DNA of 64,000 nt from Microbacterium profundi (lineage in GTDB: Bacteria; Actinomycetota; Actinomycetes; Actinomycetales; Microbacteriaceae): positions 310,001-374,000 of the forward strand of contig NZ_JPSY01000002.1 of the NCBI RefSeq assembly GCF_000763375.1. Direction: 5' to 3'. Numbering within the stretch: position 1 is the stretch's first letter; every line of letters begins with the position of its first letter. Below the pieces are notes generated by a model, which made no database searches, was not told the DNA's origin, and saw only the letters and a program-made list of their open reading frames with translations. The position numbers were made by a program, and so were the translations under genes. Below are positions 1-64,000 of the stretch, piece after piece.

Positions 1-1119
1 ATGAAGAGAATGGCATTTGCGGCCACAGTGATTGTCGCCGCTACAGCTCTCGCCCTCACCGGTTGCTCAGGCGAACGTGGCGGCGACACCGGGGGAGGCA
101 CCGAAGAGGAAGCCGCCGGTTTCGACGCAGGTTCGACGATCGGCGTCGCGCTGCCCGACAAGACCAGTGAGAACTGGGTGCTGGCAGGTCAGCTGTTCAC
201 CGACGGACTGGAAGAAGCCGGCTACAAGGCCGACGTCCAGTACGCCCCGGCGAGCAACACGGTCGCCGAGCAGCAGAACCAGATCCAGTCGATGGTCACC
301 AACGGCGCCAAGGTCATCATCATCGGCGCGAAGGACGGCAAGCAGCTGGCCACGCAGGTGCAGGCGGCCAAGGATGCTGGCGCCTACGTGATCGCATACG
401 ACCGTCTGATCGAGAACACCGACGCGCTCGACTACTACGTCGCGTTCGACAACTTCAAGGTCGGCAACCTCCAGGGCCAGGCCCTGCTCGACGGGCTCGC
501 CGAGCGCGCCGATCACGAGGCGCCGTACAACGTCGAGCTGTTCTCAGGCTCGCCGGATGACGCGAACTCGGCTGTCTTCTTCGACGGTGCGATGGAGGTA
601 CTGCAGCCGGCGATCGATGACGGCACGCTGAACGTCGTCTCGGGTCAGACCGAGATCGCTCAGACCGCCACAGAGGGCTGGTTGGCAGAGAACGCGCAGA
701 ACCGCATGGACACGCTGCTCACCGGCTCATACGGCGGCGACGTGTTGCTCGACGGCGTGCTGTCGCCGAACGACACGCTGGCACGCGCCATCCTCACCTC
801 TGCACAGCAGGCGGGCAAGGGCGTCCCGGTCGTCACCGGTCAGGACTCCGAGGTCGAGTCGGTGAAGTCGATCATGGAGGGCATCCAGTACTCCACGATC
901 AACAAGGACACCACGCTGCTCGTGGAGCAGGCCATCAAGATGGTCGGCCAGCTGCAGAAGGGCGAAGAGGTCGATGTGAACGACACCGAGTCCTACGACA
1001 ACGGCTCGAAGGTCGTGCCGTCGTACCTGCTCGACCCGGTGATCGTCACGAAGGACAACGCTGCCGAGGCCTATGCCAACGTGCCGAGCCTCCTGGAGAT
1101 CGTGGAGTCGTACAAGTAA
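1..1119 (+). CDS. ChvE-type sugar ABC transporter substrate-binding lipoprotein
   Basis: Extracytoplasmic sugar-binding lipoprotein of an ABC importer, 372 aa. Residues 1-21 are a signal peptide followed by a lipobox LTGC with Cys22 as the lipidated residue. An acidic, Gly-rich linker leads into a periplasmic-binding-protein type 1 fold with the repeated features of the ChvE/multiple-monosaccharide family: a NxVAEQQNQIQ segment near residue 90, AYDRLI near 135 and VTGQDSE near 280. The reading frame starts at the first base of the window, so upstream signals cannot be seen. A strong terminator follows at once, so the cognate ATPase and permeases are not downstream and must lie upstream or elsewhere. 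The exact sugar cannot be read from the sequence. Confidence 0.88.
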   Translation: MKRMAFAATVIVAATALALTGCSGERGGDTGGGTEEEAAGFDAGSTIGVALPDKTSENWVLAGQLFTDGLEEAGYKADVQYAPASNTVAEQQNQIQSMVTNGAKVIIIGAKDGKQLATQVQAAKDAGAYVIAYDRLIENTDALDYYVAFDNFKVGNLQGQALLDGLAERADHEAPYNVELFSGSPDDANSAVFFDGAMEVLQPAIDDGTLNVVSGQTEIAQTATEGWLAENAQNRMDTLLTGSYGGDVLLDGVLSPNDTLARAILTSAQQAGKGVPVVTGQDSEVESVKSIMEGIQYSTINKDTTLLVEQAIKMVGQLQKGEEVDVNDTESYDNGSKVVPSYLLDPVIVTKDNAAEAYANVPSLLEIVESYK

Positions 1120-1140
1120 CGACTCCGTTTGGGGACGCGC

Positions 1141-1172
1141 GAGCCGTCCGGACCTTTGGGTCCGGGCGGCTC
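1141..1172 (+). terminator. Hairpin terminator after the sugar-binding lipoprotein gene
   Basis: A 14-bp stem (1141-1154 with 1159-1172, one G-T pair) closes a TTTG loop 21 bp after the TAA. There is no long T-tract, as is common for GC-rich actinobacterial terminators. It separates the lipoprotein gene from the ABC-F gene. Confidence 0.75.
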
Positions 1173-1227
1173 GTTGCACATGCCATCGAGGCCGACGATC
1201 AGCCGACTGCCGTAGCCTTGGAGTGAC

Positions 1228-3045
1228 ATGGCACATCTTCTCGGGGCCGAGGGCCTCCATCTGGAATACCCGACCAAGGTCGTCTTCGACTCCATCACTC
1301 TCGGCATCGAGGAGGGGGATCGCATCGGCATCGTCGGACGCAACGGTGACGGAAAATCCTCTCTGCTGGCGATGCTCGCCGGCCGCAAGGAGCCGGATGC
1401 CGGACGCGTGACGATGCGCGCCGGCACAACAGTCGGCGTGCTGGATCAGGCCGACACCCTCGACGACTCGCTCACCATCGCACAGTCGGTCGTCGGCGAC
1501 ATGCCGGAATACGAGTGGGCAGGCGACGCCCGCGTGCGCGACGTCATCCAGGGGCTGCTCGCAGACCTGGACTGGGACGCGCAGGTGCTGGGTCTCAGCG
1601 GTGGACAGCGGCGTCGCGTGGCGCTCGCCGCGCTGCTCGTCAAGGACTGGGACATCGTCGCGCTGGATGAGCCGACCAACCACCTCGACGTCGAGGCGAT
1701 CACCTGGCTCGCCGGGCACCTGAAGAAACGATGGGCCGTGAACTCCGGCGCCTTCCTCGTCGTCACGCACGACCGCTGGTTCCTCGACGAGGTCTGCACC
1801 GAGACCTGGGAGGTGCACGACCGGATCGTCGAGCCCTTCGAGGGCGGCTACGCCGCGTACATCCTGCAGCGCGTGGAGCGGGACCGCATGTCGGCGGTCA
1901 CAGAGGCGAAGCGGCAGAACCTCGCGCGCAAGGAGCTCGCGTGGCTGCGCCGCGGCGCGCCGGCGCGTACGGCGAAGCCGAAGTTCCGCATCGATGCCGC
2001 GAACGAACTGATCGAGGATGTGCCGGAGATCCGCGACAAGGTCTCGCTGCAGTCGCTCGCCGTCTCCCGCCTCGGCAAGGACGTCGTCGATCTGCTGGAT
2101 GCCGGCGTGACGTACCCTTCGACGGGCTCAGTGACCGGTGAAATCGGTGCTCCCCGCGAGGTGCTGCGCGACGTCGAGTGGCGCATCGCACCGGGCGAGC
2201 GGACAGGGATCCTCGGCGTGAACGGTGCAGGCAAGTCGACGCTTCTCGGGCTCGTCGCGGGCACGATCGAACCGACCAGCGGACGAGTCAAGCGCGGCAC
2301 GACCGTCAAGGTCAAGACTCTCACCCAGAGGATCGATGAGCTCACCACGGTCTGGAACGACCCGGTGCGCAAGGTCATCGAGAGTCTGCGCACCGAGTAC
2401 ACCTTCGGCACCGGATCCAAGTCGCAGTCCCTCACTCCCGGCCAGCTCCTCGAGCGCCTCGGCTTCTCGTCCGCTCAGCTCTCGACGCCGGTGAAGGATC
2501 TCTCCGGTGGTCAGCAGCGACGGCTGCAACTGCTGCTCGTGCTGCTCGAGCAGCCCAACGTGCTGATCCTCGACGAGCCGACCAACGACATGGACACCGA
2601 CATGCTCGCGGCCATCGAAGACCTGCTGGACTCCTGGCCGGGCACTCTGCTCGTGGTCAGTCACGACCGGTACTTCCTCGAGCGCGTCACCGACCAGCAG
2701 TTCGCTGTCATGGGAGGCAGGCTCCGGCACCTTCCGGGTGGCGTGGACGAGTATCTGCGGCTGCGGACGGCAGAGCAGAGCGGCGCGCCATCGGCGAAGG
2801 CGACGACGTCGTCATCCGGACTGGACGGTGCCGCGCTCCGCGCAGCGCAGAAGGAGGTCGCTGCTCTCGAACGCAAGATCCAGAAACTCACCCAGCAGAT
2901 CGACAAGGCCAAGCACGCGCTGGTGGAGCACGATCAATCCGACTATGAGGGACTCGCTCAGAAGATGAAGCGGATCAGCGCGCTGGAGTCCGAGGTCGAA
3001 GAGAACGAGACACGCTGGCTGGAGGTCAGCGACCAGGTCAACTGA
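1228..3045 (+). CDS. ABC-F family ATP-binding protein (Uup-like)
   Basis: Cytoplasmic twin ABC ATPase without membrane segments, 605 aa. Domain 1 has Walker A GRNGDGKSS (about residue 36), signature LSGGQRRRVALA and Walker B IVALDEPTNHLD. Domain 2 has GVNGAGKST (about 331), DLSGGQQRRLQLL and LILDEPTNDMD. The two are joined by a linker of about 100 residues, and a charged coiled coil fills the last 70 residues (LERKIQKLTQQIDKAK), as in Uup. ABC-F proteins act on ribosomes or, for Uup, on branched DNA. ATG at 1228 follows TTGGAG at a 5-nt spacing. The stop lies 4 bp from that of the convergent pseudouridine synthase gene. Whether the role is translational or in DNA repair cannot be told from sequence. 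Confidence 0.9.
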   Translation: MAHLLGAEGLHLEYPTKVVFDSITLGIEEGDRIGIVGRNGDGKSSLLAMLAGRKEPDAGRVTMRAGTTVGVLDQADTLDDSLTIAQSVVGDMPEYEWAGDARVRDVIQGLLADLDWDAQVLGLSGGQRRRVALAALLVKDWDIVALDEPTNHLDVEAITWLAGHLKKRWAVNSGAFLVVTHDRWFLDEVCTETWEVHDRIVEPFEGGYAAYILQRVERDRMSAVTEAKRQNLARKELAWLRRGAPARTAKPKFRIDAANELIEDVPEIRDKVSLQSLAVSRLGKDVVDLLDAGVTYPSTGSVTGEIGAPREVLRDVEWRIAPGERTGILGVNGAGKSTLLGLVAGTIEPTSGRVKRGTTVKVKTLTQRIDELTTVWNDPVRKVIESLRTEYTFGTGSKSQSLTPGQLLERLGFSSAQLSTPVKDLSGGQQRRLQLLLVLLEQPNVLILDEPTNDMDTDMLAAIEDLLDSWPGTLLVVSHDRYFLERVTDQQFAVMGGRLRHLPGGVDEYLRLRTAEQSGAPSAKATTSSSGLDGAALRAAQKEVAALERKIQKLTQQIDKAKHALVEHDQSDYEGLAQKMKRISALESEVEENETRWLEVSDQVN

Positions 3046-3049
3046 GTGC

Positions 3050-3973
3050 TCAGGTACGAGGTGCGTAGCGCAGCGTCTGCCGTGTGCGGAAGTCTCGCTC
3101 TTCACCGCTGAGCGGGTCGACGAAGCGCAGCTCCCGGGCGAGAAGCTGCAGAGGCCGGTCGTGGTCGTCGGGCTTCTCGTCCGTGAGAATCGGATACAGG
3201 TTGTCGTGCAGGATGCCGAGACCGATGCTCGCGAGGTGCACGCGCAGCTGATGCATCTTCCCGGTGTGCGGACGCAGCAGCGTGTGGACCACGTGCTCGT
3301 CGGCGTCGAACAGCTCGATGAGCGTCTCGGAGTTCGGCTCGCGATCGGCGTCGACGTCGACGCATACCTGACTGCGCAGCTTCTCGATGTGCAGCCGCAC
3401 AGTGCGAGGAAGATCGTTCGTCCATCCTGCGGGCCGTGCCGACACCGCTTCGTAGACCTTCTCGATCCTGCGACGTTGGAACAGTGTCTGGTACGCGCCG
3501 CGCGTCACGGGGCGTGCGGAGAACATCAGCAGTCCCGCTGTCGCACGATCCAGGCGGTGCACCGGAGCGAGATCAGGATTGTCCAGCAGGCGGCGCAGAC
3601 GCACGAGCGCGGAGTTCTGCACATACCTGCCCGCCGGTGTCGATGGAAGGAAGTGCGGCTTGTCGACCACGACGAGATCCCTGTCCTCATGCAGGATCTC
3701 GATGTCGAACGGGATGTGCGTCTCCGCGGGCGGTTCACGGTAGTACCAGACGAACTCCTCGGCGCCCAGCGGTGCATCTCGGGCGACGGGCGAGCCGTCG
3801 AATGCGACGATCTCACCGTCGTCGAAACGCGTCAGAAGCTGCTGCGAATCGAGGTGGAAGAAGCGCTCGATCATGTATGCGCTCACGGTGGGCCATGGGC
3901 CGGTGAGTGGCACATGCAGGCGGGTGGCGCCGACGCCGTCGCGCACGGGCAGGGGGGAGCGCATCGCCATCAT
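3050..3973 (-). CDS. RluA-family RNA pseudouridine synthase
   Basis: Predicted to convert uridine to pseudouridine in rRNA or tRNA, 307 aa. The RluA catalytic motif HRLDRATAGLL (Asp is catalytic) sits near residue 140, preceded by the family segment LVVVDKPHFLPSTP and followed by VYEAVSARP and HTGKMHQLRVHLASIG. There is no S4 domain at the N-terminus. The frame stays open upstream through the MarR gene, but the true start is ATG at 3973: its ATGA overlaps the MarR stop codon (3970-3973), which implies translational coupling. The next in-frame ATGs follow within three codons and would change little. The RNA target site is unknown. Confidence 0.88.
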   Translation of the reverse strand: MMAMRSPLPVRDGVGATRLHVPLTGPWPTVSAYMIERFFHLDSQQLLTRFDDGEIVAFDGSPVARDAPLGAEEFVWYYREPPAETHIPFDIEILHEDRDLVVVDKPHFLPSTPAGRYVQNSALVRLRRLLDNPDLAPVHRLDRATAGLLMFSARPVTRGAYQTLFQRRRIEKVYEAVSARPAGWTNDLPRTVRLHIEKLRSQVCVDVDADREPNSETLIELFDADEHVVHTLLRPHTGKMHQLRVHLASIGLGILHDNLYPILTDEKPDDHDRPLQLLARELRFVDPLSGEERDFRTRQTLRYAPRT

Positions 3974-4464
3974 GAGTCGTAGCTCAGGCTGAGCTTGCGC
4001 AGCAGCGCTGCCATCCGGTCGCGGTCGGCGCGGGAGAGCGCCTGCAGCAGTTCGGCTTCGACGTCGACGAGGCGGGTGATCGCGGCATCCACCCGCATCT
4101 GGCCGTCCTCGGTCAGAGTGACGAGCACGCTCCGGCCGTCGCCGGGATCTGCCTCGCGCCTCACGAAGCGGCGCGCGACCAGCCGGTCGATCCGGTTCGT
4201 CATGGTGCCGCTGGAGACCAGGGTCTGCTGCAGCAGCTGCTTGGGCGAGAGCTGGAAAGGGGCGCCTGCGCGCCGCAGCGCCGAGAGCACATCCCACTCC
4301 CAGGGCTCGATGTCACTGCGGCGGAACACGTCGCGTCGCGCGCGGTCGAGGTGTTTGGAGAGCCGGTCCATCCGGGACAGCACCTCGAGGGGGGAGAAGT
4401 CGAGATCGGGACGCTGTGTGTTCCACGCGCCGACGATCCGGTCGACTTCGTCTGCCTCGCTCAT
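3970..4464 (-). CDS. MarR-family winged-helix transcriptional regulator
   Basis: DNA-binding regulator of 164 aa with a MarR core: helices with FSPLEVLSRMDRLSKHLDRA, a recognition region LVSSGTMTNRIDRLVARRFV, and the wing RREADPGDGRSVLVTLTEDG containing the characteristic DxRS-like turn. MarR proteins bind short palindromes as dimers and are often ligand- or redox-responsive. No conserved Cys near the N-terminus marks it as OhrR-type. The start at 4464 is 17 bp after the HNH gene stop, with a GATAAT hexamer 6 nt upstream that may drive a leaderless transcript. The downstream pseudouridine synthase gene is coupled by overlap. Its regulon cannot be inferred. Confidence 0.87.
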   Translation of the reverse strand: MSEADEVDRIVGAWNTQRPDLDFSPLEVLSRMDRLSKHLDRARRDVFRRSDIEPWEWDVLSALRRAGAPFQLSPKQLLQQTLVSSGTMTNRIDRLVARRFVRREADPGDGRSVLVTLTEDGQMRVDAAITRLVDVEAELLQALSRADRDRMAALLRKLSLSYDS

Positions 4465-4476
4465 CCTTCTATTATC
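4465..4476 (-). promoter_or_regulatory. Candidate -10 box for a leaderless MarR transcript
   Basis: On the minus strand GATAAT (4476-4471) lies six bases before the ATG at 4464, which would put the transcription start at or next to the A of the start codon. No good -35 hexamer is visible, and the box sits just beyond the HNH stop codon. This is inference from spacing only. Confidence 0.4.
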
Positions 4477-4480
4477 CGTG

Positions 4481-5725
4481 TCAGACGAACATCACACGCA
4501 GTTCGGGAGTGTCGATGTACTCGCGTCCGAGCGGACTCGTCCACACCAGAGTCCCCTCGGGCTGCTGTCGGACAGTCCATCGATGTCGTGCATCGACGTC
4601 CGGATGCTTCAGCGGATGATGGCTCGTGCAGAAACAGGCGAGGTTGCACAATGACGTCGCCCCACCCAGCGCGCGATCGTGATTGTGATCGATCTGGCAC
4701 CGAGAAGTCTTCGCCCGGCAACCGGGGAACCGGCAGTGCTGATCTCGAGCTCGCAGGTACCTCTTCATCCGACTGGAGGGGACGTACGTGTCGACGTTGG
4801 TGACCATGCCGTCGGGATCGAGGAAGAGTCGGGTAAAGCTCAGCGCCCGACCGGCGAGGCTGCGGGCGATGTCCGGGTGGATGGGGCCGATCCCGTCGAG
4901 TTCGGCCATGGCGTCGTCCCGGCCCGCCAGGGTGCTCGCAGCGATCGTCACCTGCACGTTCGGACGGAACGCATCCATATCGGTGCCGGTGGCCGTCGTC
5001 GCCATGGCGGTCAGCAGCAGATCGCAGAACAGGTCCGCGCGGCGCTGGTCCATCGTGCGGTCATCATCCATCGCTGCCGCCATCGCGGTGAGACGGTCGA
5101 AGATCGCATAGGCGAGAACTTCGGGGATCACCCCGATCAACTGGGCGATGCCGTCGCAGGTCGGGCGCACGCTGACCTCGCGCTCATCTCGCGCCTCGCG
5201 GTGCGCCTGCTCCTGGGTGACCGGTCGGAGCGCCGCTGTCACGGCCCTCGCGTGGGCTCTGGTCCGCGGAGCAGTCGTCTTGCAGGCGTAAGGCACGACG
5301 TCGTGTTCGTATGCCGCCCGCAGGGTCTCACCACCGTCGTCGGCGTCTTGGTCACCCTTCGGTGCCTCTTCCAAGATCACCTCGGCGTGTCGGCGGCTGA
5401 TGTGCCCATCCTGCAGTGCCGCGAGAGTGCGCGGGTAGTCCCGCACGAGTATCGCAGCGACGGCGAAATGGTTGGTCATCACGCCGGGAGCGACATGACC
5501 GGCCGCGGCGAACTCGGCGACCATCGATCGCTGCGCCATCGAGCTGTGTACGATCTTCGGCCCGGTCTCATAGGCAAGAAGTTCATCGCGTTCGGCGAGT
5601 ATGCGCATACGGCGCGCCTCGAGTCGAGCAATCTCCGCTCCGACGTCGACCCATTCGTCGAGCAGTACAGCCCGGCGGTCGGTGACGACCGCCGGGTCCG
5701 TTCGATTGTCTGCGATGATGGGCAT
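4481..5725 (-). CDS. DUF222 (13E12-type) protein with C-terminal HNH endonuclease domain
   Basis: 414-aa protein with the actinobacterial DUF222 domain (about residues 20-270, including HAEVILEEA and QEQAHREARDER) and a C-terminal HNH motif: HCRFPGC ... CQIDHNHDRALGGATSLCNL ... CTSHHPLKH. The Cys pairs and the DH/HH residues expected for metal binding and catalysis are all present, so it looks intact. The family is multi-copy in actinobacteria and often tied to mobile DNA; its biological role is not established. The frame extends 23 codons further upstream, but ATG 5725 is preferred because a consensus promoter places the transcription start on this codon. It is the first gene of a possible HNH-marR-rluA run. 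Confidence 0.85.
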   Translation of the reverse strand: MPIIADNRTDPAVVTDRRAVLLDEWVDVGAEIARLEARRMRILAERDELLAYETGPKIVHSSMAQRSMVAEFAAAGHVAPGVMTNHFAVAAILVRDYPRTLAALQDGHISRRHAEVILEEAPKGDQDADDGGETLRAAYEHDVVPYACKTTAPRTRAHARAVTAALRPVTQEQAHREARDEREVSVRPTCDGIAQLIGVIPEVLAYAIFDRLTAMAAAMDDDRTMDQRRADLFCDLLLTAMATTATGTDMDAFRPNVQVTIAASTLAGRDDAMAELDGIGPIHPDIARSLAGRALSFTRLFLDPDGMVTNVDTYVPSSRMKRYLRARDQHCRFPGCRAKTSRCQIDHNHDRALGGATSLCNLACFCTSHHPLKHPDVDARHRWTVRQQPEGTLVWTSPLGREYIDTPELRVMFV

Positions 5726-5759
5726 ATTCAAGTATCGAACATAACTACCAATAATGCAA
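5726..5759 (-). promoter_or_regulatory. Consensus promoter giving a leaderless HNH transcript
   Basis: Minus strand: -35 TTGCAT (5759-5754), 17-bp spacer, -10 GATACT (5736-5731), then five bases to the ATG at 5725. Spacing is ideal and the distance from the -10 box to the start codon leaves no room for a Shine-Dalgarno sequence, so a leaderless mRNA is expected. The local sequence is clearly more AT-rich than its surroundings. Confidence 0.65.
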
Positions 5760-5852
5760 GAGATTGTGTGAACCAATGTCGAATCTATCTGCACCTGCGA
5801 ATCGTCAAGCGGCCGGCATGGCAGAATCGTCTGGTGGCCTTCAGGGTCGCGG

Positions 5853-5924
5853 TCCGCCGTGGTGTAATGGCAGCACGACAGCCTTTGGAGCTGTTAGGTC
5901 TAGGTTCGAATCCTGGCGGCGGAG
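5853..5924 (+). tRNA. tRNA-Gln (anticodon TTG)
   Basis: A 72-nt cloverleaf: acceptor arms TCCGCCG (5853-5859) and CGGCGGA (5917-5923) pair perfectly; anticodon stem ACAGC/GCTGT (5878-5882, 5890-5894) encloses loop CTTTGGA with anticodon TTG at 5885-5887; the T arm is CTAGG-TTCGAAT-CCTGG; discriminator base G5924. The 3' CCA is not encoded. The UUG anticodon reads CAA and, by wobble, CAG. The next gene, glmU, begins one base after the discriminator. Confidence 0.95.
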
Positions 5925-5925
5925 C

Positions 5926-7356
5926 ATGACGGAGAACAAGCTCGCGATCATCGTGCTCGCCGCAGGCCAGGGCACCAGGATGAAGTCCAGACTTCCGAAG
6001 GTGCTGCATCGGATCAGTGGTCGCCCGCTGGTGGGACATGTGCTGACCACGGCGGCTGCGCTCGACGCCGCACACGTCGAAGTGGTCGTGCGCCATGAGC
6101 GCGACCAGGTGGTGACGGCACTCTCCGCGGACTACCCGCACGTGACGTTCGTCGATCAGGATGAGGTTCCAGGAACCGGGCGTGCTGTCCAGGTCGCGGT
6201 CGACGCGCTGCCATCCGGTTTCGAGGGCGATGTACTGGTCCTCTCCGGTGACTGCCCGTTGGCGGATGCGGAGACGCTGACCTCATTCGTCGCGGCGCAC
6301 AGGGCCGCCGCCGCCGCCGCGACGCTCATGACGGCGGTCGTGGACGATCCGAACGGCTACGGTCGCGTGATCCGTGACGCCGACGGCGGCGTCGACCGCA
6401 TCGTCGAGCAGAAGGACGCCACTGCCGACGAGGCATCCGTCAATGAGATCAACGCGGGAATGTACGTGTTCCGCGCCTCCACGCTGCGCGAGTACCTCCC
6501 CGCGATCGGCGTCGACAATGCGCAGGGCGAGATGTACCTCACGGATGTTCCGGGGCTTCTTCGCCGCGACGGCGGCCGGGTGGCGGCATCCGTCGTCTCT
6601 GATGTCACGGTGACCTACGGTGTCAACGACCGCGCGCAGCTGGCGGAGGTGGGCCGCCTTCTCAACGCCCGCATCGTCAGGCGCTGGCAGCTCGAGGGCG
6701 TCACGATCGTCGATCCGTCCACCACCTGGATCGACGACGATGCGAAGCTCGCCGCCGATGTGACGATCCTGCCGAACACGCACATCGTCGGCGCGACGGT
6801 CATCGAATCCGGCGCCGTCGTCGGCCCCGACACATCGCTCGTCGACTGCGAGGTGGGCGCGGATGCCGTTATCCGCCGCTCGGAGGCGACCCTCGCCGTC
6901 ATCGGCGCCGGAGCGACCGTCGGGCCGTTCTCGTACCTCCGCGCAGGAACGACCCTCGGCGTGGGCGGCAAGATCGGCGCCTTCGTCGAGACGAAGAATG
7001 CGCAGATCGGCGAGGGAAGCAAGGTGCCGCACCTCTCGTACGTCGGCGATGCGACTATCGGCCGCGGCGTGAATCTCGGCGCGAGCACGATCACCGCGAA
7101 CTACGACGATGTGAACAAGCACCGCACCGAGATCGGCGACGAAGTGCACACCGGTTCGCACACGGTGCTGGTCGCGCCCGTTAAGCTGGGAGCCGGTGCG
7201 AAGACCGGTGCCGGCGCCGTCGTCCGCAAGGACGTCCCCGCCGGAGCGCTGGCCATGAGCGTGGCCCCGCAACGCAACATCGAGGGCTGGGTCGAGAAGA
7301 ACAGAGCAGGCACGGGCGCGGCGGATGCCGCAGCTCGGGAACAATCGGCGGAATAG
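5926..7356 (+). CDS. glmU: Bifunctional UDP-N-acetylglucosamine pyrophosphorylase / glucosamine-1-phosphate N-acetyltransferase
   Basis: Makes UDP-GlcNAc for peptidoglycan and other envelope polymers in two steps: CoA-dependent acetylation of glucosamine-1-P, then uridylylation. 476 aa. The N-terminal uridylyltransferase domain has LAAGQGTRMKSRLPKVLH (residues 10-27), LSGDCPL and the INAGMYVF segment. The C-terminal left-handed beta helix of hexapeptide repeats starts near residue 260 and includes GPFSYLRAGT, GAFVETKNAQIG, VPHLSYVGDA and ANYDDVNKHRT. ATG 5926 is required because a later start would remove the nucleotide-binding loop. Upstream in-frame sequence is the tRNA. Any Shine-Dalgarno (GGCGGA, 5918-5923) would lie inside the tRNA acceptor arm. 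prs follows after 7 bp, the order also known from mycobacteria. Confidence 0.96.
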   Translation: MTENKLAIIVLAAGQGTRMKSRLPKVLHRISGRPLVGHVLTTAAALDAAHVEVVVRHERDQVVTALSADYPHVTFVDQDEVPGTGRAVQVAVDALPSGFEGDVLVLSGDCPLADAETLTSFVAAHRAAAAAATLMTAVVDDPNGYGRVIRDADGGVDRIVEQKDATADEASVNEINAGMYVFRASTLREYLPAIGVDNAQGEMYLTDVPGLLRRDGGRVAASVVSDVTVTYGVNDRAQLAEVGRLLNARIVRRWQLEGVTIVDPSTTWIDDDAKLAADVTILPNTHIVGATVIESGAVVGPDTSLVDCEVGADAVIRRSEATLAVIGAGATVGPFSYLRAGTTLGVGGKIGAFVETKNAQIGEGSKVPHLSYVGDATIGRGVNLGASTITANYDDVNKHRTEIGDEVHTGSHTVLVAPVKLGAGAKTGAGAVVRKDVPAGALAMSVAPQRNIEGWVEKNRAGTGAADAAAREQSAE

Positions 7357-7363
7357 GCGGACC

Positions 7364-8398
7364 ATGGCGCGCAAGAAGAAGACCGTTGAACTGGATCGGG
7401 ACAACGGTGTCGCGCCGGGACTCGTCGCCAAGACGAAGAAGCGACTCGTCATCGCGGGCGGACGTTCGCACCCGGCTCTGACATCAGCGGTCGCCGCGGG
7501 CCTCGGCACCGAGATCGCACCGACCGAGCACCGCACGTTCGCGTCGGGAGAGATCTACTCCCGCTTCGAGGTGTCGATCCGCGGCTGCGACCTCTTCCTC
7601 ATCCAGACCTTCGGCGAGCCGGTCAATGAGTGGCTCATGGAGACGCTCATCATGATCGATGCCGCCAAGCGCGCATCGGCCAAGCGCATCACCGTCGTCG
7701 CGCCGTACTATCCGTACTCGCGTCAGGACAAGAAGGGCCGTGGCCGCGAGCCGATCAGCGCCCGCCTGGTCGCCGACCTGCTCAAGACGGCCGGCGCCGA
7801 TCGCGTCATGAGCGTCGACCTGCACGCCGCACAGATCCAGGGTTTCTTCGACGGTCCGGTCGATCACCTGTTCGCCAAGCCCGTTCTCCTCGAGTACTTC
7901 CGTGAGAATCTCACCGCCGAGGACCGCGAGACGCTCACGATCGTCTCGCCCGACATGGGTCGCGTCCGCGTGGCCGACACCTGGTCCGACAGTCTGGATG
8001 CTCCGCTCGCGATCATCCACAAGCGCCGCGACCCGAAGATCGCCAACCAGGTGTCGGTGCATGAGATCGTCGGCACGGTCGAGGGTCGTACGTGCCTGCT
8101 GGTGGACGACATGATCGACACCGGTGGCACGATCGTCAAGGCTGCGCAGGCTCTGAAGTCCGCCGGCGCCCGACGGGTGATCGTCGCAGCCACGCATGCG
8201 ATCTTCAGCGACCCCGCCAGCGAGCGACTTCAGGACGCATCGATCGACGAGGTCGTCGTCACCGACACGATTCCGCTCACCGAGTCCCGTCGCTGGGACG
8301 GCCTCACGATCCTCCCGATCGCGCCGCTGCTCGCACGTGCCATCCACGAGGTCTTCGAGGACGGATCGGTCACGAGCATGTTCGGCGGCGACGCGTAA
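7364..8398 (+). CDS. prs: Ribose-phosphate pyrophosphokinase (PRPP synthetase)
   Basis: Transfers pyrophosphate from ATP to ribose-5-phosphate to give PRPP for nucleotide, histidine and tryptophan synthesis. 344 aa. Visible class I motifs: FASGEIYSRFEVSIRGCD near residue 60, the ATP-loop region YYPYSRQDKKGRGREPISARLVADLL near 125, the metal-binding VDLHAAQIQGFFD, and the PRPP loop LLVDDMIDTGGTIVKAA near 245. The frame is open 13 codons upstream into the glmU end, but ATG 7364 follows GGCGGA and matches family length. A basic N-terminal stretch (ARKKKTVELDRD) is somewhat longer than usual. It probably shares a transcript with glmU. Confidence 0.96.
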   Translation: MARKKKTVELDRDNGVAPGLVAKTKKRLVIAGGRSHPALTSAVAAGLGTEIAPTEHRTFASGEIYSRFEVSIRGCDLFLIQTFGEPVNEWLMETLIMIDAAKRASAKRITVVAPYYPYSRQDKKGRGREPISARLVADLLKTAGADRVMSVDLHAAQIQGFFDGPVDHLFAKPVLLEYFRENLTAEDRETLTIVSPDMGRVRVADTWSDSLDAPLAIIHKRRDPKIANQVSVHEIVGTVEGRTCLLVDDMIDTGGTIVKAAQALKSAGARRVIVAATHAIFSDPASERLQDASIDEVVVTDTIPLTESRRWDGLTILPIAPLLARAIHEVFEDGSVTSMFGGDA

Positions 8399-8440
8399 CA
8401 GCACAGCCTGCCCATAGCGGGCCGACATAATCTCACAACC

Positions 8441-8932
8441 ATGACCAGCCTGAGAGTCTCCTCCTCAATTCGCAAGGGTGCCGCTGTCGTCGGCGTCGCC
8501 GGTCTTCTCGCTCTGGCCGGGTGCTCCGGTGCGGCCGGCGCCGAAGACGCGGCCGACGCCGAAGACGCGGCCGACAGCACCGCGACGAACGACAGCGGGA
8601 CAGGCGCAGACACGTCGACGGCGTCATCAGATGCCGCGTACGCTGATGGCACCTACTCAGCAGACGGTTCGTACCAGACGCCCGAGACGGTCGAGCAGAT
8701 CTCTGTCACGCTCACGCTCGAAGACGGCGTCGTCGCCGACGTCGAAGTGACCGGCGACCCGCAGGCGCGCGAGACCGAGCAGTATCAGGGGCAGTTCATC
8801 GACGGCATCGCCGAAGAGGTCGTCGGCGTCTCCATCGACGAGCTGAATGTCACCCGTGTCGCGGGATCCTCGCTCACGAGCGGCGGCTTCAACGCAGCGG
8901 TCGACGACATCAAGGCCCAGGCCGCAGCCTGA
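8441..8932 (+). CDS. FMN-binding-domain lipoprotein
   Basis: 163-aa exported lipoprotein: signal peptide with lipobox LAGC (Cys28), a low-complexity Ala/Asp/Glu/Ser/Thr linker to about residue 65 that contains a perfect 18-bp tandem repeat, then an FMN_bind domain (DGTYSADGSYQTPE ... VSIDELNVTRVAGSSLTSGGF). In this family a Thr or Ser in an SGAT-like motif receives FMN covalently from ApbE; here the aligned segment reads AGSS, so a Ser would be the acceptor. The next gene is apbE and the one after is an RnfD/FNR fusion, supporting an extracytoplasmic flavin electron carrier. There is no clear Shine-Dalgarno; CATAAT at 8426-8431 lies about 9 bp before the ATG, so a leaderless transcript is possible. 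Confidence 0.85.
   Translation: MTSLRVSSSIRKGAAVVGVAGLLALAGCSGAAGAEDAADAEDAADSTATNDSGTGADTSTASSDAAYADGTYSADGSYQTPETVEQISVTLTLEDGVVADVEVTGDPQARETEQYQGQFIDGIAEEVVGVSIDELNVTRVAGSSLTSGGFNAAVDDIKAQAAA
8540..8575 (+). repeat. 18-bp perfect tandem duplication in the lipoprotein linker
   Basis: Two head-to-tail copies (8540-8557 and 8558-8575) encode AEDAAD twice in the disordered linker between lipid anchor and FMN-binding domain. The length is a multiple of three, so copy-number change would alter linker length without shifting the frame. Confidence 0.9.
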
Positions 8933-8937
8933 GCACC

Positions 8938-9807
8938 ATGTCCGTCTGGCGCTTCGACGCGATCGGCACGCGCTGGGAGATCGAGACCGAGAATCCTCTC
9001 GGAGACGACGAGCGCGCCGCGGTGAACGTGGTGGTCGACGCCTTCGATCGCACATGGTCGCGATTCCGCGCCGACTCGCTCGTGTCCTCGCTCGCTCGCA
9101 GCGGTGGTGATGTGCCGAGCCCGACGGATGCCGTGGCGATGCTCGATGCGTACCGCGAACTCTCCGACGCCACAGGCGGTGCCGTGAACCCGCTGGTGGG
9201 GGAGAGCCTCAGTGCACTCGGCTACGACGCCGCGGTGTCGCTCGTCGTCGGTGCGCCGCAGCCGGCGCCCGCCGACTGGGCCGGCATTCTCACTTGGACC
9301 GATACGCGTCTGACCCTCGTATCGCCTCGGCAGATCGATGTCGGTGCCATCGGAAAGGGCCGCCTCGTCGATCTGGTTCTCGCGGAGCTCGCCGGCGTTC
9401 GCGGCGGCGTCACAGTGGATGCCGGTGGCGACATCGCCGTGCGCGGCGATGAGGTGCGCATCGGACTCGAGCATCCGTTCGACCGGACGAAGGCCATCGG
9501 CGTCGCGCACATCCGCGACCGGGCGCTGTGCGCCTCGGCCATCAACCGGCGCGCATGGGGAGACGGCCTGCATCACGTGCTCGACGCCCGCACAGGTGTT
9601 CCGGTGCGCACGTGGGCCGCGACGTGGGCGATCGCATCGGATGCGATGCACGCGGATGCCGTGGCCACGGCACTGTTCTTCGACGGAGGCGCGGAACTCG
9701 CCGCACGCTGGGGCGTGGAATGGGTGCGCATGAGCACGTCCGGCACGGCGGAGCGCTCGCCGAACTGCCCGGTGGAGCTGTTCACGACCGCCGGCATCCG
9801 CAGATAG
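8938..9807 (+). CDS. apbE: FAD:protein FMN transferase (ApbE family)
   Basis: 289 aa. ApbE enzymes attach FMN from FAD to Ser/Thr of target proteins in a Mg-dependent reaction. Family features: GTRWEIE near the N-terminus, TGGAVNPLVG near residue 80, IDVGAIGKGRLVDLV near 135, VDAGGDIAVRG near 160, and the C-terminal HVLDARTGVPV ... ASDAMHADAVATALFF segment containing the conserved D/A residues near the metal site. No signal peptide or lipobox is evident, unlike many ApbE proteins, so it may act in the cytoplasm. It starts 5 bp after the FMN-binding lipoprotein gene and 15 bp before the membrane oxidoreductase gene, which fits a shared flavinylation role. Confidence 0.93.
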   Translation: MSVWRFDAIGTRWEIETENPLGDDERAAVNVVVDAFDRTWSRFRADSLVSSLARSGGDVPSPTDAVAMLDAYRELSDATGGAVNPLVGESLSALGYDAAVSLVVGAPQPAPADWAGILTWTDTRLTLVSPRQIDVGAIGKGRLVDLVLAELAGVRGGVTVDAGGDIAVRGDEVRIGLEHPFDRTKAIGVAHIRDRALCASAINRRAWGDGLHHVLDARTGVPVRTWAATWAIASDAMHADAVATALFFDGGAELAARWGVEWVRMSTSGTAERSPNCPVELFTTAGIRR

Positions 9808-9822
9808 GGAAGAGTTGTACTC

Positions 9823-11397
9823 GTGACGTTCTCATTCACTGCCCTCCGTCAGCGGGTTCTGGCGGTTCTCGGCGCGATGTCCATGTATCGCCTTGTGCTG
9901 TACTCGCTGGTCGCACTCGCTCTGATCGCCCTGGTGCTGTCGTCCTTCGGCGTGATCGTGTCGCCGACGCCTCTCGAGCTCCTGGCATCGTTCGTCGTGC
10001 TCGCGCTCGTGATCTCGGCAGTCGATGCCGGCGTGCAGCGGCTGCTGCACCTGCCGTGGCGCATCGAGTCGTCGCTCGTGACCGCGCTCATCATGCTGTT
10101 CGTGATGCGTCCGGGCGTGGAGCCCGCGGCGCTGGTCGGCCTCGCACTGGCCGGCATCCTCGCGAGTGCCTCGAAGTACCTCATCGCGTGGCGAGGCCGT
10201 CACATCCTCAACCCTGCGGCATTCGGCGCCGCGGTCGTCTCGGTCATCGGCTCGTTCGGGGCGTTCGAGTGGCTCGGCACCTCGGCTTCGTGGTGGGTCG
10301 GCAACGGCGCGCTGGCGATCCCGGTCGCGGTGCTCGGGCTCGCGGTCCTGTGGCGCACCGAGAAGGTGCGCGTCGTGCTCGTGTTCCTTCTGATCGCGAT
10401 CGGTACGGCGGTCGTCCGCCAGGCCGTGCAGGCGCAGCAGTTCGGCATCGACTTCGACATCGCGGCCGCTCTGCAGTTCGCGGTGCTGCAGAGCCCGTTC
10501 CTGTTCCTCGGCGCGTTCATGGTCTCCGAGCCGCTGACGCTCCCGCCACGACGCTGGCAGCAGTTCTGGGTCGCAGCGCTCGTCGGTGTGCTCGCCGGAT
10601 GGCCGATCATGGTGGGCGGGCTGTTCACTCTCGGCCAGGAGCGCGCTCTGCTGATCGGCAACCTGCTCGCGTTCGCGTTCGCATTGCGCGGCTCGGTGCG
10701 CCTGACCCTGGAGAAGCGCGAATTCATCACCCCGACCGCACAGGAGCTCACCTTCCGGGCGAAGGGGAAGTTGAAGTTCCTGCCCGGTCAGTACCTCGAA
10801 CTCGACGTGCCGCACCATCATCCCGACGGCCGAGGCACCCGCCGGGAGTTCAGCATCGTCTCGGCGCCCGCCGATCTGCCGACGCTGCGCATCGCGTACA
10901 AGAACGGCGACCAGAAGCATCCCTCGAGCTACAAGCGTGCGCTGGCCGCCGCGGAGCCCGGCGCCACGCTCGCTGTCACCGGCACCTGGGGTGACTTCGT
11001 GCTGCCCAAGGGCGAGGCGCCTGTGCTCATGGTCGCCGCAGGCATCGGCGTGACGCCGTTCGTCTCGCAGCTGCGACAGCTGCACGCCGAAGGGCGAACG
11101 CGCGACGTCGTGCTGGTCTACGTCGCGGCTGAGGCGTCGGAGCTCGCGTTCCGCGCGGAACTCGCCGAGACCGGTGTGCCGACGATCGTGTTCTGCCGGG
11201 ACCGGCCGGAAGGGCTCCCGGATCATTGGACGTGGGCGCAGGGCATCCGCCTCGATGCGGCCGGCCTCGAACGCGTCGTGGCGGACATCGCCGCGCGCCA
11301 CACGTTCATCTCCGGCCCGCCGCGGTTGATCGCCGACCTTGCGCCCGCGCTTCAGAAGGCTCACTCGCTGACGACGGACGCGTTCGCCGGCTACTGA
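9823..11397 (+). CDS. Membrane flavoprotein: RnfD/NqrB-like domain fused to ferredoxin-NADP reductase domain
   Basis: 524-aa fusion. Residues 20-290 hold about eight to nine hydrophobic helices with RnfD/NqrB hallmarks (GRHILNPAAFGAAVVS, FMVSEPLTLPPRRW). Residues 300-524 form an FNR-type module: LPGQYLEL, the FAD-binding RREFSIVSAP (RxxS), the NAD(P)-binding AAGIGVTPFVSQLRQL and HTFISGPPRLI. The layout suggests electrons pass from cytoplasmic NAD(P)H through FAD and the membrane domain to the flavinylated lipoprotein outside. Third gene of the fmn-apbE cassette; its end overlaps the convergent histidine kinase gene by 7 bp. The terminal electron acceptor is unknown. Confidence 0.85.
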   Translation: MTFSFTALRQRVLAVLGAMSMYRLVLYSLVALALIALVLSSFGVIVSPTPLELLASFVVLALVISAVDAGVQRLLHLPWRIESSLVTALIMLFVMRPGVEPAALVGLALAGILASASKYLIAWRGRHILNPAAFGAAVVSVIGSFGAFEWLGTSASWWVGNGALAIPVAVLGLAVLWRTEKVRVVLVFLLIAIGTAVVRQAVQAQQFGIDFDIAAALQFAVLQSPFLFLGAFMVSEPLTLPPRRWQQFWVAALVGVLAGWPIMVGGLFTLGQERALLIGNLLAFAFALRGSVRLTLEKREFITPTAQELTFRAKGKLKFLPGQYLELDVPHHHPDGRGTRREFSIVSAPADLPTLRIAYKNGDQKHPSSYKRALAAAEPGATLAVTGTWGDFVLPKGEAPVLMVAAGIGVTPFVSQLRQLHAEGRTRDVVLVYVAAEASELAFRAELAETGVPTIVFCRDRPEGLPDHWTWAQGIRLDAAGLERVVADIAARHTFISGPPRLIADLAPALQKAHSLTTDAFAGY

Positions 11398-12884
11398 GCA
11401 GTGCCGGCGGGATCTGCCTCGCCGGTTCCGGATGCCGGAGTCAGAGGGAATCGCACGGTGAACGTGGTGTCGCCAGGAGTGCTGTCCACCGTGATCGTTC
11501 CGTGGTGGCCCTCGACGATGGCCTTGGCGATCGCGAGTCCGAGACCCGTGCCGCCCGTCTGACGCGCGCGTGAGCTGTCGCCTCGCGCGAAGCGGGCGAA
11601 GAGCTCGTCGCGCACCGGCGGTTCGATCCCTGGGCCGTCGTCGTGCACCCGGATGACCGCCTCGTCGCGTTCCCTCGCCACGCTCAGCGTGATGGTGGTG
11701 CCGGCGGGAGTGTGCGTGCGGGCGTTGGCGAGCAGATTGGCGACCACCTGGTGCAGTCTTCCCGCATCTCCGAGCATGATCACCGGCTGTTCGGGAACGT
11801 TGATGTTCCAGTGGTGCTCTGGCGCGGTCGGACGAGCGTCGGCGAGCCCTTCAAGCGCGAGCTGCGCGAGGTCGACGGTGCCGTGCACGAGCTCCTGACC
11901 CTCATCGAGCCGGGCGAGCAGCAGCAGATCCTCGACCAGGCGCGTCATCCGCAGCGACTGCGCCTGGATGCGCTCGAGCGCAGTCTGGGTGTTCTCCGGC
12001 AGCTCACGGTCCCGCAGCGACAACTCCGAATATCCGCGGATCGAGGCCAGCGGCGTGCGCAGCTCGTGGCTCGCGTCGGCGACGAACCGCCGCATCCGCT
12101 CTTCGTTCTTCTGACGCGACGCGAGTGAGTCGTTGACGTGATCGAGCAGGGTGTTCAGCGCGGCCCCCACCATCCCGGTCTCGGTGCGGGGATCCGCCTC
12201 GGACGCGGGCACACGCTCGGTGATGGTCACCTCGCCGCGATCGAGCGGCTGATTGGCCACTCTGGTCGCGGTTCCCGCGACCGCGCGCAGCGGCCGGAGG
12301 CTCACGCGGATCGTGATCGCCGTCGTGAGGGCGAGCAGGATGAGCCCGCCGAGGGTGGCGAGCGTGATCACCGTGAGCAGTTGCGCCATCGTGCTCTGCA
12401 CTTCATCGCGGGAAAGACCTGTGATGATTCCGATGCCGCCGTACTCCCTGACGGTGATCGAGAACGATCCGAGCCCGTCGAGATCGACCGACGTGCTCGG
12501 CGACTTGTTGACGGCATCGGTGAGTGCTTCGAACTGCGAATCCGTGAGAGCGGTGGTCCCTTCGGAGGTGACCAGAGCGCCAGTCGCGCCGGTGTCGGAA
12601 GCGATTGCCAGCAGCAGACCGGGATAGTTCTGGCCGGCGAGCACATTCTGGGCTGTCATCGGTCGCCCCGCGACCGTCAGGATCTGCGCCTGCTTGACGA
12701 GAACCGTCGTCTGACTCGCGATCCGGCTCAATTGATCCTGCAGGCGCCCTTCCAAGGACGTGCCGAGGGTCGCGCTGGTTATGACGGCCACGATGATGAG
12801 GATGAGCGACACGAACCCGATGACGGCGGCCATGAGCCGTGTCTGAAGCGTCAGCGGGTGATGCGTCATCCCCGGTGTGGTCAC
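11391..12884 (-). CDS. Sensor histidine kinase (HisKA/HATPase_c, HAMP)
   Basis: 497-aa membrane kinase: transmembrane helix at about 15-38, an extracytoplasmic sensor region to about 165, a second helix (TLGGLILLALTTAITI), HAMP linker, phosphoacceptor H-box FVADASHELRTPLASIRGYSEL near 270, then N-box NLLANARTHT, G1 DDGPGIEPP and G2 GTGLGLAIAKAIVEGHHG. All catalytic boxes are intact. The frame starts at GTG 12884, overlapping the response regulator stop as GTGA (12881-12884); an in-frame ATG lies five codons later at 12869. The gene is cotranscribed with the regulator and convergent with, and overlapping, the flavin electron-transfer gene. The signal sensed is unknown. Confidence 0.92.
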   Translation of the reverse strand: MTTPGMTHHPLTLQTRLMAAVIGFVSLILIIVAVITSATLGTSLEGRLQDQLSRIASQTTVLVKQAQILTVAGRPMTAQNVLAGQNYPGLLLAIASDTGATGALVTSEGTTALTDSQFEALTDAVNKSPSTSVDLDGLGSFSITVREYGGIGIITGLSRDEVQSTMAQLLTVITLATLGGLILLALTTAITIRVSLRPLRAVAGTATRVANQPLDRGEVTITERVPASEADPRTETGMVGAALNTLLDHVNDSLASRQKNEERMRRFVADASHELRTPLASIRGYSELSLRDRELPENTQTALERIQAQSLRMTRLVEDLLLLARLDEGQELVHGTVDLAQLALEGLADARPTAPEHHWNINVPEQPVIMLGDAGRLHQVVANLLANARTHTPAGTTITLSVARERDEAVIRVHDDGPGIEPPVRDELFARFARGDSSRARQTGGTGLGLAIAKAIVEGHHGTITVDSTPGDTTFTVRFPLTPASGTGEADPAGTAQ

Positions 12885-13609
12885 TGCGGGGCCTTGATCA
12901 TGTACCCGACGCCGCGGACGGTGTGCAGAAGCGGCGCCCGACCGGCGTCGATCTTCTTGCGCAGGTACGAGATGTAGAGCTCGACGACCGACGACTTGCC
13001 GCCGAAGTCATAGCTCCACACCCGATCGAGGATCTGCGCCTTGGAGAGCACGCGGCGCTCGTTGCGCATGAGGTAGCGCAGCAGCTCGAACTCGGTGGCC
13101 GTCAGCTCGATCTCGGCGCCGGAACGCTCGACCTCGTGGCTGTCCTCGTTGAGGGTGAGGTCGCCCACCCGAAGGATCGACTGTCCTTCGTCGGCGCTTG
13201 CGAGACCGGTGCGGCGGATGATCGCGCGCAGGCGCGCGATGACCTCCTCGAGGCTGAACGGTTTGGTGACGTAGTCGTCGCCGCCGGCCGTGAGCCCGGC
13301 GATGCGATCGCCGACGGCATCCTTGGCTGTCAGGAACAGCACGGGCACGAGGTTGCCCGATTCGCGCAGCCGACGCAGCACACTCATGCCGTCGAGATCG
13401 GGCATCATGATGTCGAGCACCAGCGCGTCGGGCTCGAAGTCCCGCGCGACCTGGAGTGCCTCGAGGCCCGAGGAAGCCGTGCGCACCTCCCAGCCCTCCA
13501 TACGAAGCGCCATGGCGAGCAGGTCGGTGAGCATCTGCTCGTCGTCGACGGCGAGGATGCGCAGGGGGGAGCCGTCGGGGCGGCGCAGGTCGGGCTGATC
13601 GCTGGTCAT
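12881..13609 (-). CDS. OmpR/PhoB-family response regulator
   Basis: 242 aa. The receiver domain shows the acidic pocket AVDDEQ, phosphoacceptor Asp in LVLDIMMPDLDG near residue 68, the switch Thr in LFLTAKD and the conserved Lys in DDYVTKPFSLEE. The C-terminal winged helix includes ELTATEFELLRYLMRNERRVLSKAQIL and SVVELYISYLRKKID. It pairs with the overlapping downstream histidine kinase. Three CTATGG direct repeats lie 22-51 bp upstream of the ATG and could be its own operator. It resembles the CseB/TcrX-like regulators of actinobacteria, but no specific orthology is claimed. Confidence 0.95.
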   Translation of the reverse strand: MTSDQPDLRRPDGSPLRILAVDDEQMLTDLLAMALRMEGWEVRTASSGLEALQVARDFEPDALVLDIMMPDLDGMSVLRRLRESGNLVPVLFLTAKDAVGDRIAGLTAGGDDYVTKPFSLEEVIARLRAIIRRTGLASADEGQSILRVGDLTLNEDSHEVERSGAEIELTATEFELLRYLMRNERRVLSKAQILDRVWSYDFGGKSSVVELYISYLRKKIDAGRAPLLHTVRGVGYMIKAPQ

Positions 13610-13630
13610 GACCCCATTCTGAGGAATCAG

Positions 13631-13660
13631 CTATGGGATTTCTATGGAGAGTGCTATGGG
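13631..13660. promoter_or_regulatory. Three CTATGG direct repeats, candidate response-regulator operator
   Basis: CTATGG occurs at 13631, 13642 and 13654 (CCATAG on the minus strand, the direction of the regulator gene). Spacings of 11 and 12 bp put the repeats on about the same face of the helix, as is typical of tandem PhoB/OmpR-type sites. The repeats sit 22-51 bp upstream of the regulator ATG, so autoregulation is the simplest reading. Confidence 0.5.
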
Positions 13661-13787
13661 TGACCTGTGAGTTCCGGCGAGTGTCAGCCGATGATCGGGG
13701 CCTTCTGCTCCCAGATCGAACTCATCTCCGCCTCATCGAGATGGATGCCGGTGGCACGATGTCGGAGCCCGGGAATACGATCTGCGC

Positions 13788-15026
13788 ATGACAGAGAGTC
13801 CACTCGCAGTGCGTCCGGCGACGCCGGAGGACGTCGCCGCCCTGGTGCGCCGCGCGCACCGGGAATCGATCCAGATCACCGTCGTCTCCGGCGGTCACGG
13901 ACCATGGTCGCACGACGCATCCGACGGCATGCGCATCGAACTCACCGACCTCGCCGACATCAGCATCGACGGCACGGCCGTGCAGATCGGGGGCGGGGCG
14001 ACCTGGGGAGCGGTCGCCGCGGCGCTCTCGGGAGAGGGCGTGGCCATCAGCTCGGGCGACACCGCCACAGTCGGCGTCGGCGGATTGACGCTCGGCGGCG
14101 GCATCGGGTGGATGGTGCGCGCGTGGGGACTCGCCATCGACCAGCTGATCGGCGCGCAGGTGGTGACGGCGACCGGTGAGATCGTCGAAGCCTCCGCGAA
14201 TGAGAACGCAGACCTGTTCTGGGCCCTGCGCGGAGGCGGAGGCAACTTCGGCATCGTCACCCGCTTCGACTTCGACGCGCATCGGATCCCTGGCATCGTC
14301 CATGGCGAGTACGTGATCGGCGGTGACGCGGCGGCAGTGCTGCGCACGTGCCGCGACATCATGCGCACGGCACCGCGCGAGTTGACCGTGACGTACATGG
14401 ATGTTCCGGCGATGGATCCGAGCGCGCCGGCAGGTGCACGACTGGCCGCGGTCTGGGCGGGCGACGACGCCGATGCGCTCATCGCGGCGCTCCGGCCGGT
14501 GGCGGACTCGGAGGGTGTCGAGGCGACGGTGACGTCCCCGGCTTACCGGGACATCCTGCTCGAGATGCCGGCGCCGGCGGCGGGGGAGGACACTCCTGTT
14601 CCTCCCGGCTTCATCGGGGGCAACGGCCTGTTCGCCGAGCTCGACGACGACCTCATCGACCGGCTGGTGGCGTTCCGCGCGGCGTATCCGGCATCCGTGG
14701 TGTTCCTGCGATCCCTCGGCGGTGCGTTCGGCGACGTGCCTCAGGAGGAGACGCCTTTTCCCGCTCGATCTGCCCAGTGGTTCGTGATGGCCGGAGGATT
14801 CGACATCCCGGAGATGATCGACGATGACGCCAGGGCTGCGATCCTCGCCGACTGGCGCCGGATCGAATCGGGCCGCCTCGCTGAGTACGGCAATTTCGCA
14901 GACACGGAGCGACCGGACGCGGTGCCAGGCATGTTCACCCCGGAGGCCTACGACGGGCTGCGAGCGGTGAAGGCGACGTGGGACCCGCACAACCTGTTCC
15001 GACGCAATCACAACATCATCCGGTGA
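13788..15026 (+). CDS. FAD-linked oxidase, BBE (berberine bridge enzyme-like) family
   Basis: 412-aa flavoenzyme of the VAO/PCMH type. The FAD-binding half has VVSGGHGPWSHDASDG near residue 30 (the His is the usual site of covalent 8-alpha FAD linkage), IQIGGGATWGAVAAAL, and SSGDTATVGVGGLTLGGGIGWMVRAWGLAIDQL. The C-terminus ends in the BBE signature YDGLRAVKATWDPHNLFRRNHNI. The second covalent-link Cys of bicovalent BBE enzymes is not seen at the GVGGLTLGGG position, so linkage is probably through His only. No signal peptide is seen, so it is likely cytoplasmic. Substrate unknown; relatives oxidise sugars, alkaloids or aminated alcohols. Transcribed alone, divergent from the two-component genes, ending at a strong shared terminator. 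Confidence 0.88.
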   Translation: MTESPLAVRPATPEDVAALVRRAHRESIQITVVSGGHGPWSHDASDGMRIELTDLADISIDGTAVQIGGGATWGAVAAALSGEGVAISSGDTATVGVGGLTLGGGIGWMVRAWGLAIDQLIGAQVVTATGEIVEASANENADLFWALRGGGGNFGIVTRFDFDAHRIPGIVHGEYVIGGDAAAVLRTCRDIMRTAPRELTVTYMDVPAMDPSAPAGARLAAVWAGDDADALIAALRPVADSEGVEATVTSPAYRDILLEMPAPAAGEDTPVPPGFIGGNGLFAELDDDLIDRLVAFRAAYPASVVFLRSLGGAFGDVPQEETPFPARSAQWFVMAGGFDIPEMIDDDARAAILADWRRIESGRLAEYGNFADTERPDAVPGMFTPEAYDGLRAVKATWDPHNLFRRNHNIIR

Positions 15027-15031
15027 TGCAC

Positions 15032-15065
15032 GAAGGGCCGGCGACCACTCGGTCACCGGCCCTTC
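15032..15065. terminator. Bidirectional terminator between the BBE oxidase and gnd genes
   Basis: A 15-bp stem with one mismatch (15032-15046 and 15051-15065) closes an ACTC loop. It lies between two convergent genes, 5 bp after one stop and 16 bp from the other, so it probably serves both. Confidence 0.8.
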
Positions 15066-15081
15066 CAGGCGGAGTCTTCGC

Positions 15082-16530
15082 TCAGTGCGTGTCTTCTGCT
15101 TCGATTTCGGTGCGGTCGCCTGACCAGAGGGTGTGGAAGGTGCCTTCTTTGTCGATGCGTTTGTAGGTGTGTGCGCCGAAGAAGTCGCGTTGGCCTTGTA
15201 CGAGTGCGGCGGGGAGGCGGTCGGCGCGGATGCCGTCGTAGTACGACAGTGATGAGCTGAACGCGGGTGCGGGGATGCCTGCGGTCGCTGCTGCGATGAC
15301 GACGCGGCGCCATGCCTCTTGCGCGCGGGTGAAGACTTCGGCGAAGTAGGGTGCGGTCATGAGTACGGGCAGGTCGGTGTTGTCGGCGTAGGCGTCGGCG
15401 ATGCGGTTGAGGAACTGGGCGCGGATGATGCAGCCGCCGCGCCAGATCTTCGAGACGGCGCCGAGGTCGATGTTCCAGCCGTATTCGGCGGCACCGGCGC
15501 GGATCTCGTCGAAGCCCTGACTGTAGGCGACGATCTTGGATGCGTAGAGGGCGAGGCGGACGTCTTCGATGAAGGCGGCCTCGTCGGTCACGGTGAACGC
15601 GTTGTCGGGGCCGGGCAGGTTCACGGCGACGGCGCGCTGTTCGGGGTGCGAGGACAGTGAGCGGGCGAAGGTGGCTTCGGCGATGCCGGAGACCGGCACG
15701 CCGAGGGAGAGGGCGGTCTGCACGGTCCATGCGCCGGTGCCCTTGGCTCCGGCCTGGTCGAGGATGACGTCCACGAGCGGTTTGCCGGTGGAAGCGTCGA
15801 CCTGCCGGAGTACTTCTGCGGTGATCTCGATCAGGTACGACTCGAGTTCGCCGGTGTTCCATTCGGCGAAGATGTCGGCGATCTCGGCCGGGCTCTTGCC
15901 CGTGCCGCGCCGGATGAGGTCGTATGCTTCGGCGATGAGTTGCATGTCGGCGTACTCGATGCCGTTGTGCACCATCTTCACGAAGTGTCCGGCGCCGTCG
16001 TGGCCGATGTGGGTGACGCACGGCTCACCCTCGGCGACAGCGGCGATCGATTTCAGGATCGGTCCGAGGGTGACCCAGGACTCGTCGGAGCCGCCCGGCA
16101 TGATCGAGGGCCCCAGGAGTGCGCCTTCCTCACCGCCGGAGATCCCGGCGCCGACGAAGTTGATGCCGCTCTCGCGGACCGTCTTCTCGCGGCGGATCGT
16201 GTCGGGGAAGTACGCGTTGCCGCCGTCGACGATGATGTCACCGGGCTCGAACACCTCGGTGAGCGCCTGGATCACAGCATCCGTGCCCGCGCCGGCTTTG
16301 ACCATGATGATCGCGGTGCGCGGCTTCTGCAGCGACGCGGCGAACTCCTCATACGTGGATGCCGCGATGAACCCGGCCTCAGGGTGCGCATCGAGCACGC
16401 CCTGGGTCTTCTCGTAGCTGCGGTTGAAGATCGCCACCGTGTTCCCCTCACGCGAGGCGAGGTTGCGGGCGAGATTCGAACCCATGACGGCGAGTCCGAC
16501 GACTCCGATATTCGCTGATGCTTCGGGCAC
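15082..16530 (-). CDS. gnd: 6-phosphogluconate dehydrogenase (decarboxylating)
   Basis: Oxidises 6-phosphogluconate to ribulose-5-phosphate and CO2 with NADP in the oxidative pentose phosphate pathway. 482 aa, standard length for the dimeric long form. Motifs: Rossmann GLAVMGSNLARNLASRE (the usual GLA/GVA-MG form with NADP-type FNRS), IVDGGNAYFPDT, GAGISGGEEGALLGPSIMPGG, the catalytic HNGIEYADMQLIAEAYDLI, and RGGCIIRAQFL near 370. The last ~150 codons use many A-ended codons (GAA, CAA, AAA, GCA) that are rare in neighbouring genes. ATG 16530 is the first start in frame and keeps the complete Rossmann fold. Confidence 0.96.
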   Translation of the reverse strand: MPEASANIGVVGLAVMGSNLARNLASREGNTVAIFNRSYEKTQGVLDAHPEAGFIAASTYEEFAASLQKPRTAIIMVKAGAGTDAVIQALTEVFEPGDIIVDGGNAYFPDTIRREKTVRESGINFVGAGISGGEEGALLGPSIMPGGSDESWVTLGPILKSIAAVAEGEPCVTHIGHDGAGHFVKMVHNGIEYADMQLIAEAYDLIRRGTGKSPAEIADIFAEWNTGELESYLIEITAEVLRQVDASTGKPLVDVILDQAGAKGTGAWTVQTALSLGVPVSGIAEATFARSLSSHPEQRAVAVNLPGPDNAFTVTDEAAFIEDVRLALYASKIVAYSQGFDEIRAGAAEYGWNIDLGAVSKIWRGGCIIRAQFLNRIADAYADNTDLPVLMTAPYFAEVFTRAQEAWRRVVIAAATAGIPAPAFSSSLSYYDGIRADRLPAALVQGQRDFFGAHTYKRIDKEGTFHTLWSGDRTEIEAEDTH

Positions 16531-16663
16531 AGACTGCTCCTCGGTCGTGAAGTTGGGGATGATCTCAGATTATCGCTGAGCGCGACGGGCGGACGCGTGT
16601 GTGACGGGAGATGCCGTTTGTTGGCGTGCGACGTCGGATGCGCATCAGCGTGCCGAGCGAGCG

Positions 16664-16686
16664 GACTCCGCCCGCCATGCGGAGTC
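16664..16686 (-). terminator. Hairpin at the end of the 41-aa membrane protein gene
   Basis: A perfect 8-bp stem GACTCCGC/GCGGAGTC (16664-16671, 16679-16686) with a 7-nt loop begins at the stop codon of the small minus-strand gene and is followed by open intergenic sequence. No T-tract is seen. Confidence 0.5.
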
Positions 16687-16810
16687 AGTCCTTGCGGTAC
16701 CCGGTGCGTCCCATCGAGAACAGGGCGCCGATGGTGAACACCGTCGCGCACACCGTCATGGCGCCGATGAGCCAGAGGATGACGTGTGAGAGGAAGGCGC
16801 CGTCGAGCAT
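16685..16810 (-). CDS. Small single-helix membrane protein (41 aa)
   Basis: A 41-codon frame from ATG 16810 to TGA 16685. It encodes one hydrophobic segment (SHVILWLIGAMTVCATVF, then TIGALFSMG) with a basic tail GRTGYRKD, so an inner-membrane protein with a cytoplasmic C-terminus is likely. A good Shine-Dalgarno GGAG sits 7-8 nt upstream of the ATG, codon use is G/C-ended like real genes, and a hairpin starts at its stop codon. It lies alone between gnd and the divergent rplY leader. Function unknown; no family recognised. Confidence is limited by length. Confidence 0.55.
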   Translation of the reverse strand: MLDGAFLSHVILWLIGAMTVCATVFTIGALFSMGRTGYRKD

Positions 16811-16869
16811 GCCGGACTCCAGATTCTGCGAGGGAAAAGTGCTGAGTTTCAGCCTACCCGGTCATCCGG

Positions 16870-17032
16870 TACGATAGAGGAGTTCCTCGGCGAGGGATGC
16901 TTCGCGTGCGCGGCATCCGTTATCGACGCGGCGAACCAAGCCTCGTGGCTTTTTCGCACGTCTGCGTCCGGGAAGCCGACCAATAGACCACCACGCGGCG
17001 AGTAGTTCGTCGTGTGCCCCGAAGGAGAATCC
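16870..17032 (+). promoter_or_regulatory. Possible promoter and ~150-nt leader of rplY
   Basis: TACGAT at 16870-16875 resembles a -10 box; the -35 is poor. If used, the rplY mRNA would have a leader of about 150 nt. Inside it a small AAGCC-TCGT-GGCTT hairpin followed by TTT (about 16938-16954) resembles an attenuator. The leader ends in a strong GAAGGAGA Shine-Dalgarno (17021-17028). No known RNA family was recognised, so regulation is only a possibility. Confidence 0.3.
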
Positions 17033-17656
17033 ATGTCTGAGGACACCAAGGTCCACGCCGAGGTCCGCGAGCAGTTCGGCAAGGGCTTCGCCCGTCGCCT
17101 GCGTGCGGCCGGTAAGATCCCCGCCGTCATCTACGGCCACGGCACTGAGCCGGTGCACGTCGCACTTCCCGGCCACCAGGTCTCGCTCATCATCCGCCGC
17201 GCGAACGCGTTGCTCGAACTCGACATCGAGGGAACCGCCTCGCTCGCGCTCGTCAAGGACGTTCAGCGTGACCCGGTGCGCCAGATCATCGAGCACATCG
17301 ACCTTCTCGTCGTGAAGAAGGGCGAGAAGATCCAGGTCGACGTCCCGATCGTCGTCGTCGGCGAGTCCTTCGCCGGCACTGTGGCCAACCTCGATGCCAC
17401 GTCCCTCGCGGTCGAGGTCGAGGCGACGCACATCCCGCAGCACTTCGAGGTCTCCATCGAGGGACTGGAAGAGGGCCAGCACATCACCGCCGCCGATGTG
17501 AAGCTCCCCAAGGGCGCGTCGCTGCTCGCAGACCCGGAGACGCTCATCGTCGCGATCTACGTTCCGACGGCCGAGGCTGCCGCGGAGTCGACCGACGAGG
17601 TCGCCGCCGAGGGCGAGGCCGCAGAGGCTCAGGCTGAAGAAGCTGCTGCGGAGTAA
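17033..17656 (+). CDS. rplY: 50S ribosomal protein bL25 (CTC form)
   Basis: 5S rRNA-binding ribosomal protein of the long CTC type, 207 aa. The N-terminal L25 domain has EVREQFGKGFARRLRAAGKIPAVIYGHG; the middle TL5/CTC-type C-domain follows from about residue 95 (IQVDVPIVVVGES); an acidic Ala/Glu-rich tail of about 30 residues closes the protein, as is usual in actinobacteria. ATG 17033 is chosen over an in-frame start seven codons upstream because GAAGGAGA lies at ideal distance. It is followed by a very strong terminator and then pth, the conserved rplY-pth order. Confidence 0.96.
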   Translation: MSEDTKVHAEVREQFGKGFARRLRAAGKIPAVIYGHGTEPVHVALPGHQVSLIIRRANALLELDIEGTASLALVKDVQRDPVRQIIEHIDLLVVKKGEKIQVDVPIVVVGESFAGTVANLDATSLAVEVEATHIPQHFEVSIEGLEEGQHITAADVKLPKGASLLADPETLIVAIYVPTAEAAAESTDEVAAEGEAAEAQAEEAAAE

Positions 17657-17671
17657 TCCACACGCACTTCC

Positions 17672-17708
17672 GACAGAGGGGACGCGAGCGCATCGCGTCC
17701 CCTCTGTC
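17672..17708 (+). terminator. Strong hairpin terminator after rplY
   Basis: A perfect 16-bp GC-rich stem (17672-17687 with 17693-17708) and 5-nt loop start 15 bp after the rplY stop. It separates rplY from pth, which must then have its own promoter or rely on read-through. Confidence 0.85.
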
Positions 17709-17741
17709 GTATCCTGACGACGTTCGAAAGGCGTGAGAGGT

Positions 17742-18323
17742 ATGGCCGACACCTGGCTGATCGTGGGACTAGGCAACCCCGGACCCCGATACGAGGCGAC
17801 CCGGCACAACGTCGGCCAGCTGGTCGTGGATGAACTGGCCGCACGCCGCGGCGAGAGCTTCCGCGCGCACAAGGGCGGTGCGCGGGTCGTGGAGACGTGG
17901 GTGCGCCCCGGGGCGGACAAGCTCGTGCTCGCGAAGCCGAACTCCTTCATGAACGTCTCCGGTACTCCGGTGGCGGCTCTGGCCAGGTTCTACTCTGTAC
18001 CGCCGGAGCGCACCGTCGTGATCCACGATGAGCTCGACATCCCGTTCGACACGCTCAAGCTGAAGATCGGCGGCGGGCACGGGGGACACAACGGCGTTCG
18101 AGACATCGCGAGCGCGATCGGCACTGCCGACTTCCCGCGGGTGCGCGTGGGGATCGGTCGACCGCCGGGGCGTCAGGATCCCGCGGACTGGGTGCTGTCA
18201 CCGTTCGGCAAGATCGAACGCGAGACGCTGCCGGTCCTCGTCGCCGACTCAGCGGATGCCGTCGAACTGCTCGTCACCGAGGGGCTGCTCGCCGCCCAGC
18301 AGAAGCACCACGCTCCGCGTTGA
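17742..18323 (+). CDS. pth: Peptidyl-tRNA hydrolase
   Basis: Recycles peptidyl-tRNA released from stalled ribosomes. 193 aa, normal length. Motifs: [18 protein letters not shown] (catalytic His), [10 protein letters not shown] (substrate-binding Asn), [16 protein letters not shown] (catalytic Asp) and [21 protein letters not shown] 17742 has GAAAGG ten bases upstream; an in-frame GTG at 17733 is an alternative giving three more residues. It lies just past the rplY terminator and is convergent with the DUF4190-like gene. Confidence 0.95.
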
Positions 18324-18354
18324 GCCCGCCGACGTGCTCGGCAGATCAGGGCTC
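18322..18354. terminator. Nested inverted repeats between convergent pth and DUF4190-like genes
   Basis: Outer arms GAGCCC (18322-18327) and GGGCTC (18349-18354) enclose an inner GCCGA-loop-TCGGC hairpin (18328-18342). The location between convergent stops suggests a shared terminator. Confidence 0.45.
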
Positions 18355-18365
18355 CGGACCTGCTG

Positions 18366-18944
18366 TCAGGCTCCGTAGAGCGTCACAGAACCGGCGCCTG
18401 CACCGATGCCGAGCGTGACGCCGAGCACGGTGAAGAAGATCACCGGGCCGAGCACACCGAGGATCAGTGCGGTGACGCCCCATGCACGTCCGGCGCGCTT
18501 GACGATAGCCATGATCCCGAGCACGATCGCCGCGATGCCGGCGAGGGTGCCCAGCCAGAACGAGACCTCGCCCATCAGTACCTGGTCGCGCACCGGCGCG
18601 AGGAAGGAGAGATCGCTCGTGGATCCGTCGATCTGCTGCATCACGGTCGGCAGCCTGAAGCCGATCTGGTAGCCGGCCGCGCCGGCGACGATCGGCGCGA
18701 CGACGGCCGCCACGATCGACAGCGCGAACGCGACGATGCCGAGAGCAGAAGACTTCTGCTGCGGCGCGTCTGACGGCTGGTACGCGCCGGTGGGTGCGCC
18801 GTATCCGCCGACGGGCGCAGAATAGGCGCCCGGAGGTGCCTGATACGTCGGAGTCGGTGCTGGAGCTGCGTGATAGCCGGGTGCAGCGGGCGGCTGGTGA
18901 CCGGGTGCCTGCGGCACGGGCGGCGGGAACTGTGGATCTGTCAC
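18366..18944 (-). CDS. DUF4190-like membrane protein with Pro-rich N-terminus
   Basis: 192 aa. Residues 1-65 are a Pro/Ala/Tyr/Gly-rich tail with GYxAP/GAYxxP-type repeats. It is followed by a hydrophobic helix (ALGIVAFALSIVAAVVAPIVAGAAGYQIG), a polar segment of about 35 residues, then two more helices (SFWLGTLAGIAAIVLGIMAIVKRAGRAWGVTALILGVLGPVIFFTVLG, split by a basic turn). The helix pair with GIMAI resembles DUF4190. Such proteins are common in actinobacteria and have no known activity. ATG 18944 is the only start before the tail. It stands alone, convergent with pth. Confidence 0.75.
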   Translation of the reverse strand: MTDPQFPPPVPQAPGHQPPAAPGYHAAPAPTPTYQAPPGAYSAPVGGYGAPTGAYQPSDAPQQKSSALGIVAFALSIVAAVVAPIVAGAAGYQIGFRLPTVMQQIDGSTSDLSFLAPVRDQVLMGEVSFWLGTLAGIAAIVLGIMAIVKRAGRAWGVTALILGVLGPVIFFTVLGVTLGIGAGAGSVTLYGA

Positions 18945-18992
18945 GCCCCTATCCTAGGTGCCACTCGTCCTGCCGCCGGCCCGGCAGGCTCG

Positions 18993-19997
18993 TCAGACTC
19001 GACGCAGCAGCCCGACCTTGTCGTAGACGTCGGCGAGCGTCGCATCGGCCACCGCATCGGCGCGCGCGGCGTTCGCGGCGAGGATGCGGTCGAGCTCGGC
19101 CGGGTCGTCGAGCAGCTCGAGGGCACGTGCGCGCACCGGCTCGAATTCCGAGACGACGACCTCGGCGAGGCCCTTCTTGAAATCGCCATAACCGCGGCCG
19201 GCGTACTCGTCCTCGATCGCCGCGACCTGACGGCCGGAGAGCGCCGCGTAGATCGTCAGCAGGTTCGACACCCCGGGCTTGTTCTCCCGATCGAAGCGCA
19301 CACTGCCTTCGTTGTCCGTCACCGCGCGCATGACCTTCTTCGCCGACTTGGCAGGGTCATCCAGCATCCAGAGCACGCCGGCATCGCTCTCCGCAGACTT
19401 CGACATCTTCGCTGCGGGATTCTGCAGGTCGTAGATGCGTGCCGTGTCCTTCTGGATCACCGGCATCGGCACCGTGAATGTCTCACCGAAACGGGAGTTG
19501 AACCGCTCGGCGAGGTCGCGCGTCAGCTCGACGTGCTGTTTCTGGTCGTCGCCGACGGGCACCACATCGGTCTGGTACAGCAGGATGTCCGCGGCCATCA
19601 GCACCGGGTACGTGAACAGTCCGACCGAGGTGGCGTCCGCGCCGTAGCGGGAGGATTTGTCCTTGAACTGCGTCATTCGCCCGGCTTCGCCGAACCCGGT
19701 GATGGTGCTGAGGATCCAGGCGAGCTCGGCATGCGCGCGCACATGCGACTGCACGTACAGCGTCGACTGCGACGGCTCGATACCGGCGGCGATGTACTGT
19801 GCGGCGGTGCGGCGCGTCTTCTCACGGAGCTCTTTCGACTCCTGTGCGACGGTCAGCGCGTGCAGGTCGACCACCGAGAAGTACGCATCGTAGGAGTTCT
19901 GCAGATCCCGCCACTGAAGGAGAGCCCCGATGTAGTTGCCGATCTGGAGAGAGTCGGCGGAGGGCTGCATTCCTGAGTAGAGACGAGGTTTCTTCAC
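18993..19997 (-). CDS. trpS: Tryptophanyl-tRNA synthetase
   Basis: Class I aminoacyl-tRNA synthetase charging tRNA-Trp, 334 aa as expected. The HIGH-equivalent is PSADSLQIGNYIGAL at residues 12-26 and the KMSKS loop is NPAAKMSKSAESD near 200. TDVVPVGDDQKQHVELTRDLAERFN is the Trp-binding signature region. ATG 19997 matches the typical N-terminus (MKKPRLYSGMQPSADSL). It lies 43 bp downstream of xthA on the same strand, and the YihY-family gene is the next one upstream; a trpS-YihY neighbourhood is also known in mycobacteria. Confidence 0.96.
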   Translation of the reverse strand: MKKPRLYSGMQPSADSLQIGNYIGALLQWRDLQNSYDAYFSVVDLHALTVAQESKELREKTRRTAAQYIAAGIEPSQSTLYVQSHVRAHAELAWILSTITGFGEAGRMTQFKDKSSRYGADATSVGLFTYPVLMAADILLYQTDVVPVGDDQKQHVELTRDLAERFNSRFGETFTVPMPVIQKDTARIYDLQNPAAKMSKSAESDAGVLWMLDDPAKSAKKVMRAVTDNEGSVRFDRENKPGVSNLLTIYAALSGRQVAAIEDEYAGRGYGDFKKGLAEVVVSEFEPVRARALELLDDPAELDRILAANAARADAVADATLADVYDKVGLLRRV

Positions 19998-20040
19998 CGT
20001 TCAATCCTACGGGGATGACGCGGGGCGATCTGCGTGCCGT

Positions 20041-20880
20041 TCAGTACGAGTAGTCCACGATCACTGGGGCGTGGTCGCTCCAGCGCTGATCGTACGCAGC
20101 CGCTCGTGCCACGTGGTACGACTCGACCCTCTCGGCGAGCGACGGCGTCGCCAGGTGGTAATCGATGCGCCACCCGCTGTCGTTGTCGAACGCCTGGCCG
20201 CGCATCGACCACCACGTGTACGGACCGTCGATCTCACCGTGGAAGCGCCGCCCCACATCGATCCAGCCGAGACCGGTTCCGACGGTGCCGTCGACGCCTG
20301 TGACCTCCGAACCCGCATCACCGAGGAAGCGATCGAAGTACGCGCGCTCGCGGGGGAGGAAGCCCGCCTTCTTGCGGTTGCCGCGCCAGTTCTTGATGTC
20401 GAGTTCCCGGTGGCCGACATTGAGGTCGCCGGTGACGAGAGCCAGCGCATCATCCCGGCTCAGCTCTTCGAGGCGGATGCCGAATGCGTCGAGGAACTTC
20501 CACTTCTCGTCCTGCTTCGGTGTATCGGCCTCGCCGGAATGCACGTACGCGCTCACGACGGTGAGTGTGCGATCGCCGAGGTGGAAGTCGCCTTCGATCC
20601 AGCGGCCCTTCGAGTCGAAGTCATCGGCGCCGAAGGTCGTGCGACTGGCCACCGCAGGGGTTCGGCTCGCGATCGCGACGCCCGCGCGTCCCTTCGCCGT
20701 CGCCTCGTCGTGGATGAACGACCAGCCGGGCAGGGCCGCTTCGATGTGCTCGTCCTGGCCGCGAACCTCTTGCAGGGTCAGGATGTCGACGTCTGCGGCA
20801 TCGAGCCACCCGCTCATCCCGTTGCGGGCCGCCGCCCGGATTCCGTTGACATTGACCGAGGCGATACGCAGATGAGGCAT
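20041..20880 (-). CDS. xthA: Exodeoxyribonuclease III / AP endonuclease
   Basis: Mg-dependent DNA repair nuclease, 279 aa. Motifs of the ExoIII fold: RIASVNVNGIRAA at the N-terminus, ILTLQEVRGQ (metal-binding Glu), VVSAYVHSG, LVTGDLNVGH (Asp/Asn catalytic pair), YTWWSMRGQAF ... WRIDYHLATP and the final WSDHAPVIVDY with the catalytic His. The open frame extends about 98 codons further upstream into the YihY gene region, but that part is arginine-rich shadow translation. ATG 20880 gives the canonical start MPHLRIASVN. Confidence 0.94.
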   Translation of the reverse strand: MPHLRIASVNVNGIRAAARNGMSGWLDAADVDILTLQEVRGQDEHIEAALPGWSFIHDEATAKGRAGVAIASRTPAVASRTTFGADDFDSKGRWIEGDFHLGDRTLTVVSAYVHSGEADTPKQDEKWKFLDAFGIRLEELSRDDALALVTGDLNVGHRELDIKNWRGNRKKAGFLPRERAYFDRFLGDAGSEVTGVDGTVGTGLGWIDVGRRFHGEIDGPYTWWSMRGQAFDNDSGWRIDYHLATPSLAERVESYHVARAAAYDQRWSDHAPVIVDYSY

Positions 20881-20890
20881 GGGAACAAGC

Positions 20891-22096
20891 CTAGCCAGCG
20901 CCTCCGACACCGCGGCGCGATCGGGTGAGCTCGGCGAGCAGTCGGTGAGCGGCCGCGGCATCCGGTGTCGTGACCTTCGGCGGTTCGGCGAGGAGCTCGT
21001 CGAGTTCGGCGGCTGCCGAGCGCACCGCACGGCGTGCGCTCCACGCCCGGATCCAGCCGGCCTCATCCTGTGCCCGCCGAGCCTCGCGCAGACGGATGCG
21101 CGCGGCCACGAGCAGCGCCTGATACTCAGCGGCGATACGCTCATCCTCGCTCTGTTGAAGCAGCGGGAGATCACGATCGCGTGCGGCCACCGCGATCCAT
21201 GCCGCTGCCACGAGCATGATGACGCCGTTGACGCGGAACCAGAGCAGGAGGCCGACGAAGATCGCGAACGTGGCGAGCAGGGGATTGGCCGGTGTGTAGC
21301 TCAGCAGGAAGCCCGCACCGAACTGCAGGACCGTCATCGCGGCTCCGCCGAGCAGCGCTCCCGGCCAGATCGTGCGCCACCGCAGCGAGGTCCCGGTGAG
21401 GAAGCGCACCATGGCGGCCAGCGCGGCCGACAGCAGCACGAACGACACGACCACGGAGCCGATGCGGATCAGCAGGTTCACAGCGTCGGAGCCGCTGCCC
21501 CACTCCAGCAGCTCGATGAGCCAGATCAGCACCGCCGCACTGGCGTAGCTCAGTGCGGAGCCGGCGATCAGGGCGATCCCGAAGATGACGGCAGCGAAGA
21601 GATCGCGTGCTTTGAGGAGCAGGTAGCTGCGCCGATCAGGTGGCAGGCCGAACATGTCGCGGACAGCACGCCGGGAGAAGGTGACCCAGCCGATCGCCGT
21701 CCAGACGACCGCGATGAGGGCGATCAGACCGGTGATGCTGAGGACACCGGTCATATTGCCGGCGATCTCGTGCGCCTGAACCGGGGTGAGTATCTTGCTC
21801 TGCTCACTGATCAGATTGGGGACGTAGCCGTTGACGACGCCGATCAGCGCATCGACGGCATCCATACTGCCGCCGAGCCATAGCCCGGAGATGGCGAAGG
21901 TGAGGTAGATGGCGGCGAAGATCGCGAAGAGGGCCTGATAGCTCACACCAGCGGCGAGCAGGAAGCCGTTGTTCTGCAGGAAGTGGCGCCAGACACGCAC
22001 CGGGAAGAGCCCGAGAGTGCGCCGGGTCAGTGCGGTGGCGCGCTCGACCGCGACGTCGAGGCGACCGGCGGGTGCATCCGCCCCAGAATCAGACAC
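20891..22096 (-). CDS. YihY/BrkB-family membrane protein
   Basis: 401-aa integral membrane protein with six predicted helices between residues 40 and 310. Family marks include FLAAGVSYQALFAIFAAIYLTFAISG, the loop WVTFSRRAVRDMFGLPP and TLRWRTIWPGALLGG-like segments. The C-terminal ~80 residues are a soluble Arg/Glu/Ala-rich tail. The YihY family was once called ribonuclease BN but is now regarded as membrane proteins of unknown function. The start is GTG 22096, preceded by GGGTGGGGG; this start lies inside the left arm of a hairpin that also terminates sdhB, so expression may be coupled to read-through. Confidence 0.83.
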   Translation of the reverse strand: MSDSGADAPAGRLDVAVERATALTRRTLGLFPVRVWRHFLQNNGFLLAAGVSYQALFAIFAAIYLTFAISGLWLGGSMDAVDALIGVVNGYVPNLISEQSKILTPVQAHEIAGNMTGVLSITGLIALIAVVWTAIGWVTFSRRAVRDMFGLPPDRRSYLLLKARDLFAAVIFGIALIAGSALSYASAAVLIWLIELLEWGSGSDAVNLLIRIGSVVVSFVLLSAALAAMVRFLTGTSLRWRTIWPGALLGGAAMTVLQFGAGFLLSYTPANPLLATFAIFVGLLLWFRVNGVIMLVAAAWIAVAARDRDLPLLQQSEDERIAAEYQALLVAARIRLREARRAQDEAGWIRAWSARRAVRSAAAELDELLAEPPKVTTPDAAAAHRLLAELTRSRRGVGGAG

Positions 22097-22127
22097 GCCC
22101 CCACCCTATCCAGGGCGGGGGCGTGTC
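22092..22127 (-). terminator. Hairpin after sdhB, overlapping the start of the YihY gene
   Basis: A perfect 11-bp stem GACACGCCCCC/GGGGGCGTGTC (22092-22102, 22117-22127) with additional CCCT/AGGG pairing inside the loop lies 18 bp after the sdhB stop. The GTG start of the next gene (22096) falls in one arm. Confidence 0.7.
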
Positions 22128-22144
22128 GATGACGATGCGCGCCG

Positions 22145-22906
22145 TCAGCGACGTCCGCGAAGAACGGCCTGCTTGACCTCGGCGATGGCCTTGGTGACCT
22201 CAATGCCGCGCGGGCACGCCTCGGAGCAGTTGAAGGTCGTGCGGCACCGCCAGACGCCTTCCTTGTCGTTGAGGATGTCCAGACGCACGTCGGCGTTGTC
22301 GTCGCGCGAGTCGAAGATGAAGCGGTGCGCGTTGACAATCGCGGCAGGGCCGAAGTACTGGCCGTCGGTCCAGAACACCGGGCACGACGAGGTGCACGCG
22401 GCGCACAGGATGCACTTGGTGGTGTCGTCGAAGATCGCACGGTCGGCGATCGTCTGCACGCGCTCCTTGCCCTTCTCGGGAATGGAACCCGCGACCAGGA
22501 ACGGCTGCACCTCGCGGTAGGAGGCGAAGAACGGCTCCATGTCGACGATGAGGTCCTTCTCGAGCGGCAGGCCCTTGATCGCCTCGACGTAGATCGGCTT
22601 CGAGATGTCGAGGTCCTTGATCAGCGTCTTGCAGGCGAGGCGGTTGCGGCCGTTGATGCGCATGGCGTCCGAGCCGCAGATGCCGTGCGCGCACGAGCGT
22701 CGGAACGACAGCGAGCCGTCGACCTCCCACTTGATCTTGTGCAGCGCGTCGAGCACGCGGTCGGTGGAGAACAGCTCCACGTCGTAGTCGACCCAGCGCG
22801 GCTCGGCGTCCTTCTCCGGGTCGAACCGACGGATGGTGAAGGTGACCAGGAAGGACTGGATGGCGGGGTCAGCCGCGGCGGGCGCCTCTGCGACAGCATT
22901 CGACAT
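22145..22906 (-). CDS. sdhB: Succinate dehydrogenase iron-sulfur subunit
   Basis: Electron-transfer subunit of complex II, 253 aa. The N-terminal 2Fe-2S domain has CAHGICGSDAMRING plus a downstream Cys (RLACKTLI). The C-terminal domain carries the 4Fe-4S and 3Fe-4S ligands CILCAACTSSCPVFW and CSEACPRGIEVTKAI. It passes electrons from FAD in SdhA to quinone at the SdhC/D interface. The ATG at 22906 lies one base after the sdhA stop. Last gene of sdhCDAB, ending at a hairpin. Confidence 0.96.
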   Translation of the reverse strand: MSNAVAEAPAAADPAIQSFLVTFTIRRFDPEKDAEPRWVDYDVELFSTDRVLDALHKIKWEVDGSLSFRRSCAHGICGSDAMRINGRNRLACKTLIKDLDISKPIYVEAIKGLPLEKDLIVDMEPFFASYREVQPFLVAGSIPEKGKERVQTIADRAIFDDTTKCILCAACTSSCPVFWTDGQYFGPAAIVNAHRFIFDSRDDNADVRLDILNDKEGVWRCRTTFNCSEACPRGIEVTKAIAEVKQAVLRGRR

Positions 22907-22907
22907 T

Positions 22908-24713
22908 TCAGTACTTCCTCTCCATCGGCTGGTAACGGGTCATGACGACGGGTTTCCAATCGAGATTGATGTGGTCGGCCGGCGTCGACGAGTGCGGGTC
23001 GCCGGTGAGGTAGGCCATCGTGTGCTTCATGTAGTTCTCGTCGTCGCGCTTGGGGAAGTCGTCGCGCATGTGACCGCCACGGCTCTCCTCGCGGTTCTGC
23101 GCCGCGTAGACGACGACCTCGGCGATGTCGAGCAGGAAGCCCAGCTCGACCGCCTCGAGCAGGTCGGTGTTGAAGCGATGGCCCTTGTCGTCGACGTAGA
23201 CGTTCCTGTACCGCTCGCGCAGCTCGGCGATGACGCCGAGCATGTGCTCGAGCGAATCATGGGTGCGGAACACCTGAGCGTTGAGGTCCATCTCTTCCTG
23301 CAACTTCTTGCGGAGGACCGCGACGCGCTCGGTGCCCTTGCTGTCACGAAGCTGTTCGAGCAGGCCGGAGACGAATGCCGCGGGGTTCTCGGGCAGTGGA
23401 ACGAACTCGGCCGTCTGGGAATACGCGACGGCGTTGTTGCCCGCCCGCTTGCCGAAGACGTTGATGTCGAGCAGCGAGTTGGTGCCGAGACGGTTGGAGC
23501 CGTGCACCGACACGCAGGCGCACTCGCCGGCCGCGTACAGGCCGGGAACGACCGTGTTGTTGTCGGCGAGGACTTCGGCGTTGTTGTTGGTGGGGATGCC
23601 GCCCATCGCGTAGTGCGCCGTCGGCATCACCGGAACGGGATCGGTCACCGGGTCGACGCCGAGATAGGTGCGGGCGAACTCGGTGATGTCGGGAAGCTTC
23701 GTCTCGAGCACCTCGGCGCCCAGGTGGGTGCAGTCGAGGTAGACGTAGTCCTTGTGAGGACCGGCGCCGCGGCCGTCGAGGACCTCCTGCACCATGGAAC
23801 GCGCCACGATGTCACGGGGTGCGAGGTCCTTGATGGTGGGTGCGTAGCGCTCCATGAACCGCTCGCCAGAGGCGTTGCGCAGGATCGCGCCTTCGCCGCG
23901 GGCGCCCTCGGTGAGCAGGATGCCGAGACCGGCGAGGCCGGTGGGGTGGAACTGGAAGAACTCCATGTCCTCGAGTGGGAGGTTCTTGCGCCAGATGATG
24001 CCGACGCCGTCACCGGTGAGGGTGTGCGCGTTGGAGGTGGTCTTGTAGATCTTGCCGAAGCCGCCGGTCGCGAAGACGATCGCCTTGGCCTGGAAGACAT
24101 GCAGCTCACCGGTGGAGAGGTCGTACGCGACGACGCCTGCGACCAGGGTGCCACCGTCATCGCCCTTGACCGTGATCAGGTCGAGCACGTAGAACTCGTT
24201 GAAGAAGTTGATGCCGAGCTTGACGCAGTTCTGGAACAGCGTCTGCAGGATCATGTGGCCGGTGCGGTCCGCGGCGTAGCACGCACGGCGAACGGGAGCC
24301 TTGCCGTGCTCGGACGTGTGACCGCCGAAACGGCGCTGGTCGATCTTGCCCTCTGGTGTGCGGTTGAACGGCAGACCCATGTTCTCGAGGTCGATGACCG
24401 CGTCGATGGCCTCCTTGGCGAGGATCTCCGCGGCATCCTGGTCGACGAGGTAGTCGCCGCCCTTGACCGTGTCGAACGTGTGCCACTCCCAGCTGTCCTC
24501 CTCGACGTTCGCGAGCGCCGCAGCCATACCGCCCTGCGCTGCGCCGGTGTGCGAGCGGGTCGGGTAGAGCTTGGAGATCACTGCCGTCTTGGCGCCGGGG
24601 CCCGCCTCGATCGCGGCCCGCATGCCGGCACCGCCGGCACCCACGATCACGACGTCGAACTGGTGGTAGTGCACACCGTCGCGGACGACGGAATCCTGTG
24701 TCTCAGTAGTCAC
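22908..24713 (-). CDS. sdhA: Succinate dehydrogenase flavoprotein subunit
   Basis: Catalytic subunit of complex II, oxidising succinate to fumarate. 601 aa. FAD-binding Rossmann [17 protein letters not shown] near residue 20; covalent-FAD histidine region [18 protein letters not shown]; catalytic segments [21 protein letters not shown] and the FAD-capping [13 protein letters not shown] with the active-site His; [26 protein letters not shown] 24713 is used: the frame continues upstream into sdhD sequence as arginine-rich shadow, and the GTG gives the canonical TTETQDSV N-terminus. It is spaced 17 bp from sdhD. Confidence 0.96.
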
Positions 24714-24730
24714 TTCTCGTTGCTCTCTTC

Positions 24731-25183
24731 TCAGTTCCCGACGACGCCCGCGGCCACGCAGGTGTCCCACAGGGTGCTGCTCTCGGTCACGCCGAGGCAA
24801 GGGTCGAAGGTGAAGACGACCAGGGTGCCGAGCACGATCAGGAGCCCGGCTGCGAGGCCGACCGCCCCGACAAGGGCCTTTCGGACCTTCTCATGCGTGA
24901 CGTAGTCGTTGATGATCGTGCGCATGCCGTTGCCGCCGTGAAGCAGTGCGAGCCACAGCATCAGCACGTCCCACCACTGCCAGAACGGGGTGGCGAACTT
25001 GCCGGCGATGAAGGCGAAATCGAGAGCGCGGATGCCCTCGCCGACCATCAGGTTCACGAAGAGGTGGCCGAAGATCAGCACGATCAGCACGACGCCGGAG
25101 CCGCGCATGAACAGCCAGCCCCACTTCTCGAGGTTGATCCCGCGGCGGCGGCGCGGCGGCGCTTGTACGGTCTGAGCGGACAT
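24731..25183 (-). CDS. sdhD: Succinate dehydrogenase membrane anchor subunit D
   Basis: 150 aa with three transmembrane helices ([63 protein letters not shown]). His in HLFVNL and LLHGGNGMR are the expected heme/quinone-side residues. It starts with a basic N-tail ([15 protein letters not shown]). The ATG at 25183 shares one base with the sdhC stop (TGATG). The frame reads on into sdhC, but that part is not a protein-like translation. Confidence 0.93.
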
Positions 25184-25617
25184 CAGAGGCCTCCCAGTAT
25201 CTCGGAGAACGCGAGAGCGAGGTGTCGACCGGAGAAGCCCGCCATCAGCACGACCCACACCGCGACGACGCCCCAGAACAGCTGCCGCTGGAAGCGGGCG
25301 CCCTTCGACCAGAAGTCGATGAGGATGATGCGCAGGCCGTTCATCGCATGGAACACGATGGCCGCGACGAGGACGACCTCGCCGATGGCCATGACCGGGT
25401 TCTTGTAGGTGCCGATCACGGCGTTGTACGCCTCGGGGGAGACCCGGATCAGTGCAGTGTCGAGCACGTGCACCAATAGGAAGAAGAAGATCGCGACTCC
25501 GGTGATGCGGTGAAGCACCCATGACCACATGCCTTCGCGGCCCCGGTAGAGGGTGCCGCGTGGCGTCTTGGAAGTGGTCTCCGAAATCGACGGTGCGGGG
25601 CGTGAGCCTGCGGACAC
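25183..25617 (-). CDS. sdhC: Succinate dehydrogenase cytochrome b subunit
   Basis: Membrane anchor and heme b/quinone-binding subunit, 144 aa, three helices. Typical motifs: RGREGMWSWVLHRITGVAIFFFLLVHVLDTAL (Ser and Arg near the quinone site, His heme ligand) and AAIVFHAMNGLRIILIDF. GTG 25617 is chosen because GGGAGGA lies at ideal spacing upstream. Starts further upstream in the frame lack a ribosome site and encode a low-quality Arg-rich extension. First gene of sdhCDAB; it reads divergently from the mannose-1-P guanylyltransferase gene. Confidence 0.93.
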   Translation of the reverse strand: MSAGSRPAPSISETTSKTPRGTLYRGREGMWSWVLHRITGVAIFFFLLVHVLDTALIRVSPEAYNAVIGTYKNPVMAIGEVVLVAAIVFHAMNGLRIILIDFWSKGARFQRQLFWGVVAVWVVLMAGFSGRHLALAFSEILGGL

Positions 25618-25743
25618 GGTCGTCCTCCCTGATCGATACGAGGTCGGTAGCGCGCGCTGGGTCTGAGGCGACCGCAGACGTGCCCGATCGTGCTCCATCC
25701 TATTCCTGTTCAATCGCTGGGAGCGACGAAGGGTGGCCTAACT

Positions 25744-25759
25744 ATCTCGACATCGAGAT
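25744..25759. promoter_or_regulatory. Palindrome ATCTCGA-CA-TCGAGAT between sdhC and the guanylyltransferase gene
   Basis: A perfect 7-bp inverted repeat with 2-bp spacer lies in the 167-bp divergent intergenic region, 26 bp before the guanylyltransferase ATG and about 127 bp before the sdhC start. Size and symmetry fit a dimeric winged-helix repressor (MarR-like). The regulator is unknown. Confidence 0.5.
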
Positions 25760-25784
25760 TGTTTCCGACGGCTACGCTGGGGTC

Positions 25785-26900
25785 ATGAGCGAGCCGATCG
25801 ATGACTTCTACGCCGTGATCCCCGCCGGAGGCATCGGAAGCCGGCTGTGGCCGCTCTCGCGTGCCGACGCACCGAAGTTCCTGCACGACCTGACCGGCTC
25901 CGGGCACTCGCTGCTGCGGGACACCTGGGATCGTCTGGAGCCGCTGGCCGGACCCGATCGCATCGCCGTCGTGACAGGACGCGCACACCGCGCGGCCGTC
26001 GAGGCTGAGCTTCCCGGCATCGCGGACATCAACGTCTTCCTGGAATCGGAGCCGCGCGAGTCGGCGGCAGCGATCGGACTCGCAGCGGCGATCCTGCATC
26101 GTCGCGATCCTGACGTGATCATCGGATCGTTCAGCGCCGATCACGTGATCCGTGGCACTCGGGTGTTCGAGTTCGCGGTGCGCGACGCCGTGGAAGTCGC
26201 GCGCGAGGGATACATCTGCACGATCGGTATCGCACCGACCGAGCCGGCGGTGGGCTTCGGATACATCAAGAAGGGGAAGGAACTCGTGGTCGGTGGTGCG
26301 CGTGAGGCCGCGCTCGTCGAGTCGTTCGTGGAGAAGCCCGACCTCGAGACCGCGACCGCGTACATCGCCGAGCGCAACTATCTCTGGAACGCCGGCATGT
26401 TCATCTCGAAGGCGAGCGTGCTGCTCGACGAGCTGGCGCTGAACGAACCGGAGCTGCACGCCGGACTGCTCGAGCTCGCCGAGGCGTGGGATGATCGCGA
26501 ACTGCGCGGTCCTGCCGTCGACAGGATCTGGCCGGGACTCAAGAAGATCGCCATCGACTACGCGGTTGCAGAGCCTGCGGCCCGTCGCGGTCATCTCGCT
26601 GTCGTTCCCGGCCACTTCGACTGGGACGACGTGGGCGACTTCGCATCGCTCACCAAGCTCATCAGCAATGGCCGCAAGAACGACCTGGCGGTGCTGGGGC
26701 CGAAGGCGAGGGTGCTCTCGGATGCCGCGACCGGGATCCTCGTCAGCCAGACATCGCGGGTCATCAGCCTGGTCGGCGTGAAGGACATCGTGGTCGTCGA
26801 CACTCCGGACGCGCTGCTGGTCACGACGACCGAGCACGCGCAGCGGGTCAAGGGCGTCGTGGAATCCCTCAAGCTCACCGGCCGCGGCGACGTGCTGTAG
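25785..26900 (+). CDS. Mannose-1-phosphate guanylyltransferase
   Basis: Forms GDP-mannose from mannose-1-P and GTP, feeding glycolipid and polysaccharide mannosylation. 371 aa. The nucleotidyltransferase loop is AVIPAGGIGSRLWPLSRADAPKFLHDL near residue 10, followed by IGSFSADHVI, ESFVEKPDLETA, LWNAGMFISKA and a C-terminal FDWDDVGDFASL sugar-phosphate-binding segment. There is no C-terminal phosphomannose isomerase domain, so it is the short monofunctional type. The frame is open far upstream, but ATG 25785 gives the natural N-terminus. Transcribed alone between sdh and the nucleoside locus. Confidence 0.93.
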   Translation: MSEPIDDFYAVIPAGGIGSRLWPLSRADAPKFLHDLTGSGHSLLRDTWDRLEPLAGPDRIAVVTGRAHRAAVEAELPGIADINVFLESEPRESAAAIGLAAAILHRRDPDVIIGSFSADHVIRGTRVFEFAVRDAVEVAREGYICTIGIAPTEPAVGFGYIKKGKELVVGGAREAALVESFVEKPDLETATAYIAERNYLWNAGMFISKASVLLDELALNEPELHAGLLELAEAWDDRELRGPAVDRIWPGLKKIAIDYAVAEPAARRGHLAVVPGHFDWDDVGDFASLTKLISNGRKNDLAVLGPKARVLSDAATGILVSQTSRVISLVGVKDIVVVDTPDALLVTTTEHAQRVKGVVESLKLTGRGDVL

Positions 26901-27031
26901 CACCCAGGTCACCGGTCTATTGCGAGTTTGTAACCATTAACCGCAACCGTGATGTCGGATGCCGTAACACTGGGTAACTTAGCTCCACGGGGCTTTGCGA
27001 TTGGCGCAGGCCAGTAGTCGTGGAGGCTTAC

Positions 27032-28114
27032 GTGACCATTTCCACCAAGAAGCGCGCTCTCGCCGCGCTCGTGGCGACAGGCGTCGCCGTCGCACTCGCA
27101 GGCTGCGGAGCCGCTCCAGAGGATTCCGACGGCGGCGATGCCGGTGGCGAGAGCATCGACTTCCTGCCCTGCATCGTCTCCGACGCCGGCGGGTTCGACG
27201 ACAAGTCGTTCAACCAGCTCTCCTTCGAGGGCGTCGTGCAGGCCGCCGATGAGCTCGGCGTCGAGTACAAGAACGTCGAGTCCAACAGCGAGACCGACTT
27301 CGCCCCGAACATCGAGAGCCTCATCTCGCAGGGCTGCAACGCCATCGTCTCCGTCGGCTTCGCGCTCTCGGCGGCGACCGTCGAGGCTGCGACCGCGAAC
27401 GCGGACGTCGACTTCATCCTCGTCGACGACGCAGCGGACAACGACTTCGACGGCGAGAAGGACGCCGAGAACGTCAAGCCGCTCCTGTACGACACGGCCC
27501 AGGCCGCGTTCCTGGCGGGCTACCTGTCTGCGGGCTACTCGGAGACCGGCAAGGTCGGCACCTTCGGCGGCATGGAGTTCCCGACCGTGACTATCTTCAT
27601 GGACGGCTACAAGCAGGGCGTCGACTACTACAACGAGCAGAACGGCACCGCCGTCGAGGTCGTGGGCATGACGTCGTTCACCGGTGGCTTCGAAGCCGGT
27701 CCCGAGGCCAAGTCGGTCGCGCAGAACATCGTCGACCAGGGCGTCGACGTGCTCCTGCCCGTCGGCGGTCCGATCTACCAGTCCGCACTCCAGGTCATCA
27801 AGGAGTCCGGCCGCGACATCGCACTCATCGGCGCTGACGCAGACCTGTTCGTCACCGACCCGAGCACGGAGGACTTCGTGCTGACGTCGATCCTCAAGGA
27901 CATGAAGCTCTCGACCTACGAGGCGACCATGAGCAGCGCGAACGACGAGTTCGATGCAGAGGCCTACGTCGGAACCCTCGAGAACAAGGGCGTCGGCATC
28001 GCCGATCTCCACAACTTCGAGGACAAGGTCGACCCCGAGCTCTGGACCGCGGTCCAGGACCTGCAGCAGCAGATCATCGACGGTGAAGTGACCGTCACCT
28101 CGTACCTCGGCTGA
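27032..28114 (+). CDS. BMP-family nucleoside ABC transporter substrate-binding lipoprotein
   Basis: 360-aa lipoprotein with signal peptide and lipobox LAGC (Cys25), then a basic-membrane-protein (Med/PnrA-like) fold: IVSDAGGFDDKSFNQLSFEG, ISQGCNAIVSVGFALS, FLAGYLSAGYSETGKVGTFGGMEFPTVTIFMDGY and the LPVGGPIYQSAL segment. The PnrA/BmpA family binds purine and pyrimidine nucleosides. GTG 27032 has GGAGG (27022-27026) five bases upstream; an in-frame GTG at 27020 would precede that site. First gene of a transport-and-salvage locus; a hairpin follows before the ATPase gene, probably giving excess binding protein. Confidence 0.92.
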   Translation: MTISTKKRALAALVATGVAVALAGCGAAPEDSDGGDAGGESIDFLPCIVSDAGGFDDKSFNQLSFEGVVQAADELGVEYKNVESNSETDFAPNIESLISQGCNAIVSVGFALSAATVEAATANADVDFILVDDAADNDFDGEKDAENVKPLLYDTAQAAFLAGYLSAGYSETGKVGTFGGMEFPTVTIFMDGYKQGVDYYNEQNGTAVEVVGMTSFTGGFEAGPEAKSVAQNIVDQGVDVLLPVGGPIYQSALQVIKESGRDIALIGADADLFVTDPSTEDFVLTSILKDMKLSTYEATMSSANDEFDAEAYVGTLENKGVGIADLHNFEDKVDPELWTAVQDLQQQIIDGEVTVTSYLG

Positions 28115-28132
28115 TCGAGGAACGAACCACAG

Positions 28133-28161
28133 GGGGAGGTCGGCGACCCGCCGGCCTCCCC
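28133..28161 (+). terminator. Attenuator hairpin between binding-protein and ATPase genes
   Basis: A 12-bp stem with one G-T pair (28133-28144 and 28150-28161) around a GACCC loop starts 19 bp after the lipoprotein stop. Partial termination here would let the lipoprotein be made in excess over the membrane components. Confidence 0.65.
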
Positions 28162-28226
28162 TCGCTGTTGCCCCGGCTCCCACCGGAACCTGGGACGAGG
28201 CACCTTTGCTGATTAGGATCTGAAAC

Positions 28227-29743
28227 ATGAAGCTTGAACTGCGCGGCATAACGAAGAGGTTCGGCGCGCTGACGGCAAACGACCACATCGATCTCACCAT
28301 CGAACCGGGGGAGATCCACTGCCTCCTCGGCGAGAACGGCGCGGGCAAGTCGACGCTGATGAACGTGCTCTACGGCCTCTACCAGGCCGACGAGGGTGAG
28401 ATCCTGCTGGACGATGTCGTGCAGAACTTCGCCGGCCCTGGAGACGCGATGGCCGCCGGTATCGGCATGGTGCACCAGCACTTCATGCTGATCCCCGTGT
28501 TCACGGTCGCCGAGAACGTCATGCTGGGCCACGAGAAGACCCGCTTCGGCGGTCGCCTCGACCTGCCGGCGGCTCGAGCGATGGTGCGCGAGATATCCGA
28601 CCGCTTCGGGTTCCACGTCGACCCGGATGCCGTCGTCGAGGACCTGCCCGTCGGCGTGCAGCAGCGCGTGGAGATCATCAAGGCGCTGTCCCGCGATGCC
28701 AAGGTGCTCGTGTTCGACGAGCCCACCGCGGTGCTGACGCCGCAGGAGACCGATGAGCTGATGGCGACGATGCGTCAGCTCAAGGAATCGGGAACCTCGA
28801 TCGTCTTCATCACGCACAAGCTCCGGGAGGTCCGTGAGGTCGCGGACCGGATCACGGTGATCCGGCTCGGAAAGGTCGTCGGGGAAGCGTCTCCGACGGC
28901 CGGCAACGAAGAGCTCGCGTCGCTCATGGTGGGGCGGGCCGTCGAGCTCACTGTGCACAAGGACGCACCGAAGCTGGGCGAGGAATCGCTCATCGTGAAG
29001 AACCTCACCGTCACCGATCCTTTCGGCACGGTGCTCGTCGACGATGTGTCGTTCTCGGTGCGCGGCGGCGAAGTGCTCGTGATCGCCGGTGTGCAGGGCA
29101 ACGGTCAGACCGAGGTCACCGAGGCGATCGTCGGCCTGCAGCCGCGTGTCGAAGGCAGCGTGCAGCTCAACGGCGCCGAACTGGTGGGGCGATCCGTGCG
29201 CGACATCCTCGACGACGGCGTCGGCTTCGTTCCGGAGGATCGCAGCGTCGACGGCCTGGTCAAGGAGTTCTCGATCGCGGAGAACCTCATTCTCGACCGC
29301 TCGGTCGGCGCTCCCTTCGTCAAGGCGGGCACTCTGCAGCTGCGTGCGCTCGACGAGTTCGCACGCGAGAAGATCGCCGAGTTCGACATCCGCACGCAAG
29401 GGCCGGCGCAGCAGGCGGGGCGACTGTCGGGCGGCAACCAGCAGAAGGTCGTGCTCGCTCGAGAGCTGAGCCGCGAACTCTCGCTCTTCGTGGCGGCGCA
29501 GCCGACGCGCGGCGTCGACGTCGGATCGATCGAATTCATCCACAAGCGCATCATCGAGACCAGGGACTCGGGCATCCCGGTGATCGTCATCTCCACCGAG
29601 CTCGACGAGGCGGCGGCTCTGGCCGACCGCATCATGGTGATGTATCGAGGCAAGGTCGTCGGCGTCGTGCCGGGCGACACCACACGGGAGAAGCTCGGCC
29701 TGATGATGGCGGGCATGCTCGAGTCGACCGAGGAGGCAGGCGT

Positions 29744-29747
<4 letters not shown>
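28227..29747 (+). CDS. Nucleoside/simple-sugar ABC transporter ATP-binding protein (two ABC domains)
   Basis: 506-aa tandem ATPase. Domain 1: Walker A LGENGAGKSTLMN, signature region LPVGVQQRVEIIKAL and Walker B VLVFDEPTAVLTPQE. Domain 2: degenerate Walker A AGVQGNGQTEVTEAI (no GKS), signature LSGGNQQKVVLAREL and LFVAAQPTRGVDVGS. This asymmetric pattern is normal for RbsA/NupA-type transporters, with one competent ATP site. Start ATG 28227; its stop overlaps the next permease start (29744-29747). Works with the BMP lipoprotein and two permeases for nucleoside import. Confidence 0.94.
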
Positions 29748-31047
<1,300 letters not shown>

Positions 31048-31051
<4 letters not shown>

Positions 31052-32328
31052 CCGTCTCCGCTGAAGCTGTCGTCAGCGACGAGCAGCGCCGCGTCGCCAT
31101 CACCTCATGGAAGACGCCCATCATCTTCGGCCTGTTCACGGTGCTCTTCGCGCTGCTGCCGCTGCTCGCACCCCGAGACGGTGCGAGCACGTTCCGGCTG
31201 GTGCGCTCGGCAGACGCTGCGATCCAGCTCCCCGAACTGGTGCTTCCCGCCAACGCGACCGCCTGGGTGTGCGTCGTGCTCATGGCCGCCACCACGCTGC
31301 TCGCGGTGATGTGGACGCGCGCGCAGCGCAGACTGCCGCTCTGGCTGACCGTGATCTACGTCGTGATCCTGCTGGTCGGGTTCCTCGCGTGGGCATCGGC
31401 CGGTGGCACGCTGCCGATGATCGGACTGCTGGGCGGTGCTCTCGCGCTCGCCACTCCCCTGATCTTCGGCGCACTGGGCGGAGTGATCGGCGAGCGCGTC
31501 GGAGTCGTCAACATCGCGATCGAGGCGCAGCTGCTGGCCGGCGCCTTCATGGCCGCACTCGTCGGCTCGGCGACCGGGAGCCCGTGGATCGGTCTCATCG
31601 CCGCGATGGTCGCCGGTGTGCTGGTCTCGCTCGTGCTCGCCGTGTTCGCGATCACCTACTACGTCAACCAGGTGATCGTCGGTGTGGTGCTGAACGTGCT
31701 CGTCGCCGGACTGACCACGTTCCTCTACCGCCAGGTGCTCAACGCGAACCCGGAGACGCTGAACTCGCCCCCGCTGTTCCCGGTGATCTCGATCCCCGTG
31801 CTCAGCGAGATCCCGGTGCTGGGTCCGGTGCTGTTCCGCCAGACGATCATCGTCTACCTGATGTACATCACGGTTTTCCTGGTGTGGTTCGGCCTCTACC
31901 GCACCCGCTGGGGCCTGCGCCTGCGCGCGGTCGGCGAGCATCCGCAGGCGGCGGACACCGTCGGCATCAAGGTCGCACCGACCCGCTACTGGAACATGAT
32001 GCTCGCCGGCGCGATCGCCGGGATGGGCGGTGCGTTCTACACGCTGGTCACCAACCCGCAGTTCGGCCGTGAGATGACGGCGGGCGCCGGTTATATCGCA
32101 CTCGCGGCCGTGATCTTCGGCAAGTGGGACCCGGTGCGCGCCACCCTGGCGGCACTGCTGTTCGGGTTCGCCACGAACCTGCAGGGTGTGCTGTCGGTCA
32201 TCGGATCGCCGGTGCCGAGTCAGTTCATGCTGATGCTGCCGTACGTCGTCACGATCTTCGCCGTGGCCGGTCTGGTCGGGCGCTCGCGTCCGCCGGCGGC
32301 ATCCGGCGAGCCATACATCAAGAGCTAG
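31048..32328 (+). CDS. Nucleoside ABC transporter permease 2
   Basis: 426 aa, second BPD_transp_2 permease. Shares the family loops GGVIGERVGVVNIAIEAQLLAGAF, YYVNQVIVGVVLNVLVAGL, LRAVGEHPQAADTVGIKV and AGAGYIALAAVIFGKWDPVRATLAALLFGF. ATG 31048 overlaps the preceding stop (ATGA) and has GAGGAGG upstream; the frame extends far upstream only as arginine-rich shadow of permease 1. An extra N-terminal region with two to three helices precedes the core, as in YufQ-type proteins. cdd follows after 7 bp. Confidence 0.93.
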
Positions 32329-32335
32329 AGGACAG

Positions 32336-32734
32336 ATGACTGACATCGACTGGGATGAGCTGCGTCAGGTCGCCACCGACGCCATGCACAAGGCGTACGC
32401 GCCGTACTCGCGGTACAAGGTGGGCGCGGCCGCTCTCGTGGACGACGGTCGTATCGTCGCCGGCTGCAACGTGGAGAACGCCTCCTACGGCGTGACGCTG
32501 TGCGCCGAGTGCGCGCTGGTCGGCGACCTGCACATGTCCGGCGGCGGGCGTCTCGTGGCGTTCGTGTGCGTCAACAACGATGGGCAGACCATCATGCCGT
32601 GCGGCCGGTGCCGTCAGCTGCTGTTCGAGCACTCCATGCCCGAGATGCTGCTGGAGACCGTGTCCGGCATCCGCACGATCGATGAGGTGCTTCCGGATGC
32701 GTTCGGACCGCGCGACCTGGAGGATGTCCGATGA
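32336..32734 (+). CDS. cdd: Cytidine deaminase
   Basis: Zn enzyme converting cytidine and deoxycytidine to uridine and deoxyuridine. 132 aa, the homotetrameric short form. Motifs: YAPYSRYKVGAAAL, the substrate and first Zn ligand region CNVENASYGVTLCAECALV (with catalytic Glu), and the paired Zn cysteines MPCGRCRQLL. AGAGGACAG precedes ATG 32336. The stop overlaps the deoA start as ATGA. Function fits nucleosides delivered by the adjacent transporter. Confidence 0.95.
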   Translation: MTDIDWDELRQVATDAMHKAYAPYSRYKVGAAALVDDGRIVAGCNVENASYGVTLCAECALVGDLHMSGGGRLVAFVCVNNDGQTIMPCGRCRQLLFEHSMPEMLLETVSGIRTIDEVLPDAFGPRDLEDVR

Positions 32735-34023
32735 GTGTTGAGGCGTACGACGCGATCGACGTCATCCGCGCGAAGCGCGACGGCGCCGAGGTTTCTGAGC
32801 CCGCACTGCGCTGGATGGTCGATGCCTACACGCGCGGCTACGTATCGGATGCGCAGATGGCCTCGTTCGCGATGGCGGTGTTCCAGCGCGGCATGCAGCG
32901 CGATGAGATCCGTGTTCTCACCGACGCCATGATCGCGTCGGGGGAGCGGATGAGCTTCGCCTCCCTCGGCAAGAAGACCGTCGACAAGCACTCCACCGGT
33001 GGCGTCGGCGACAAGATCACCCTGCCGCTCGCCCCCCTGGTGGCATGCTTCGGCGTCGCCGTCCCGCAGCTCAGCGGGCGCGGCCTCGGGCACACCGGCG
33101 GCACGCTCGACAAGCTCGAGTCGATCCCCGGCTGGCGTGCGGCGCTCAGCAACGAGGAGATGTTCGCGCAGATGCAGGGCGACGTCGGCGCGGTGATCTG
33201 CGCCGCGGGTTCGGGCCTTGCGCCTGCCGACAAGAAGCTCTACGCGCTGCGCGATGTCACCGGCACGGTCGAGGCTATCCCGCTGATCGCGTCGAGCATC
33301 ATGTCGAAGAAGATCGCCGAGGGCACGGATGCTCTGGTACTCGATGTGAAGTTCGGCTCCGGCGCCTTCATGCAGGACATCGACCGTGCTCGTGAGCTCG
33401 CACGGACGATGGTCGCGCTCGGCACCGATTCCGGAGTCGCGACGACGGCGCTCCTCACCGACATGAACGTGCCGCTCGGTCTCGCGATCGGCAATGCCAA
33501 CGAGGTGCGCGAGTCCGTCGAGATCCTCGCAGGCGGGGGGCCGGCCGACGTGCGCGAGCTCACTGTCGCGCTGGCACGTGAGATGCTCGCCCTCGCGGGA
33601 GTCCAGGATGCCGACGTCGAGGCCGCTCTGGATGACGGGCGCGCCATGGACAGCTGGAAGGCGATGATCCGCGCACAGGACGGCGATCCGGATGCTGCGC
33701 TGCCGACCGCGCGCGAGACGCATGTCGTCACGGCTCCGGCCGACGGCGTCGTGACGCGGATGGACGCCCTGCCGTTCGGCATCTCGGCGTGGCGCCTAGG
33801 AGCCGGGCGCGCCCGCGCCGAGGATCAGGTCGTCCACGCCGCGGGCATCGATCTGCACGCCAAGCCCGGCGACCGCGTCACTGCCGGTCAGGCCCTGTTC
33901 ACGCTCTCCGCAGACGACGACGCGCGCTTCTCCCGTGCCCTCGAGGCGCTCGACGACGCATGGTCCATCGGAGACACCGCGCCCGAGATCGGGCCACTCG
34001 TCCGCGAGCGCATCACCGCGTAG
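32731..34023 (+). CDS. deoA: Thymidine/pyrimidine-nucleoside phosphorylase
   Basis: Cleaves thymidine or uridine with phosphate to base and (deoxy)ribose-1-P. 430 aa, standard length. Hallmarks: IRAKRDGAEVS near the N-terminus, the phosphate/nucleoside loop KHSTGGVGDKITLPLAPLVA, SGRGLGHTGGTLDKLESIPGW, DVTGTVEAIPLIASSIMSKK and LDVKFGSGAFM. The C-terminal domain (APADGVVTRMDA) resembles the usual barrel-sandwich fold. Translationally coupled to cdd. Together with the PNP and mutase genes at 47-50 kb it would feed pentose phosphate metabolism. Confidence 0.95.
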   Translation: MSVEAYDAIDVIRAKRDGAEVSEPALRWMVDAYTRGYVSDAQMASFAMAVFQRGMQRDEIRVLTDAMIASGERMSFASLGKKTVDKHSTGGVGDKITLPLAPLVACFGVAVPQLSGRGLGHTGGTLDKLESIPGWRAALSNEEMFAQMQGDVGAVICAAGSGLAPADKKLYALRDVTGTVEAIPLIASSIMSKKIAEGTDALVLDVKFGSGAFMQDIDRARELARTMVALGTDSGVATTALLTDMNVPLGLAIGNANEVRESVEILAGGGPADVRELTVALAREMLALAGVQDADVEAALDDGRAMDSWKAMIRAQDGDPDAALPTARETHVVTAPADGVVTRMDALPFGISAWRLGAGRARAEDQVVHAAGIDLHAKPGDRVTAGQALFTLSADDDARFSRALEALDDAWSIGDTAPEIGPLVRERITA

Positions 34024-34044
34024 GCTGGAGTCTCACCGCTCGCT

Positions 34045-34067
34045 GAGACTGGCGAAGCGCCGGTCTC
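34045..34067 (+). terminator. Hairpin between deoA and add
   Basis: A 10-bp stem with one G-T pair (34045-34054 and 34058-34067) and an AAG loop lies 21 bp after deoA; the add Shine-Dalgarno (GAGAGGA) begins right after. It may be partial termination or mRNA processing. Confidence 0.45.
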
Positions 34068-34084
34068 TGAGAGGACGAATTCCC

Positions 34085-35203
34085 ATGTCGATCGCTTCCG
34101 ACGGTGATATCAAGATCGAGGGCGTATCGCTGCGGTCGCTGCCGAAGATCTCGCTGCACGACCATCTCGACGGCGCTGTGCGCCCGGGCACGATCGTCGA
34201 ACTGGCGGCGGAGATCGGCCTGGAACTGCCTGCGGGCGACGCCGAGGGTCTCGGCGACTGGTTCACGAAGCGGAGCGGATCCGACTCGCTCGTGGACTAC
34301 CTGGAATCGTTCGACTACACCGTGGCTGTCATGCAGACGGCCGAGAACCTCACGCGCATCGCCCGCGAGTTCGTCGAGGACCTGGCGGACGACGGCGTGA
34401 TCTACGGCGAGGTCCGCTGGGCACCGGAGCAGCACCAGTCGGGCGGACTCTCGCTCGACGACGCGGTCGAGGCCGTCCAGCAGGGGATCGAGGACGGCGA
34501 GGACGCCGTGGACCGCAGCGGGCGCAGCATCCGCGTGGGGCAGATCCTCAGCGCGATGCGTCAGAGCGATCGATCGCTTGAGATCGCCGAGCTCGCCCTG
34601 GATCATCGCGAGAGCGGCGTGGTCGGCTTCGACATCGCAGGCCCGGAAGACGGCTACCCCGCCTCCGATCATCGTGAGGCGTTCGATCTGCTCGCCGAGA
34701 ACTTCTTCCCGGTCACCGTGCACGCAGGCGAAGCGGCGGGACTCGCGTCGATCCGCAGTGCACTCCTCGACGGGCGGGCGCTCCGCCTCGGTCACGGAGT
34801 ACGCATCGTCAGCGACCTCGACGTGATCGATCGGGACGGAGACGAGGTCCAGGTCAAGTTCGGCGACCTCGCACGCTGGGTTCGCGACCGGGAGATCCCG
34901 CTCGAGCTGTCGCCTTCGTCGAACGTGCACACCGGCGCGATCGAGGCATGGGGCACCGAGCTCGCCGATCACCCGTTCGATCTGCTCTACCAGCTGGGCT
35001 TCGCCGTCACGGTGAACGTCGACAACCGCACGATGAGTCGCACGTCCCTCACCCGTGAAATCGCGCTGCTCGTCGACGCCTTCGGCTACGACCTCGATGA
35101 CCTCGAGGCGTTCCAGTTCAACGCGGCATCCGCGGCATTCCTGCCGATCGAGGAGCGCGAGGAACTCGTCGAGATGATCGCCGACGGTTTCCAGAACTCC
35201 TGA
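34085..35203 (+). CDS. add: Adenosine deaminase
   Basis: Hydrolyses adenosine and deoxyadenosine to inosine and deoxyinosine. 372 aa, metal-dependent amidohydrolase. Motifs: SLPKISLHDHLDGAVRPGTI (metal-binding HxH, substrate Gly), IYGEVRWAPEQH, VTVHAGEAAGLASIRSALL (metal His and catalytic Glu), RLGHGVRI, and ELSPSSNVHTGAI. The usual SLD/SDDP segment reads VTVNVDNRTMSRT, as in many actinobacterial Add proteins. The frame is open upstream, but ATG 34085 follows GAGAGGA. Part of the nucleoside salvage run. Confidence 0.94.
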   Translation: MSIASDGDIKIEGVSLRSLPKISLHDHLDGAVRPGTIVELAAEIGLELPAGDAEGLGDWFTKRSGSDSLVDYLESFDYTVAVMQTAENLTRIAREFVEDLADDGVIYGEVRWAPEQHQSGGLSLDDAVEAVQQGIEDGEDAVDRSGRSIRVGQILSAMRQSDRSLEIAELALDHRESGVVGFDIAGPEDGYPASDHREAFDLLAENFFPVTVHAGEAAGLASIRSALLDGRALRLGHGVRIVSDLDVIDRDGDEVQVKFGDLARWVRDREIPLELSPSSNVHTGAIEAWGTELADHPFDLLYQLGFAVTVNVDNRTMSRTSLTREIALLVDAFGYDLDDLEAFQFNAASAAFLPIEEREELVEMIADGFQNS

Positions 35204-35219
35204 CGCGGACCCCGGAGCC

Positions 35220-36077
35220 ATGACCGCGCCCGCTGTCTTCATCGCCGGTCCTGCATCCTGGAACTCGATCGTCGTCCTCGATCGTCTGCCGGAGCCGACT
35301 CCGCACATCCAGTTCGCCGAGGACAGCTGGGAGACGGTGGGCGGGACGAGCGCGGGCAAGGCGCTGAGTCTCGCAGCCCTCGGCACGCCGGTGACGCTGT
35401 ACGCGCTCGTCGGCGACGATGAGCCGGGCAGGCGGGTCCGCGCCGCGCTCGGTGCGGCCGGAATCGAGGTTCGGTGGGGTTCGAGCGCGGCCACGGAGCG
35501 GCACCTGAACCTGATGACTCGAGCGGGGGAGCGAGTCTCGATCTACGTCTCAGGGGTCGACGAGCAGTCCGGCGCGGTCCCCGATGACGTGCTCGCGGCC
35601 ATGGCGGATGCCGAGATCATCGTGCTCGATCTCGCGGCAGAGCCGCTGCGGCTGCTTCCGCTCGCGAAGGCGAGCGGAAGGCCGGTGTGGGTCGACGTGC
35701 ACGACTACGACGGAGAGGCGGAGTTCCACAGACCGTTCCTCGACGCGGCGGATGCGGTGTTCTGCAACGCCGATCGGCTGAGTGACCCCGTCGGATTCCT
35801 GCGCTCACGCGTCTCGTCCGGGGCGTCGTTCGCAGTGTGCACGCTCGGCCCGGAAGGCGCGGTGGCAGTCGACGTCGACGGTGAGACCTATCGAGTGGAT
35901 GCCGTGCCGGTGGACGTCGTCGACACCAACGGCGCAGGTGACGCCTTCTTCGCAGGAGTCCTGGCTGCACGGCTGGCAGGCGCCGCGCTGCCGCAGGCGC
36001 TCGCGTCCGGCGCGGCGTCGGCATCGACGGCTCTCGGCAGCAAGCACCTGCACCCGCTGTTGGACGGCGTGCCCTGA
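35220..36077 (+). CDS. PfkB-family carbohydrate or nucleoside kinase
   Basis: 285 aa. N-terminal substrate-binding residues in VGGTSAGKALSLAALGTPVTLYALVGDDEPG and the C-terminal PfkB signature VVDTNGAGDAFFAGVLAARLAG, with the catalytic Asp and anion hole. ATP-site region CTLGPEGAVAVD. In context the acceptor could be ribose or deoxyribose released from nucleosides, or a nucleoside itself; the sequence does not decide. Starts 17 bp after add and is the last gene of the locus. Its end carries a 17-bp-period tandem duplication. Confidence 0.88.
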   Translation: MTAPAVFIAGPASWNSIVVLDRLPEPTPHIQFAEDSWETVGGTSAGKALSLAALGTPVTLYALVGDDEPGRRVRAALGAAGIEVRWGSSAATERHLNLMTRAGERVSIYVSGVDEQSGAVPDDVLAAMADAEIIVLDLAAEPLRLLPLAKASGRPVWVDVHDYDGEAEFHRPFLDAADAVFCNADRLSDPVGFLRSRVSSGASFAVCTLGPEGAVAVDVDGETYRVDAVPVDVVDTNGAGDAFFAGVLAARLAGAALPQALASGAASASTALGSKHLHPLLDGVP

Positions 36078-36100
36078 CCGTGGACCTGCCCTGACCGTGG
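36070..36100. repeat. Short tandem duplication at the 3' end of the PfkB gene
   Basis: TGCCCTGACCGTGG occurs at 36070-36083 and 36087-36100 (period 17). The first copy contains the kinase stop codon, the second fills the gap to the convergent epimerase gene and leads into a TGACC-GT-GGTCA palindrome, possibly a weak terminator. Confidence 0.7.
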
Positions 36101-37057
36101 TCAGCGCGGCCGCGCCACGACCTGCGGATGCGTTCTCAGATACTCCTCGAACGCTTCACGGCTCGTACGGGCCGGGGTGAAACCGAACTCGTCCTTCAAC
36201 CGGGCATTCGACAGCACCGGCCGGTAGCGGAGGAAAGGAACCTTCTCTGGTCCGTGCTCTGTGAGGCGCAGCATCCGCCCGGCTCTCAACATCCAGGCGA
36301 GCGCGGATGCCGGCACGGTGAACAAGGGCTTGCCGAGCCGATCGGCGAGCTCCGGCACGGTCATCCGCCCGTCGCCGGCGACGTTGAAGACCCCCGCCGG
36401 GCCATCCGTCGCCGCGCGCACCATGGCGGCGGCGACGTCATCAACCCACACGAACACGAACGGCGAGTCCGACCCCGCGATCCGCAGGATGCGGCGCCCG
36501 TTCCAGAGAGCGGTGATCTGGTTCTGAACGGTGGGGCCGAGGATCGTGCCGATCCGGAAGACCACCTGCTCCAGTTCGGGATGCGCCGATCTGTATCCGG
36601 CGAGCATCTCCTCGACCAGGCGCTTGTGCCGCGAGTACGAAAAGGCATCATTGCCGCGCAGCGGCTGGTCCTCGTCGATCCACTCCGGGTTGTCCGGGTG
36701 GTAGCCGTATGCCGCCCCTGAGCTGGAGACCACGATGCGGCGCACACCGCTCAGAGCACACGCGGCCAGGACGTTCGCCGAGCCTTCGACATCCACGCGG
36801 TAGTCGAGATCCACATCACGGCCTGGGTTGACGATCGCCGCGAGGTGCACGACGGTGTCGATGCGGTGCTCACGGAGCACAGGCGCGATGGCCGCGGCAT
36901 CCGTCACGTCGAGGACGACGGGCAGGACGCCCGGCGACACGGCGCCGGCTCTGAGGTCGGCCGCAACGACGAGTTCGACGTCGCCTCGCGCGGCCAGCGC
37001 CGCCGCGACGTGCGACCCGAGGAACCCGCCGCCGCCGGTGATGAGCACGCGTGTCAC
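36101..37057 (-). CDS. NAD-dependent epimerase/dehydratase (extended SDR)
   Basis: 318 aa. Rossmann motif VLITGGGGFLGSHVAAAL at the N-terminus, VVHLAAIV near 75, VVSSSGAAYGYHPD with the catalytic Ser, and the active-site YSRHK (YxxxK) near 145. FRIGTILGP and FVWVDDVAAAMVRA are further extended-SDR features. GTG 37057 overlaps the upstream BASS gene stop (GTGA, 37054-37057); the frame extends far upstream only as a GC-rich shadow. Third gene of an FMO-BASS-SDR operon, so it may oxidise or epimerise the same imported compound. Substrate unknown. Confidence 0.88.
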   Translation of the reverse strand: MTRVLITGGGGFLGSHVAAALAARGDVELVVAADLRAGAVSPGVLPVVLDVTDAAAIAPVLREHRIDTVVHLAAIVNPGRDVDLDYRVDVEGSANVLAACALSGVRRIVVSSSGAAYGYHPDNPEWIDEDQPLRGNDAFSYSRHKRLVEEMLAGYRSAHPELEQVVFRIGTILGPTVQNQITALWNGRRILRIAGSDSPFVFVWVDDVAAAMVRAATDGPAGVFNVAGDGRMTVPELADRLGKPLFTVPASALAWMLRAGRMLRLTEHGPEKVPFLRYRPVLSNARLKDEFGFTPARTSREAFEEYLRTHPQVVARPR

Positions 37058-38007
37058 GGCGCGGCCTCGACGGCTGTCTTCCCGGTGCTGTCGCCGGTCG
37101 CATTGCCGGTGCGCCGCCTGGTGTGCCGCGCCCAGAGTCCTGCGAGCACGAGTCCGGCGACGATGTCCCAGATGCCCCACCAGCCGGCGACGATCGCCAT
37201 GCCGCCGAGACCGCCGAAGAAGGCGAAGACGAGTCCCAGACCGAGCCCGGCGTTGCGGATGCCGACCTCGAACGTCATCGCCTTGCGCTCCCGCGTGCCC
37301 AGGCCGCCGAGGACCGCAGTGCCGTAGCCGAGCGCGAGCGCTGTGGCATCGTGCACGGTCACCACGAGGACCACGATGCCGAGCACCGAGATGAACACCG
37401 CCCAGTTGCCGACCAGCGCGCCGATGATGAAGCCCACGAGCGCGAGCAGACTGAACCACTTCACGAACGGCTGCACGCGCGCCGCGAAAGTCGGGAGCTT
37501 CGCGCGCAGCAGCAGCCCGACCGCGAAGGGCAGGCCGACGATGAGGAAGATCTCCAGCAGCATCTTCCACGGGTCGAGCGCCACCTCTCGCAGCAGGTCG
37601 CGGGCGGTCGGATGCAGCGACCCCCAGAAGGCGATGCTCAACGGCATCGCCACGATGTACACGAGGTTTCCGACCGCCGTCATCGACACCGACAGTGCGA
37701 CGTTGCCGCCGGAGCGATGCGTGAGCACCTGCGAGATGTTGCCGGGCGGGCAGCATGCCACGAGGATCATGCCGAGCGCCATCGACGGTGTCACCGGAAG
37801 CACGAGGGTGAGCAGGAACGTCACTACGGGCAGCAGGAGGAGCTGTGCCAGGATCGCGATGATGAAGGGCTTCGGATGCCGTGCCACCACGCGGAAGTCG
37901 CTGGGTGCGGTGTCCAGGGCGATGCCGAGCATGATGAGCCCGAGCACGATGTTCAGGATCGTGAGGGTTCCCGGCGTGAAGCTCAGGACGACGTCGTCGA
38001 CGTTCAT
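37054..38007 (-). CDS. BASS-family (bile acid:Na+ symporter-like) transporter
   Basis: 317-aa membrane protein with nine to ten helices. The family core GMILVACCPPGNISQVLTHRSGGNVALSVSMTAVGNLVYIVAMPLS, near residues 80-125, holds the Na+-binding and substrate-binding crossing region. Helix 9 contains MTFEVGIRNAGLGLGLVFAFFGG. BASS proteins carry bile acids, pantoate, oxo-acids or sulfonated compounds. ATG 38007 overlaps the FMO stop by four bases. Coupling to a monooxygenase and an epimerase suggests uptake or export of a small organic acid or terpenoid-like substrate. Confidence 0.9.
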   Translation of the reverse strand: MNVDDVVLSFTPGTLTILNIVLGLIMLGIALDTAPSDFRVVARHPKPFIIAILAQLLLLPVVTFLLTLVLPVTPSMALGMILVACCPPGNISQVLTHRSGGNVALSVSMTAVGNLVYIVAMPLSIAFWGSLHPTARDLLREVALDPWKMLLEIFLIVGLPFAVGLLLRAKLPTFAARVQPFVKWFSLLALVGFIIGALVGNWAVFISVLGIVVLVVTVHDATALALGYGTAVLGGLGTRERKAMTFEVGIRNAGLGLGLVFAFFGGLGGMAIVAGWWGIWDIVAGLVLAGLWARHTRRRTGNATGDSTGKTAVEAAP

Positions 38008-39296
38008 CGCGTCTGCTCCAGTGCCTCGCGTTCGTGGCGGACGGCCGCGCGGTAGGCGTGGTTGTTCACGTAGTACGACATCCTGGCGAGCCCGAGATAA
38101 CGGTAGCCACCGGTGACATCAGGCCACGGGCTGCCGGTCACGCGGTCCCGGAACCGCACGGCCTGCTCCGGCGCGTTCTCCGCTGCGGCGAGGTAGCTCG
38201 CCAGCAGTTCGGCCTGCTCGTAGCGGCCCTGCCAGCCGATGCCAGACGCCTCGATCATGCCCATCAGGTACAGGCCGTTGAAGGACGCGGGGAACATGTT
38301 CAGGAACAGTCGCGGCGAAGACCCGCGCCACTGCAGGTGCGCCCGGTCGACGAACGGGTAATCGAGGCGGTATCCGGTCGCGAGCATCACGAGGTCGTAA
38401 TCGCCGCCGGAACCGTCGCGGAAGCGGACCGTGTGACCGTCGAACCGTTCGACATCGGCGCGCACACGCAGGTCACCCTGCCCGAGGTGGTTCAGTACCA
38501 TCGTGTTCACGATCGGGTGCGATTCGTAGATGCGGTAGTCGGGCTTGGGGAATCCGAAACGAACCGGGTCGCCGGTGAACGCCTTCAGCACCCGGGAGTC
38601 CACTGCCTGCTTGATGCGTGCAGGCAGCGGCTTGCCCTGGTTGAGGGTGTCGCTCGGCCTGCCGAACAGATAGCGCGGAACGAAGTAGTAGCCGCGGCGC
38701 ACGCTCATGTCGACTGATGCGGCGTGGTGCACGGCATCCACCGCGATGTCGCACCCCGAGTTGCCCGCACCCACGATGAGCACGCGTCTGCCGTCCAGCT
38801 GCGCGGCGCTCTTGTATGCGCTCGTGTGCATGAGCTCGCCGGCGAAGTCTCCATCGAAGGAGGGCACGTTCGGCTCCGCGAGCGTGCCGTTCGCGATGAT
38901 GACCCCGGCGTACCAGCGCGTGCCCACTCCGTCCGGACCCGCGTGAGCGAGGTCCCATCCGCCGTCGCGCGGTTCGAGCAGGGTGACGCGCGTGTCGAAG
39001 CGGAACAGCGAAGTGAGCCCGAAATGGTCGGCGTACGAGCGGAAGTAGTCGCGCAGCACCCGATGGCTCGGATAATCGACGCCCGAAGCCATCGGGAACT
39101 CGGCGAATTCGGTCGTCGTGCGGGACGAGATGAGGTGCGCGGACTCGTACATGGTGCTGCGCGGGTTGGTGATGTCCCAGAGGCCGCCGACGCCGTGCGA
39201 CGCCTCGAAGCCGTCGACCTCGATGCCCTGCACCTGCAGCGCTCGCGCGATGGCAAGGCCGGACGGCCCAGCGCCGATGACGGCGTATCTGCTCAT
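38004..39296 (-). CDS. Flavin-containing monooxygenase
   Basis: 430-aa class B FAD/NADPH monooxygenase. FAD site YAVIGAGPSGLAIARAL at the N-terminus, ASHGVGGLWDITNP, the FMO signature FDGDFAGELMHTSAYK, NADPH site VLIVGAGNSGCDIAVDAV and the ATGYRLDYPF motif near residue 340. The signature is of the FMO type rather than the longer Baeyer-Villiger FxGxxxHxxxW form. ATG 39296 has GGGGAG at good spacing; upstream codons in frame are shadow. First gene of the FMO-BASS-SDR operon. It may oxygenate N or S atoms or ketones; substrate unknown. Confidence 0.9.
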   Translation of the reverse strand: MSRYAVIGAGPSGLAIARALQVQGIEVDGFEASHGVGGLWDITNPRSTMYESAHLISSRTTTEFAEFPMASGVDYPSHRVLRDYFRSYADHFGLTSLFRFDTRVTLLEPRDGGWDLAHAGPDGVGTRWYAGVIIANGTLAEPNVPSFDGDFAGELMHTSAYKSAAQLDGRRVLIVGAGNSGCDIAVDAVHHAASVDMSVRRGYYFVPRYLFGRPSDTLNQGKPLPARIKQAVDSRVLKAFTGDPVRFGFPKPDYRIYESHPIVNTMVLNHLGQGDLRVRADVERFDGHTVRFRDGSGGDYDLVMLATGYRLDYPFVDRAHLQWRGSSPRLFLNMFPASFNGLYLMGMIEASGIGWQGRYEQAELLASYLAAAENAPEQAVRFRDRVTGSPWPDVTGGYRYLGLARMSYYVNNHAYRAAVRHEREALEQTR

Positions 39297-39303
39297 GATG
39301 CTC

Positions 39304-39367
39304 CCCGCACGACGCTGTGCTCGATCTGTCGCCCCCAGGCTCGATCGTAGCGGCATCGTCGTGCGGG
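39304..39367 (-). terminator. Long-loop inverted repeat after mtlD
   Basis: Perfect 11-bp arms CCCGCACGACG (39304-39314) and CGTCGTGCGGG (39357-39367) flank a 42-bp loop that holds two CTCGATC copies. It lies between the mtlD stop and the FMO Shine-Dalgarno region on the same strand. It could terminate the mannitol operon or act as an operator for the FMO operon. Confidence 0.45.
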
Positions 39368-39373
39368 AAGTCG

Positions 39374-40519
39374 TCAGAGGGCGCGCAGCTCCTGTTGTCT
39401 CGCGGCGAAGGCCTCGTGCACGGCGGCGAAGAGCGGATGCTCCGGCTCCAGGCCTGTGACGGTGGCGGTGAGTACATCGGCGTCCTCAGAGCGCAGCATC
39501 CGCTGCAACTCCACGGACTGCTCATCCGATTCGTCGTCGAATGCGACGGCCGCAGCGACGGCGGCGACGAGCGCAGAGGTCGAGAGCCCGCGCTCCGCGG
39601 CCTGGACTGCTGGGCCGATGAAGCGCTCGTTGCGGGAGAGCTTGCGCAGCGGCTGGCGGCCGACCCTCTGCACGGTGTCGACCAGCTCCGGGTTGCGGAA
39701 TCGCTCGAGGATCGTGGCGCGGTACTCGGCGAGCTCGACGGGATCGAGCCCGTGCACGGCGCTGAGCACCGCTGATGTCTCCTCCAGCGCTGCACCGACT
39801 CTCGCGGCGATCGACGGATCGGCGAGTGCATCCGAGATGCGCGCGTGACCAGCCTGCGCGCCGAAGTACGCGGTCGCCGCATGGCCGGTGTTCACGGTGA
39901 ACAGCTTGCGCTCGATGTAGGGGCCGAGATCGTCGACGAAGTGCGCGCCGGGAATGATCGGCAGATCCCCGCCGAACGGTGCGGACTCGATCGCCCACTC
40001 GAAGTACGGCTCGACCGTCACATCCACGCCGCCGCCGTCGGGCTGTGCCGGCACGATGCGATCGACGGCCGTGTTCGCGAACGCGGCGCGACCCGTCACG
40101 GACGGATCCAGCTTGTCGATCTCGGCACGCAGCAGATCCGTGGCGCCGATCGCGTTCTCGCACGCCATGATCTTCAGCGGAGCGAGGTCGGGGGAGCGGC
40201 GCTTGAGTCCTTCGACGATCGCGGGGGCGATGAAGCGCAGCACAGTCGGGCCGACGGCGCAGGTGACGACATCGGCGGTCGCGACCTCGTCGGCCACGGC
40301 ATCCGGGTCTGTCCGGCTGTTCACCGCGCGGTAGCCGCTGACCTTTCGATCGACGCCGCCGGGGCCCGCCTCATGAACGGTGTACGACTCGGTGGCGTTG
40401 ATCGCGTCCACCAGGGCGTCAGCGACATCCGAGAACACCAGGTCGTACCCGCCCTCGTGCAGCAGCAGCCCCACGAAGCCGCGCCCGATGTTGCCGGCGC
40501 CGAAGTGGACGGCCTTCAT
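39374..40519 (-). CDS. mtlD: Mannitol-1-phosphate 5-dehydrogenase
   Basis: Oxidises mannitol-1-P to fructose-6-P with NAD. 381 aa. N-terminal Rossmann [30 protein letters not shown]; catalytic-domain features [40 protein letters not shown] (catalytic Lys and conserved NTGHA) and [27 protein letters not shown] C-domain residues. ATG 40519 overlaps the mtlF stop (ATGA). Last gene of the mannitol PTS operon on the minus strand. Confidence 0.96.
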
Positions 40520-40950
40520 CCTTCGTTCACCGCCGACAGGAGCGCGTACAGCTCGTCGGGGGTGCCGGCGGCATTGAGCTTGGCGACATCATCCTCGTCC
40601 GAGAACAGGATGGCGATCTGGGACAGGATCTCGAGGTGCTCGTCGCCCCGTCCGGCGATGCCGATCACGAACGTGGCCTCATCTCCTGCCCAGTCCACAC
40701 CGCCGTCGTAGCGCACGACCGAGAGACCGGAGTCGAGGATGGCCTCCTTCGTCTCGTTCGTGCCGTGCGGGATCGCGAGGCCGTTGCCCATGAACGTGGA
40801 CACGGTCTCCTCGCGCTGACGCATGGCATCGACGTAGGCGGGGGTGACGGCGCCGGCGGCGACGAGGATGTCGGTCGCCTCCTGCAGCGCCTCGTCCTGG
40901 GTGGCGGAGCCGGAGTGGATGCGGACCTGTCCGATTGACAGAACGGCCAT
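40516..40950 (-). CDS. mtlF: PTS mannitol-type EIIA protein
   Basis: 144-aa stand-alone EIIA of the fructose-mannitol family. The phospho-His is in [20 protein letters not shown] near residue 65, and the second conserved part [29 protein letters not shown] is present. It relays phosphate from HPr to the EIIB domain of MtlA. ATG 40950 follows AAAGGAAC; the frame extends upstream across the mtlA-mtlF gap as shadow. The gap to mtlA is 55 bp, the largest in this operon. Confidence 0.94.
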
Positions 40951-41005
40951 GATGTTCCTTTCTGAGGTGGGGCGGATGCTGTTCGCATCCGCCCCACCGG
41001 ATCGA

Positions 41006-42637
41006 TTACTCGCCGGATTCCTTCTGCTCGCGCACCATCTCGACGACCTCTTCATACTGCGGCGCATTCATGAAGTTGTCGACCGAGACGTGGATCGAGT
41101 TCGGGGACTTGCCCTTCGCGCGATCGGTGAGCTGCTGCTGGGTGATCACCAGATCGGCGGTGCCGTCGAGGTTCGCGATGGCCTGGTTGGTCACCTTGAT
41201 GTCCTCGATGCCCGCCTTCTTCAGCTTGTTGCGCAGCACGCTCGCGCCCATCGCGGACGATCCCATGCCGGCGTCGCAGGCGAACACGATGTTCTGGATC
41301 GGAGCGGTCGCGGTCGCCGTGGCCGACGTCGCGGCAGCAGCCGTGCCACCTGCGGCCGCAGAGGCTGCGAGATTCGACAGGTGCTCGGACTTCTTGCCCT
41401 TGTTCGCCTCGGTCTGCGCGATCGCCGCGCCGAAGGTGTCGCCCTCAGCGGCCAGATCGCGCTTGCGCGACGCCCGCAGGATCACAGCCGTGATCAGGAA
41501 CGTCACCACGGCGGCGATGATGACCGACAGGTACACCACAACCAGGTTCCAGACGCCGCCGCCGATCGCGGCCGCCGTCACGGCGATGATGCTTCCTGGG
41601 GCTGCCGGGAAGCCGAGACCGCCGCCGAGGAGCATGTTGGTCGTGACGCCCGCTGCGCCACCGGCGATCAGAGCGAGGATCGTGGTCGGCTTGCTGAGCG
41701 CGTACGGGAAGTAGATCTCGTGGATGCCGCCGAAGAACTGGATGATCGCGGCACCCGGTGCCGAGGCCTTCGCAGCGCCGACGCCGAAGAACGTGAACGC
41801 GAGCAGCAGACCGAGGCCGGGGCCGGGGTTCGCCTCGATGAGGAACAGGATCGACTTGCCGTTCTCGGTCGCCTGCTCGATGCCGAGCGGTGTGAACACG
41901 CCGTGGTTGATGGCGTTGTTCAGGAACAGCACCTTCGCCGGCTCGACGATGATCGAGACGAGCGGCAGCAGCTGCAGCGTCACGAGCCAGTCGACAGCCG
42001 CTCCGAGCACGGTGCTGATGCCGAGCATCACAGGACCGAATGCGAAGAAACCGGCGATCGCGAGGATCATGCCGAGGATACCGGCCGAGAAGTTGTTCAC
42101 CAGCATCTCGAATCCGGGGCGGATCTTCCCGTCCCAGAGCCGGTCCATCTGCTTGGTGATCCATGCCGCAAGCGGTCCCATGATCATCGCGCCGAGGAAC
42201 ATCGGGATGTTCGTGCCGACGATGACACCCATCGTCGCAATCGTCGCGACGACACCGCCGCGTTCGCCGTATACGAGGCGGCCGGCCGTGTTCGCGATGA
42301 GCAGCGGCAGCAGGTAGGTCACCATGGCGCCGACCAGGCCGACGTAGCCCTGGAAGTTGCCGCCTTCGCCCTCGGTCAGTGCTGTCATGGCGCCGGGCCA
42401 GTTGATGAGCGCGGAGTCGCCACCGCCGCCGATGATCTCGGCCACGGGGGCCCAGTGCCATCCGAACGGGCTGTCGGCGCCGAAGAACCCGGCGGGGATG
42501 AACAGCATCGTGATGAAGCCCCAGGCGATGAAGGCTGCGATGTTCGGCATGATCATGCCCGAGAGGAACGTGCCGCGTCGCTGCACGCCGACCCTGACCC
42601 CGTTCTGCTTCGGGGCGGCTGTTGACGTCGTCGTCAT
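41006..42637 (-). CDS. mtlA: PTS mannitol transporter EIICB
   Basis: 543 aa. EIIC channel domain (about 1-340) with GTFLSGMIMPNIAAFIAWGFITMLF, IMGPLAAWITKQMDRLWDGKIRPGFEMLVNNF and the EIIC active loop with GGIHEIYFPYAL. A flexible Ala/Thr-rich linker is followed by the EIIB domain from about 440, whose phospho-Cys is in NIVFACDAGMGSSAMGASVLRNKL. Takes up and phosphorylates mannitol. No EIIA domain is fused; mtlF supplies it. The stop of ptsI overlaps its ATG at 42637. Confidence 0.96.
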   Translation of the reverse strand: MTTTSTAAPKQNGVRVGVQRRGTFLSGMIMPNIAAFIAWGFITMLFIPAGFFGADSPFGWHWAPVAEIIGGGGDSALINWPGAMTALTEGEGGNFQGYVGLVGAMVTYLLPLLIANTAGRLVYGERGGVVATIATMGVIVGTNIPMFLGAMIMGPLAAWITKQMDRLWDGKIRPGFEMLVNNFSAGILGMILAIAGFFAFGPVMLGISTVLGAAVDWLVTLQLLPLVSIIVEPAKVLFLNNAINHGVFTPLGIEQATENGKSILFLIEANPGPGLGLLLAFTFFGVGAAKASAPGAAIIQFFGGIHEIYFPYALSKPTTILALIAGGAAGVTTNMLLGGGLGFPAAPGSIIAVTAAAIGGGVWNLVVVYLSVIIAAVVTFLITAVILRASRKRDLAAEGDTFGAAIAQTEANKGKKSEHLSNLAASAAAGGTAAAATSATATATAPIQNIVFACDAGMGSSAMGASVLRNKLKKAGIEDIKVTNQAIANLDGTADLVITQQQLTDRAKGKSPNSIHVSVDNFMNAPQYEEVVEMVREQKESGE

Positions 42638-44319
42638 GATGTCGTCTCTTTCTGGTGTGAAGGGAGGGCCGTGACGGCTTCAGCCACGGCATTGCGGGCG
42701 CTCGCGGCATCGTCTGCCGCAAGTGCCACCTCGGCGAGGTGCTTCGCCTCGGAGGCGGTGCGCTCTGAGAGCGCGAGTCGTACGTCGGCGAGGGCCGCTG
42801 ACGCCATCGACAGGCTTGTGGCGCCGAGACCGACCAGCACGGCCGCCAGCAGCGGGTCCGCTGCCGCCTCGCCGCAGATCCCGACCGGCTTGCCGAGGCG
42901 GGCTCCTGCCGCGCCGACTTCGCCGACCAGTCGCAGCACCGCGGGGTGCCAAGGGTCCTGGAAGCCCGCGACGGAGCCGAGCATGCGGTCGGCGGCCATC
43001 GTGTACTGGGTGAGGTCGTTCGTGCCGATGGATGCGAAGTCGGTGTGGGCGAGCACGCGATCGGCCAGCAGCGCGGCGGCAGGGATCTCGACCATCACGC
43101 CAGCGGTCTTGATCCCGTACTCCCGGGCGAGGGCGGTGAAGTACTTCGTCTCCTCGACGGTGGCCACCATCGGTGCCATCACCCACAGGTCTGCGGAGGT
43201 CTCGGCATCCGCCTCGGCGAGAGCGGTGAGCTGCTCGCGCAGGATGTCCTCGCTGGCGCGCAGCGATCTGAGGCCCCGCAGCCCGAGGGCAGGGTTCTCC
43301 TCGTGCGCGTCATTGAGGAACGCGAGGGGCTTGTCGGCGCCGGCATCCAGCATCCGCACCACGACCTTCTTGCCACCGAACGCCGAGAGCAACTCGCGAT
43401 ACGACTCGCGCTGCTCGGCGACAGTGGGGGCCTGGGCGGAGGAGAGGAACAGGAACTCGGTGCGGAACAGGCCGACGCCTTCGGCGCCGCGCGCGACCGC
43501 ATCCGCGGCATCGGCGGGCTTGCCGAGATTCGCGAGCAGAGCGATCGCCGTGCCGTCGGCGAGTGCGCCGGGAGTGAGCGGCGCGCTCTCGGCGGCGTCG
43601 CGGGCCGCCGCGCGCTGGGCGGCCTTCTCCAGCTGCTCGCCGGTGGGATCGATCGTCACGACGCCGGCCGCCGCATCGACGATCACGGTCGTCCCGGTCT
43701 CGAGGATCGACCCTTCGGTCGCACCCACGATCGCGACGATGCCCTTCTCTCTCGCGAGGATGGCGGTGTGCGAGGTCGGGCCGCCGTCGGTGGTGACCAG
43801 CGCCAGCACCTGTTCGAGGTTGAGCAGGGCCGTGTCGGCGGGTGCGAGATCACGGGCGACGAGCACGAACGGATGCCCTGGATCGGGCACGCCGGGAGCG
43901 TCGAGGCCGCGCAGGTGCGCGAGCACGCGCTGGGCGATGTCGTCGAGGTCGGCCGCGCGCTCGCCGAGGTAGCCGCCGACCGCCTCGAGCGTGGCGCGGA
44001 AGCCGGCGAATGCGTCGTGCACCGCCCATTCGGCGCTGCCGCCGTCATCGATGCGGGAATCGACCTCGTCCTGAAGAGTCGGATCCTCCGCGATCATCGC
44101 CTGCGCCTCGAGCACCTCCTGGGCAGCGCCTCCGGCTGTGTCCGCACGTTGCTGCAGCTCTGCCGCGACGGCCGCCACAGCTTCGCGCGCCCTGGTGCGC
44201 TCGGCATCCGCACCGATCGTGCTCGGTGTGTTCTCCGGTGCAGGCAGCGGCTCCGCCATGCGGATCACGGGCCCCTGGGCGATACCGCGGCCGACGCCCA
44301 CGCCGCGCAGCTCGGTCAT
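42634..44319 (-). CDS. ptsI: PTS phosphoenolpyruvate-protein phosphotransferase (Enzyme I)
   Basis: 561 aa. Starts PTS phosphorelay by transferring phosphate from PEP to HPr. The N-terminal domain has the phospho-His in TTDGGPTSHTAILAREKGI near 180; the PEP-binding barrel has GVGLFRTEFLFL, RMLDAGADKPL, ALGLRGLRSLRASE, VMVEIPAAALLAD, FASIGTNDLTQYTMAADR and VGICGEAAADPLLAAVLVGLG with the catalytic Cys. ATG 44319 overlaps the HPr stop. Having ptsI inside a mannitol operon implies it may be induced together with the transporter. Confidence 0.96.
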   Translation of the reverse strand: MTELRGVGVGRGIAQGPVIRMAEPLPAPENTPSTIGADAERTRAREAVAAVAAELQQRADTAGGAAQEVLEAQAMIAEDPTLQDEVDSRIDDGGSAEWAVHDAFAGFRATLEAVGGYLGERAADLDDIAQRVLAHLRGLDAPGVPDPGHPFVLVARDLAPADTALLNLEQVLALVTTDGGPTSHTAILAREKGIVAIVGATEGSILETGTTVIVDAAAGVVTIDPTGEQLEKAAQRAAARDAAESAPLTPGALADGTAIALLANLGKPADAADAVARGAEGVGLFRTEFLFLSSAQAPTVAEQRESYRELLSAFGGKKVVVRMLDAGADKPLAFLNDAHEENPALGLRGLRSLRASEDILREQLTALAEADAETSADLWVMAPMVATVEETKYFTALAREYGIKTAGVMVEIPAAALLADRVLAHTDFASIGTNDLTQYTMAADRMLGSVAGFQDPWHPAVLRLVGEVGAAGARLGKPVGICGEAAADPLLAAVLVGLGATSLSMASAALADVRLALSERTASEAKHLAEVALAADDAASARNAVAEAVTALPSHQKETTS

Positions 44320-44600
44320 CCGGCCGCCTCCTGGTCGTGATCGGTCGTCAGCAACTCGGTGAGCGAGTCGAGCACGCCCTCGGCGCCTTCTCCGTCGGCC
44401 GTGAGCGTCACGTAGTCGCCGTACTCGATCGCGAGCGCGATCACGCCGAGGATGCTGGCCGCGTTGGCAGGCTTCCCGGAATCCTTCGCGATCGTCACGG
44501 AGATGCCGGAGTCCTTGGCTGCCTGCGCGAACAGCTTCGCAGGGCGCGCGTGCAACCCGTGGGAGGAGCCGATGCGGACAGTGCGTGAGATCTCGGTCAT
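44316..44600 (-). CDS. ptsH: Phosphocarrier protein HPr
   Basis: 94 aa. The phospho-His is in GSSHGLHARPAKLFAQAA near residue 17, followed by the Ser-region NAASILGVIALAIEYGDYVTL. The Ser-46 position reads ASIL, so HPr kinase-type regulation is possible in principle, but HPr kinase is not expected in actinobacteria. ATG 44600 overlaps the orphan EIIB stop (ATGA) and uses the same GAAAGGAACATC leader sequence seen before mtlF. The upstream open frame is shadow. Confidence 0.95.
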   Translation of the reverse strand: MTEISRTVRIGSSHGLHARPAKLFAQAAKDSGISVTIAKDSGKPANAASILGVIALAIEYGDYVTLTADGEGAEGVLDSLTELLTTDHDQEAAG

Positions 44601-44926
44601 GATGTTCCTTTCGCGGTGGACGGTGAATCGTTCTTCGAGGAGGAGAGCGCCATGCGGGCGACCGCGAGCGTGCGGATGCCGTCGCGGTCGGCGAACACGT
44701 CGTCGGGCAGTACCGCGACGGGTGCGTGGGATGCGGCGCGGATGGCGTCCACCCGGTCGGCGAGATGCGGACCGACGAGCACGAGGTCCGCGAAGGCGGC
44801 GGAGATCGTCTGCTCGGTGCCGGCAGCGGTGTCCCAGTCGAGGCCGGCGTCGGATGCTGCGCGCCGCAGCCGCTGTGCGACGAATGTGCTGGACGCTCCC
44901 GCGCCGCACACCACCAGGATCCTCAT
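44597..44926 (-). CDS. Stand-alone PTS EIIB, lactose/cellobiose type
   Basis: 109 aa. Phospho-Cys loop at the N-terminus: ILVVCGAGASSTFVAQRLRRAA; then ADLVLVGPHLADRVDAI, typical of the lactose/cellobiose (chitobiose) EIIB fold, and a Ser-rich C-terminal tail. MtlA already carries its own EIIB, so this one is not needed for mannitol; it may have a regulatory role, for example phosphorylating the PRD regulator, or serve an EIIC elsewhere. ATG 44926 is preferred, with AGGAAGAGG upstream. First gene of the minus-strand PTS operon, overlapping ptsH. Confidence 0.83.
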   Translation of the reverse strand: MRILVVCGAGASSTFVAQRLRRAASDAGLDWDTAAGTEQTISAAFADLVLVGPHLADRVDAIRAASHAPVAVLPDDVFADRDGIRTLAVARMALSSSKNDSPSTAKGTS

Positions 44927-44989
44927 CGATGCCACCTCTTCCTGCTCTCCATTCTGGGAAGAAGCTGTGAGCGGCGCCACCACGTTCCT

Positions 44990-45030
44990 TTCCGCCCCTG
45001 CGGAACCTTCCGCCGCGACCCGCGGTCGCG
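44990..45030. promoter_or_regulatory. Two inverted repeats in the mtl divergent promoter region
   Basis: TTCCGC-CCCT-GCGGAA (44990-45005) and CGCGACC-CGC-GGTCGCG (45014-45030) lie between the divergent EIIB gene and the PRD-regulator gene (start 45053). They are candidate operator sites for the mannitol activator, inferred from position only. Confidence 0.35.
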
Positions 45031-45052
45031 ACGGTGCTGGCATCATGGGAGC

Positions 45053-46975
45053 ATGTCGCGCCAGCGTCAGGATCAGCTCCTGCAGACCCTCCTCCGGCAG
45101 GACGATTGGGCGACGGCGGCGAGCCTCGCCGATCTGTTCGGCGTGACGCCGCGCAGCATCCGCTCATATGTCGCCGCGCTCAACGCCCGCGCGACGGGCG
45201 GCGACGCCGTCGAGTCGGGCCCGGCCGGATACCGCGCCGGTGCGAGTGCGCATGCGACGCTGCGGACACGGGCGACGGGGGATTCCGCACCGCGCGACCG
45301 CCTGCACACGGTGGTGCGGATGCTGCTGGACGAATCGGCTGGCATCGATGTGTTCGCCACGGCGGAGCGACTGCACGTGAGCGAGGCCACCCTGGAATCC
45401 GATCTCTCCCGAGTGCGCGGGCTGCTGGACGGCACCGATCTCCGGCTCGAGCGCGATCGCGAGATCGTCCGTCTGCAGGGGACGGAGGTGGCGCAGCGCC
45501 GGCTGCTGAGCCGGCTCGCCCACGACGAGATGGACGCCGGCTCGTTCCACCCCGAGAGCATCCGCCGCGCCCTCACCGGCAGCGCCGTCGCCGCGCACGC
45601 CGTCGCTCCGTTCAAGACCGCCCTCGTGCGCGAGCTGGGTGCGCTCGGCTACTACGTCAACGAGCTCGCGATCTCCGACGTGCTGCTGCACATCGCGATC
45701 GCCGCCGACCGCGTCTCGGCCGGCCGTGCCCTCGACACCCCGCAGTCGGGAGCCTCGGAGGAGATCCCGAAGCTGGGCGGCGTGATCACGCAGCTCGCCG
45801 CAGAGCACTTCGGCGTCGCTCTCGGCGAGGGCGACAGCGCGCATCTCGCCACGCTCGTGCTGACCAGGGCGATCGCGCCAGGGCAGAGCGCCGGGCACGA
45901 TGCCGCCCGCAGCGGGGTCGATCAGGCGGTCGAGGCCGCCGTCCGCGCGGAGATCGTCCAGGCTGCGGCGGACTATCAGGTGGATCTCGTCGATGAGGCG
46001 TTCATCCTGCGGCTGGCGCTGCACGTGCAGAATCTGCTGCGCCGAGCCGAGGAGCAGGCCTGGACGCGCAACCCGCTCACGAGGTCGCTGAAGTCGTCGT
46101 ACCCCATGATCTTCGAAGTGGCGGTGTCGATCGCGAGCGGCCTGCATGACCGGCTGGGCGCTCCGATCCACGACGACGAGATCGCCTACATCGCGATGCA
46201 CATCGGCGGGAGGCTGGAGCGCAGCCGCAAGGCCGAGTCGATCCTCACGGCGACGATCGTCTGCCCCGGCTACTACGAGCTGCACGAGCTGCTGCGCTCG
46301 AGCGTCGATCGCTCGCTCGGCTCATCGGTGGAGGTCACCAGCGTCGTCACGAGCGTGGATCCCGACTGGGAGGCGATCGACACCGACCTCGTGCTGAGCA
46401 CGATCGAACCAGGTGCCAATGGCGACCGCTATGTGCGCATCCAGCCGTTCCTCACCGACGCCGACGTCGAGCGCGTGTCGCAGGCGGCGGCCCGCATGCG
46501 TCGCGCGCGCCGGCTCACCCGTCTGCGCGAGGAGCTGTCGCGCTACTTCGTGGCTGATGCGTTCGTTCGCCCACTGCCGGATGAGGGGGAGGATGCCGTC
46601 ATCCGCCGTCTCGGCGGACTGCTCGTGGATACCGGTCTCATCGCCGGCGACTACGTGGAGAACACGATCGTCAGGGAGCGGATGTCATCGACCGCGTTCA
46701 CGGACGCGCTGGCCGTTCCGCACGCGCTGCAGATGACGGCTCAGCGCACGGCTATCGCGATCGGCGTGGCCGACGGTTCGGTCGCGTGGGGAGAAGGGCG
46801 TGTGCAGGTCGTGGCGCTCGCCGCGTTCAGCGAGAGCGACCGCACCGCGTTCCAGACGGTGTTCGAGCAGCTCGTCGAGGTCTTCAGCGAACGCGAGAGC
46901 GTGCAGCGGATCGTCCGCCGTGGCACGTCGTTCGAGGCGTTCCTGGATGAGCTCGTCGCCGTGATCGACGGCTGA
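45053..46975 (+). CDS. PRD-domain transcriptional activator/antiterminator of the mannitol PTS (MtlR/BglG type)
   Basis: 640 aa. Helix-turn-helix domains at the N-terminus (ASLADLFGVTPRSIRSYVAALNAR, IDVFATAERLHVSEATLESDL), two PRD regions (around 200-310 with HIAIAADR, and 310-420 with YIAMHIGGRLER), a GatB-like EIIB region starting ILTATIVCPGYYELHELL (Cys), and a C-terminal EIIA-like domain with the His in TDALAVPHALQMTAQ near 560. PTS phosphorylation of PRD, EIIB and EIIA residues normally tunes such regulators. ATG 45053 gives the natural start. Divergent from the mannitol operon, which it presumably controls. Confidence 0.88.
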   Translation: MSRQRQDQLLQTLLRQDDWATAASLADLFGVTPRSIRSYVAALNARATGGDAVESGPAGYRAGASAHATLRTRATGDSAPRDRLHTVVRMLLDESAGIDVFATAERLHVSEATLESDLSRVRGLLDGTDLRLERDREIVRLQGTEVAQRRLLSRLAHDEMDAGSFHPESIRRALTGSAVAAHAVAPFKTALVRELGALGYYVNELAISDVLLHIAIAADRVSAGRALDTPQSGASEEIPKLGGVITQLAAEHFGVALGEGDSAHLATLVLTRAIAPGQSAGHDAARSGVDQAVEAAVRAEIVQAAADYQVDLVDEAFILRLALHVQNLLRRAEEQAWTRNPLTRSLKSSYPMIFEVAVSIASGLHDRLGAPIHDDEIAYIAMHIGGRLERSRKAESILTATIVCPGYYELHELLRSSVDRSLGSSVEVTSVVTSVDPDWEAIDTDLVLSTIEPGANGDRYVRIQPFLTDADVERVSQAAARMRRARRLTRLREELSRYFVADAFVRPLPDEGEDAVIRRLGGLLVDTGLIAGDYVENTIVRERMSSTAFTDALAVPHALQMTAQRTAIAIGVADGSVAWGEGRVQVVALAAFSESDRTAFQTVFEQLVEVFSERESVQRIVRRGTSFEAFLDELVAVIDG

Positions 46976-46983
46976 GCATCATC

Positions 46984-47247
46984 TCAGTCCTGCCTCGCGA
47001 GCACCTCGGTCAGCGCATCCAGCACGCTCGCGGCTCCTGCCGACTCCGCCGTGGACAGCACGACCTCATCGCCCTGTCTGAGAGCGAGGTCCATCACGGC
47101 CAGCACGCTGCTGAGATCCACCTGCGTACCGGTCGCGGTCCGCAGCGTGATCGAGTCGCGATGCGCCTGCGCAAGGCGAACGAGTTCGGCGACGGGACGG
47201 GCGTGCACACCGTTGTGCGCCCTGATGATCACATGTCGGGTCGGCAT
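46984..47247 (-). CDS. Second HPr-like phosphocarrier
   Basis: 87 aa with a complete HPr fold: RAHNGVHARPVAELVRLAQAH (His in the phosphoacceptor position) and SSVLAVMDLALRQGDEVVLST. It is clearly a paralogue of the HPr at 44.4 kb but diverged. ATG 47247 starts 9 bp after the phosphosugar mutase stop, so it reads as the last gene of the PNP-mutase operon rather than with the PTS genes. It may be a paralogue serving another PTS or a regulatory carrier. Confidence 0.85.
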   Translation of the reverse strand: MPTRHVIIRAHNGVHARPVAELVRLAQAHRDSITLRTATGTQVDLSSVLAVMDLALRQGDEVVLSTAESAGAASVLDALTEVLARQD

Positions 47248-47256
47248 ACAGCGATG

Positions 47257-48933
47257 CTAGCTTCGCTCCTCGAGCAGCGCGCGCACACCCGCCTCGAGAT
47301 CTGCGACCGCCGCGCGGGAGCCGTCGGCCGTATCGGCCCGTGCGTCGATGTACACCTTGAGCTTCGGCTCGGTGCCGCTCGGGCGCACGATCACGCGCGA
47401 GCCGTCTGCGAGCCGGTAGCGCAGCACATCGCCGGAGGGCTGTCCCTCTGACGCCTGCATGAGGTCCTCGGCGGAGTCGATCGCCGTGCTGCCGATGCGC
47501 GCCGGCGGCAACGTGCGCAGAGCGAGCATGATCCTGTCGATGATCGAGAGGTCATCGACGCGCACGGAGACCTGACCGCTGGCGAAATGGCCGTACGTCT
47601 CGCCGAGTTCCGCGACGAGCGTGGCCAGAGTCTCGCCCCTCTCTTCTGCCTCGGCGGCAAGACCGAGCACGGCGATCGCCGCGGAGATGCCGTCCTTGTC
47701 GCGTACCTTCTCCGGGTTCACCAGGTATCCGAGCGCCTCCTCGAAGCCGAACACCATTCCCGGTGCTCGCGAGATCCATTTGAAGCCGGTCAGCGTCTCG
47801 TGGAAGTCGAGTCCGTGATGTGCGGCGATCGCGCCGAGGCCGGGGGATGAGACCAGCGAGCAGGCCAGCGAGGCCCCTGGTATGCCCTCCGCGGCACGCG
47901 CGGCGCGAGCTCCCAGGAGCAGTCCGACCTCGTTGCCGCTCAGCCGACGCCAGCCGCCCTCGGCGGAGTCGTCGGGGATCGCGACGGCGAGGCGGTCGGC
48001 GTCAGGGTCGTTCGCGATGATGAAGTCGGCGCGGGTGCGTCTGGCCGCGGCGAATGCGAGGTCCATCGCCCCCGGCTCTTCGGGGTTCGGGAACGACACG
48101 GTGCGGAACGTGGGGTCGGGACGCAGTTGTTCGCGTACGGTCGTCGGCTGCGGATAGCCGGCCGTGCGCAGGATGCGGGAGAAGGTCTCCCAGCCCACGC
48201 CGTGCATCGCCGTGTAGACCCAGTTGAAGCCCTTCGCCGACGCCGGCGCGGGAGCCACGGCGGCCGTATCGCGGATGTAGGCGGAGACGACGTCTTCGGC
48301 GGCCGTCTCGTACGAGCTCGAACGCGGCAGTCGGGAGATGTCGCCGGCATCCGCCACCCGCTGGATGTGGGCGGCGATCTCGGCGTCTGCGGGGGCCACG
48401 ATCTGGGAGCCGGCATCCGCGCCGCCGAGATACACCTTGTAGCCGTTGTCGTCCGGCGGATTGTGGCTCGCGGTCACCATGACACCGGCATCCGCGCCGA
48501 AGTGGCGCACAGCGAATGCGAGCACCGGCGTCGGCAGCAGGCGAGGCAGCAGAATCGTGCGAAGTCCAGCGCCGGCGAACAACTCGGCGGAGTCATGGGC
48601 GAACCGCCGGGAGTTGCGGCGTCCGTCGTAGCCGACCACGACGGAGGGGGTGCCCTGCACCCGCTCGCGCAGATACGACGCGAAGCCGGCGGCGGCCTGA
48701 GCGATCAGCACGCGGTTCATCCGGTTGCTGCCGGCGCCGAGTGCGCCACGCAGGCCGGCGGTGCCGAACGCGAGGCGCGCGCCGAAGCGGTCTTCCAGAT
48801 CGGCGATCGCCGCGGCATCGCCCGAGGCTGCCCTTGTGACGATTGCGGCGAGCTCGTCCCTGGTCGCGGCATCCGGATCCTGGCGCAGCCACGCACGCGC
48901 CTGAGCCAATCGCGCCTCGGTCTGCTCGCTCAC
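47257..48933 (-). CDS. Phosphomannomutase/phosphoglucomutase-family phosphosugar mutase (possible phosphopentomutase)
   Basis: 558 aa alpha-D-phosphohexomutase superfamily. Motifs: FGTAGLRGALGAGSNRMNR, the phosphoserine loop VMVTASHNPPDDNGYKVY near 140, the metal-binding IIANDPDADRLAVAIPD near 285, and the sugar-phosphate loops GFKWIS, GFEEALGY and the final VIVRPSGTEPKLKVYID. GTG 48933 overlaps the PNP stop. Linkage to purine nucleoside phosphorylase suggests it acts on ribose-1-P or deoxyribose-1-P, as in the mycobacterial deoD-pmmB pair, but hexose phosphates cannot be excluded. Confidence 0.9.
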   Translation of the reverse strand: MSEQTEARLAQARAWLRQDPDAATRDELAAIVTRAASGDAAAIADLEDRFGARLAFGTAGLRGALGAGSNRMNRVLIAQAAAGFASYLRERVQGTPSVVVGYDGRRNSRRFAHDSAELFAGAGLRTILLPRLLPTPVLAFAVRHFGADAGVMVTASHNPPDDNGYKVYLGGADAGSQIVAPADAEIAAHIQRVADAGDISRLPRSSSYETAAEDVVSAYIRDTAAVAPAPASAKGFNWVYTAMHGVGWETFSRILRTAGYPQPTTVREQLRPDPTFRTVSFPNPEEPGAMDLAFAAARRTRADFIIANDPDADRLAVAIPDDSAEGGWRRLSGNEVGLLLGARAARAAEGIPGASLACSLVSSPGLGAIAAHHGLDFHETLTGFKWISRAPGMVFGFEEALGYLVNPEKVRDKDGISAAIAVLGLAAEAEERGETLATLVAELGETYGHFASGQVSVRVDDLSIIDRIMLALRTLPPARIGSTAIDSAEDLMQASEGQPSGDVLRYRLADGSRVIVRPSGTEPKLKVYIDARADTADGSRAAVADLEAGVRALLEERS

Positions 48934-49763
48934 AGCGCCTCCACTACGCGGGCCAGCAGCGCCGAGATCACGGGCTCTGCCTCGCGGCCGGCCTCGATGA
49001 CCTCGGTGTGACTGAGCGGCGTCTTCTGGATGCCGGCGGCGAGGTTCGTGATCAGCGAGAAGCCCAGAATCTCCATGCCGGCCTCACGGGCAGCGATCGC
49101 CTCGAGAGCCGTCGACATGCCGACGATGTTCCCGCCGATGACCTTCGCCATCTGCACTTCGGCCGGCGTCTCGTAGTGCGGTCCGCGGAACTGCGTGTAG
49201 ACGCCCTCATCCAGTGACGGGTCGATCGTGCGTGCGATGTCGCGCAGTCGCGGCGAGTACAGGTCGGTCAGGTCCACGAAGTTCGCACCTTCCAGCGGAG
49301 AGTCCGCAGTCAGGTTGATATGGTCGCTGATGAGCACGGGCTGGCCGGGCTTCCACGTCTCGCGGATACCGCCGGCGCCGTTGGTCAGCACCATGATCGC
49401 AGCCCCTGCGGCGGCGGCGGTGCGGACGCTGTGGACGACGCGTCGGACGCCGTGGCCCTCGTAATAGTGCGTGCGGGCGCCGATGACGAGCACGTGCTTG
49501 CCGCCGGGCGTGCGGATGCTGCGCAGAGTGCCGACGTGGCCCTCGAGAGCAGGCTTGGAGAAGCCGGTGACCTCGGTGGCCGGGATCGTGGCGACGGTCT
49601 CGCCGAGCAGGTCGGCGGCTTTGCCCCAGCCGCTTCCGAGGGTGAGGGCGATGTCGTGCTTCTCGACGCCGCTGAGCCGCGCGATGTCCGCGGCGGCGAG
49701 GGCTGCGACCTCGAACGGGTCGGTGTTCGGGTCGTCGAGAGGGTTGTCGTGAATGTCGGTCAT
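48930..49763 (-). CDS. Purine nucleoside phosphorylase
   Basis: 277 aa, trimeric PNP (NP-II) type. Phosphate-binding LTLGSGWGKAADLL, ETVATIPATEVTGF, substrate loop TNGAGGIRETW, and the signature FRGPHYETPAEVQMAKVIGGNIVGMSTALEAIAARE with the catalytic Glu. Splits inosine, guanosine and deoxy forms to base and pentose-1-P. ATG 49763 begins the protein naturally (TDIHDNPLDDPNTDPFE). Overlap with the mutase gene couples the two steps from nucleoside to pentose-5-phosphate. Confidence 0.94.
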   Translation of the reverse strand: MTDIHDNPLDDPNTDPFEVAALAAADIARLSGVEKHDIALTLGSGWGKAADLLGETVATIPATEVTGFSKPALEGHVGTLRSIRTPGGKHVLVIGARTHYYEGHGVRRVVHSVRTAAAAGAAIMVLTNGAGGIRETWKPGQPVLISDHINLTADSPLEGANFVDLTDLYSPRLRDIARTIDPSLDEGVYTQFRGPHYETPAEVQMAKVIGGNIVGMSTALEAIAAREAGMEILGFSLITNLAAGIQKTPLSHTEVIEAGREAEPVISALLARVVEAL

Positions 49764-49821
49764 GGATCCACTCTAAGAGTGGTGACGGCAACGCACTCAG
49801 GATTGCGGAAGAATGGGAGTC

Positions 49822-51261
49822 ATGTCTTCCACTCCTTTCGAGCGCACTCAGCGGGTTGCCGTCCTCGGCGGCGGTCCCGGCGGCTACGAAGCGGCGCTCG
49901 CCGCCGCCCAGCTCGGAGCCGAGGTGACGCTGGTCGAGCGCGTCGGAGTCGGCGGATCCGCCGTACTCACAGATGTCGTGCCGTCGAAGAGCCTGATCGC
50001 CACGGCCGATGCAGCGGTCGCGATCTCCGAGGCGAGCGATCTCGGAGTGCAGTTCTACGCGAAGGGGGCGGCGGGGAAGCCGCTCAAGCCCGAGATCGCG
50101 ATCAACCTCGCCGCGGTCAACAAGCGTCTGCTGGCGCTCGCGGGGCAGCAGTCGGAGGACATGCGCGAGACGCTGCTCGAGGCGGGTGTCCGCATCCTCT
50201 CCGGTCACGGGCGTCTCGAGGGCCCGAACGCCATCGTGGTCGCCACCGGACCGGGCGGCACCGATTTCGACCGCGTCGAAGCCGACACCATCATCGTGTC
50301 GGTCGGCGCATCGCCGCGCGAGCTCGACAGCGCGAAGCCGGACGGCAAGCGCATCCTGACCTGGACGCAGCTGTACGACATGAAGGCGCTGCCCGAGCAC
50401 CTCATCGTGGTCGGCTCGGGTGTCACCGGCGCCGAGTTCGCCTCGGCGTACATGAACCTCGGCGCGAAGGTGACGCTCGTCTCCAGTCGCGATCAGGTGC
50501 TGCCGGGCGAGGACAAGGACGCAGCCCACGTGCTGGAGAAGGTCTTCAAGCGGGGTGGCATGACCGTGCTGTCCAAGTCGCGCGCCGACAAGGTGGAGCG
50601 TACGGACACCGGCGTGCTCGTGACGCTCTCCGACGGTCGCACCGTCGAGGGCAGCCACTGCCTGATGGCGGTGGGATCGATTCCGAACACCGCGGGGATC
50701 GGCCTGGAGGAGGCGGGGGTCGAACTCACCGAGTCCGGCCACGTGCGCGTCAACCGCGTCGCCCGCGCCTCAGTGCCGAACATCTACGCGGTCGGCGACT
50801 GCACGAACTTCATGCCGCTCGCATCCGTCGCCTCCATGCAGGGGCGCACCGCGGTGTTCCACGCGCTCGGCGACATCGTCATCCCGCTCGAGAAGATCAA
50901 GGTCACCTCGAACATCTTCACGGCCCCCGAGATCGCCACGGTCGGCTGGGGCGAGAAGGACGTCGAAGACGGTGTCGCCGACGGGCTCGTCTACAAGCTG
51001 CCGCTGGCAGCGAACCCGCGCGCCAAGATGATGGGCATCAAGGACGGCTTCGTGAAGATCATCGCACGCAAGGGCTCTGGCACGGTCATCGGCGGTGTGA
51101 TCGTGGCGCCGAAGGCGTCGGAGTTGATCTACCCGATCGCCGTCGCCGTCGAGCGTCGCCTCACGGTCGACCAGGTCTCACGTGTGTTCGCCGCGTACCC
51201 GTCGCTGTCGAGCAGCATCACAGATGCGTCGCGCGCGATGCACCTGGTGAACATCAGCTGA
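49822..51261 (+). CDS. LpdA-like flavoprotein pyridine nucleotide oxidoreductase lacking redox cysteines
   Basis: 479 aa, flavoprotein disulfide reductase fold: FAD site VAVLGGGPGGYEAALAAAQLGAEVTLVE, NAD(P) site LIVVGSGVTGAEFASAYMNLGA, the second FAD motif NIYAVGDCTNFMPL and a dimer domain. The active-site CxxxxC is replaced: the segment reads GVGGSAVLTDVVPSKSL with no Cys, so it cannot be a true lipoamide dehydrogenase. Its location beside the carboxylase and PNP genes matches mycobacterial LpdA, a quinone-reductase-like member. ATG 49822 has GGAAG nine bases upstream; ATG 49813 is possible. Confidence 0.88.
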   Translation: MSSTPFERTQRVAVLGGGPGGYEAALAAAQLGAEVTLVERVGVGGSAVLTDVVPSKSLIATADAAVAISEASDLGVQFYAKGAAGKPLKPEIAINLAAVNKRLLALAGQQSEDMRETLLEAGVRILSGHGRLEGPNAIVVATGPGGTDFDRVEADTIIVSVGASPRELDSAKPDGKRILTWTQLYDMKALPEHLIVVGSGVTGAEFASAYMNLGAKVTLVSSRDQVLPGEDKDAAHVLEKVFKRGGMTVLSKSRADKVERTDTGVLVTLSDGRTVEGSHCLMAVGSIPNTAGIGLEEAGVELTESGHVRVNRVARASVPNIYAVGDCTNFMPLASVASMQGRTAVFHALGDIVIPLEKIKVTSNIFTAPEIATVGWGEKDVEDGVADGLVYKLPLAANPRAKMMGIKDGFVKIIARKGSGTVIGGVIVAPKASELIYPIAVAVERRLTVDQVSRVFAAYPSLSSSITDASRAMHLVNIS

Positions 51262-51294
51262 CGTCGGCTCCGCCCGGCTACCGGTTCCACGCGG

Positions 51295-53061
51295 CTAGGA
51301 GATCAGCAGCAGCTGATGTCCTGACGAGACAGTCGCGCCGGCGGTCGCGTTGATGCCGCCGATGACGCCGTCCTTGTGCGCCTGCAGTGGCTGCTCCATC
51401 TTCATCGCCTCGAGCACGACCACCAGGTCGCCCTTGACGACCTGCTGGCCCTCTTCGACGGCGATTTTGATGACCGTGGCCTGCATGGGCGACTTCACAG
51501 CGTCGCCGGAGGCCCCGGCGGAGACCGACGTGGTGTGGCTGCGCCTGGACGGCGGCACGGCGGCCGGGCGGCCGGAGACACCGGAGGCGACGGCGACGCG
51601 ATCGGGCAGGCTGACCTCGAGACGCTTGCCTGCGACCTCGACGACCACGGTGTGGCGGCTCTCGGCCGGTGCCGGAGCATCCAGCTCGCCATCCCAGGCC
51701 GGGATGTCGTTGTCGAACTCGGTCTCGATCCAGCGCGTGAAGATGCCGAACGTGCCGTCCTCGGCGGTGAACGCGGGATCGCGCACGACCTTGCGGTGGA
51801 ACGGAAGCACGGTCGGGAGCCCGGCGACCTCGAACTCGTCGAGAGCGCGGCGGGCGCGCTCCAGCGCCTCGGCGCGGTCGCGACCGGTGACGATGATCTT
51901 CGCGAGCAGCGAGTCGAACGCTCCCGAGACGGCGTCGCCGGCTGTGACACCTGAGTCGAGGCGGATGCCTGGTCCGCCGAACGTCTTGAAGACGTGGATC
52001 GGACCGGGCTGGGGGAGGAACCCGCGACCGGGGTCCTCGCCGTTGATGCGGAACTCGAAGGAGTGGCCGTTCGGAGTCGGGTCGTCGTAGTCGATCGTCC
52101 CGCCGGCGGCGATGCGGAACTGCTCGCGCACCAGGTCGATGCCGGTGACCTCTTCGGAGACAGGGTGCTCGACCTGCAGTCGGGTGTTCACCTCGAGGAA
52201 CGACACGGTGCCGTCGGCGCCGATGAGGAACTCGCAGGTGCCGGCTCCGACGTAGCCGACCTCTCGCAGGATCGCCTTGGAGGACTCGTACAGCTGGCGG
52301 TTCTGCTCCTCGGTGAGGAAGGGCGCCGGTGCTTCTTCGACGAGCTTCTGGTGGCGGCGCTGCAGCGAGCAGTCGCGGGTGGAGATCACGACGACGTTGC
52401 CCTCGGCATCCGCCAGGCACTGCGTCTCGACGTGCCTGGGCTTGTCGAGGTACTTCTCGACGAAGCACTCGCCGCGACCGAAGGCCGCGACCGCCTCGCG
52501 GGTGGCCGATTCGAAGAGTTCGGCTACCTCGTCGAGTTCGCGGGCGACCTTGAGTCCTCGTCCGCCTCCGCCGTAGGCGGCCTTGATGGCGATCGGGAGG
52601 CCGAATTCCTTCGCGAACGCGACGACCTCGTCTGCGGACTCGACCGGCCCTGGTGTGCCCGGTGCGAGTGGGGCGCCCACCTTCTCGGCGACGTGGCGTG
52701 CGGTGACCTTGTCTCCGAGTGACTCGATCGCCTCGGGCGACGGACCGATCCAGATCATGCCTGCGCCGATCACAGCACGTGCGAACTCGGCGTTCTCGGC
52801 CAGGAAGCCGTAGCCGGGGTGGACGGCGTCGGCACCGGCACGACGAGCGACGGAGAGGATCTTGTCGATCTGGAGGTACGTGGTGGCACTGGTGTCGCCG
52901 TCGAGGGAGTACGCCTCGTCCGCGAGGCGGGTGTGCAGGGCATCCCGATCCTGGTCGGCGTAGACGGCGACGGAGCCGATCCCGGAATCACGAGCGGCGC
53001 GGATGATGCGTACGGCGATCTCGCCGCGGTTCGCGATGAGGACCTTGGCGATAGCAGGCAT
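51295..53061 (-). CDS. Acyl-CoA (acetyl/propionyl-CoA) carboxylase alpha subunit: biotin carboxylase-BCCP
   Basis: 588 aa. Biotin carboxylase domain: [20 protein letters not shown] at the N-terminus, [14 protein letters not shown], the ATP-grasp loop [29 protein letters not shown] and the [22 protein letters not shown] signature. The C-terminal biotinyl domain carries EAMKMEQPL, with the Lys biotinylated, near residue 555. It carboxylates biotin for malonyl- or methylmalonyl-CoA synthesis with the beta and epsilon subunits at 60-61.7 kb. ATG 53061 is the natural start ([13 protein letters not shown]); upstream in-frame codons are extension. Confidence 0.95.
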
Positions 53062-53139
53062 GAATGTCAGCCTAGCGAGATCGACCTCGATACTTTTGAC
53101 GACCCTCCACAAGAAACTCGCCAGAACATGGCGGGATCT

Positions 53140-53787
53140 CTACGACCACAGGTCCGTCCAGGTGACGCCCAGATCACCCACCAGCCGACGGATCGTCGAC
53201 AGCGACATGCCCACGACCGTGGAGGGATCGCCGTCGACGCGGGTGATGAACGCTCCGCCGAGGCTGTCGACGGTGAATGCGCCGGCGACATTCAGGGGCT
53301 CGCCGGTCGCCACGTATGCAGCTATCTCGTCGTCCGATATGTCTTCGGCGAAGGTGACGGATGCCTCGGCGATGGCGGTGGCTTCCCTCGGCGCCGTGCC
53401 CGGAGCGACGCGGAACACCGAGTGCCCCGAGTGCAGGATTCCAGTCGCGCCGCGCATCTCGTGCCACCGGCGCGTCGCTTCCTCCGGCGTGTAGGGCTTG
53501 CCGTACACGTGACCGCCCAGCTCGAACATGGAGTCGCCGCCGATCACGATCCCGTCGAAGCCGGGGTCTTCCGTCGCCAGGCGCTGTGCGACGTCGGCCG
53601 CCTTGGCGCGGGCGAGCAGCAGCACGAGGTCGGCAGGAGGCAGATCAGCGCCCCGCTCGGCCGCAGCCGCGGCGGCGATGGCATCCTCATTCGTCTCCGG
53701 AGAGAGTGTGAGCGGATCGATCCCCGCCTGACGCAGCAGCATGAGACGGGCGGGGGAGGTGGAAGCCAGGCAGACGCGCATGTCCAT
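53140..53787 (-). CDS. Maf-family nucleotide pyrophosphatase
   Basis: 215 aa. Maf proteins hydrolyse non-canonical or canonical NTPs (dTTP/UTP or m7GTP classes). The conserved N-terminus reads VCLASTSPARLMLLRQAGI, followed by the acidic site VIGGDSMFELGG, the loop KPYTPEEATRRWHEMRG, HSGHSVF and the C-terminal VVGMSLSTIRRLV. ATG 53787 lies 7 nt after AGGA; a GTG at 53790 and an ATG at 53781 are alternatives. It is divergent, with a 17-bp gap, from the trmA-like gene, and near the carboxylase alpha subunit, the order known in mycobacteria. Confidence 0.92.
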   Translation of the reverse strand: MDMRVCLASTSPARLMLLRQAGIDPLTLSPETNEDAIAAAAAAERGADLPPADLVLLLARAKAADVAQRLATEDPGFDGIVIGGDSMFELGGHVYGKPYTPEEATRRWHEMRGATGILHSGHSVFRVAPGTAPREATAIAEASVTFAEDISDDEIAAYVATGEPLNVAGAFTVDSLGGAFITRVDGDPSTVVGMSLSTIRRLVGDLGVTWTDLWS

Positions 53788-53804
53788 CACCGTATCCTGG
53801 AGGG

Positions 53805-55004
53805 ATGACTTCTTCTGCGGGCCAGACGCTCGACCTCGACATCACCGGCATCGCGCACGGTGGCACCTTCATCGCACGTCACGAAGGTCGCGTGGTGTTC
53901 GTCTCGGACGCGATTCCGGGCGAGCGTGTGCGCGCACGCGTCACCGACGGCGCCAAGTCGTCGTTCTGGCGGGCGGAGGCGCTCGAAGTGCTCGAGGAAT
54001 CGCCGCAGCGTCGTCCGCACGTGTGGAAGGAAGCCGACATCTCGCGTGATCCCGTCGATCGCGCAGGCGGCGCTGACCTCGGTCACATCGATCTGGCGCA
54101 CCAGCGCACGCTCAAGCGTCAGGTGCTCACCGAGGCGCTCGACAAGTTCGCAGGCTCCGGCCTCGAGGCTCCCGAGATCGCGGCGATCGATGACGGCGAC
54201 GGTACAGGGTGGCGCACGCGCGTCTCGCTGCATGTGGATGCCGATGGCGTGGTCGGGCCGTTCGCGGCTCGCAGCCACCGGGTGATCCCCGTGCAGTCGC
54301 ATCCGCTGGCACGTCGCCGCGTGGCGGCCGAGGCGCTCTCGCTCAAGAACGCCAAGCCCGGTCGCATCGACCTCGTACAGGATGCTGACGGCAACGTGCA
54401 CGTGATCCGTCGCCCGGAGCGGGGCAAGCGCCAGCCCTCGGAGGTCATCAAGGAGCAGGTCGGCGAGCGCACTTTCCGAGTGGATGCCGACGGATTCTGG
54501 CAGGTGCATGCGCGCGCCGCCGACACGCTCGACACGGCCGTTCGATCCGTCCTCGAGGGCCGGATCGACCCGGCAAAGACCCATCTCGACCTGTACGGCG
54601 GGGTCGGCCTCTTCGCAGCCTCTCTCGCCGAGCTCGGTGCGACAGATCTCGTCACTGTGGAATCGAGCCGCCGCGCCACTGAGCACGCGAAGCACAACCT
54701 CGATCCGTTCGACGTCGCCGCCGTCACCGATCGCGTCGACCGCTACCTGAGCGGGCTTCCCTCGGGGATGCAGGCGGGCACCGTCGTCCTTGATCCGCCG
54801 CGCGCCGGCGCCGGGCGCGCTGTCGTCGAGGGCGTGCACGCCCTCAGCCCCGACGCGATCGTCTACGTCGCATGCGACCCGGTCGCTCTGGCGCGTGACC
54901 TCGGCACGTTCCGCGATCTCGGGTGGAACGTCGAGTCCCTGCAGGGCTTCGACCTGTTCCCGCACTCGCACCATTTCGAGGTCATCGCGCTGCTCAGTCG
55001 GTGA
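53805..55004 (+). CDS. TrmA/RlmD-family RNA uridine methyltransferase (TRAM domain)
   Basis: 399 aa. An N-terminal TRAM domain (LDLDITGIAHGGTFIARHEGRVVFVSDAIPGE) is followed by a SAM-dependent class I methyltransferase: LYGGVGLFAASLAELGA, TVESSRRATEHAKHNL, VVLDPPRAGAGRAVVEG and the catalytic Cys motif VYVACDPVALARDLGTF. The iron-sulfur cysteines of RlmD are absent (the segment after the TRAM domain is Cys-free), as in many actinobacterial homologues. Expected to form 5-methyluridine in rRNA or tRNA; target not known. A GGAGGG site abuts ATG 53805. Confidence 0.92.
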   Translation: MTSSAGQTLDLDITGIAHGGTFIARHEGRVVFVSDAIPGERVRARVTDGAKSSFWRAEALEVLEESPQRRPHVWKEADISRDPVDRAGGADLGHIDLAHQRTLKRQVLTEALDKFAGSGLEAPEIAAIDDGDGTGWRTRVSLHVDADGVVGPFAARSHRVIPVQSHPLARRRVAAEALSLKNAKPGRIDLVQDADGNVHVIRRPERGKRQPSEVIKEQVGERTFRVDADGFWQVHARAADTLDTAVRSVLEGRIDPAKTHLDLYGGVGLFAASLAELGATDLVTVESSRRATEHAKHNLDPFDVAAVTDRVDRYLSGLPSGMQAGTVVLDPPRAGAGRAVVEGVHALSPDAIVYVACDPVALARDLGTFRDLGWNVESLQGFDLFPHSHHFEVIALLSR

Positions 55005-55032
55005 GTTCTCAGCAGATCGATAGGGTGGAGCA

Positions 55033-55695
55033 ATGAGCAGGGTCGCATTCATCGATGACCACGAGTCCGTTCGTCTGGGGCTCGAGCTCGCATGCGAACG
55101 CGACGGCGCGCAGACGGTCGTGTTCTCAGGCAGCACAGTCGGCTCGTATCTGGGATGGCGTGCTTCCACGGGCTCCGCTCCGGCTGACGTGGTCGTGCTC
55201 GATCTGACTCTCGGAGACGGCACCACCGTCACAGAGAATGTGAGGAGCCTGGTCTCCGACGGCGCCAGCGTCGTCATCCACAGCGTCGCCGACCGCCCGG
55301 CCGCCGTGCGAGAAGCGCTCGCAGCCGGCGCCGCGGGCGTCGTGAGCAAGTCCTCAGCGCTGGATGACGTGCTCGACGCGATCCGCACCGTCGCACGTGG
55401 CGACGCGCTCAACAATGTCGAATGGGCCAGCGCCGTCGAGGGCGACCGGGAGTTCGCAGACGCGCAGTTGTCGGTGCGCGAGCGCGAGGTGCTGCGCCTG
55501 TATGCGGCGGGGCTTCCGTTGAAGGTCGTTGCTGAGCGGCTCGGAGTCGCGTACTCCACAGCCAAGGAGAACATCACCCGTGTGCGCGTGAAGTACGTCG
55601 AGGTCGGCCGGCAGGCATCGACCAAGATCGACCTGCTGCGCCGCGCGATGGAGGACGGAATCGTGGCGGCCGACGGGGCCTCCAATGCAGGCTGA
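55033..55695 (+). CDS. NarL/LuxR-family response regulator
   Basis: 220 aa. Receiver domain with acidic pocket AFIDDHESVR, phospho-Asp in VVVLDLTLGDG near residue 55, and Lys in AAGAAGVVSKSSAL. The C-terminal LuxR helix-turn-helix is LSVREREVLRLYAAGLPLKVVAERLGVAYSTAKENITRVRVKY. It overlaps the start of the kinase gene by 11 bp, so the two are translated together. Because that kinase is interrupted by an insertion sequence, this regulator may now lack its partner or be phosphorylated by others. Start ATG 55033 follows GGTGGAG. Confidence 0.94.
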   Translation: MSRVAFIDDHESVRLGLELACERDGAQTVVFSGSTVGSYLGWRASTGSAPADVVVLDLTLGDGTTVTENVRSLVSDGASVVIHSVADRPAAVREALAAGAAGVVSKSSALDDVLDAIRTVARGDALNNVEWASAVEGDREFADAQLSVREREVLRLYAAGLPLKVVAERLGVAYSTAKENITRVRVKYVEVGRQASTKIDLLRRAMEDGIVAADGASNAG

Positions 55696-56197
55696 CACCG
55701 CCCTCAAGGACGCCTGGAGCCGGATTCCGTCCCTCGGGGCGGCAGAGACGGCGTTCGAGCGCTTCACTGGAAAGCGGATGGAACGCATCCTCGCGACAGT
55801 CGTGGCGATCGGCTCCGCCATGCTGGGGACGCAGGCGATGTTCGCAGCCATCGGTACCATGTCGTCCGGGACCTCGCCCGTCCACATCACGTTGCTCGTG
55901 ATCGTCTACATTCCGCTGATCGCGATGCTGGTGGCGTGCGTCATCGGCCGAGGGGTGCGCGTGGCCTCCGGCTCGTTCGCGGTCGCCTACCTCGTCGCGC
56001 TCGCGAGTTGGCCGCTCACCGTCGGGGCAGGTGACCATCGCGCGGTCAACCAGCCGTGGATCTTCTTCCTCGTCAACGTCGGCGTCGCGGCGGCCATGCT
56101 CGCCTTCCCGGTGCGGATCCAGATGCTCTGGGCTGTGGCGGTGCCGCTCGTCTACGGCTGTGTGCGCCTAGGTGCGTGGGTCAGATCCTTCCGTTAA
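55685..56197 (+). pseudogene. N-terminal part of a sensor histidine kinase, cut by an insertion sequence
   Basis: The first 162 codons (to CTA at 56168-56170) are the membrane sensor part of a NarL-type histidine kinase: about five hydrophobic helices, including ILATVVAIGSAMLGTQAMFAAIG, ITLLVIVYIPLIAMLVACVIG and WIFFLVNVGVAAAMLAFPV. Reading continues eight codons into the IS (GAWVRSFR) to a TAA at 56195. The rest of the gene resumes at 57899 in the same frame. Joining 56171 to 57900 gives codons CTA-GTG-GAG and a 411-aa intact protein. ATG 55685 overlaps the response-regulator gene. No function is expected for the fragment alone. Confidence 0.92.
56168..56171. repeat. CTAG target-site duplication, left copy
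   Basis: CTAG directly precedes the left end of the IS; an identical CTAG follows the right end at 57896-57899. A palindromic 4-bp target fits the IS1182-like element, and removing one copy with the IS restores the kinase frame. Confidence 0.85.
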
Positions 56198-57895
56198 CGC
56201 GCCGGGGTGAATCCGGTGGATAGCGCGGGGTGCTGGGAGAATCGATTCATGACGGTGACTGCCAGCCTGGAGGGTCTGTTCGAGGTCGAGCCGGGTGAGG
56301 CGCGGGCGCCGGGATCGGCTGCACCGGCGGGTGCGGGCAAGACGTTCCGTGGGTATGACCAGGGGCAGTGTTTCCTGCTCCCGCCGAGTCTGGATGACTG
56401 GCTGGACGAGGATGATGAGGCCCGGTTCATCTCCGAGGTCGTCGAAGAGCTCTTGGATCTGACGCCGGTCTACGCGTCGTACGCGTCCGCCTCGGGTGCG
56501 CCTCCGTATGACCCGCGGATGATGTTGAAGCTGCTGCTGTTCGCGTACGCGACGGGCGTGACCTCGTCTCGTGAGTTGGAGCGGCGCTGCAAGCGCGACA
56601 TCGCCTTCCGGTGGCTGTCGGGCAACCAGGCGCCCGACTACCGGTCGCTGGCCCGGTTTCGTCGGCGTCACCTGGATGCCCTGCCGGGGTTGTTCCTGCA
56701 GGTGCTGCGGGTCTGCGCGGAGGCGGGGCTGGTGCGGTTGGGGCGTGTCGCGCTGGATGGCACGAAGCTGGCTGCGAACGCGTCGCGGCATAAGGCGATG
56801 AGCTATGACCGGATCGTGCCGAAGATCGATCAGCTCCAAGCCGAGGTCGCTGCGCTGCTCGCCGAGGCGGAGGCGGTCGATGAGGCCGAGGATCAGCAGT
56901 TCGGCCAGGACCGGCGCGGGGACGAGGTCGCCCCGGAGCTGGCCCGCCGTGAGGGGCGCCTGGTAAAACTACGTGCCGCGAAGGACGCGATCGAGGCCGA
57001 CGCCGCCGAGAAGGCGGCAGCCGTAGCGCGGAAGAAGGCCGACGCCGCCGGTCAGCCCCCTGAGCAGGCCGACGCGGCCGTCGCGACTGCAGTGGACACG
57101 GCGGCGCCGAAGCCGAAAGCGCAACGCAATTTCACCGATCCTGAGGCGCGGATGATGAAGACGGTCCGCGGCTTCGATTACGCGTTCAACGCGCAGGCCG
57201 TTGTCGATGAGGGCCACCAGATCGTGTTGAGCGCCGAGGTCACCCAGCAGGCCACCGATATCCAGCAGTTCGTCCCGATGGCCGAGCAGACCCTACGGAA
57301 CCTCGATGCGGCAGGAATCGAGCGTTCCCCAGAGGTCGTCCTCGCTGACGCGGGCTACTGCTCGGAAGCCAACCTCGAAGCCGCCGACGATCTGGACGCA
57401 CAGGTGTTGATCGCGACGGGACGGCAACGTCACGGCGAGAGCTTCCCTACCGCCGGCGCCCCGGACCCGGCCCCAGAGGACGCGAGCCGGCGGGAGCGGA
57501 TGGCGCACGCGCTGCGCACCGAGCAGGGCCGCACCGACTACGCGCGCCGCAAAGCCATCGTTGAACCCGCGTTCGGGCAGATGAAGACCCGGCAAAACGC
57601 CGGACAGCTCCGGCTACGCGGACTCGCCGGCGCCCAAGGCGAATGGCTACTCCACACGATCTGCCACAACCTCCGCAAGCTCCGCGTCGCTACAGCCGCC
57701 GGGCTGGCGCCCGCATAGGCCTCCCCAGGGGTCCCGGGGCGTCACAGCACGCACCGACAGTCGCCACGAGCCCCTCGCCGTGCGATCCCGCACGCTCTCA
57801 CACCGCAACGGCCCGCCCGTTCCCGTTCGCGACCGTCAGCGCGCGATGCCAGAGTCAACGCCGCGCGCCACGCCACCCGATTCTGACCCGCGCAC
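56172..57895 (+). mobile_element. IS1182-family-like insertion sequence, complete, 1,724 bp
   Basis: The element is bounded by imperfect terminal inverted repeats: left GTGCGTGGGTCAGA (56172-56185) and right complement GTGCGCGGGTCAGA (57895-57882), 13 of 14 matching. It holds one transposase gene reading left to right and about 177 bp of noncoding right end. Flanking CTAG direct repeats are intact. It sits inside a sensor kinase gene. Ends, duplication and open transposase suggest a recent, possibly active copy. Family assignment comes from transposase motifs seen by eye. Confidence 0.88.
56249..57718 (+). CDS. IS1182-family-like DDE transposase
   Basis: 489 aa. Starts with a short variable region and the DUF772 domain (about 35-150: YASYASASGAPPYDPRMMLKLLLFAYATGVTSSRELERRCKRDIAFRWLSGN, in part). 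The DDE residues are placed in VALDGTKLAANASRHKAMSYDR (first Asp), PEVVLADAGYCSEANL (second Asp) and KAIVEPAFGQMKTRQNAG (Glu). A Glu/Ala-rich helical insert lies between the first two. ATG 56249 has GGGAGA nine bases upstream; an earlier in-frame GTG at 56207 lacks a site. The C-terminal part uses more C-ended codons and CGG/CGC mixes than host genes. Confidence 0.92.
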   Translation: MTVTASLEGLFEVEPGEARAPGSAAPAGAGKTFRGYDQGQCFLLPPSLDDWLDEDDEARFISEVVEELLDLTPVYASYASASGAPPYDPRMMLKLLLFAYATGVTSSRELERRCKRDIAFRWLSGNQAPDYRSLARFRRRHLDALPGLFLQVLRVCAEAGLVRLGRVALDGTKLAANASRHKAMSYDRIVPKIDQLQAEVAALLAEAEAVDEAEDQQFGQDRRGDEVAPELARREGRLVKLRAAKDAIEADAAEKAAAVARKKADAAGQPPEQADAAVATAVDTAAPKPKAQRNFTDPEARMMKTVRGFDYAFNAQAVVDEGHQIVLSAEVTQQATDIQQFVPMAEQTLRNLDAAGIERSPEVVLADAGYCSEANLEAADDLDAQVLIATGRQRHGESFPTAGAPDPAPEDASRRERMAHALRTEQGRTDYARRKAIVEPAFGQMKTRQNAGQLRLRGLAGAQGEWLLHTICHNLRKLRVATAAGLAPA

Positions 57896-57898
57896 CTA

Positions 57899-58648
57899 GT
57901 GGAGGGCGAGTTCGCCGGATCTGTCTGGACTCTGACGGCATTCGACGTCTCGTTCACGCTGATCCTCGGCATCGTCATCCTGTCGCTGGGATGGATGTTC
58001 CGCTCCGTCGCCGCCGGAGTGGACGACGCGCGCGGACGGGCCGTCGCCTCGTATGCCGGGGCGGCCGCTGCTGCCGCCGCCGAGGAGGAGCGTGTCGCGA
58101 TGGCAGCGCTCATGCATGACAGCGTGCTCGCGGCACTGATCGCCGCCGAGCGTGCGGACAGCGATCGCGCGCGAGACCTCGCCGTCGCCATGGCGCGTGA
58201 GGCGCTGACACGGCTCGCCAACACCGAGGCGGCCGTGGCTCAAGAGGGGAGCGACGAGCCGGTCGGTACCGCACAGATCGTGATCGAGCTGCGGCGCGCG
58301 CTCTCCGAACGCGGAGCGGACGCGATCGTCGAGGAGCGCGGCGGATCCGGCCTCATACCCGGTCGCGCGGCCCGTGCTCTGGTTCTCGCCGCTCGTCAAG
58401 CCGTCGGAAACGCGGTCACCCACGCACACGGACGCGGACTGCATCTCATCGTGGAGGGCCACGGCGACGACGGACTCACGGTGACGGTCATGGACACCGG
58501 AGGCGGATTCGACATGGACACGGTCGGCGAGGACCGGCTCGGCATCCGCGCGTCGATCATCGCCAGGATGGCGGGTGTCGCGGGCACGGCCACGATCGAC
58601 TCCGACGGTGAGGGCACCACTGTGGTGCTGGGTTGGATGCGCGAATGA
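57899..58648 (+). pseudogene. C-terminal part of the split histidine kinase (DHp and ATPase domains)
   Basis: 249 codons from the GTG that includes the G of the right CTAG. It begins with the last membrane helix (FDVSFTLILGIVILSLGWMF), then the DHp helix MAALMHDSVLAALIAAERA with the phosphoacceptor His, and an ATPase domain with AARQAVGNAVTHAHGRGLHL (N-box), VMDTGGGFDMDTV (G1) and DRLGIRASIIARMAG (G2). Catalytic residues look intact, so the damage is only the insertion. No ribosome site precedes the GTG, so expression is unlikely unless the IS end drives it. The stop overlaps the next gene (ATGA, 58645-58648). Confidence 0.9.
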
Positions 58649-59649
58649 ACCGCTCGGTCCGCAGCGTCGCGACCTCGCTCGCGATAGGTTTCGCCGTGTA
58701 CTTCGCGGCGCGCGCCGTGTGGTGGACCGTGCAGCCGACTGCTCCGCTGCTGATGGTGGCGGCGATCCTGCTGTATCTCGTCGTCGTGGTGACGACGGTG
58801 CTGCTGGAGGCGCCGGCGGGGCCGCAACTGCCACGGTGGTGGGGTGTGGTCGCAGTGGTCGTCGCCGCGGTGATCCCGGCGATGGTGAGCGAATCACTGA
58901 GTCCCGCTCACCGGACGGCGCCGTTCGCGACCTGGTACATCGGCGCCGTCGGTCTGCTCGCGGTGGTGTGCATCGTGCGGAGAAGGGCGATCGCGGGCTG
59001 GCTGGTGCTCGCTGCGCTCACGGTGTCGTCCGCGGTGTGCATCGGTCCGTTCGTCGCACTCGAACTCGGACTGGTCGGATCGGTGATGTGGACGGTGGTG
59101 GCGCAGCTGCTGGTGCTGTTCTGGGATCGTGCCGTGCACGACACCGAGCATCTGGCGGACATCCAGCAGGCGGTGTCGGCGTGGCATGCCACTCAGCTGG
59201 TGCGCCAGCGTGAGCGTCGCGTCCGTGTGAAGTACGCGCTGGCGGTCGCCGGTCCCGTGCTGACCAGGACTGTCGCCGCACGTGGCCTGCTCACGGATGA
59301 GGATCGTCTGGAGGCGCGGCTCGCCGAGGGGCGGCTGCGCGACGAGCTGCGCGGTGCGAGTCTGCTCAATGACGCTGTGCGCGAGGCTATCCAGCAGGCG
59401 CGGTTGCGTGGAGCCGCAGTGACGGTGTTCGACGAGGGCGGGCTGGACGAGCTCGATGAGGATCGTCGGGCTGAGATCCGTGATGAACTCGCGCGCGTCC
59501 TGATGAGCGCGGAAGCAGGTCGTGTGATCATCCGCGCTGCTCGAGACCCGCAGACGGCCGTGACCGTCGTCGGACGATCCGGCTCCGGTGATTCCTCGGA
59601 CGAGGACTCCGTCGGACTGTGGCACGAGATTCCGCGCGAGCGCGAATGA
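58645..59649 (+). CDS. Kinase-associated membrane protein of the NarL-type locus
   Basis: 334 aa. N-terminal half: six hydrophobic helices (residues 8-160, e.g. PLLMVAAILLYLVVVVTTVLLEA). C-terminal half: long charged helices (QQAVSAWHATQLVRQRERRVRVKYALAVAGPVL, then LADE-rich segments) and a beta-rich end AGRVIIRAARDPQTAVTVVGRSGSG. The overall layout mirrors the neighbouring kinase, but no H-box or ATP-binding G-boxes are seen, so it may be a degenerate kinase or an accessory sensor. ATG 58645 overlaps the kinase stop. Function unknown. It ends at a strong terminator. Confidence 0.75.
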   Translation: MNRSVRSVATSLAIGFAVYFAARAVWWTVQPTAPLLMVAAILLYLVVVVTTVLLEAPAGPQLPRWWGVVAVVVAAVIPAMVSESLSPAHRTAPFATWYIGAVGLLAVVCIVRRRAIAGWLVLAALTVSSAVCIGPFVALELGLVGSVMWTVVAQLLVLFWDRAVHDTEHLADIQQAVSAWHATQLVRQRERRVRVKYALAVAGPVLTRTVAARGLLTDEDRLEARLAEGRLRDELRGASLLNDAVREAIQQARLRGAAVTVFDEGGLDELDEDRRAEIRDELARVLMSAEAGRVIIRAARDPQTAVTVVGRSGSGDSSDEDSVGLWHEIPRERE

Positions 59650-59659
59650 GGTGAGATGG

Positions 59660-59690
59660 GCGAGGGGCGGCGAAGCCGCCCGCCCCTCGC
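59660..59690 (+). terminator. Hairpin terminator ending the two-component locus
   Basis: An 11-bp perfect stem GCGAGGGGCGG/CCGCCCCTCGC (59660-59670, 59680-59690) with a 9-nt loop that can also pair inside; it lies 11 bp after the TGA. Confidence 0.8.
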
Positions 59691-59896
59691 CAGTTGCGAT
59701 TCAGTTACCCGAAAACTGACCGCAGATGGTCGATCACCGTCTGCCTACCCTGGAGCAGAGAGACCGACCGAACGCGAAGCGTTGATCCAATTCTGCTGCG
59801 GCGCGCACGGCTTGTCTGTAGGTATTTTGGGGGACAAGCGATTTCGGGCCCGACCTCGTCGAACGCGCACGCTCGAGCTCATCGAACGCGCAGCCG
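59691..59896. other. Intergenic region with no recognised gene
   Basis: 206 bp between the terminator and the end of the carboxylase epsilon gene. It contains CAGTT-ACCCGAA-AACTG (short inverted repeat, starting near 59702) and a T/G-rich stretch near 59820 (GTATTTTGGGGG). No coding frame with a ribosome site, no tRNA and no clear promoter was found. Confidence 0.5.
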
Positions 59897-60163
59897 TCAG
59901 CCCGAGAATCGTCCCCAGGGGATGTCGCGGCGCAGAGGTTCGCGCAGCGGTCGCTGTGTGCGCCGCCACGCCGAGCTGCGAGGTTCTTCGGCGACAGCAT
60001 CCGCCGACTCGGTCGCATAGGCGTCGCCGACCACAGCCATGAGAGCCGCGAGTTCTTCTTCGTTGGCGGTGCCGCGGATGATCCGCACGTCGGCTGCGCT
60101 CTGCGCTGCCGCGCTGTCGCGGGCCGGACTCTCGTCGCCTGAGGGCTGTTGCGATGTGGTCAC
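59897..60163 (-). CDS. Acyl-CoA carboxylase epsilon subunit
   Basis: 88 aa small actinobacterial carboxylase subunit. The recognisable core is [24 protein letters not shown] in the middle and [25 protein letters not shown] at the C-terminus, typical of AccE-like proteins that bridge alpha and beta subunits. The N-terminal 25 residues are disordered and Ser/Ala-rich. GTG 60163 overlaps the beta-subunit stop (GTGA, 60160-60163). Confidence 0.88.
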
Positions 60164-61746
60164 AGCGGGATGTTCCCGTGCTTCTTCGGCGGCAGTTCGC
60201 TGCGCTTGCCGCGCAGTGAGCGCAGTGCCTTGGCGATCGAGACGCGCGTGTTCGCTGGTTCGATGATGCCGTCGATCTCACCGCGCTCCGCAGCGAGGAA
60301 CGGAGATGTGACGCTGTACGTGTATTCGTTGGCGAGACGGGTGCGTACCGCCTTGACGTCCTCGCCGGCCTCCTCAGCCTTCTTGATCTCACCGCGGTAG
60401 AGGATGTTGACGGCTCCCTGGCCGCCCATGACGGCGATCTCGGCTGTGGGCCAAGCGAGGTTGACGTCTGCACCGAGCTGCTTGGAGCCCATCACGATGT
60501 ATGCGCCGCCGTAGGCCTTGCGGAGGATCACGGTCACCAGCGGCACGGTGGCTTCGGCGTACGCGTAGATGAGCTTCGCGCCGCGACGGATGACGCCGGT
60601 CCACTCCTGATCGGTGCCCGGCAGGTAACCGGGCACATCGACGAGTGTGACGATCGGGATCGAGAAGGCGTCGCAGAAACGCACGAATCGGCTGGCCTTC
60701 TCGCCGGCTTCGATGTTCAGCGTTCCCGCCATCTGCGAAGGCTGGTTGGCGATGATGCCGACCGAGCGGCCTTCGACGCGGCCGAAGCCGATGAGGATGT
60801 TCGGGGCGAACAGCGGCTGCACTTCGAGGAAGTCGTCGTCGATGACGTGGTCGATGACGGTGTGCATGTCGTACGGCTGGTTCGCGGAGTCCGGGATGAT
60901 CGTGTTCAGCGAGCGATCGGCATCCGTGGTCTCCCACTCGAAGTCGCTCTCATAGCCGGGGATCTCGGCCATGTTGTTGTCGGGGAGGAACCCGAGCAGA
61001 GTGCGCGCGTAGTCGATCGCGTCGTCTTCGTCCTCGGCGAGATAGTGCGCCACGCCCGAACGCGTGTTGTGCGTGAGGGCGCCGCCGAGCTCTTCCATCC
61101 CGACGTCTTCGCCGGTGACGGTCTTGATGACGTCGGGTCCGGTGACGAACATCTGGCTGGTCTTGTCGACCATGATGACGAAGTCGGTGAGGGCAGGACC
61201 ATAGACGGCGCCTCCGGCCGCCGGGCCCATGATGATCGAGATCTGCGGGATGACGCCGGACGAGCGCGTGTTCAGTCGGAAGATCTCGCCGTACTTGCTG
61301 AGGGCGAGCACGCCTTCCTGGATACGGGCTCCGCCGGAGTCGAGGATGCCGATGACCGGGATGCCGCCCTGAAGGGCGTACTCCATGATCTTGATGATCT
61401 TGTCGCCGGAGACCTCGCCGAGCGAGCCGCCGAACGTGGTGAAGTCCTGGGAGTACACGGCGACGGTGCGGCCGTGGATGGTGCCGATGCCGGTCACGAC
61501 GGAGTCGCCGTACGGGCGGTTGCGATCCATGCCGAACGCGGTCGTGCGGTGGCGTACATACTCGTCGAACTCGACGAAGCTTCCCGGGTCGACGAGCAGT
61601 TCGATGCGCTCGCGGGCGGTCATCTTGCCTTTGGAGTGCTGCTTCTCCTTCGCCTTCGTCTCGGCGTCGACCACTGCTTCGCTGTAGCGCGCGCGGAGGT
61701 CGGCGATCTTGCCGGCGGTCGTGGAGAGGTCAGGGGTGTCCGTCAC
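60160..61746 (-). CDS. Acyl-CoA carboxylase beta subunit (carboxyltransferase)
   Basis: 528 aa, transfers CO2 from biotin to acetyl- or propionyl-CoA. Motifs: [17 protein letters not shown] near the N-terminus, [62 protein letters not shown] (oxyanion loop), [18 protein letters not shown], and the second half [27 protein letters not shown] with [17 protein letters not shown] 61746 is preferred over GTG 61755 because GGAA lies just upstream. Pairs with the epsilon subunit here and the alpha subunit at 51.3 kb. Confidence 0.95.
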
Positions 61747-61919
61747 GGATTCCACACTAGCGGCGGGGAGCGGGCGGACGTTGGATGCTCACCACAACGG
61801 GTCGGCTGATCCTTTGGTGGTGTGGGCCGATCACGATCAAATGAGGGGGAGCGGCTACAAGTGACCGGCAGACACTGATTCGTGTGCGAGATCCGCAGGA
61901 GAGTGCTACGCCGTGCTAC

Positions 61920-62192
61920 ATGACAACGATCACGCACCGTGAGATGCGCAACAGCAGCGCCGAAGTGTTGCGTCGCGTCGAGGCGGGCGAGACCATCACT
62001 GTCACCAACCACGGGCACCCCGTGGCGCGGCTGTCTCCGATGACGAGAACCGTGCTCGAAGAACTCGAACAGCTCGGCCAGGTGAGGCTGGAGACTTTGC
62101 TGCTCGCTTCGCTGTCACGGCCGAGGTTGAAGTCTGACGTGACAACGGCGGAGCTCATCTCCGACGTCCGCGGATACGACCGCGGTTACTGA
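61920..62192 (+). CDS. Type II antitoxin, Phd/YefM-like
   Basis: 90 aa. The N-terminal Phd/YefM DNA-binding fold is clear: TTITHREMRNSSAEVLRRVEAGETITVTNHGHPVARLSPM. The C-terminal part (VLEELEQLGQVRLETLLLASL, then SDVTTAELISDVRGYDRGY) should wrap the toxin. ATG 61920 follows two direct repeats GTGCTAC at 61903 and 61913, 10 bp apart, possible operator half-sites. The toxin gene starts 2 bp after the stop. Upstream 160 bp contain no gene. Confidence 0.85.
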   Translation: MTTITHREMRNSSAEVLRRVEAGETITVTNHGHPVARLSPMTRTVLEELEQLGQVRLETLLLASLSRPRLKSDVTTAELISDVRGYDRGY

Positions 62193-62194
62193 CG

Positions 62195-62434
62195 GTGGCC
62201 GCTTACCTCGATACCTCGGCCGCGGCGAAGCTGGTGCTCAGTGAAGAGCATTCTGACGACCTGTTCGACGAGATCATGATCGATCAAGAACGGGTTCTCG
62301 TCGCGTCGTGGTTGCTGCATACCGAACTGCACGGCGCGGTCGCAAGACGACGCGGTGAGATCATCACCTATGACGCTGAGCTGGCGGATGCTGCGCGTGG
62401 GGCGGGCCTGCGAGTGATGAATCCTGGGGTCTGA
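62195..62434 (+). pseudogene. VapC-like PIN toxin with an internal deletion
   Basis: Only 79 aa where PIN toxins usually have about 130. It keeps the N-terminal strand AAYLDTSAAAKLV (Asp6), the helix with SWLLHTELHGAVARR (Glu44) and the C-terminal ITYDAELADAARGAGLRVMNPG (Asp60), but the middle region that normally carries the third acidic residue (a LRSLDALHLATA-like motif) is missing, with the join near residues 51-55. The deletion kept the frame. The RNase active site is therefore probably incomplete and the toxin inactive, though it might still bind the antitoxin. GTG 62195 starts 2 bp after the antitoxin stop. Confidence 0.7.
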
Positions 62435-62463
62435 TCGATCTCAACTCGGGTATCACAGGGCAC

Positions 62464-62487
62464 GCTTATCCACTACGGTATATAAGC
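62464..62487. promoter_or_regulatory. Inverted repeat with TATA-like -10 before the XRE gene
   Basis: GCTTAT (62464-62469) and ATAAGC (62482-62487) flank CCACTACGGTAT; the right arm overlaps a TATATA stretch that could be a -10 box about 52 bp upstream of the XRE ATG. The region 62435-62538 is unusually AT-rich for this window. Autoregulation by the XRE protein is inference. Confidence 0.3.
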
Positions 62488-62538
62488 CCATTCATGGAAA
62501 CAACCGTGTCGGGAGTCGCTCGCCCTGATGCTTGAGGG

Positions 62539-62844
62539 ATGAATGCGCCCCGTTCCCGAGCATCCGAGCATGTCGGAATGCTCGTGCGGGAGCTGCGGGC
62601 GAAGACGACGATGAGCCGATCGAAGCTCGCCGAGCGTGCAGACATGGACACCAGTCACCTCGCGCGCATCGAAGGCGGCAAGGGCAATCCGACCCTGTTC
62701 GTGCTGATCCAGCTCGCCACGGCGCTCGAGGTCAAACCGACGGTGTTCCTCGACGGTCTCAGCGCGGCGGATCTGCCCGACGACGTGAAGCCGTACTCGG
62801 AGGCAGACTTCCGTCGTGAACTGCGTCGGCGCGAAGGCGCCTGA
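62539..62844 (+). CDS. XRE-family helix-turn-helix regulator
   Basis: 101 aa. An HTH_3 domain fills residues 14-70: VRELRAKTTMSRSKLAERADMDTSHLARIEGGKGNPTLFVLIQLATALEVKP (in part), with the recognition helix MDTSHLARIEGG. The C-terminal 30 residues are acidic to basic (DDVKPYSEADFRRELRRREGA). Single-domain XRE regulators are common near toxin-antitoxin and mobile genes. ATG 62539 has GAGGG directly upstream; a later ATG at 62578 would still keep the domain. Ligand and regulon unknown. Confidence 0.85.
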   Translation: MNAPRSRASEHVGMLVRELRAKTTMSRSKLAERADMDTSHLARIEGGKGNPTLFVLIQLATALEVKPTVFLDGLSAADLPDDVKPYSEADFRRELRRREGA

Positions 62845-62856
62845 CAGCCCGCAGCC

Positions 62857-63171
62857 TCACACCACGAACCGCCACACGTACTCGAGTCCGTCCGTCGGAC
62901 GGAACCACGCGAGCGTGACCACAGCCTCATCCGGGTCGGCAGCACACAGGCAGAGCTCGATCTCCTCGGCCGGAAGCACCTGACCCCACAACTGCGTGCG
63001 CTCGGAAGCAGCCCCGTCATCTCGGAAGACCCGCACGAAATCAGCCGCATCGCGCCCATCGTTGATGACGACCGGATGAGACGCATCCGACCGCACCACC
63101 CGCCACGGCACGCGGTACGCAGGAGGGGAGGGCAGCTCGTTCGGATCGATGGGTCTCAGCATGACCGTCAC
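62857..63171 (-). CDS. Hypothetical protein (104 aa)
   Basis: No family recognised. A mixed alpha/beta-looking, soluble sequence with Trp-rich spots (VPWRVVRSD, QLWGQVL, VTLAWFRPTDGLEYVWRFVV) and two Cys in ELCLCAADPDE. It has G/C-ended codons consistent with a real gene and ends 12 bp from the convergent XRE gene. GTG 63171 is the longest start; ATG 63162 would remove three residues. No clear ribosome site is seen before either. Moderate confidence that it is expressed. Confidence 0.6.
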   Translation of the reverse strand: MTVMLRPIDPNELPSPPAYRVPWRVVRSDASHPVVINDGRDAADFVRVFRDDGAASERTQLWGQVLPAEEIELCLCAADPDEAVVTLAWFRPTDGLEYVWRFVV

Positions 63172-63211
63172 GGTAGGAGCGGCATCCGACGCCTCGAGCC
63201 TGCTCAGCAGG

Positions 63212-63263
63212 CGCCCTCCACGACCGGGGGAGAAGACTCAGACAGTCGGGTCGGTGGAGGGCG
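63212..63263 (-). terminator. Long-loop inverted repeat at the end of the EcsC gene
   Basis: CGCCCTCCACGACC (63212-63225) pairs with GGTCGGTGGAGGGCG (63249-63263) with one bulged base and a 23-nt loop. The right arm lies within the last codons of the EcsC gene and the left arm just after it. Confidence 0.4.
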
Positions 63264-64000
63264 AGTCGAGTTCCCCGCGCTTCCGATGCGTGAGATCTCC
63301 GACCTTGTGCCCGACCCAGCCCGCGCCCCGTGCCACGGTCCCCGCAGCGCCTGAGACGGCAGCGCCTGCGTAGCGCGCTCCGCGCAGCATCCGGGTCTCG
63401 ATCTTCTCGGCGCCTGTCACAGGCTCGAGCTCGGCGGGGAGCACAGCGGGCGCCACGCCGAAAGCGCGACGCGATGTCGTGAGAACCCGCCTGCCGAGCA
63501 GATTGTTTCCCGCACCGCCGACCACCGCTCCGACCCCGAACGGCAGCGCCTTCCCGATGAACGACGCGCCCCCGGCCGCCGCGAAGTGCTTGATGAACAT
63601 GGTCTTGAGTCGATCGACGACGGGGCCGACGGCCGCGCGGGGGAGCGACTTCGTCACGAGCTCGCCCCAGTACGACGAGCGGCTCGCGCCGCGACCGGTT
63701 ACCTGCTTCGCGAGCTGACCGACCAGGTCGACGCCCTCTTTGCCGAGCATCAGCGTCATCACCAGCGCCCGAGCTCGATCGGGATTGTCGATCGCGATTC
63801 CGTGCACCTCGGCGAGAGACTGCGCGAACAGCGCCGTCGACTCCACGAATCCGACAGTCTCCACACCCGAGAGAGCCAGCGTGATGCCGGTTCCGATCCC
63901 TGGGACGACGGCCGTCGCCCCGACCGCGGCGCCGCCGGTCGTCACAGCCGCGAGATAGCGGCGCTCGAGGATGCGCACGAGCTGGTCGGGCGTGGCGTGC
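63238..64000 (-). CDS. EcsC-family protein, partial (5' end outside window)
   Basis: 254 codons to the window edge with no start inside; the frame is open to base 64000 (HATPDQLVRILERRYL precedes the first internal GTG). EcsC family features: LERRYLAAVTTGGAAVGATAVVPGIGTGITLALSGVETVGFVESTALFAQ, a Gly/Ala-rich helical region that could associate with membranes, RALVMTLMLG, FAAAGGASFIGKALPFGVGAVVGGAGNNLLGRRV. The C-terminal ~60 residues are less conserved. In Bacillus EcsC is linked to an ABC transporter; its molecular role is not established. Confidence 0.8.
   Translation of the reverse strand, partial: HATPDQLVRILERRYLAAVTTGGAAVGATAVVPGIGTGITLALSGVETVGFVESTALFAQSLAEVHGIAIDNPDRARALVMTLMLGKEGVDLVGQLAKQVTGRGASRSSYWGELVTKSLPRAAVGPVVDRLKTMFIKHFAAAGGASFIGKALPFGVGAVVGGAGNNLLGRRVLTTSRRAFGVAPAVLPAELEPVTGAEKIETRMLRGARYAGAAVSGAAGTVARGAGWVGHKVGDLTHRKRGELDSPSTDPTV

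Follow-up and report, generated by a model that had tools for sequence, protein, structure and literature searches.

Our data make us highly confident that a CTAG-targeting insertion sequence of the IS1182 family has inserted, apparently recently, into a sensor kinase gene of Microbacterium profundi that is conserved throughout the genus, duplicating its 4-bp target and probably abolishing sensing by the kinase. The locus lies in a stretch of 64,000 nucleotides, referred to here as the window, which belongs to a genome of 3.37 Mb in 12 contigs. A first-pass annotation of the window had described a histidine kinase split by an IS1182-like element of 1,724 bp with CTAG at both sides, and both the flanks and the family assignment were confirmed. 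The features of the locus are as follows.

55033 to 55695, plus strand: NarL/LuxR-type response regulator, intact (PF00072, PF00196, conserved residues)
55685 to 56197, plus strand: kinase fragment 1, 170 aa, N-terminal membrane sensor part (tblastn to 20 relatives, end of the frame, hydrophobic segments)
56168 to 56171, no strand: CTAG target duplication, left copy (flank comparison of element copies; two other copies with one CTAG in their empty site)
56172 to 57895, plus strand: IS1182-family insertion sequence, 1,724 bp (transposase model, terminal inverted repeats)
56207 to 57718, plus strand: transposase, intact, 503 aa (NF033551; PF01609, PF05598, PF13751)
57896 to 57899, no strand: CTAG target duplication, right copy (flank comparison of element copies)
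57899 to 58648, plus strand: kinase fragment 2, 249 aa, with the last membrane segment, a presumed DHp and the ATPase domain, and a possible GTG start that comes from the duplicated CTAG (PF02518, invariant positions, frame)
58645 to 59649, plus strand: conserved membrane protein, 3′ of the kinase in relatives too (relatives, structure model)

The kinase gene in relatives

The nearest named relative found is Microbacterium murale CCM 7640, with a DNA identity of 87 to 91% over the aligned pieces. Its kinase is uninterrupted, has 411 aa, and carries CTCGTG at the insertion site. In M. profundi, fragment 1 consists of 162 native and 8 element-derived codons, and the sum of 161 + 1 + 249 codons, with one CTAG counted once, is exactly the length of the M. 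murale kinase, in agreement with the 411-aa protein of the first-pass annotation. The continuous form is taken here from the relatives; the two halves of M. profundi were kept apart throughout. A search with fragment 2 gave 53 named loci, 51 of them labelled Microbacterium, and the kinase has 409 to 415 aa in all but one (L143). Of 20 relatives of the same genus that were fetched, 13 had a gap of exactly one codon between the homologous halves; corrected for the local alignment start, the gap was one codon in 18 and two codons in the remaining 2 (L056 and L057). Thus, the relatives have an uninterrupted kinase and not two separate fragments. The order of regulator, kinase, and downstream gene is kept in 20/20 of them, with overlaps in M. 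profundi of 11 bp (regulator and kinase) and 4 bp (kinase and membrane protein). Acyl-CoA carboxylase genes adjoin the kinase locus, and the genes for biotin carboxylase, Maf, and the methyltransferase are alongside in 19 and that for the carboxyltransferase in 18 of the 20 relatives.

With the full kinase of a relative as query, matches at 1e-50 were obtained in 354 of 366 genomes of the genus, the one of M. profundi included. Among the matches listed, two kinase matches per genome were seen in M. profundi itself (G000), G159, and G263. In G159 (L093) and G263 (L143; Microbacterium sp. Se63.02b), the kinase is broken by frameshifts, without an insertion; the methyltransferase gene next to the kinase in L143 is also frame-broken, which suggests a sequencing error there. 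In G328, the kinase runs into a contig end. In another genome (G023; L042 and L105), it is the regulator gene itself that is frame-broken. The only other match of fragment 2 in the M. profundi genome (E ≤ 0.001) is a distant paralogue (E = 1e-6), and therefore, no close duplicate of the kinase was found in this genome.

The insertion sequence and its copies

The transposase matched the IS1182 model NF033551 of NCBIfam with 338.4 bits (cut-off, 270), and 13 of the first 14 bases of the terminal inverted repeats agree. Three further copies are present in the M. profundi genome, two of them full and one with an altered interior. Repeats of this kind can raise the suspicion that the split is an assembly join at the repeated element, as the first-pass annotation had itself considered. 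However, the sequences on either side are contiguous within a single gene in relatives, which makes a false join unlikely; in addition, CTAG is present in duplicate, and 9 and 11 base differences set the window copy apart from the two other full copies. We regard an assembly join as extremely improbable. In the altered copy (L063 2304-3899, equal to G000:C3:154803-156398), 442 bp of the transposase gene are swapped for 306 bp, 305 of which match G000:C1:614683-614987 at 100%, a stretch that we read, from its sequence, as part of a glutaminase gene. A piece of a host gene has been captured by this copy of the insertion sequence, which retains its two ends and CTAG.

Full-length copies were also found in three other species (G140, G203, and G229) among the 366 genomes of the genus, the own one included; since two candidates per genome were scored, copy numbers are to be read as "at least", and most other matches were short. 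The copies of these three species are 7 or 8 bases off the window copy (99.5 to 99.6% identity). The kinases of the same three carriers match the reference kinase at E values of 1e-90 to 1e-72, far below the matches of closer relatives, and the combination with near-identical elements points to a recent horizontal spread. Outside the genus, a search of 299 genomes of the family gave one relative of the element (88% identity, in another genus), and 38 plasmid records hold more distant ones with 60 to 80% identity.

CTAG is a duplicated target

CTAG was present at both sides of all 10 near-identical copies examined; for both G140 copies, one of the flanks runs into the end of a contig, and one of the two shares its flank with a G229 copy, so the number of independent sites is smaller than 10. 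The same was true for 4/4 more distant copies, in G437, on a Dietzia plasmid, and on two Streptomyces plasmids (3 of the 38 plasmid records were checked for these flanks). The plasmid elements (L175, L176, and L177) belong to the IS1182 family and are about 65% identical to the window element. Such invariance at every copy examined is also what would be seen if CTAG were part of the element's termini and had taken the place of 4 bp of the kinase, which gives an equal net change in length. Indeed, CTAG is present in 0/53 of the relatives' kinase genes, and M. murale has CTCG at this site. Furthermore, IS1272, an element of the IS1182 family, replaces an inverted repeat without target duplication according to its description (PMC5678879); its transposase family, as named there, is that of the M. 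profundi element, which differs from it in duplicating CTAG.

The empty sites speak against this reading and make it highly improbable. For the C3 copy, a single CTAG stands precisely at the empty junction in three relatives (G297, G155, and G199), with both sides matching, although the match past the junction on the non-thrS side is short (about 20 to 40 bases). For the C1 copy (L062 2181-3912), the corresponding region of G218 lacks the element and has one CTAG: the match covers 79 bases at 100% on one side and 2,093 at 99.95% on the other, and the overlap of the two is CTAG. The gene just after this copy reads, by its sequence, as an IS21-like transposase. Since a single CTAG stands at the empty sites of both copies, CTAG is an existing 4-bp target that is duplicated by the element.

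The kinase gene of M. profundi would then have carried CTAG before the insertion. This tetranucleotide is strongly under-represented in the 64,000 nucleotides of the window (12 occurrences compared to 56 on average in shuffled sequence); from 53072 to 61757, it occurs solely at the two ends of the element. Hence, there was probably no other CTAG within several kilobases of the ancestral kinase site, which would have differed from the M. murale CTCGTG by a synonymous change.

Age of the insertion

Substitutions were compared with M. murale and strain AK031. On the window branch, fragment 1 had 13 nonsynonymous and 29 synonymous changes and fragment 2 had 4 and 24, compared to 12 and 15 (fragment 1) and 1 and 23 (fragment 2) on the M. 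murale branch; in this comparison, neither fragment had an excess of amino acid changes on the window branch. Both halves of the kinase are open up to their ends, without a stop or a frame break. Of 119 positions that are invariant among 52 intact relatives, 118 agree in the window; the 119th is residue 162, which lies outside the slice of fragment 1 compared, and the window has CTA, a leucine codon, there too. As neither half has decayed and near-identical copies of the element are present in three other species, the insertion appears to be recent when measured against the divergence from M. murale. The first-pass annotation had called it very recent and possibly reversible. The former is supported relative to the M. 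murale split rather than at the level of the isolate, as one genome per species was available; as for the latter, excision was not seen.

The two-component system and its third gene

The regulator has the NarL/LuxR layout of a receiver (PF00072, 37.8 bits; cut-off, 30.2) and a LuxR-type helix-turn-helix (PF00196, 25.6 bits; cut-off, 23.5), both above the Pfam cut-offs. Residues D8, D9, and D57 are common to 52 of 53 aligned rows and K106 to all 53. In the M. murale kinase, several hydrophobic segments precede residue 162 and one follows it; the conserved histidine is at position 235. HATPase_c was the only Pfam match in the kinase (PF02518 on fragment 2, 28.3 bits; cut-off, 26.4), and HisKA was not matched; H235 and its neighbours are invariant in 28 aligned kinases, and the stretch MHDSVL, which we take to be the DHp motif, is invariant across the kinases of the relatives. 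Thus, of the membrane, DHp, and ATPase domains assigned in the first-pass annotation, the membrane segments and the ATPase domain were recovered, and a DHp domain is presumed from the invariant stretch in relatives.

The NF047322 model of Streptomyces MacS was matched weakly by 28/28 intact kinases (best E = 6.8e-17), and the scores of fragment 2 (46.8 bits) and the M. murale kinase (46.2 bits) stay far below its cut-off of 300 bits. Compared to MacRS of Streptomyces (PMC10345050), the M. profundi locus has an extra third membrane gene 3′ of the kinase. Among solved structures, the kinase matched VraS by sequence (E = 0.003).

This third gene, like the regulator gene, is an open reading frame, as previously annotated; its most likely start is ATG 58645, in an overlap with the stop codon of the kinase gene. 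Its product is conserved in the genus, with 42 to 70% identity in 20 relatives. A search for a Pfam family gave no convincing match for it, and comparison by sequence with solved structures gave E values of 0.45 and 0.72 only. An AlphaFold model (mean pLDDT, 82; pTM, 0.52) combines membrane helices and long helices with a small alpha-beta domain and looks, by eye, like a kinase. A degenerate kinase was considered and rejected, with a probability of 1.6% in a profile comparison and below 4% in each of four further comparisons. In Microbacterium sp. CH12i (L097 5235-6238), the gene is apparently frame-broken.

Consequences for signalling

In our model, a CTAG-targeting element from an actinobacterial IS1182 branch inserted at codons 162 to 163 of the kinase and doubled the 4-bp target. 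The membrane sensor part is thereby split off, and the last membrane segment lies with the catalytic part on the other side of the element. Because the two parts are now in separate reading frames, the kinase would no longer sense its signal, and the regulator would remain unphosphorylated or be driven by something else. The loss of a complete circuit, which the first-pass annotation called probable, is more than the sequence shows: the regulator is intact, and fragment 2 has a membrane segment and the catalytic residues. It is regulated signalling that is likely lost. Fragment 2 might still be produced and have residual activity, which is conceivable because it could start at GTG 57899.

Translated from this GTG, fragment 2 could even be a working kinase without a sensor that phosphorylates the regulator independently of a signal. 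Its frame is open, with a GTG start, one hydrophobic segment, and the catalytic positions retained, and the element is oriented along the operon direction. However, a search with the sigma-70 consensus only gave no promoter-like site in 56000-58100, and inspection by eye gave no obvious ribosome-binding site before the GTG; we consider such a kinase unlikely. The same region has two terminator-like sites compared to a mean of 0.8 in shuffles. Even further goes the idea of a circuit that is rewired and not removed, in which the duplicated CTAG itself provides the GTG at which a sensor-less kinase, still anchored in the membrane, would begin; this kinase would drive the intact regulator without a signal. 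We hold this to be very unlikely; if true, the strict CTAG rule would make the insertion a defined and, in principle, reversible rewiring switch. Loss of sensing by the split kinase remains our preferred model.

Relation to known elements

ISPsy36, reported from the hrpR gene of Pseudomonas syringae pv. actinidiae (PMC8027508), resembles the present case as an IS1182-family element that breaks a regulator gene at a 4-bp palindromic target; its target is GGCC in contrast to CTAG, and the host and the gene also differ. CTAG is targeted by an actinobacterial element, TnRErm46 of Rhodococcus equi (PMC6794481), which is a larger transposon than the M. profundi element and is likened to it by the target. 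Inactivation of regulators by insertion sequences and CTAG targeting are both known already, and an IS1182 insertion in a regulator and CTAG targeting in actinobacteria having been described, the insertion is an ordinary event. A literature search joining Microbacterium, insertion sequence, histidine kinase, and IS1182 found no report.

In sum, CTAG flanks IS1182-family elements of one actinobacterial branch, to a DNA identity as low as about 65%, and its duplication is demonstrated at two sites; the locus in M. profundi is a natural and clean disruption of a sensor kinase that is kept by the large majority of the Microbacterium genomes examined.
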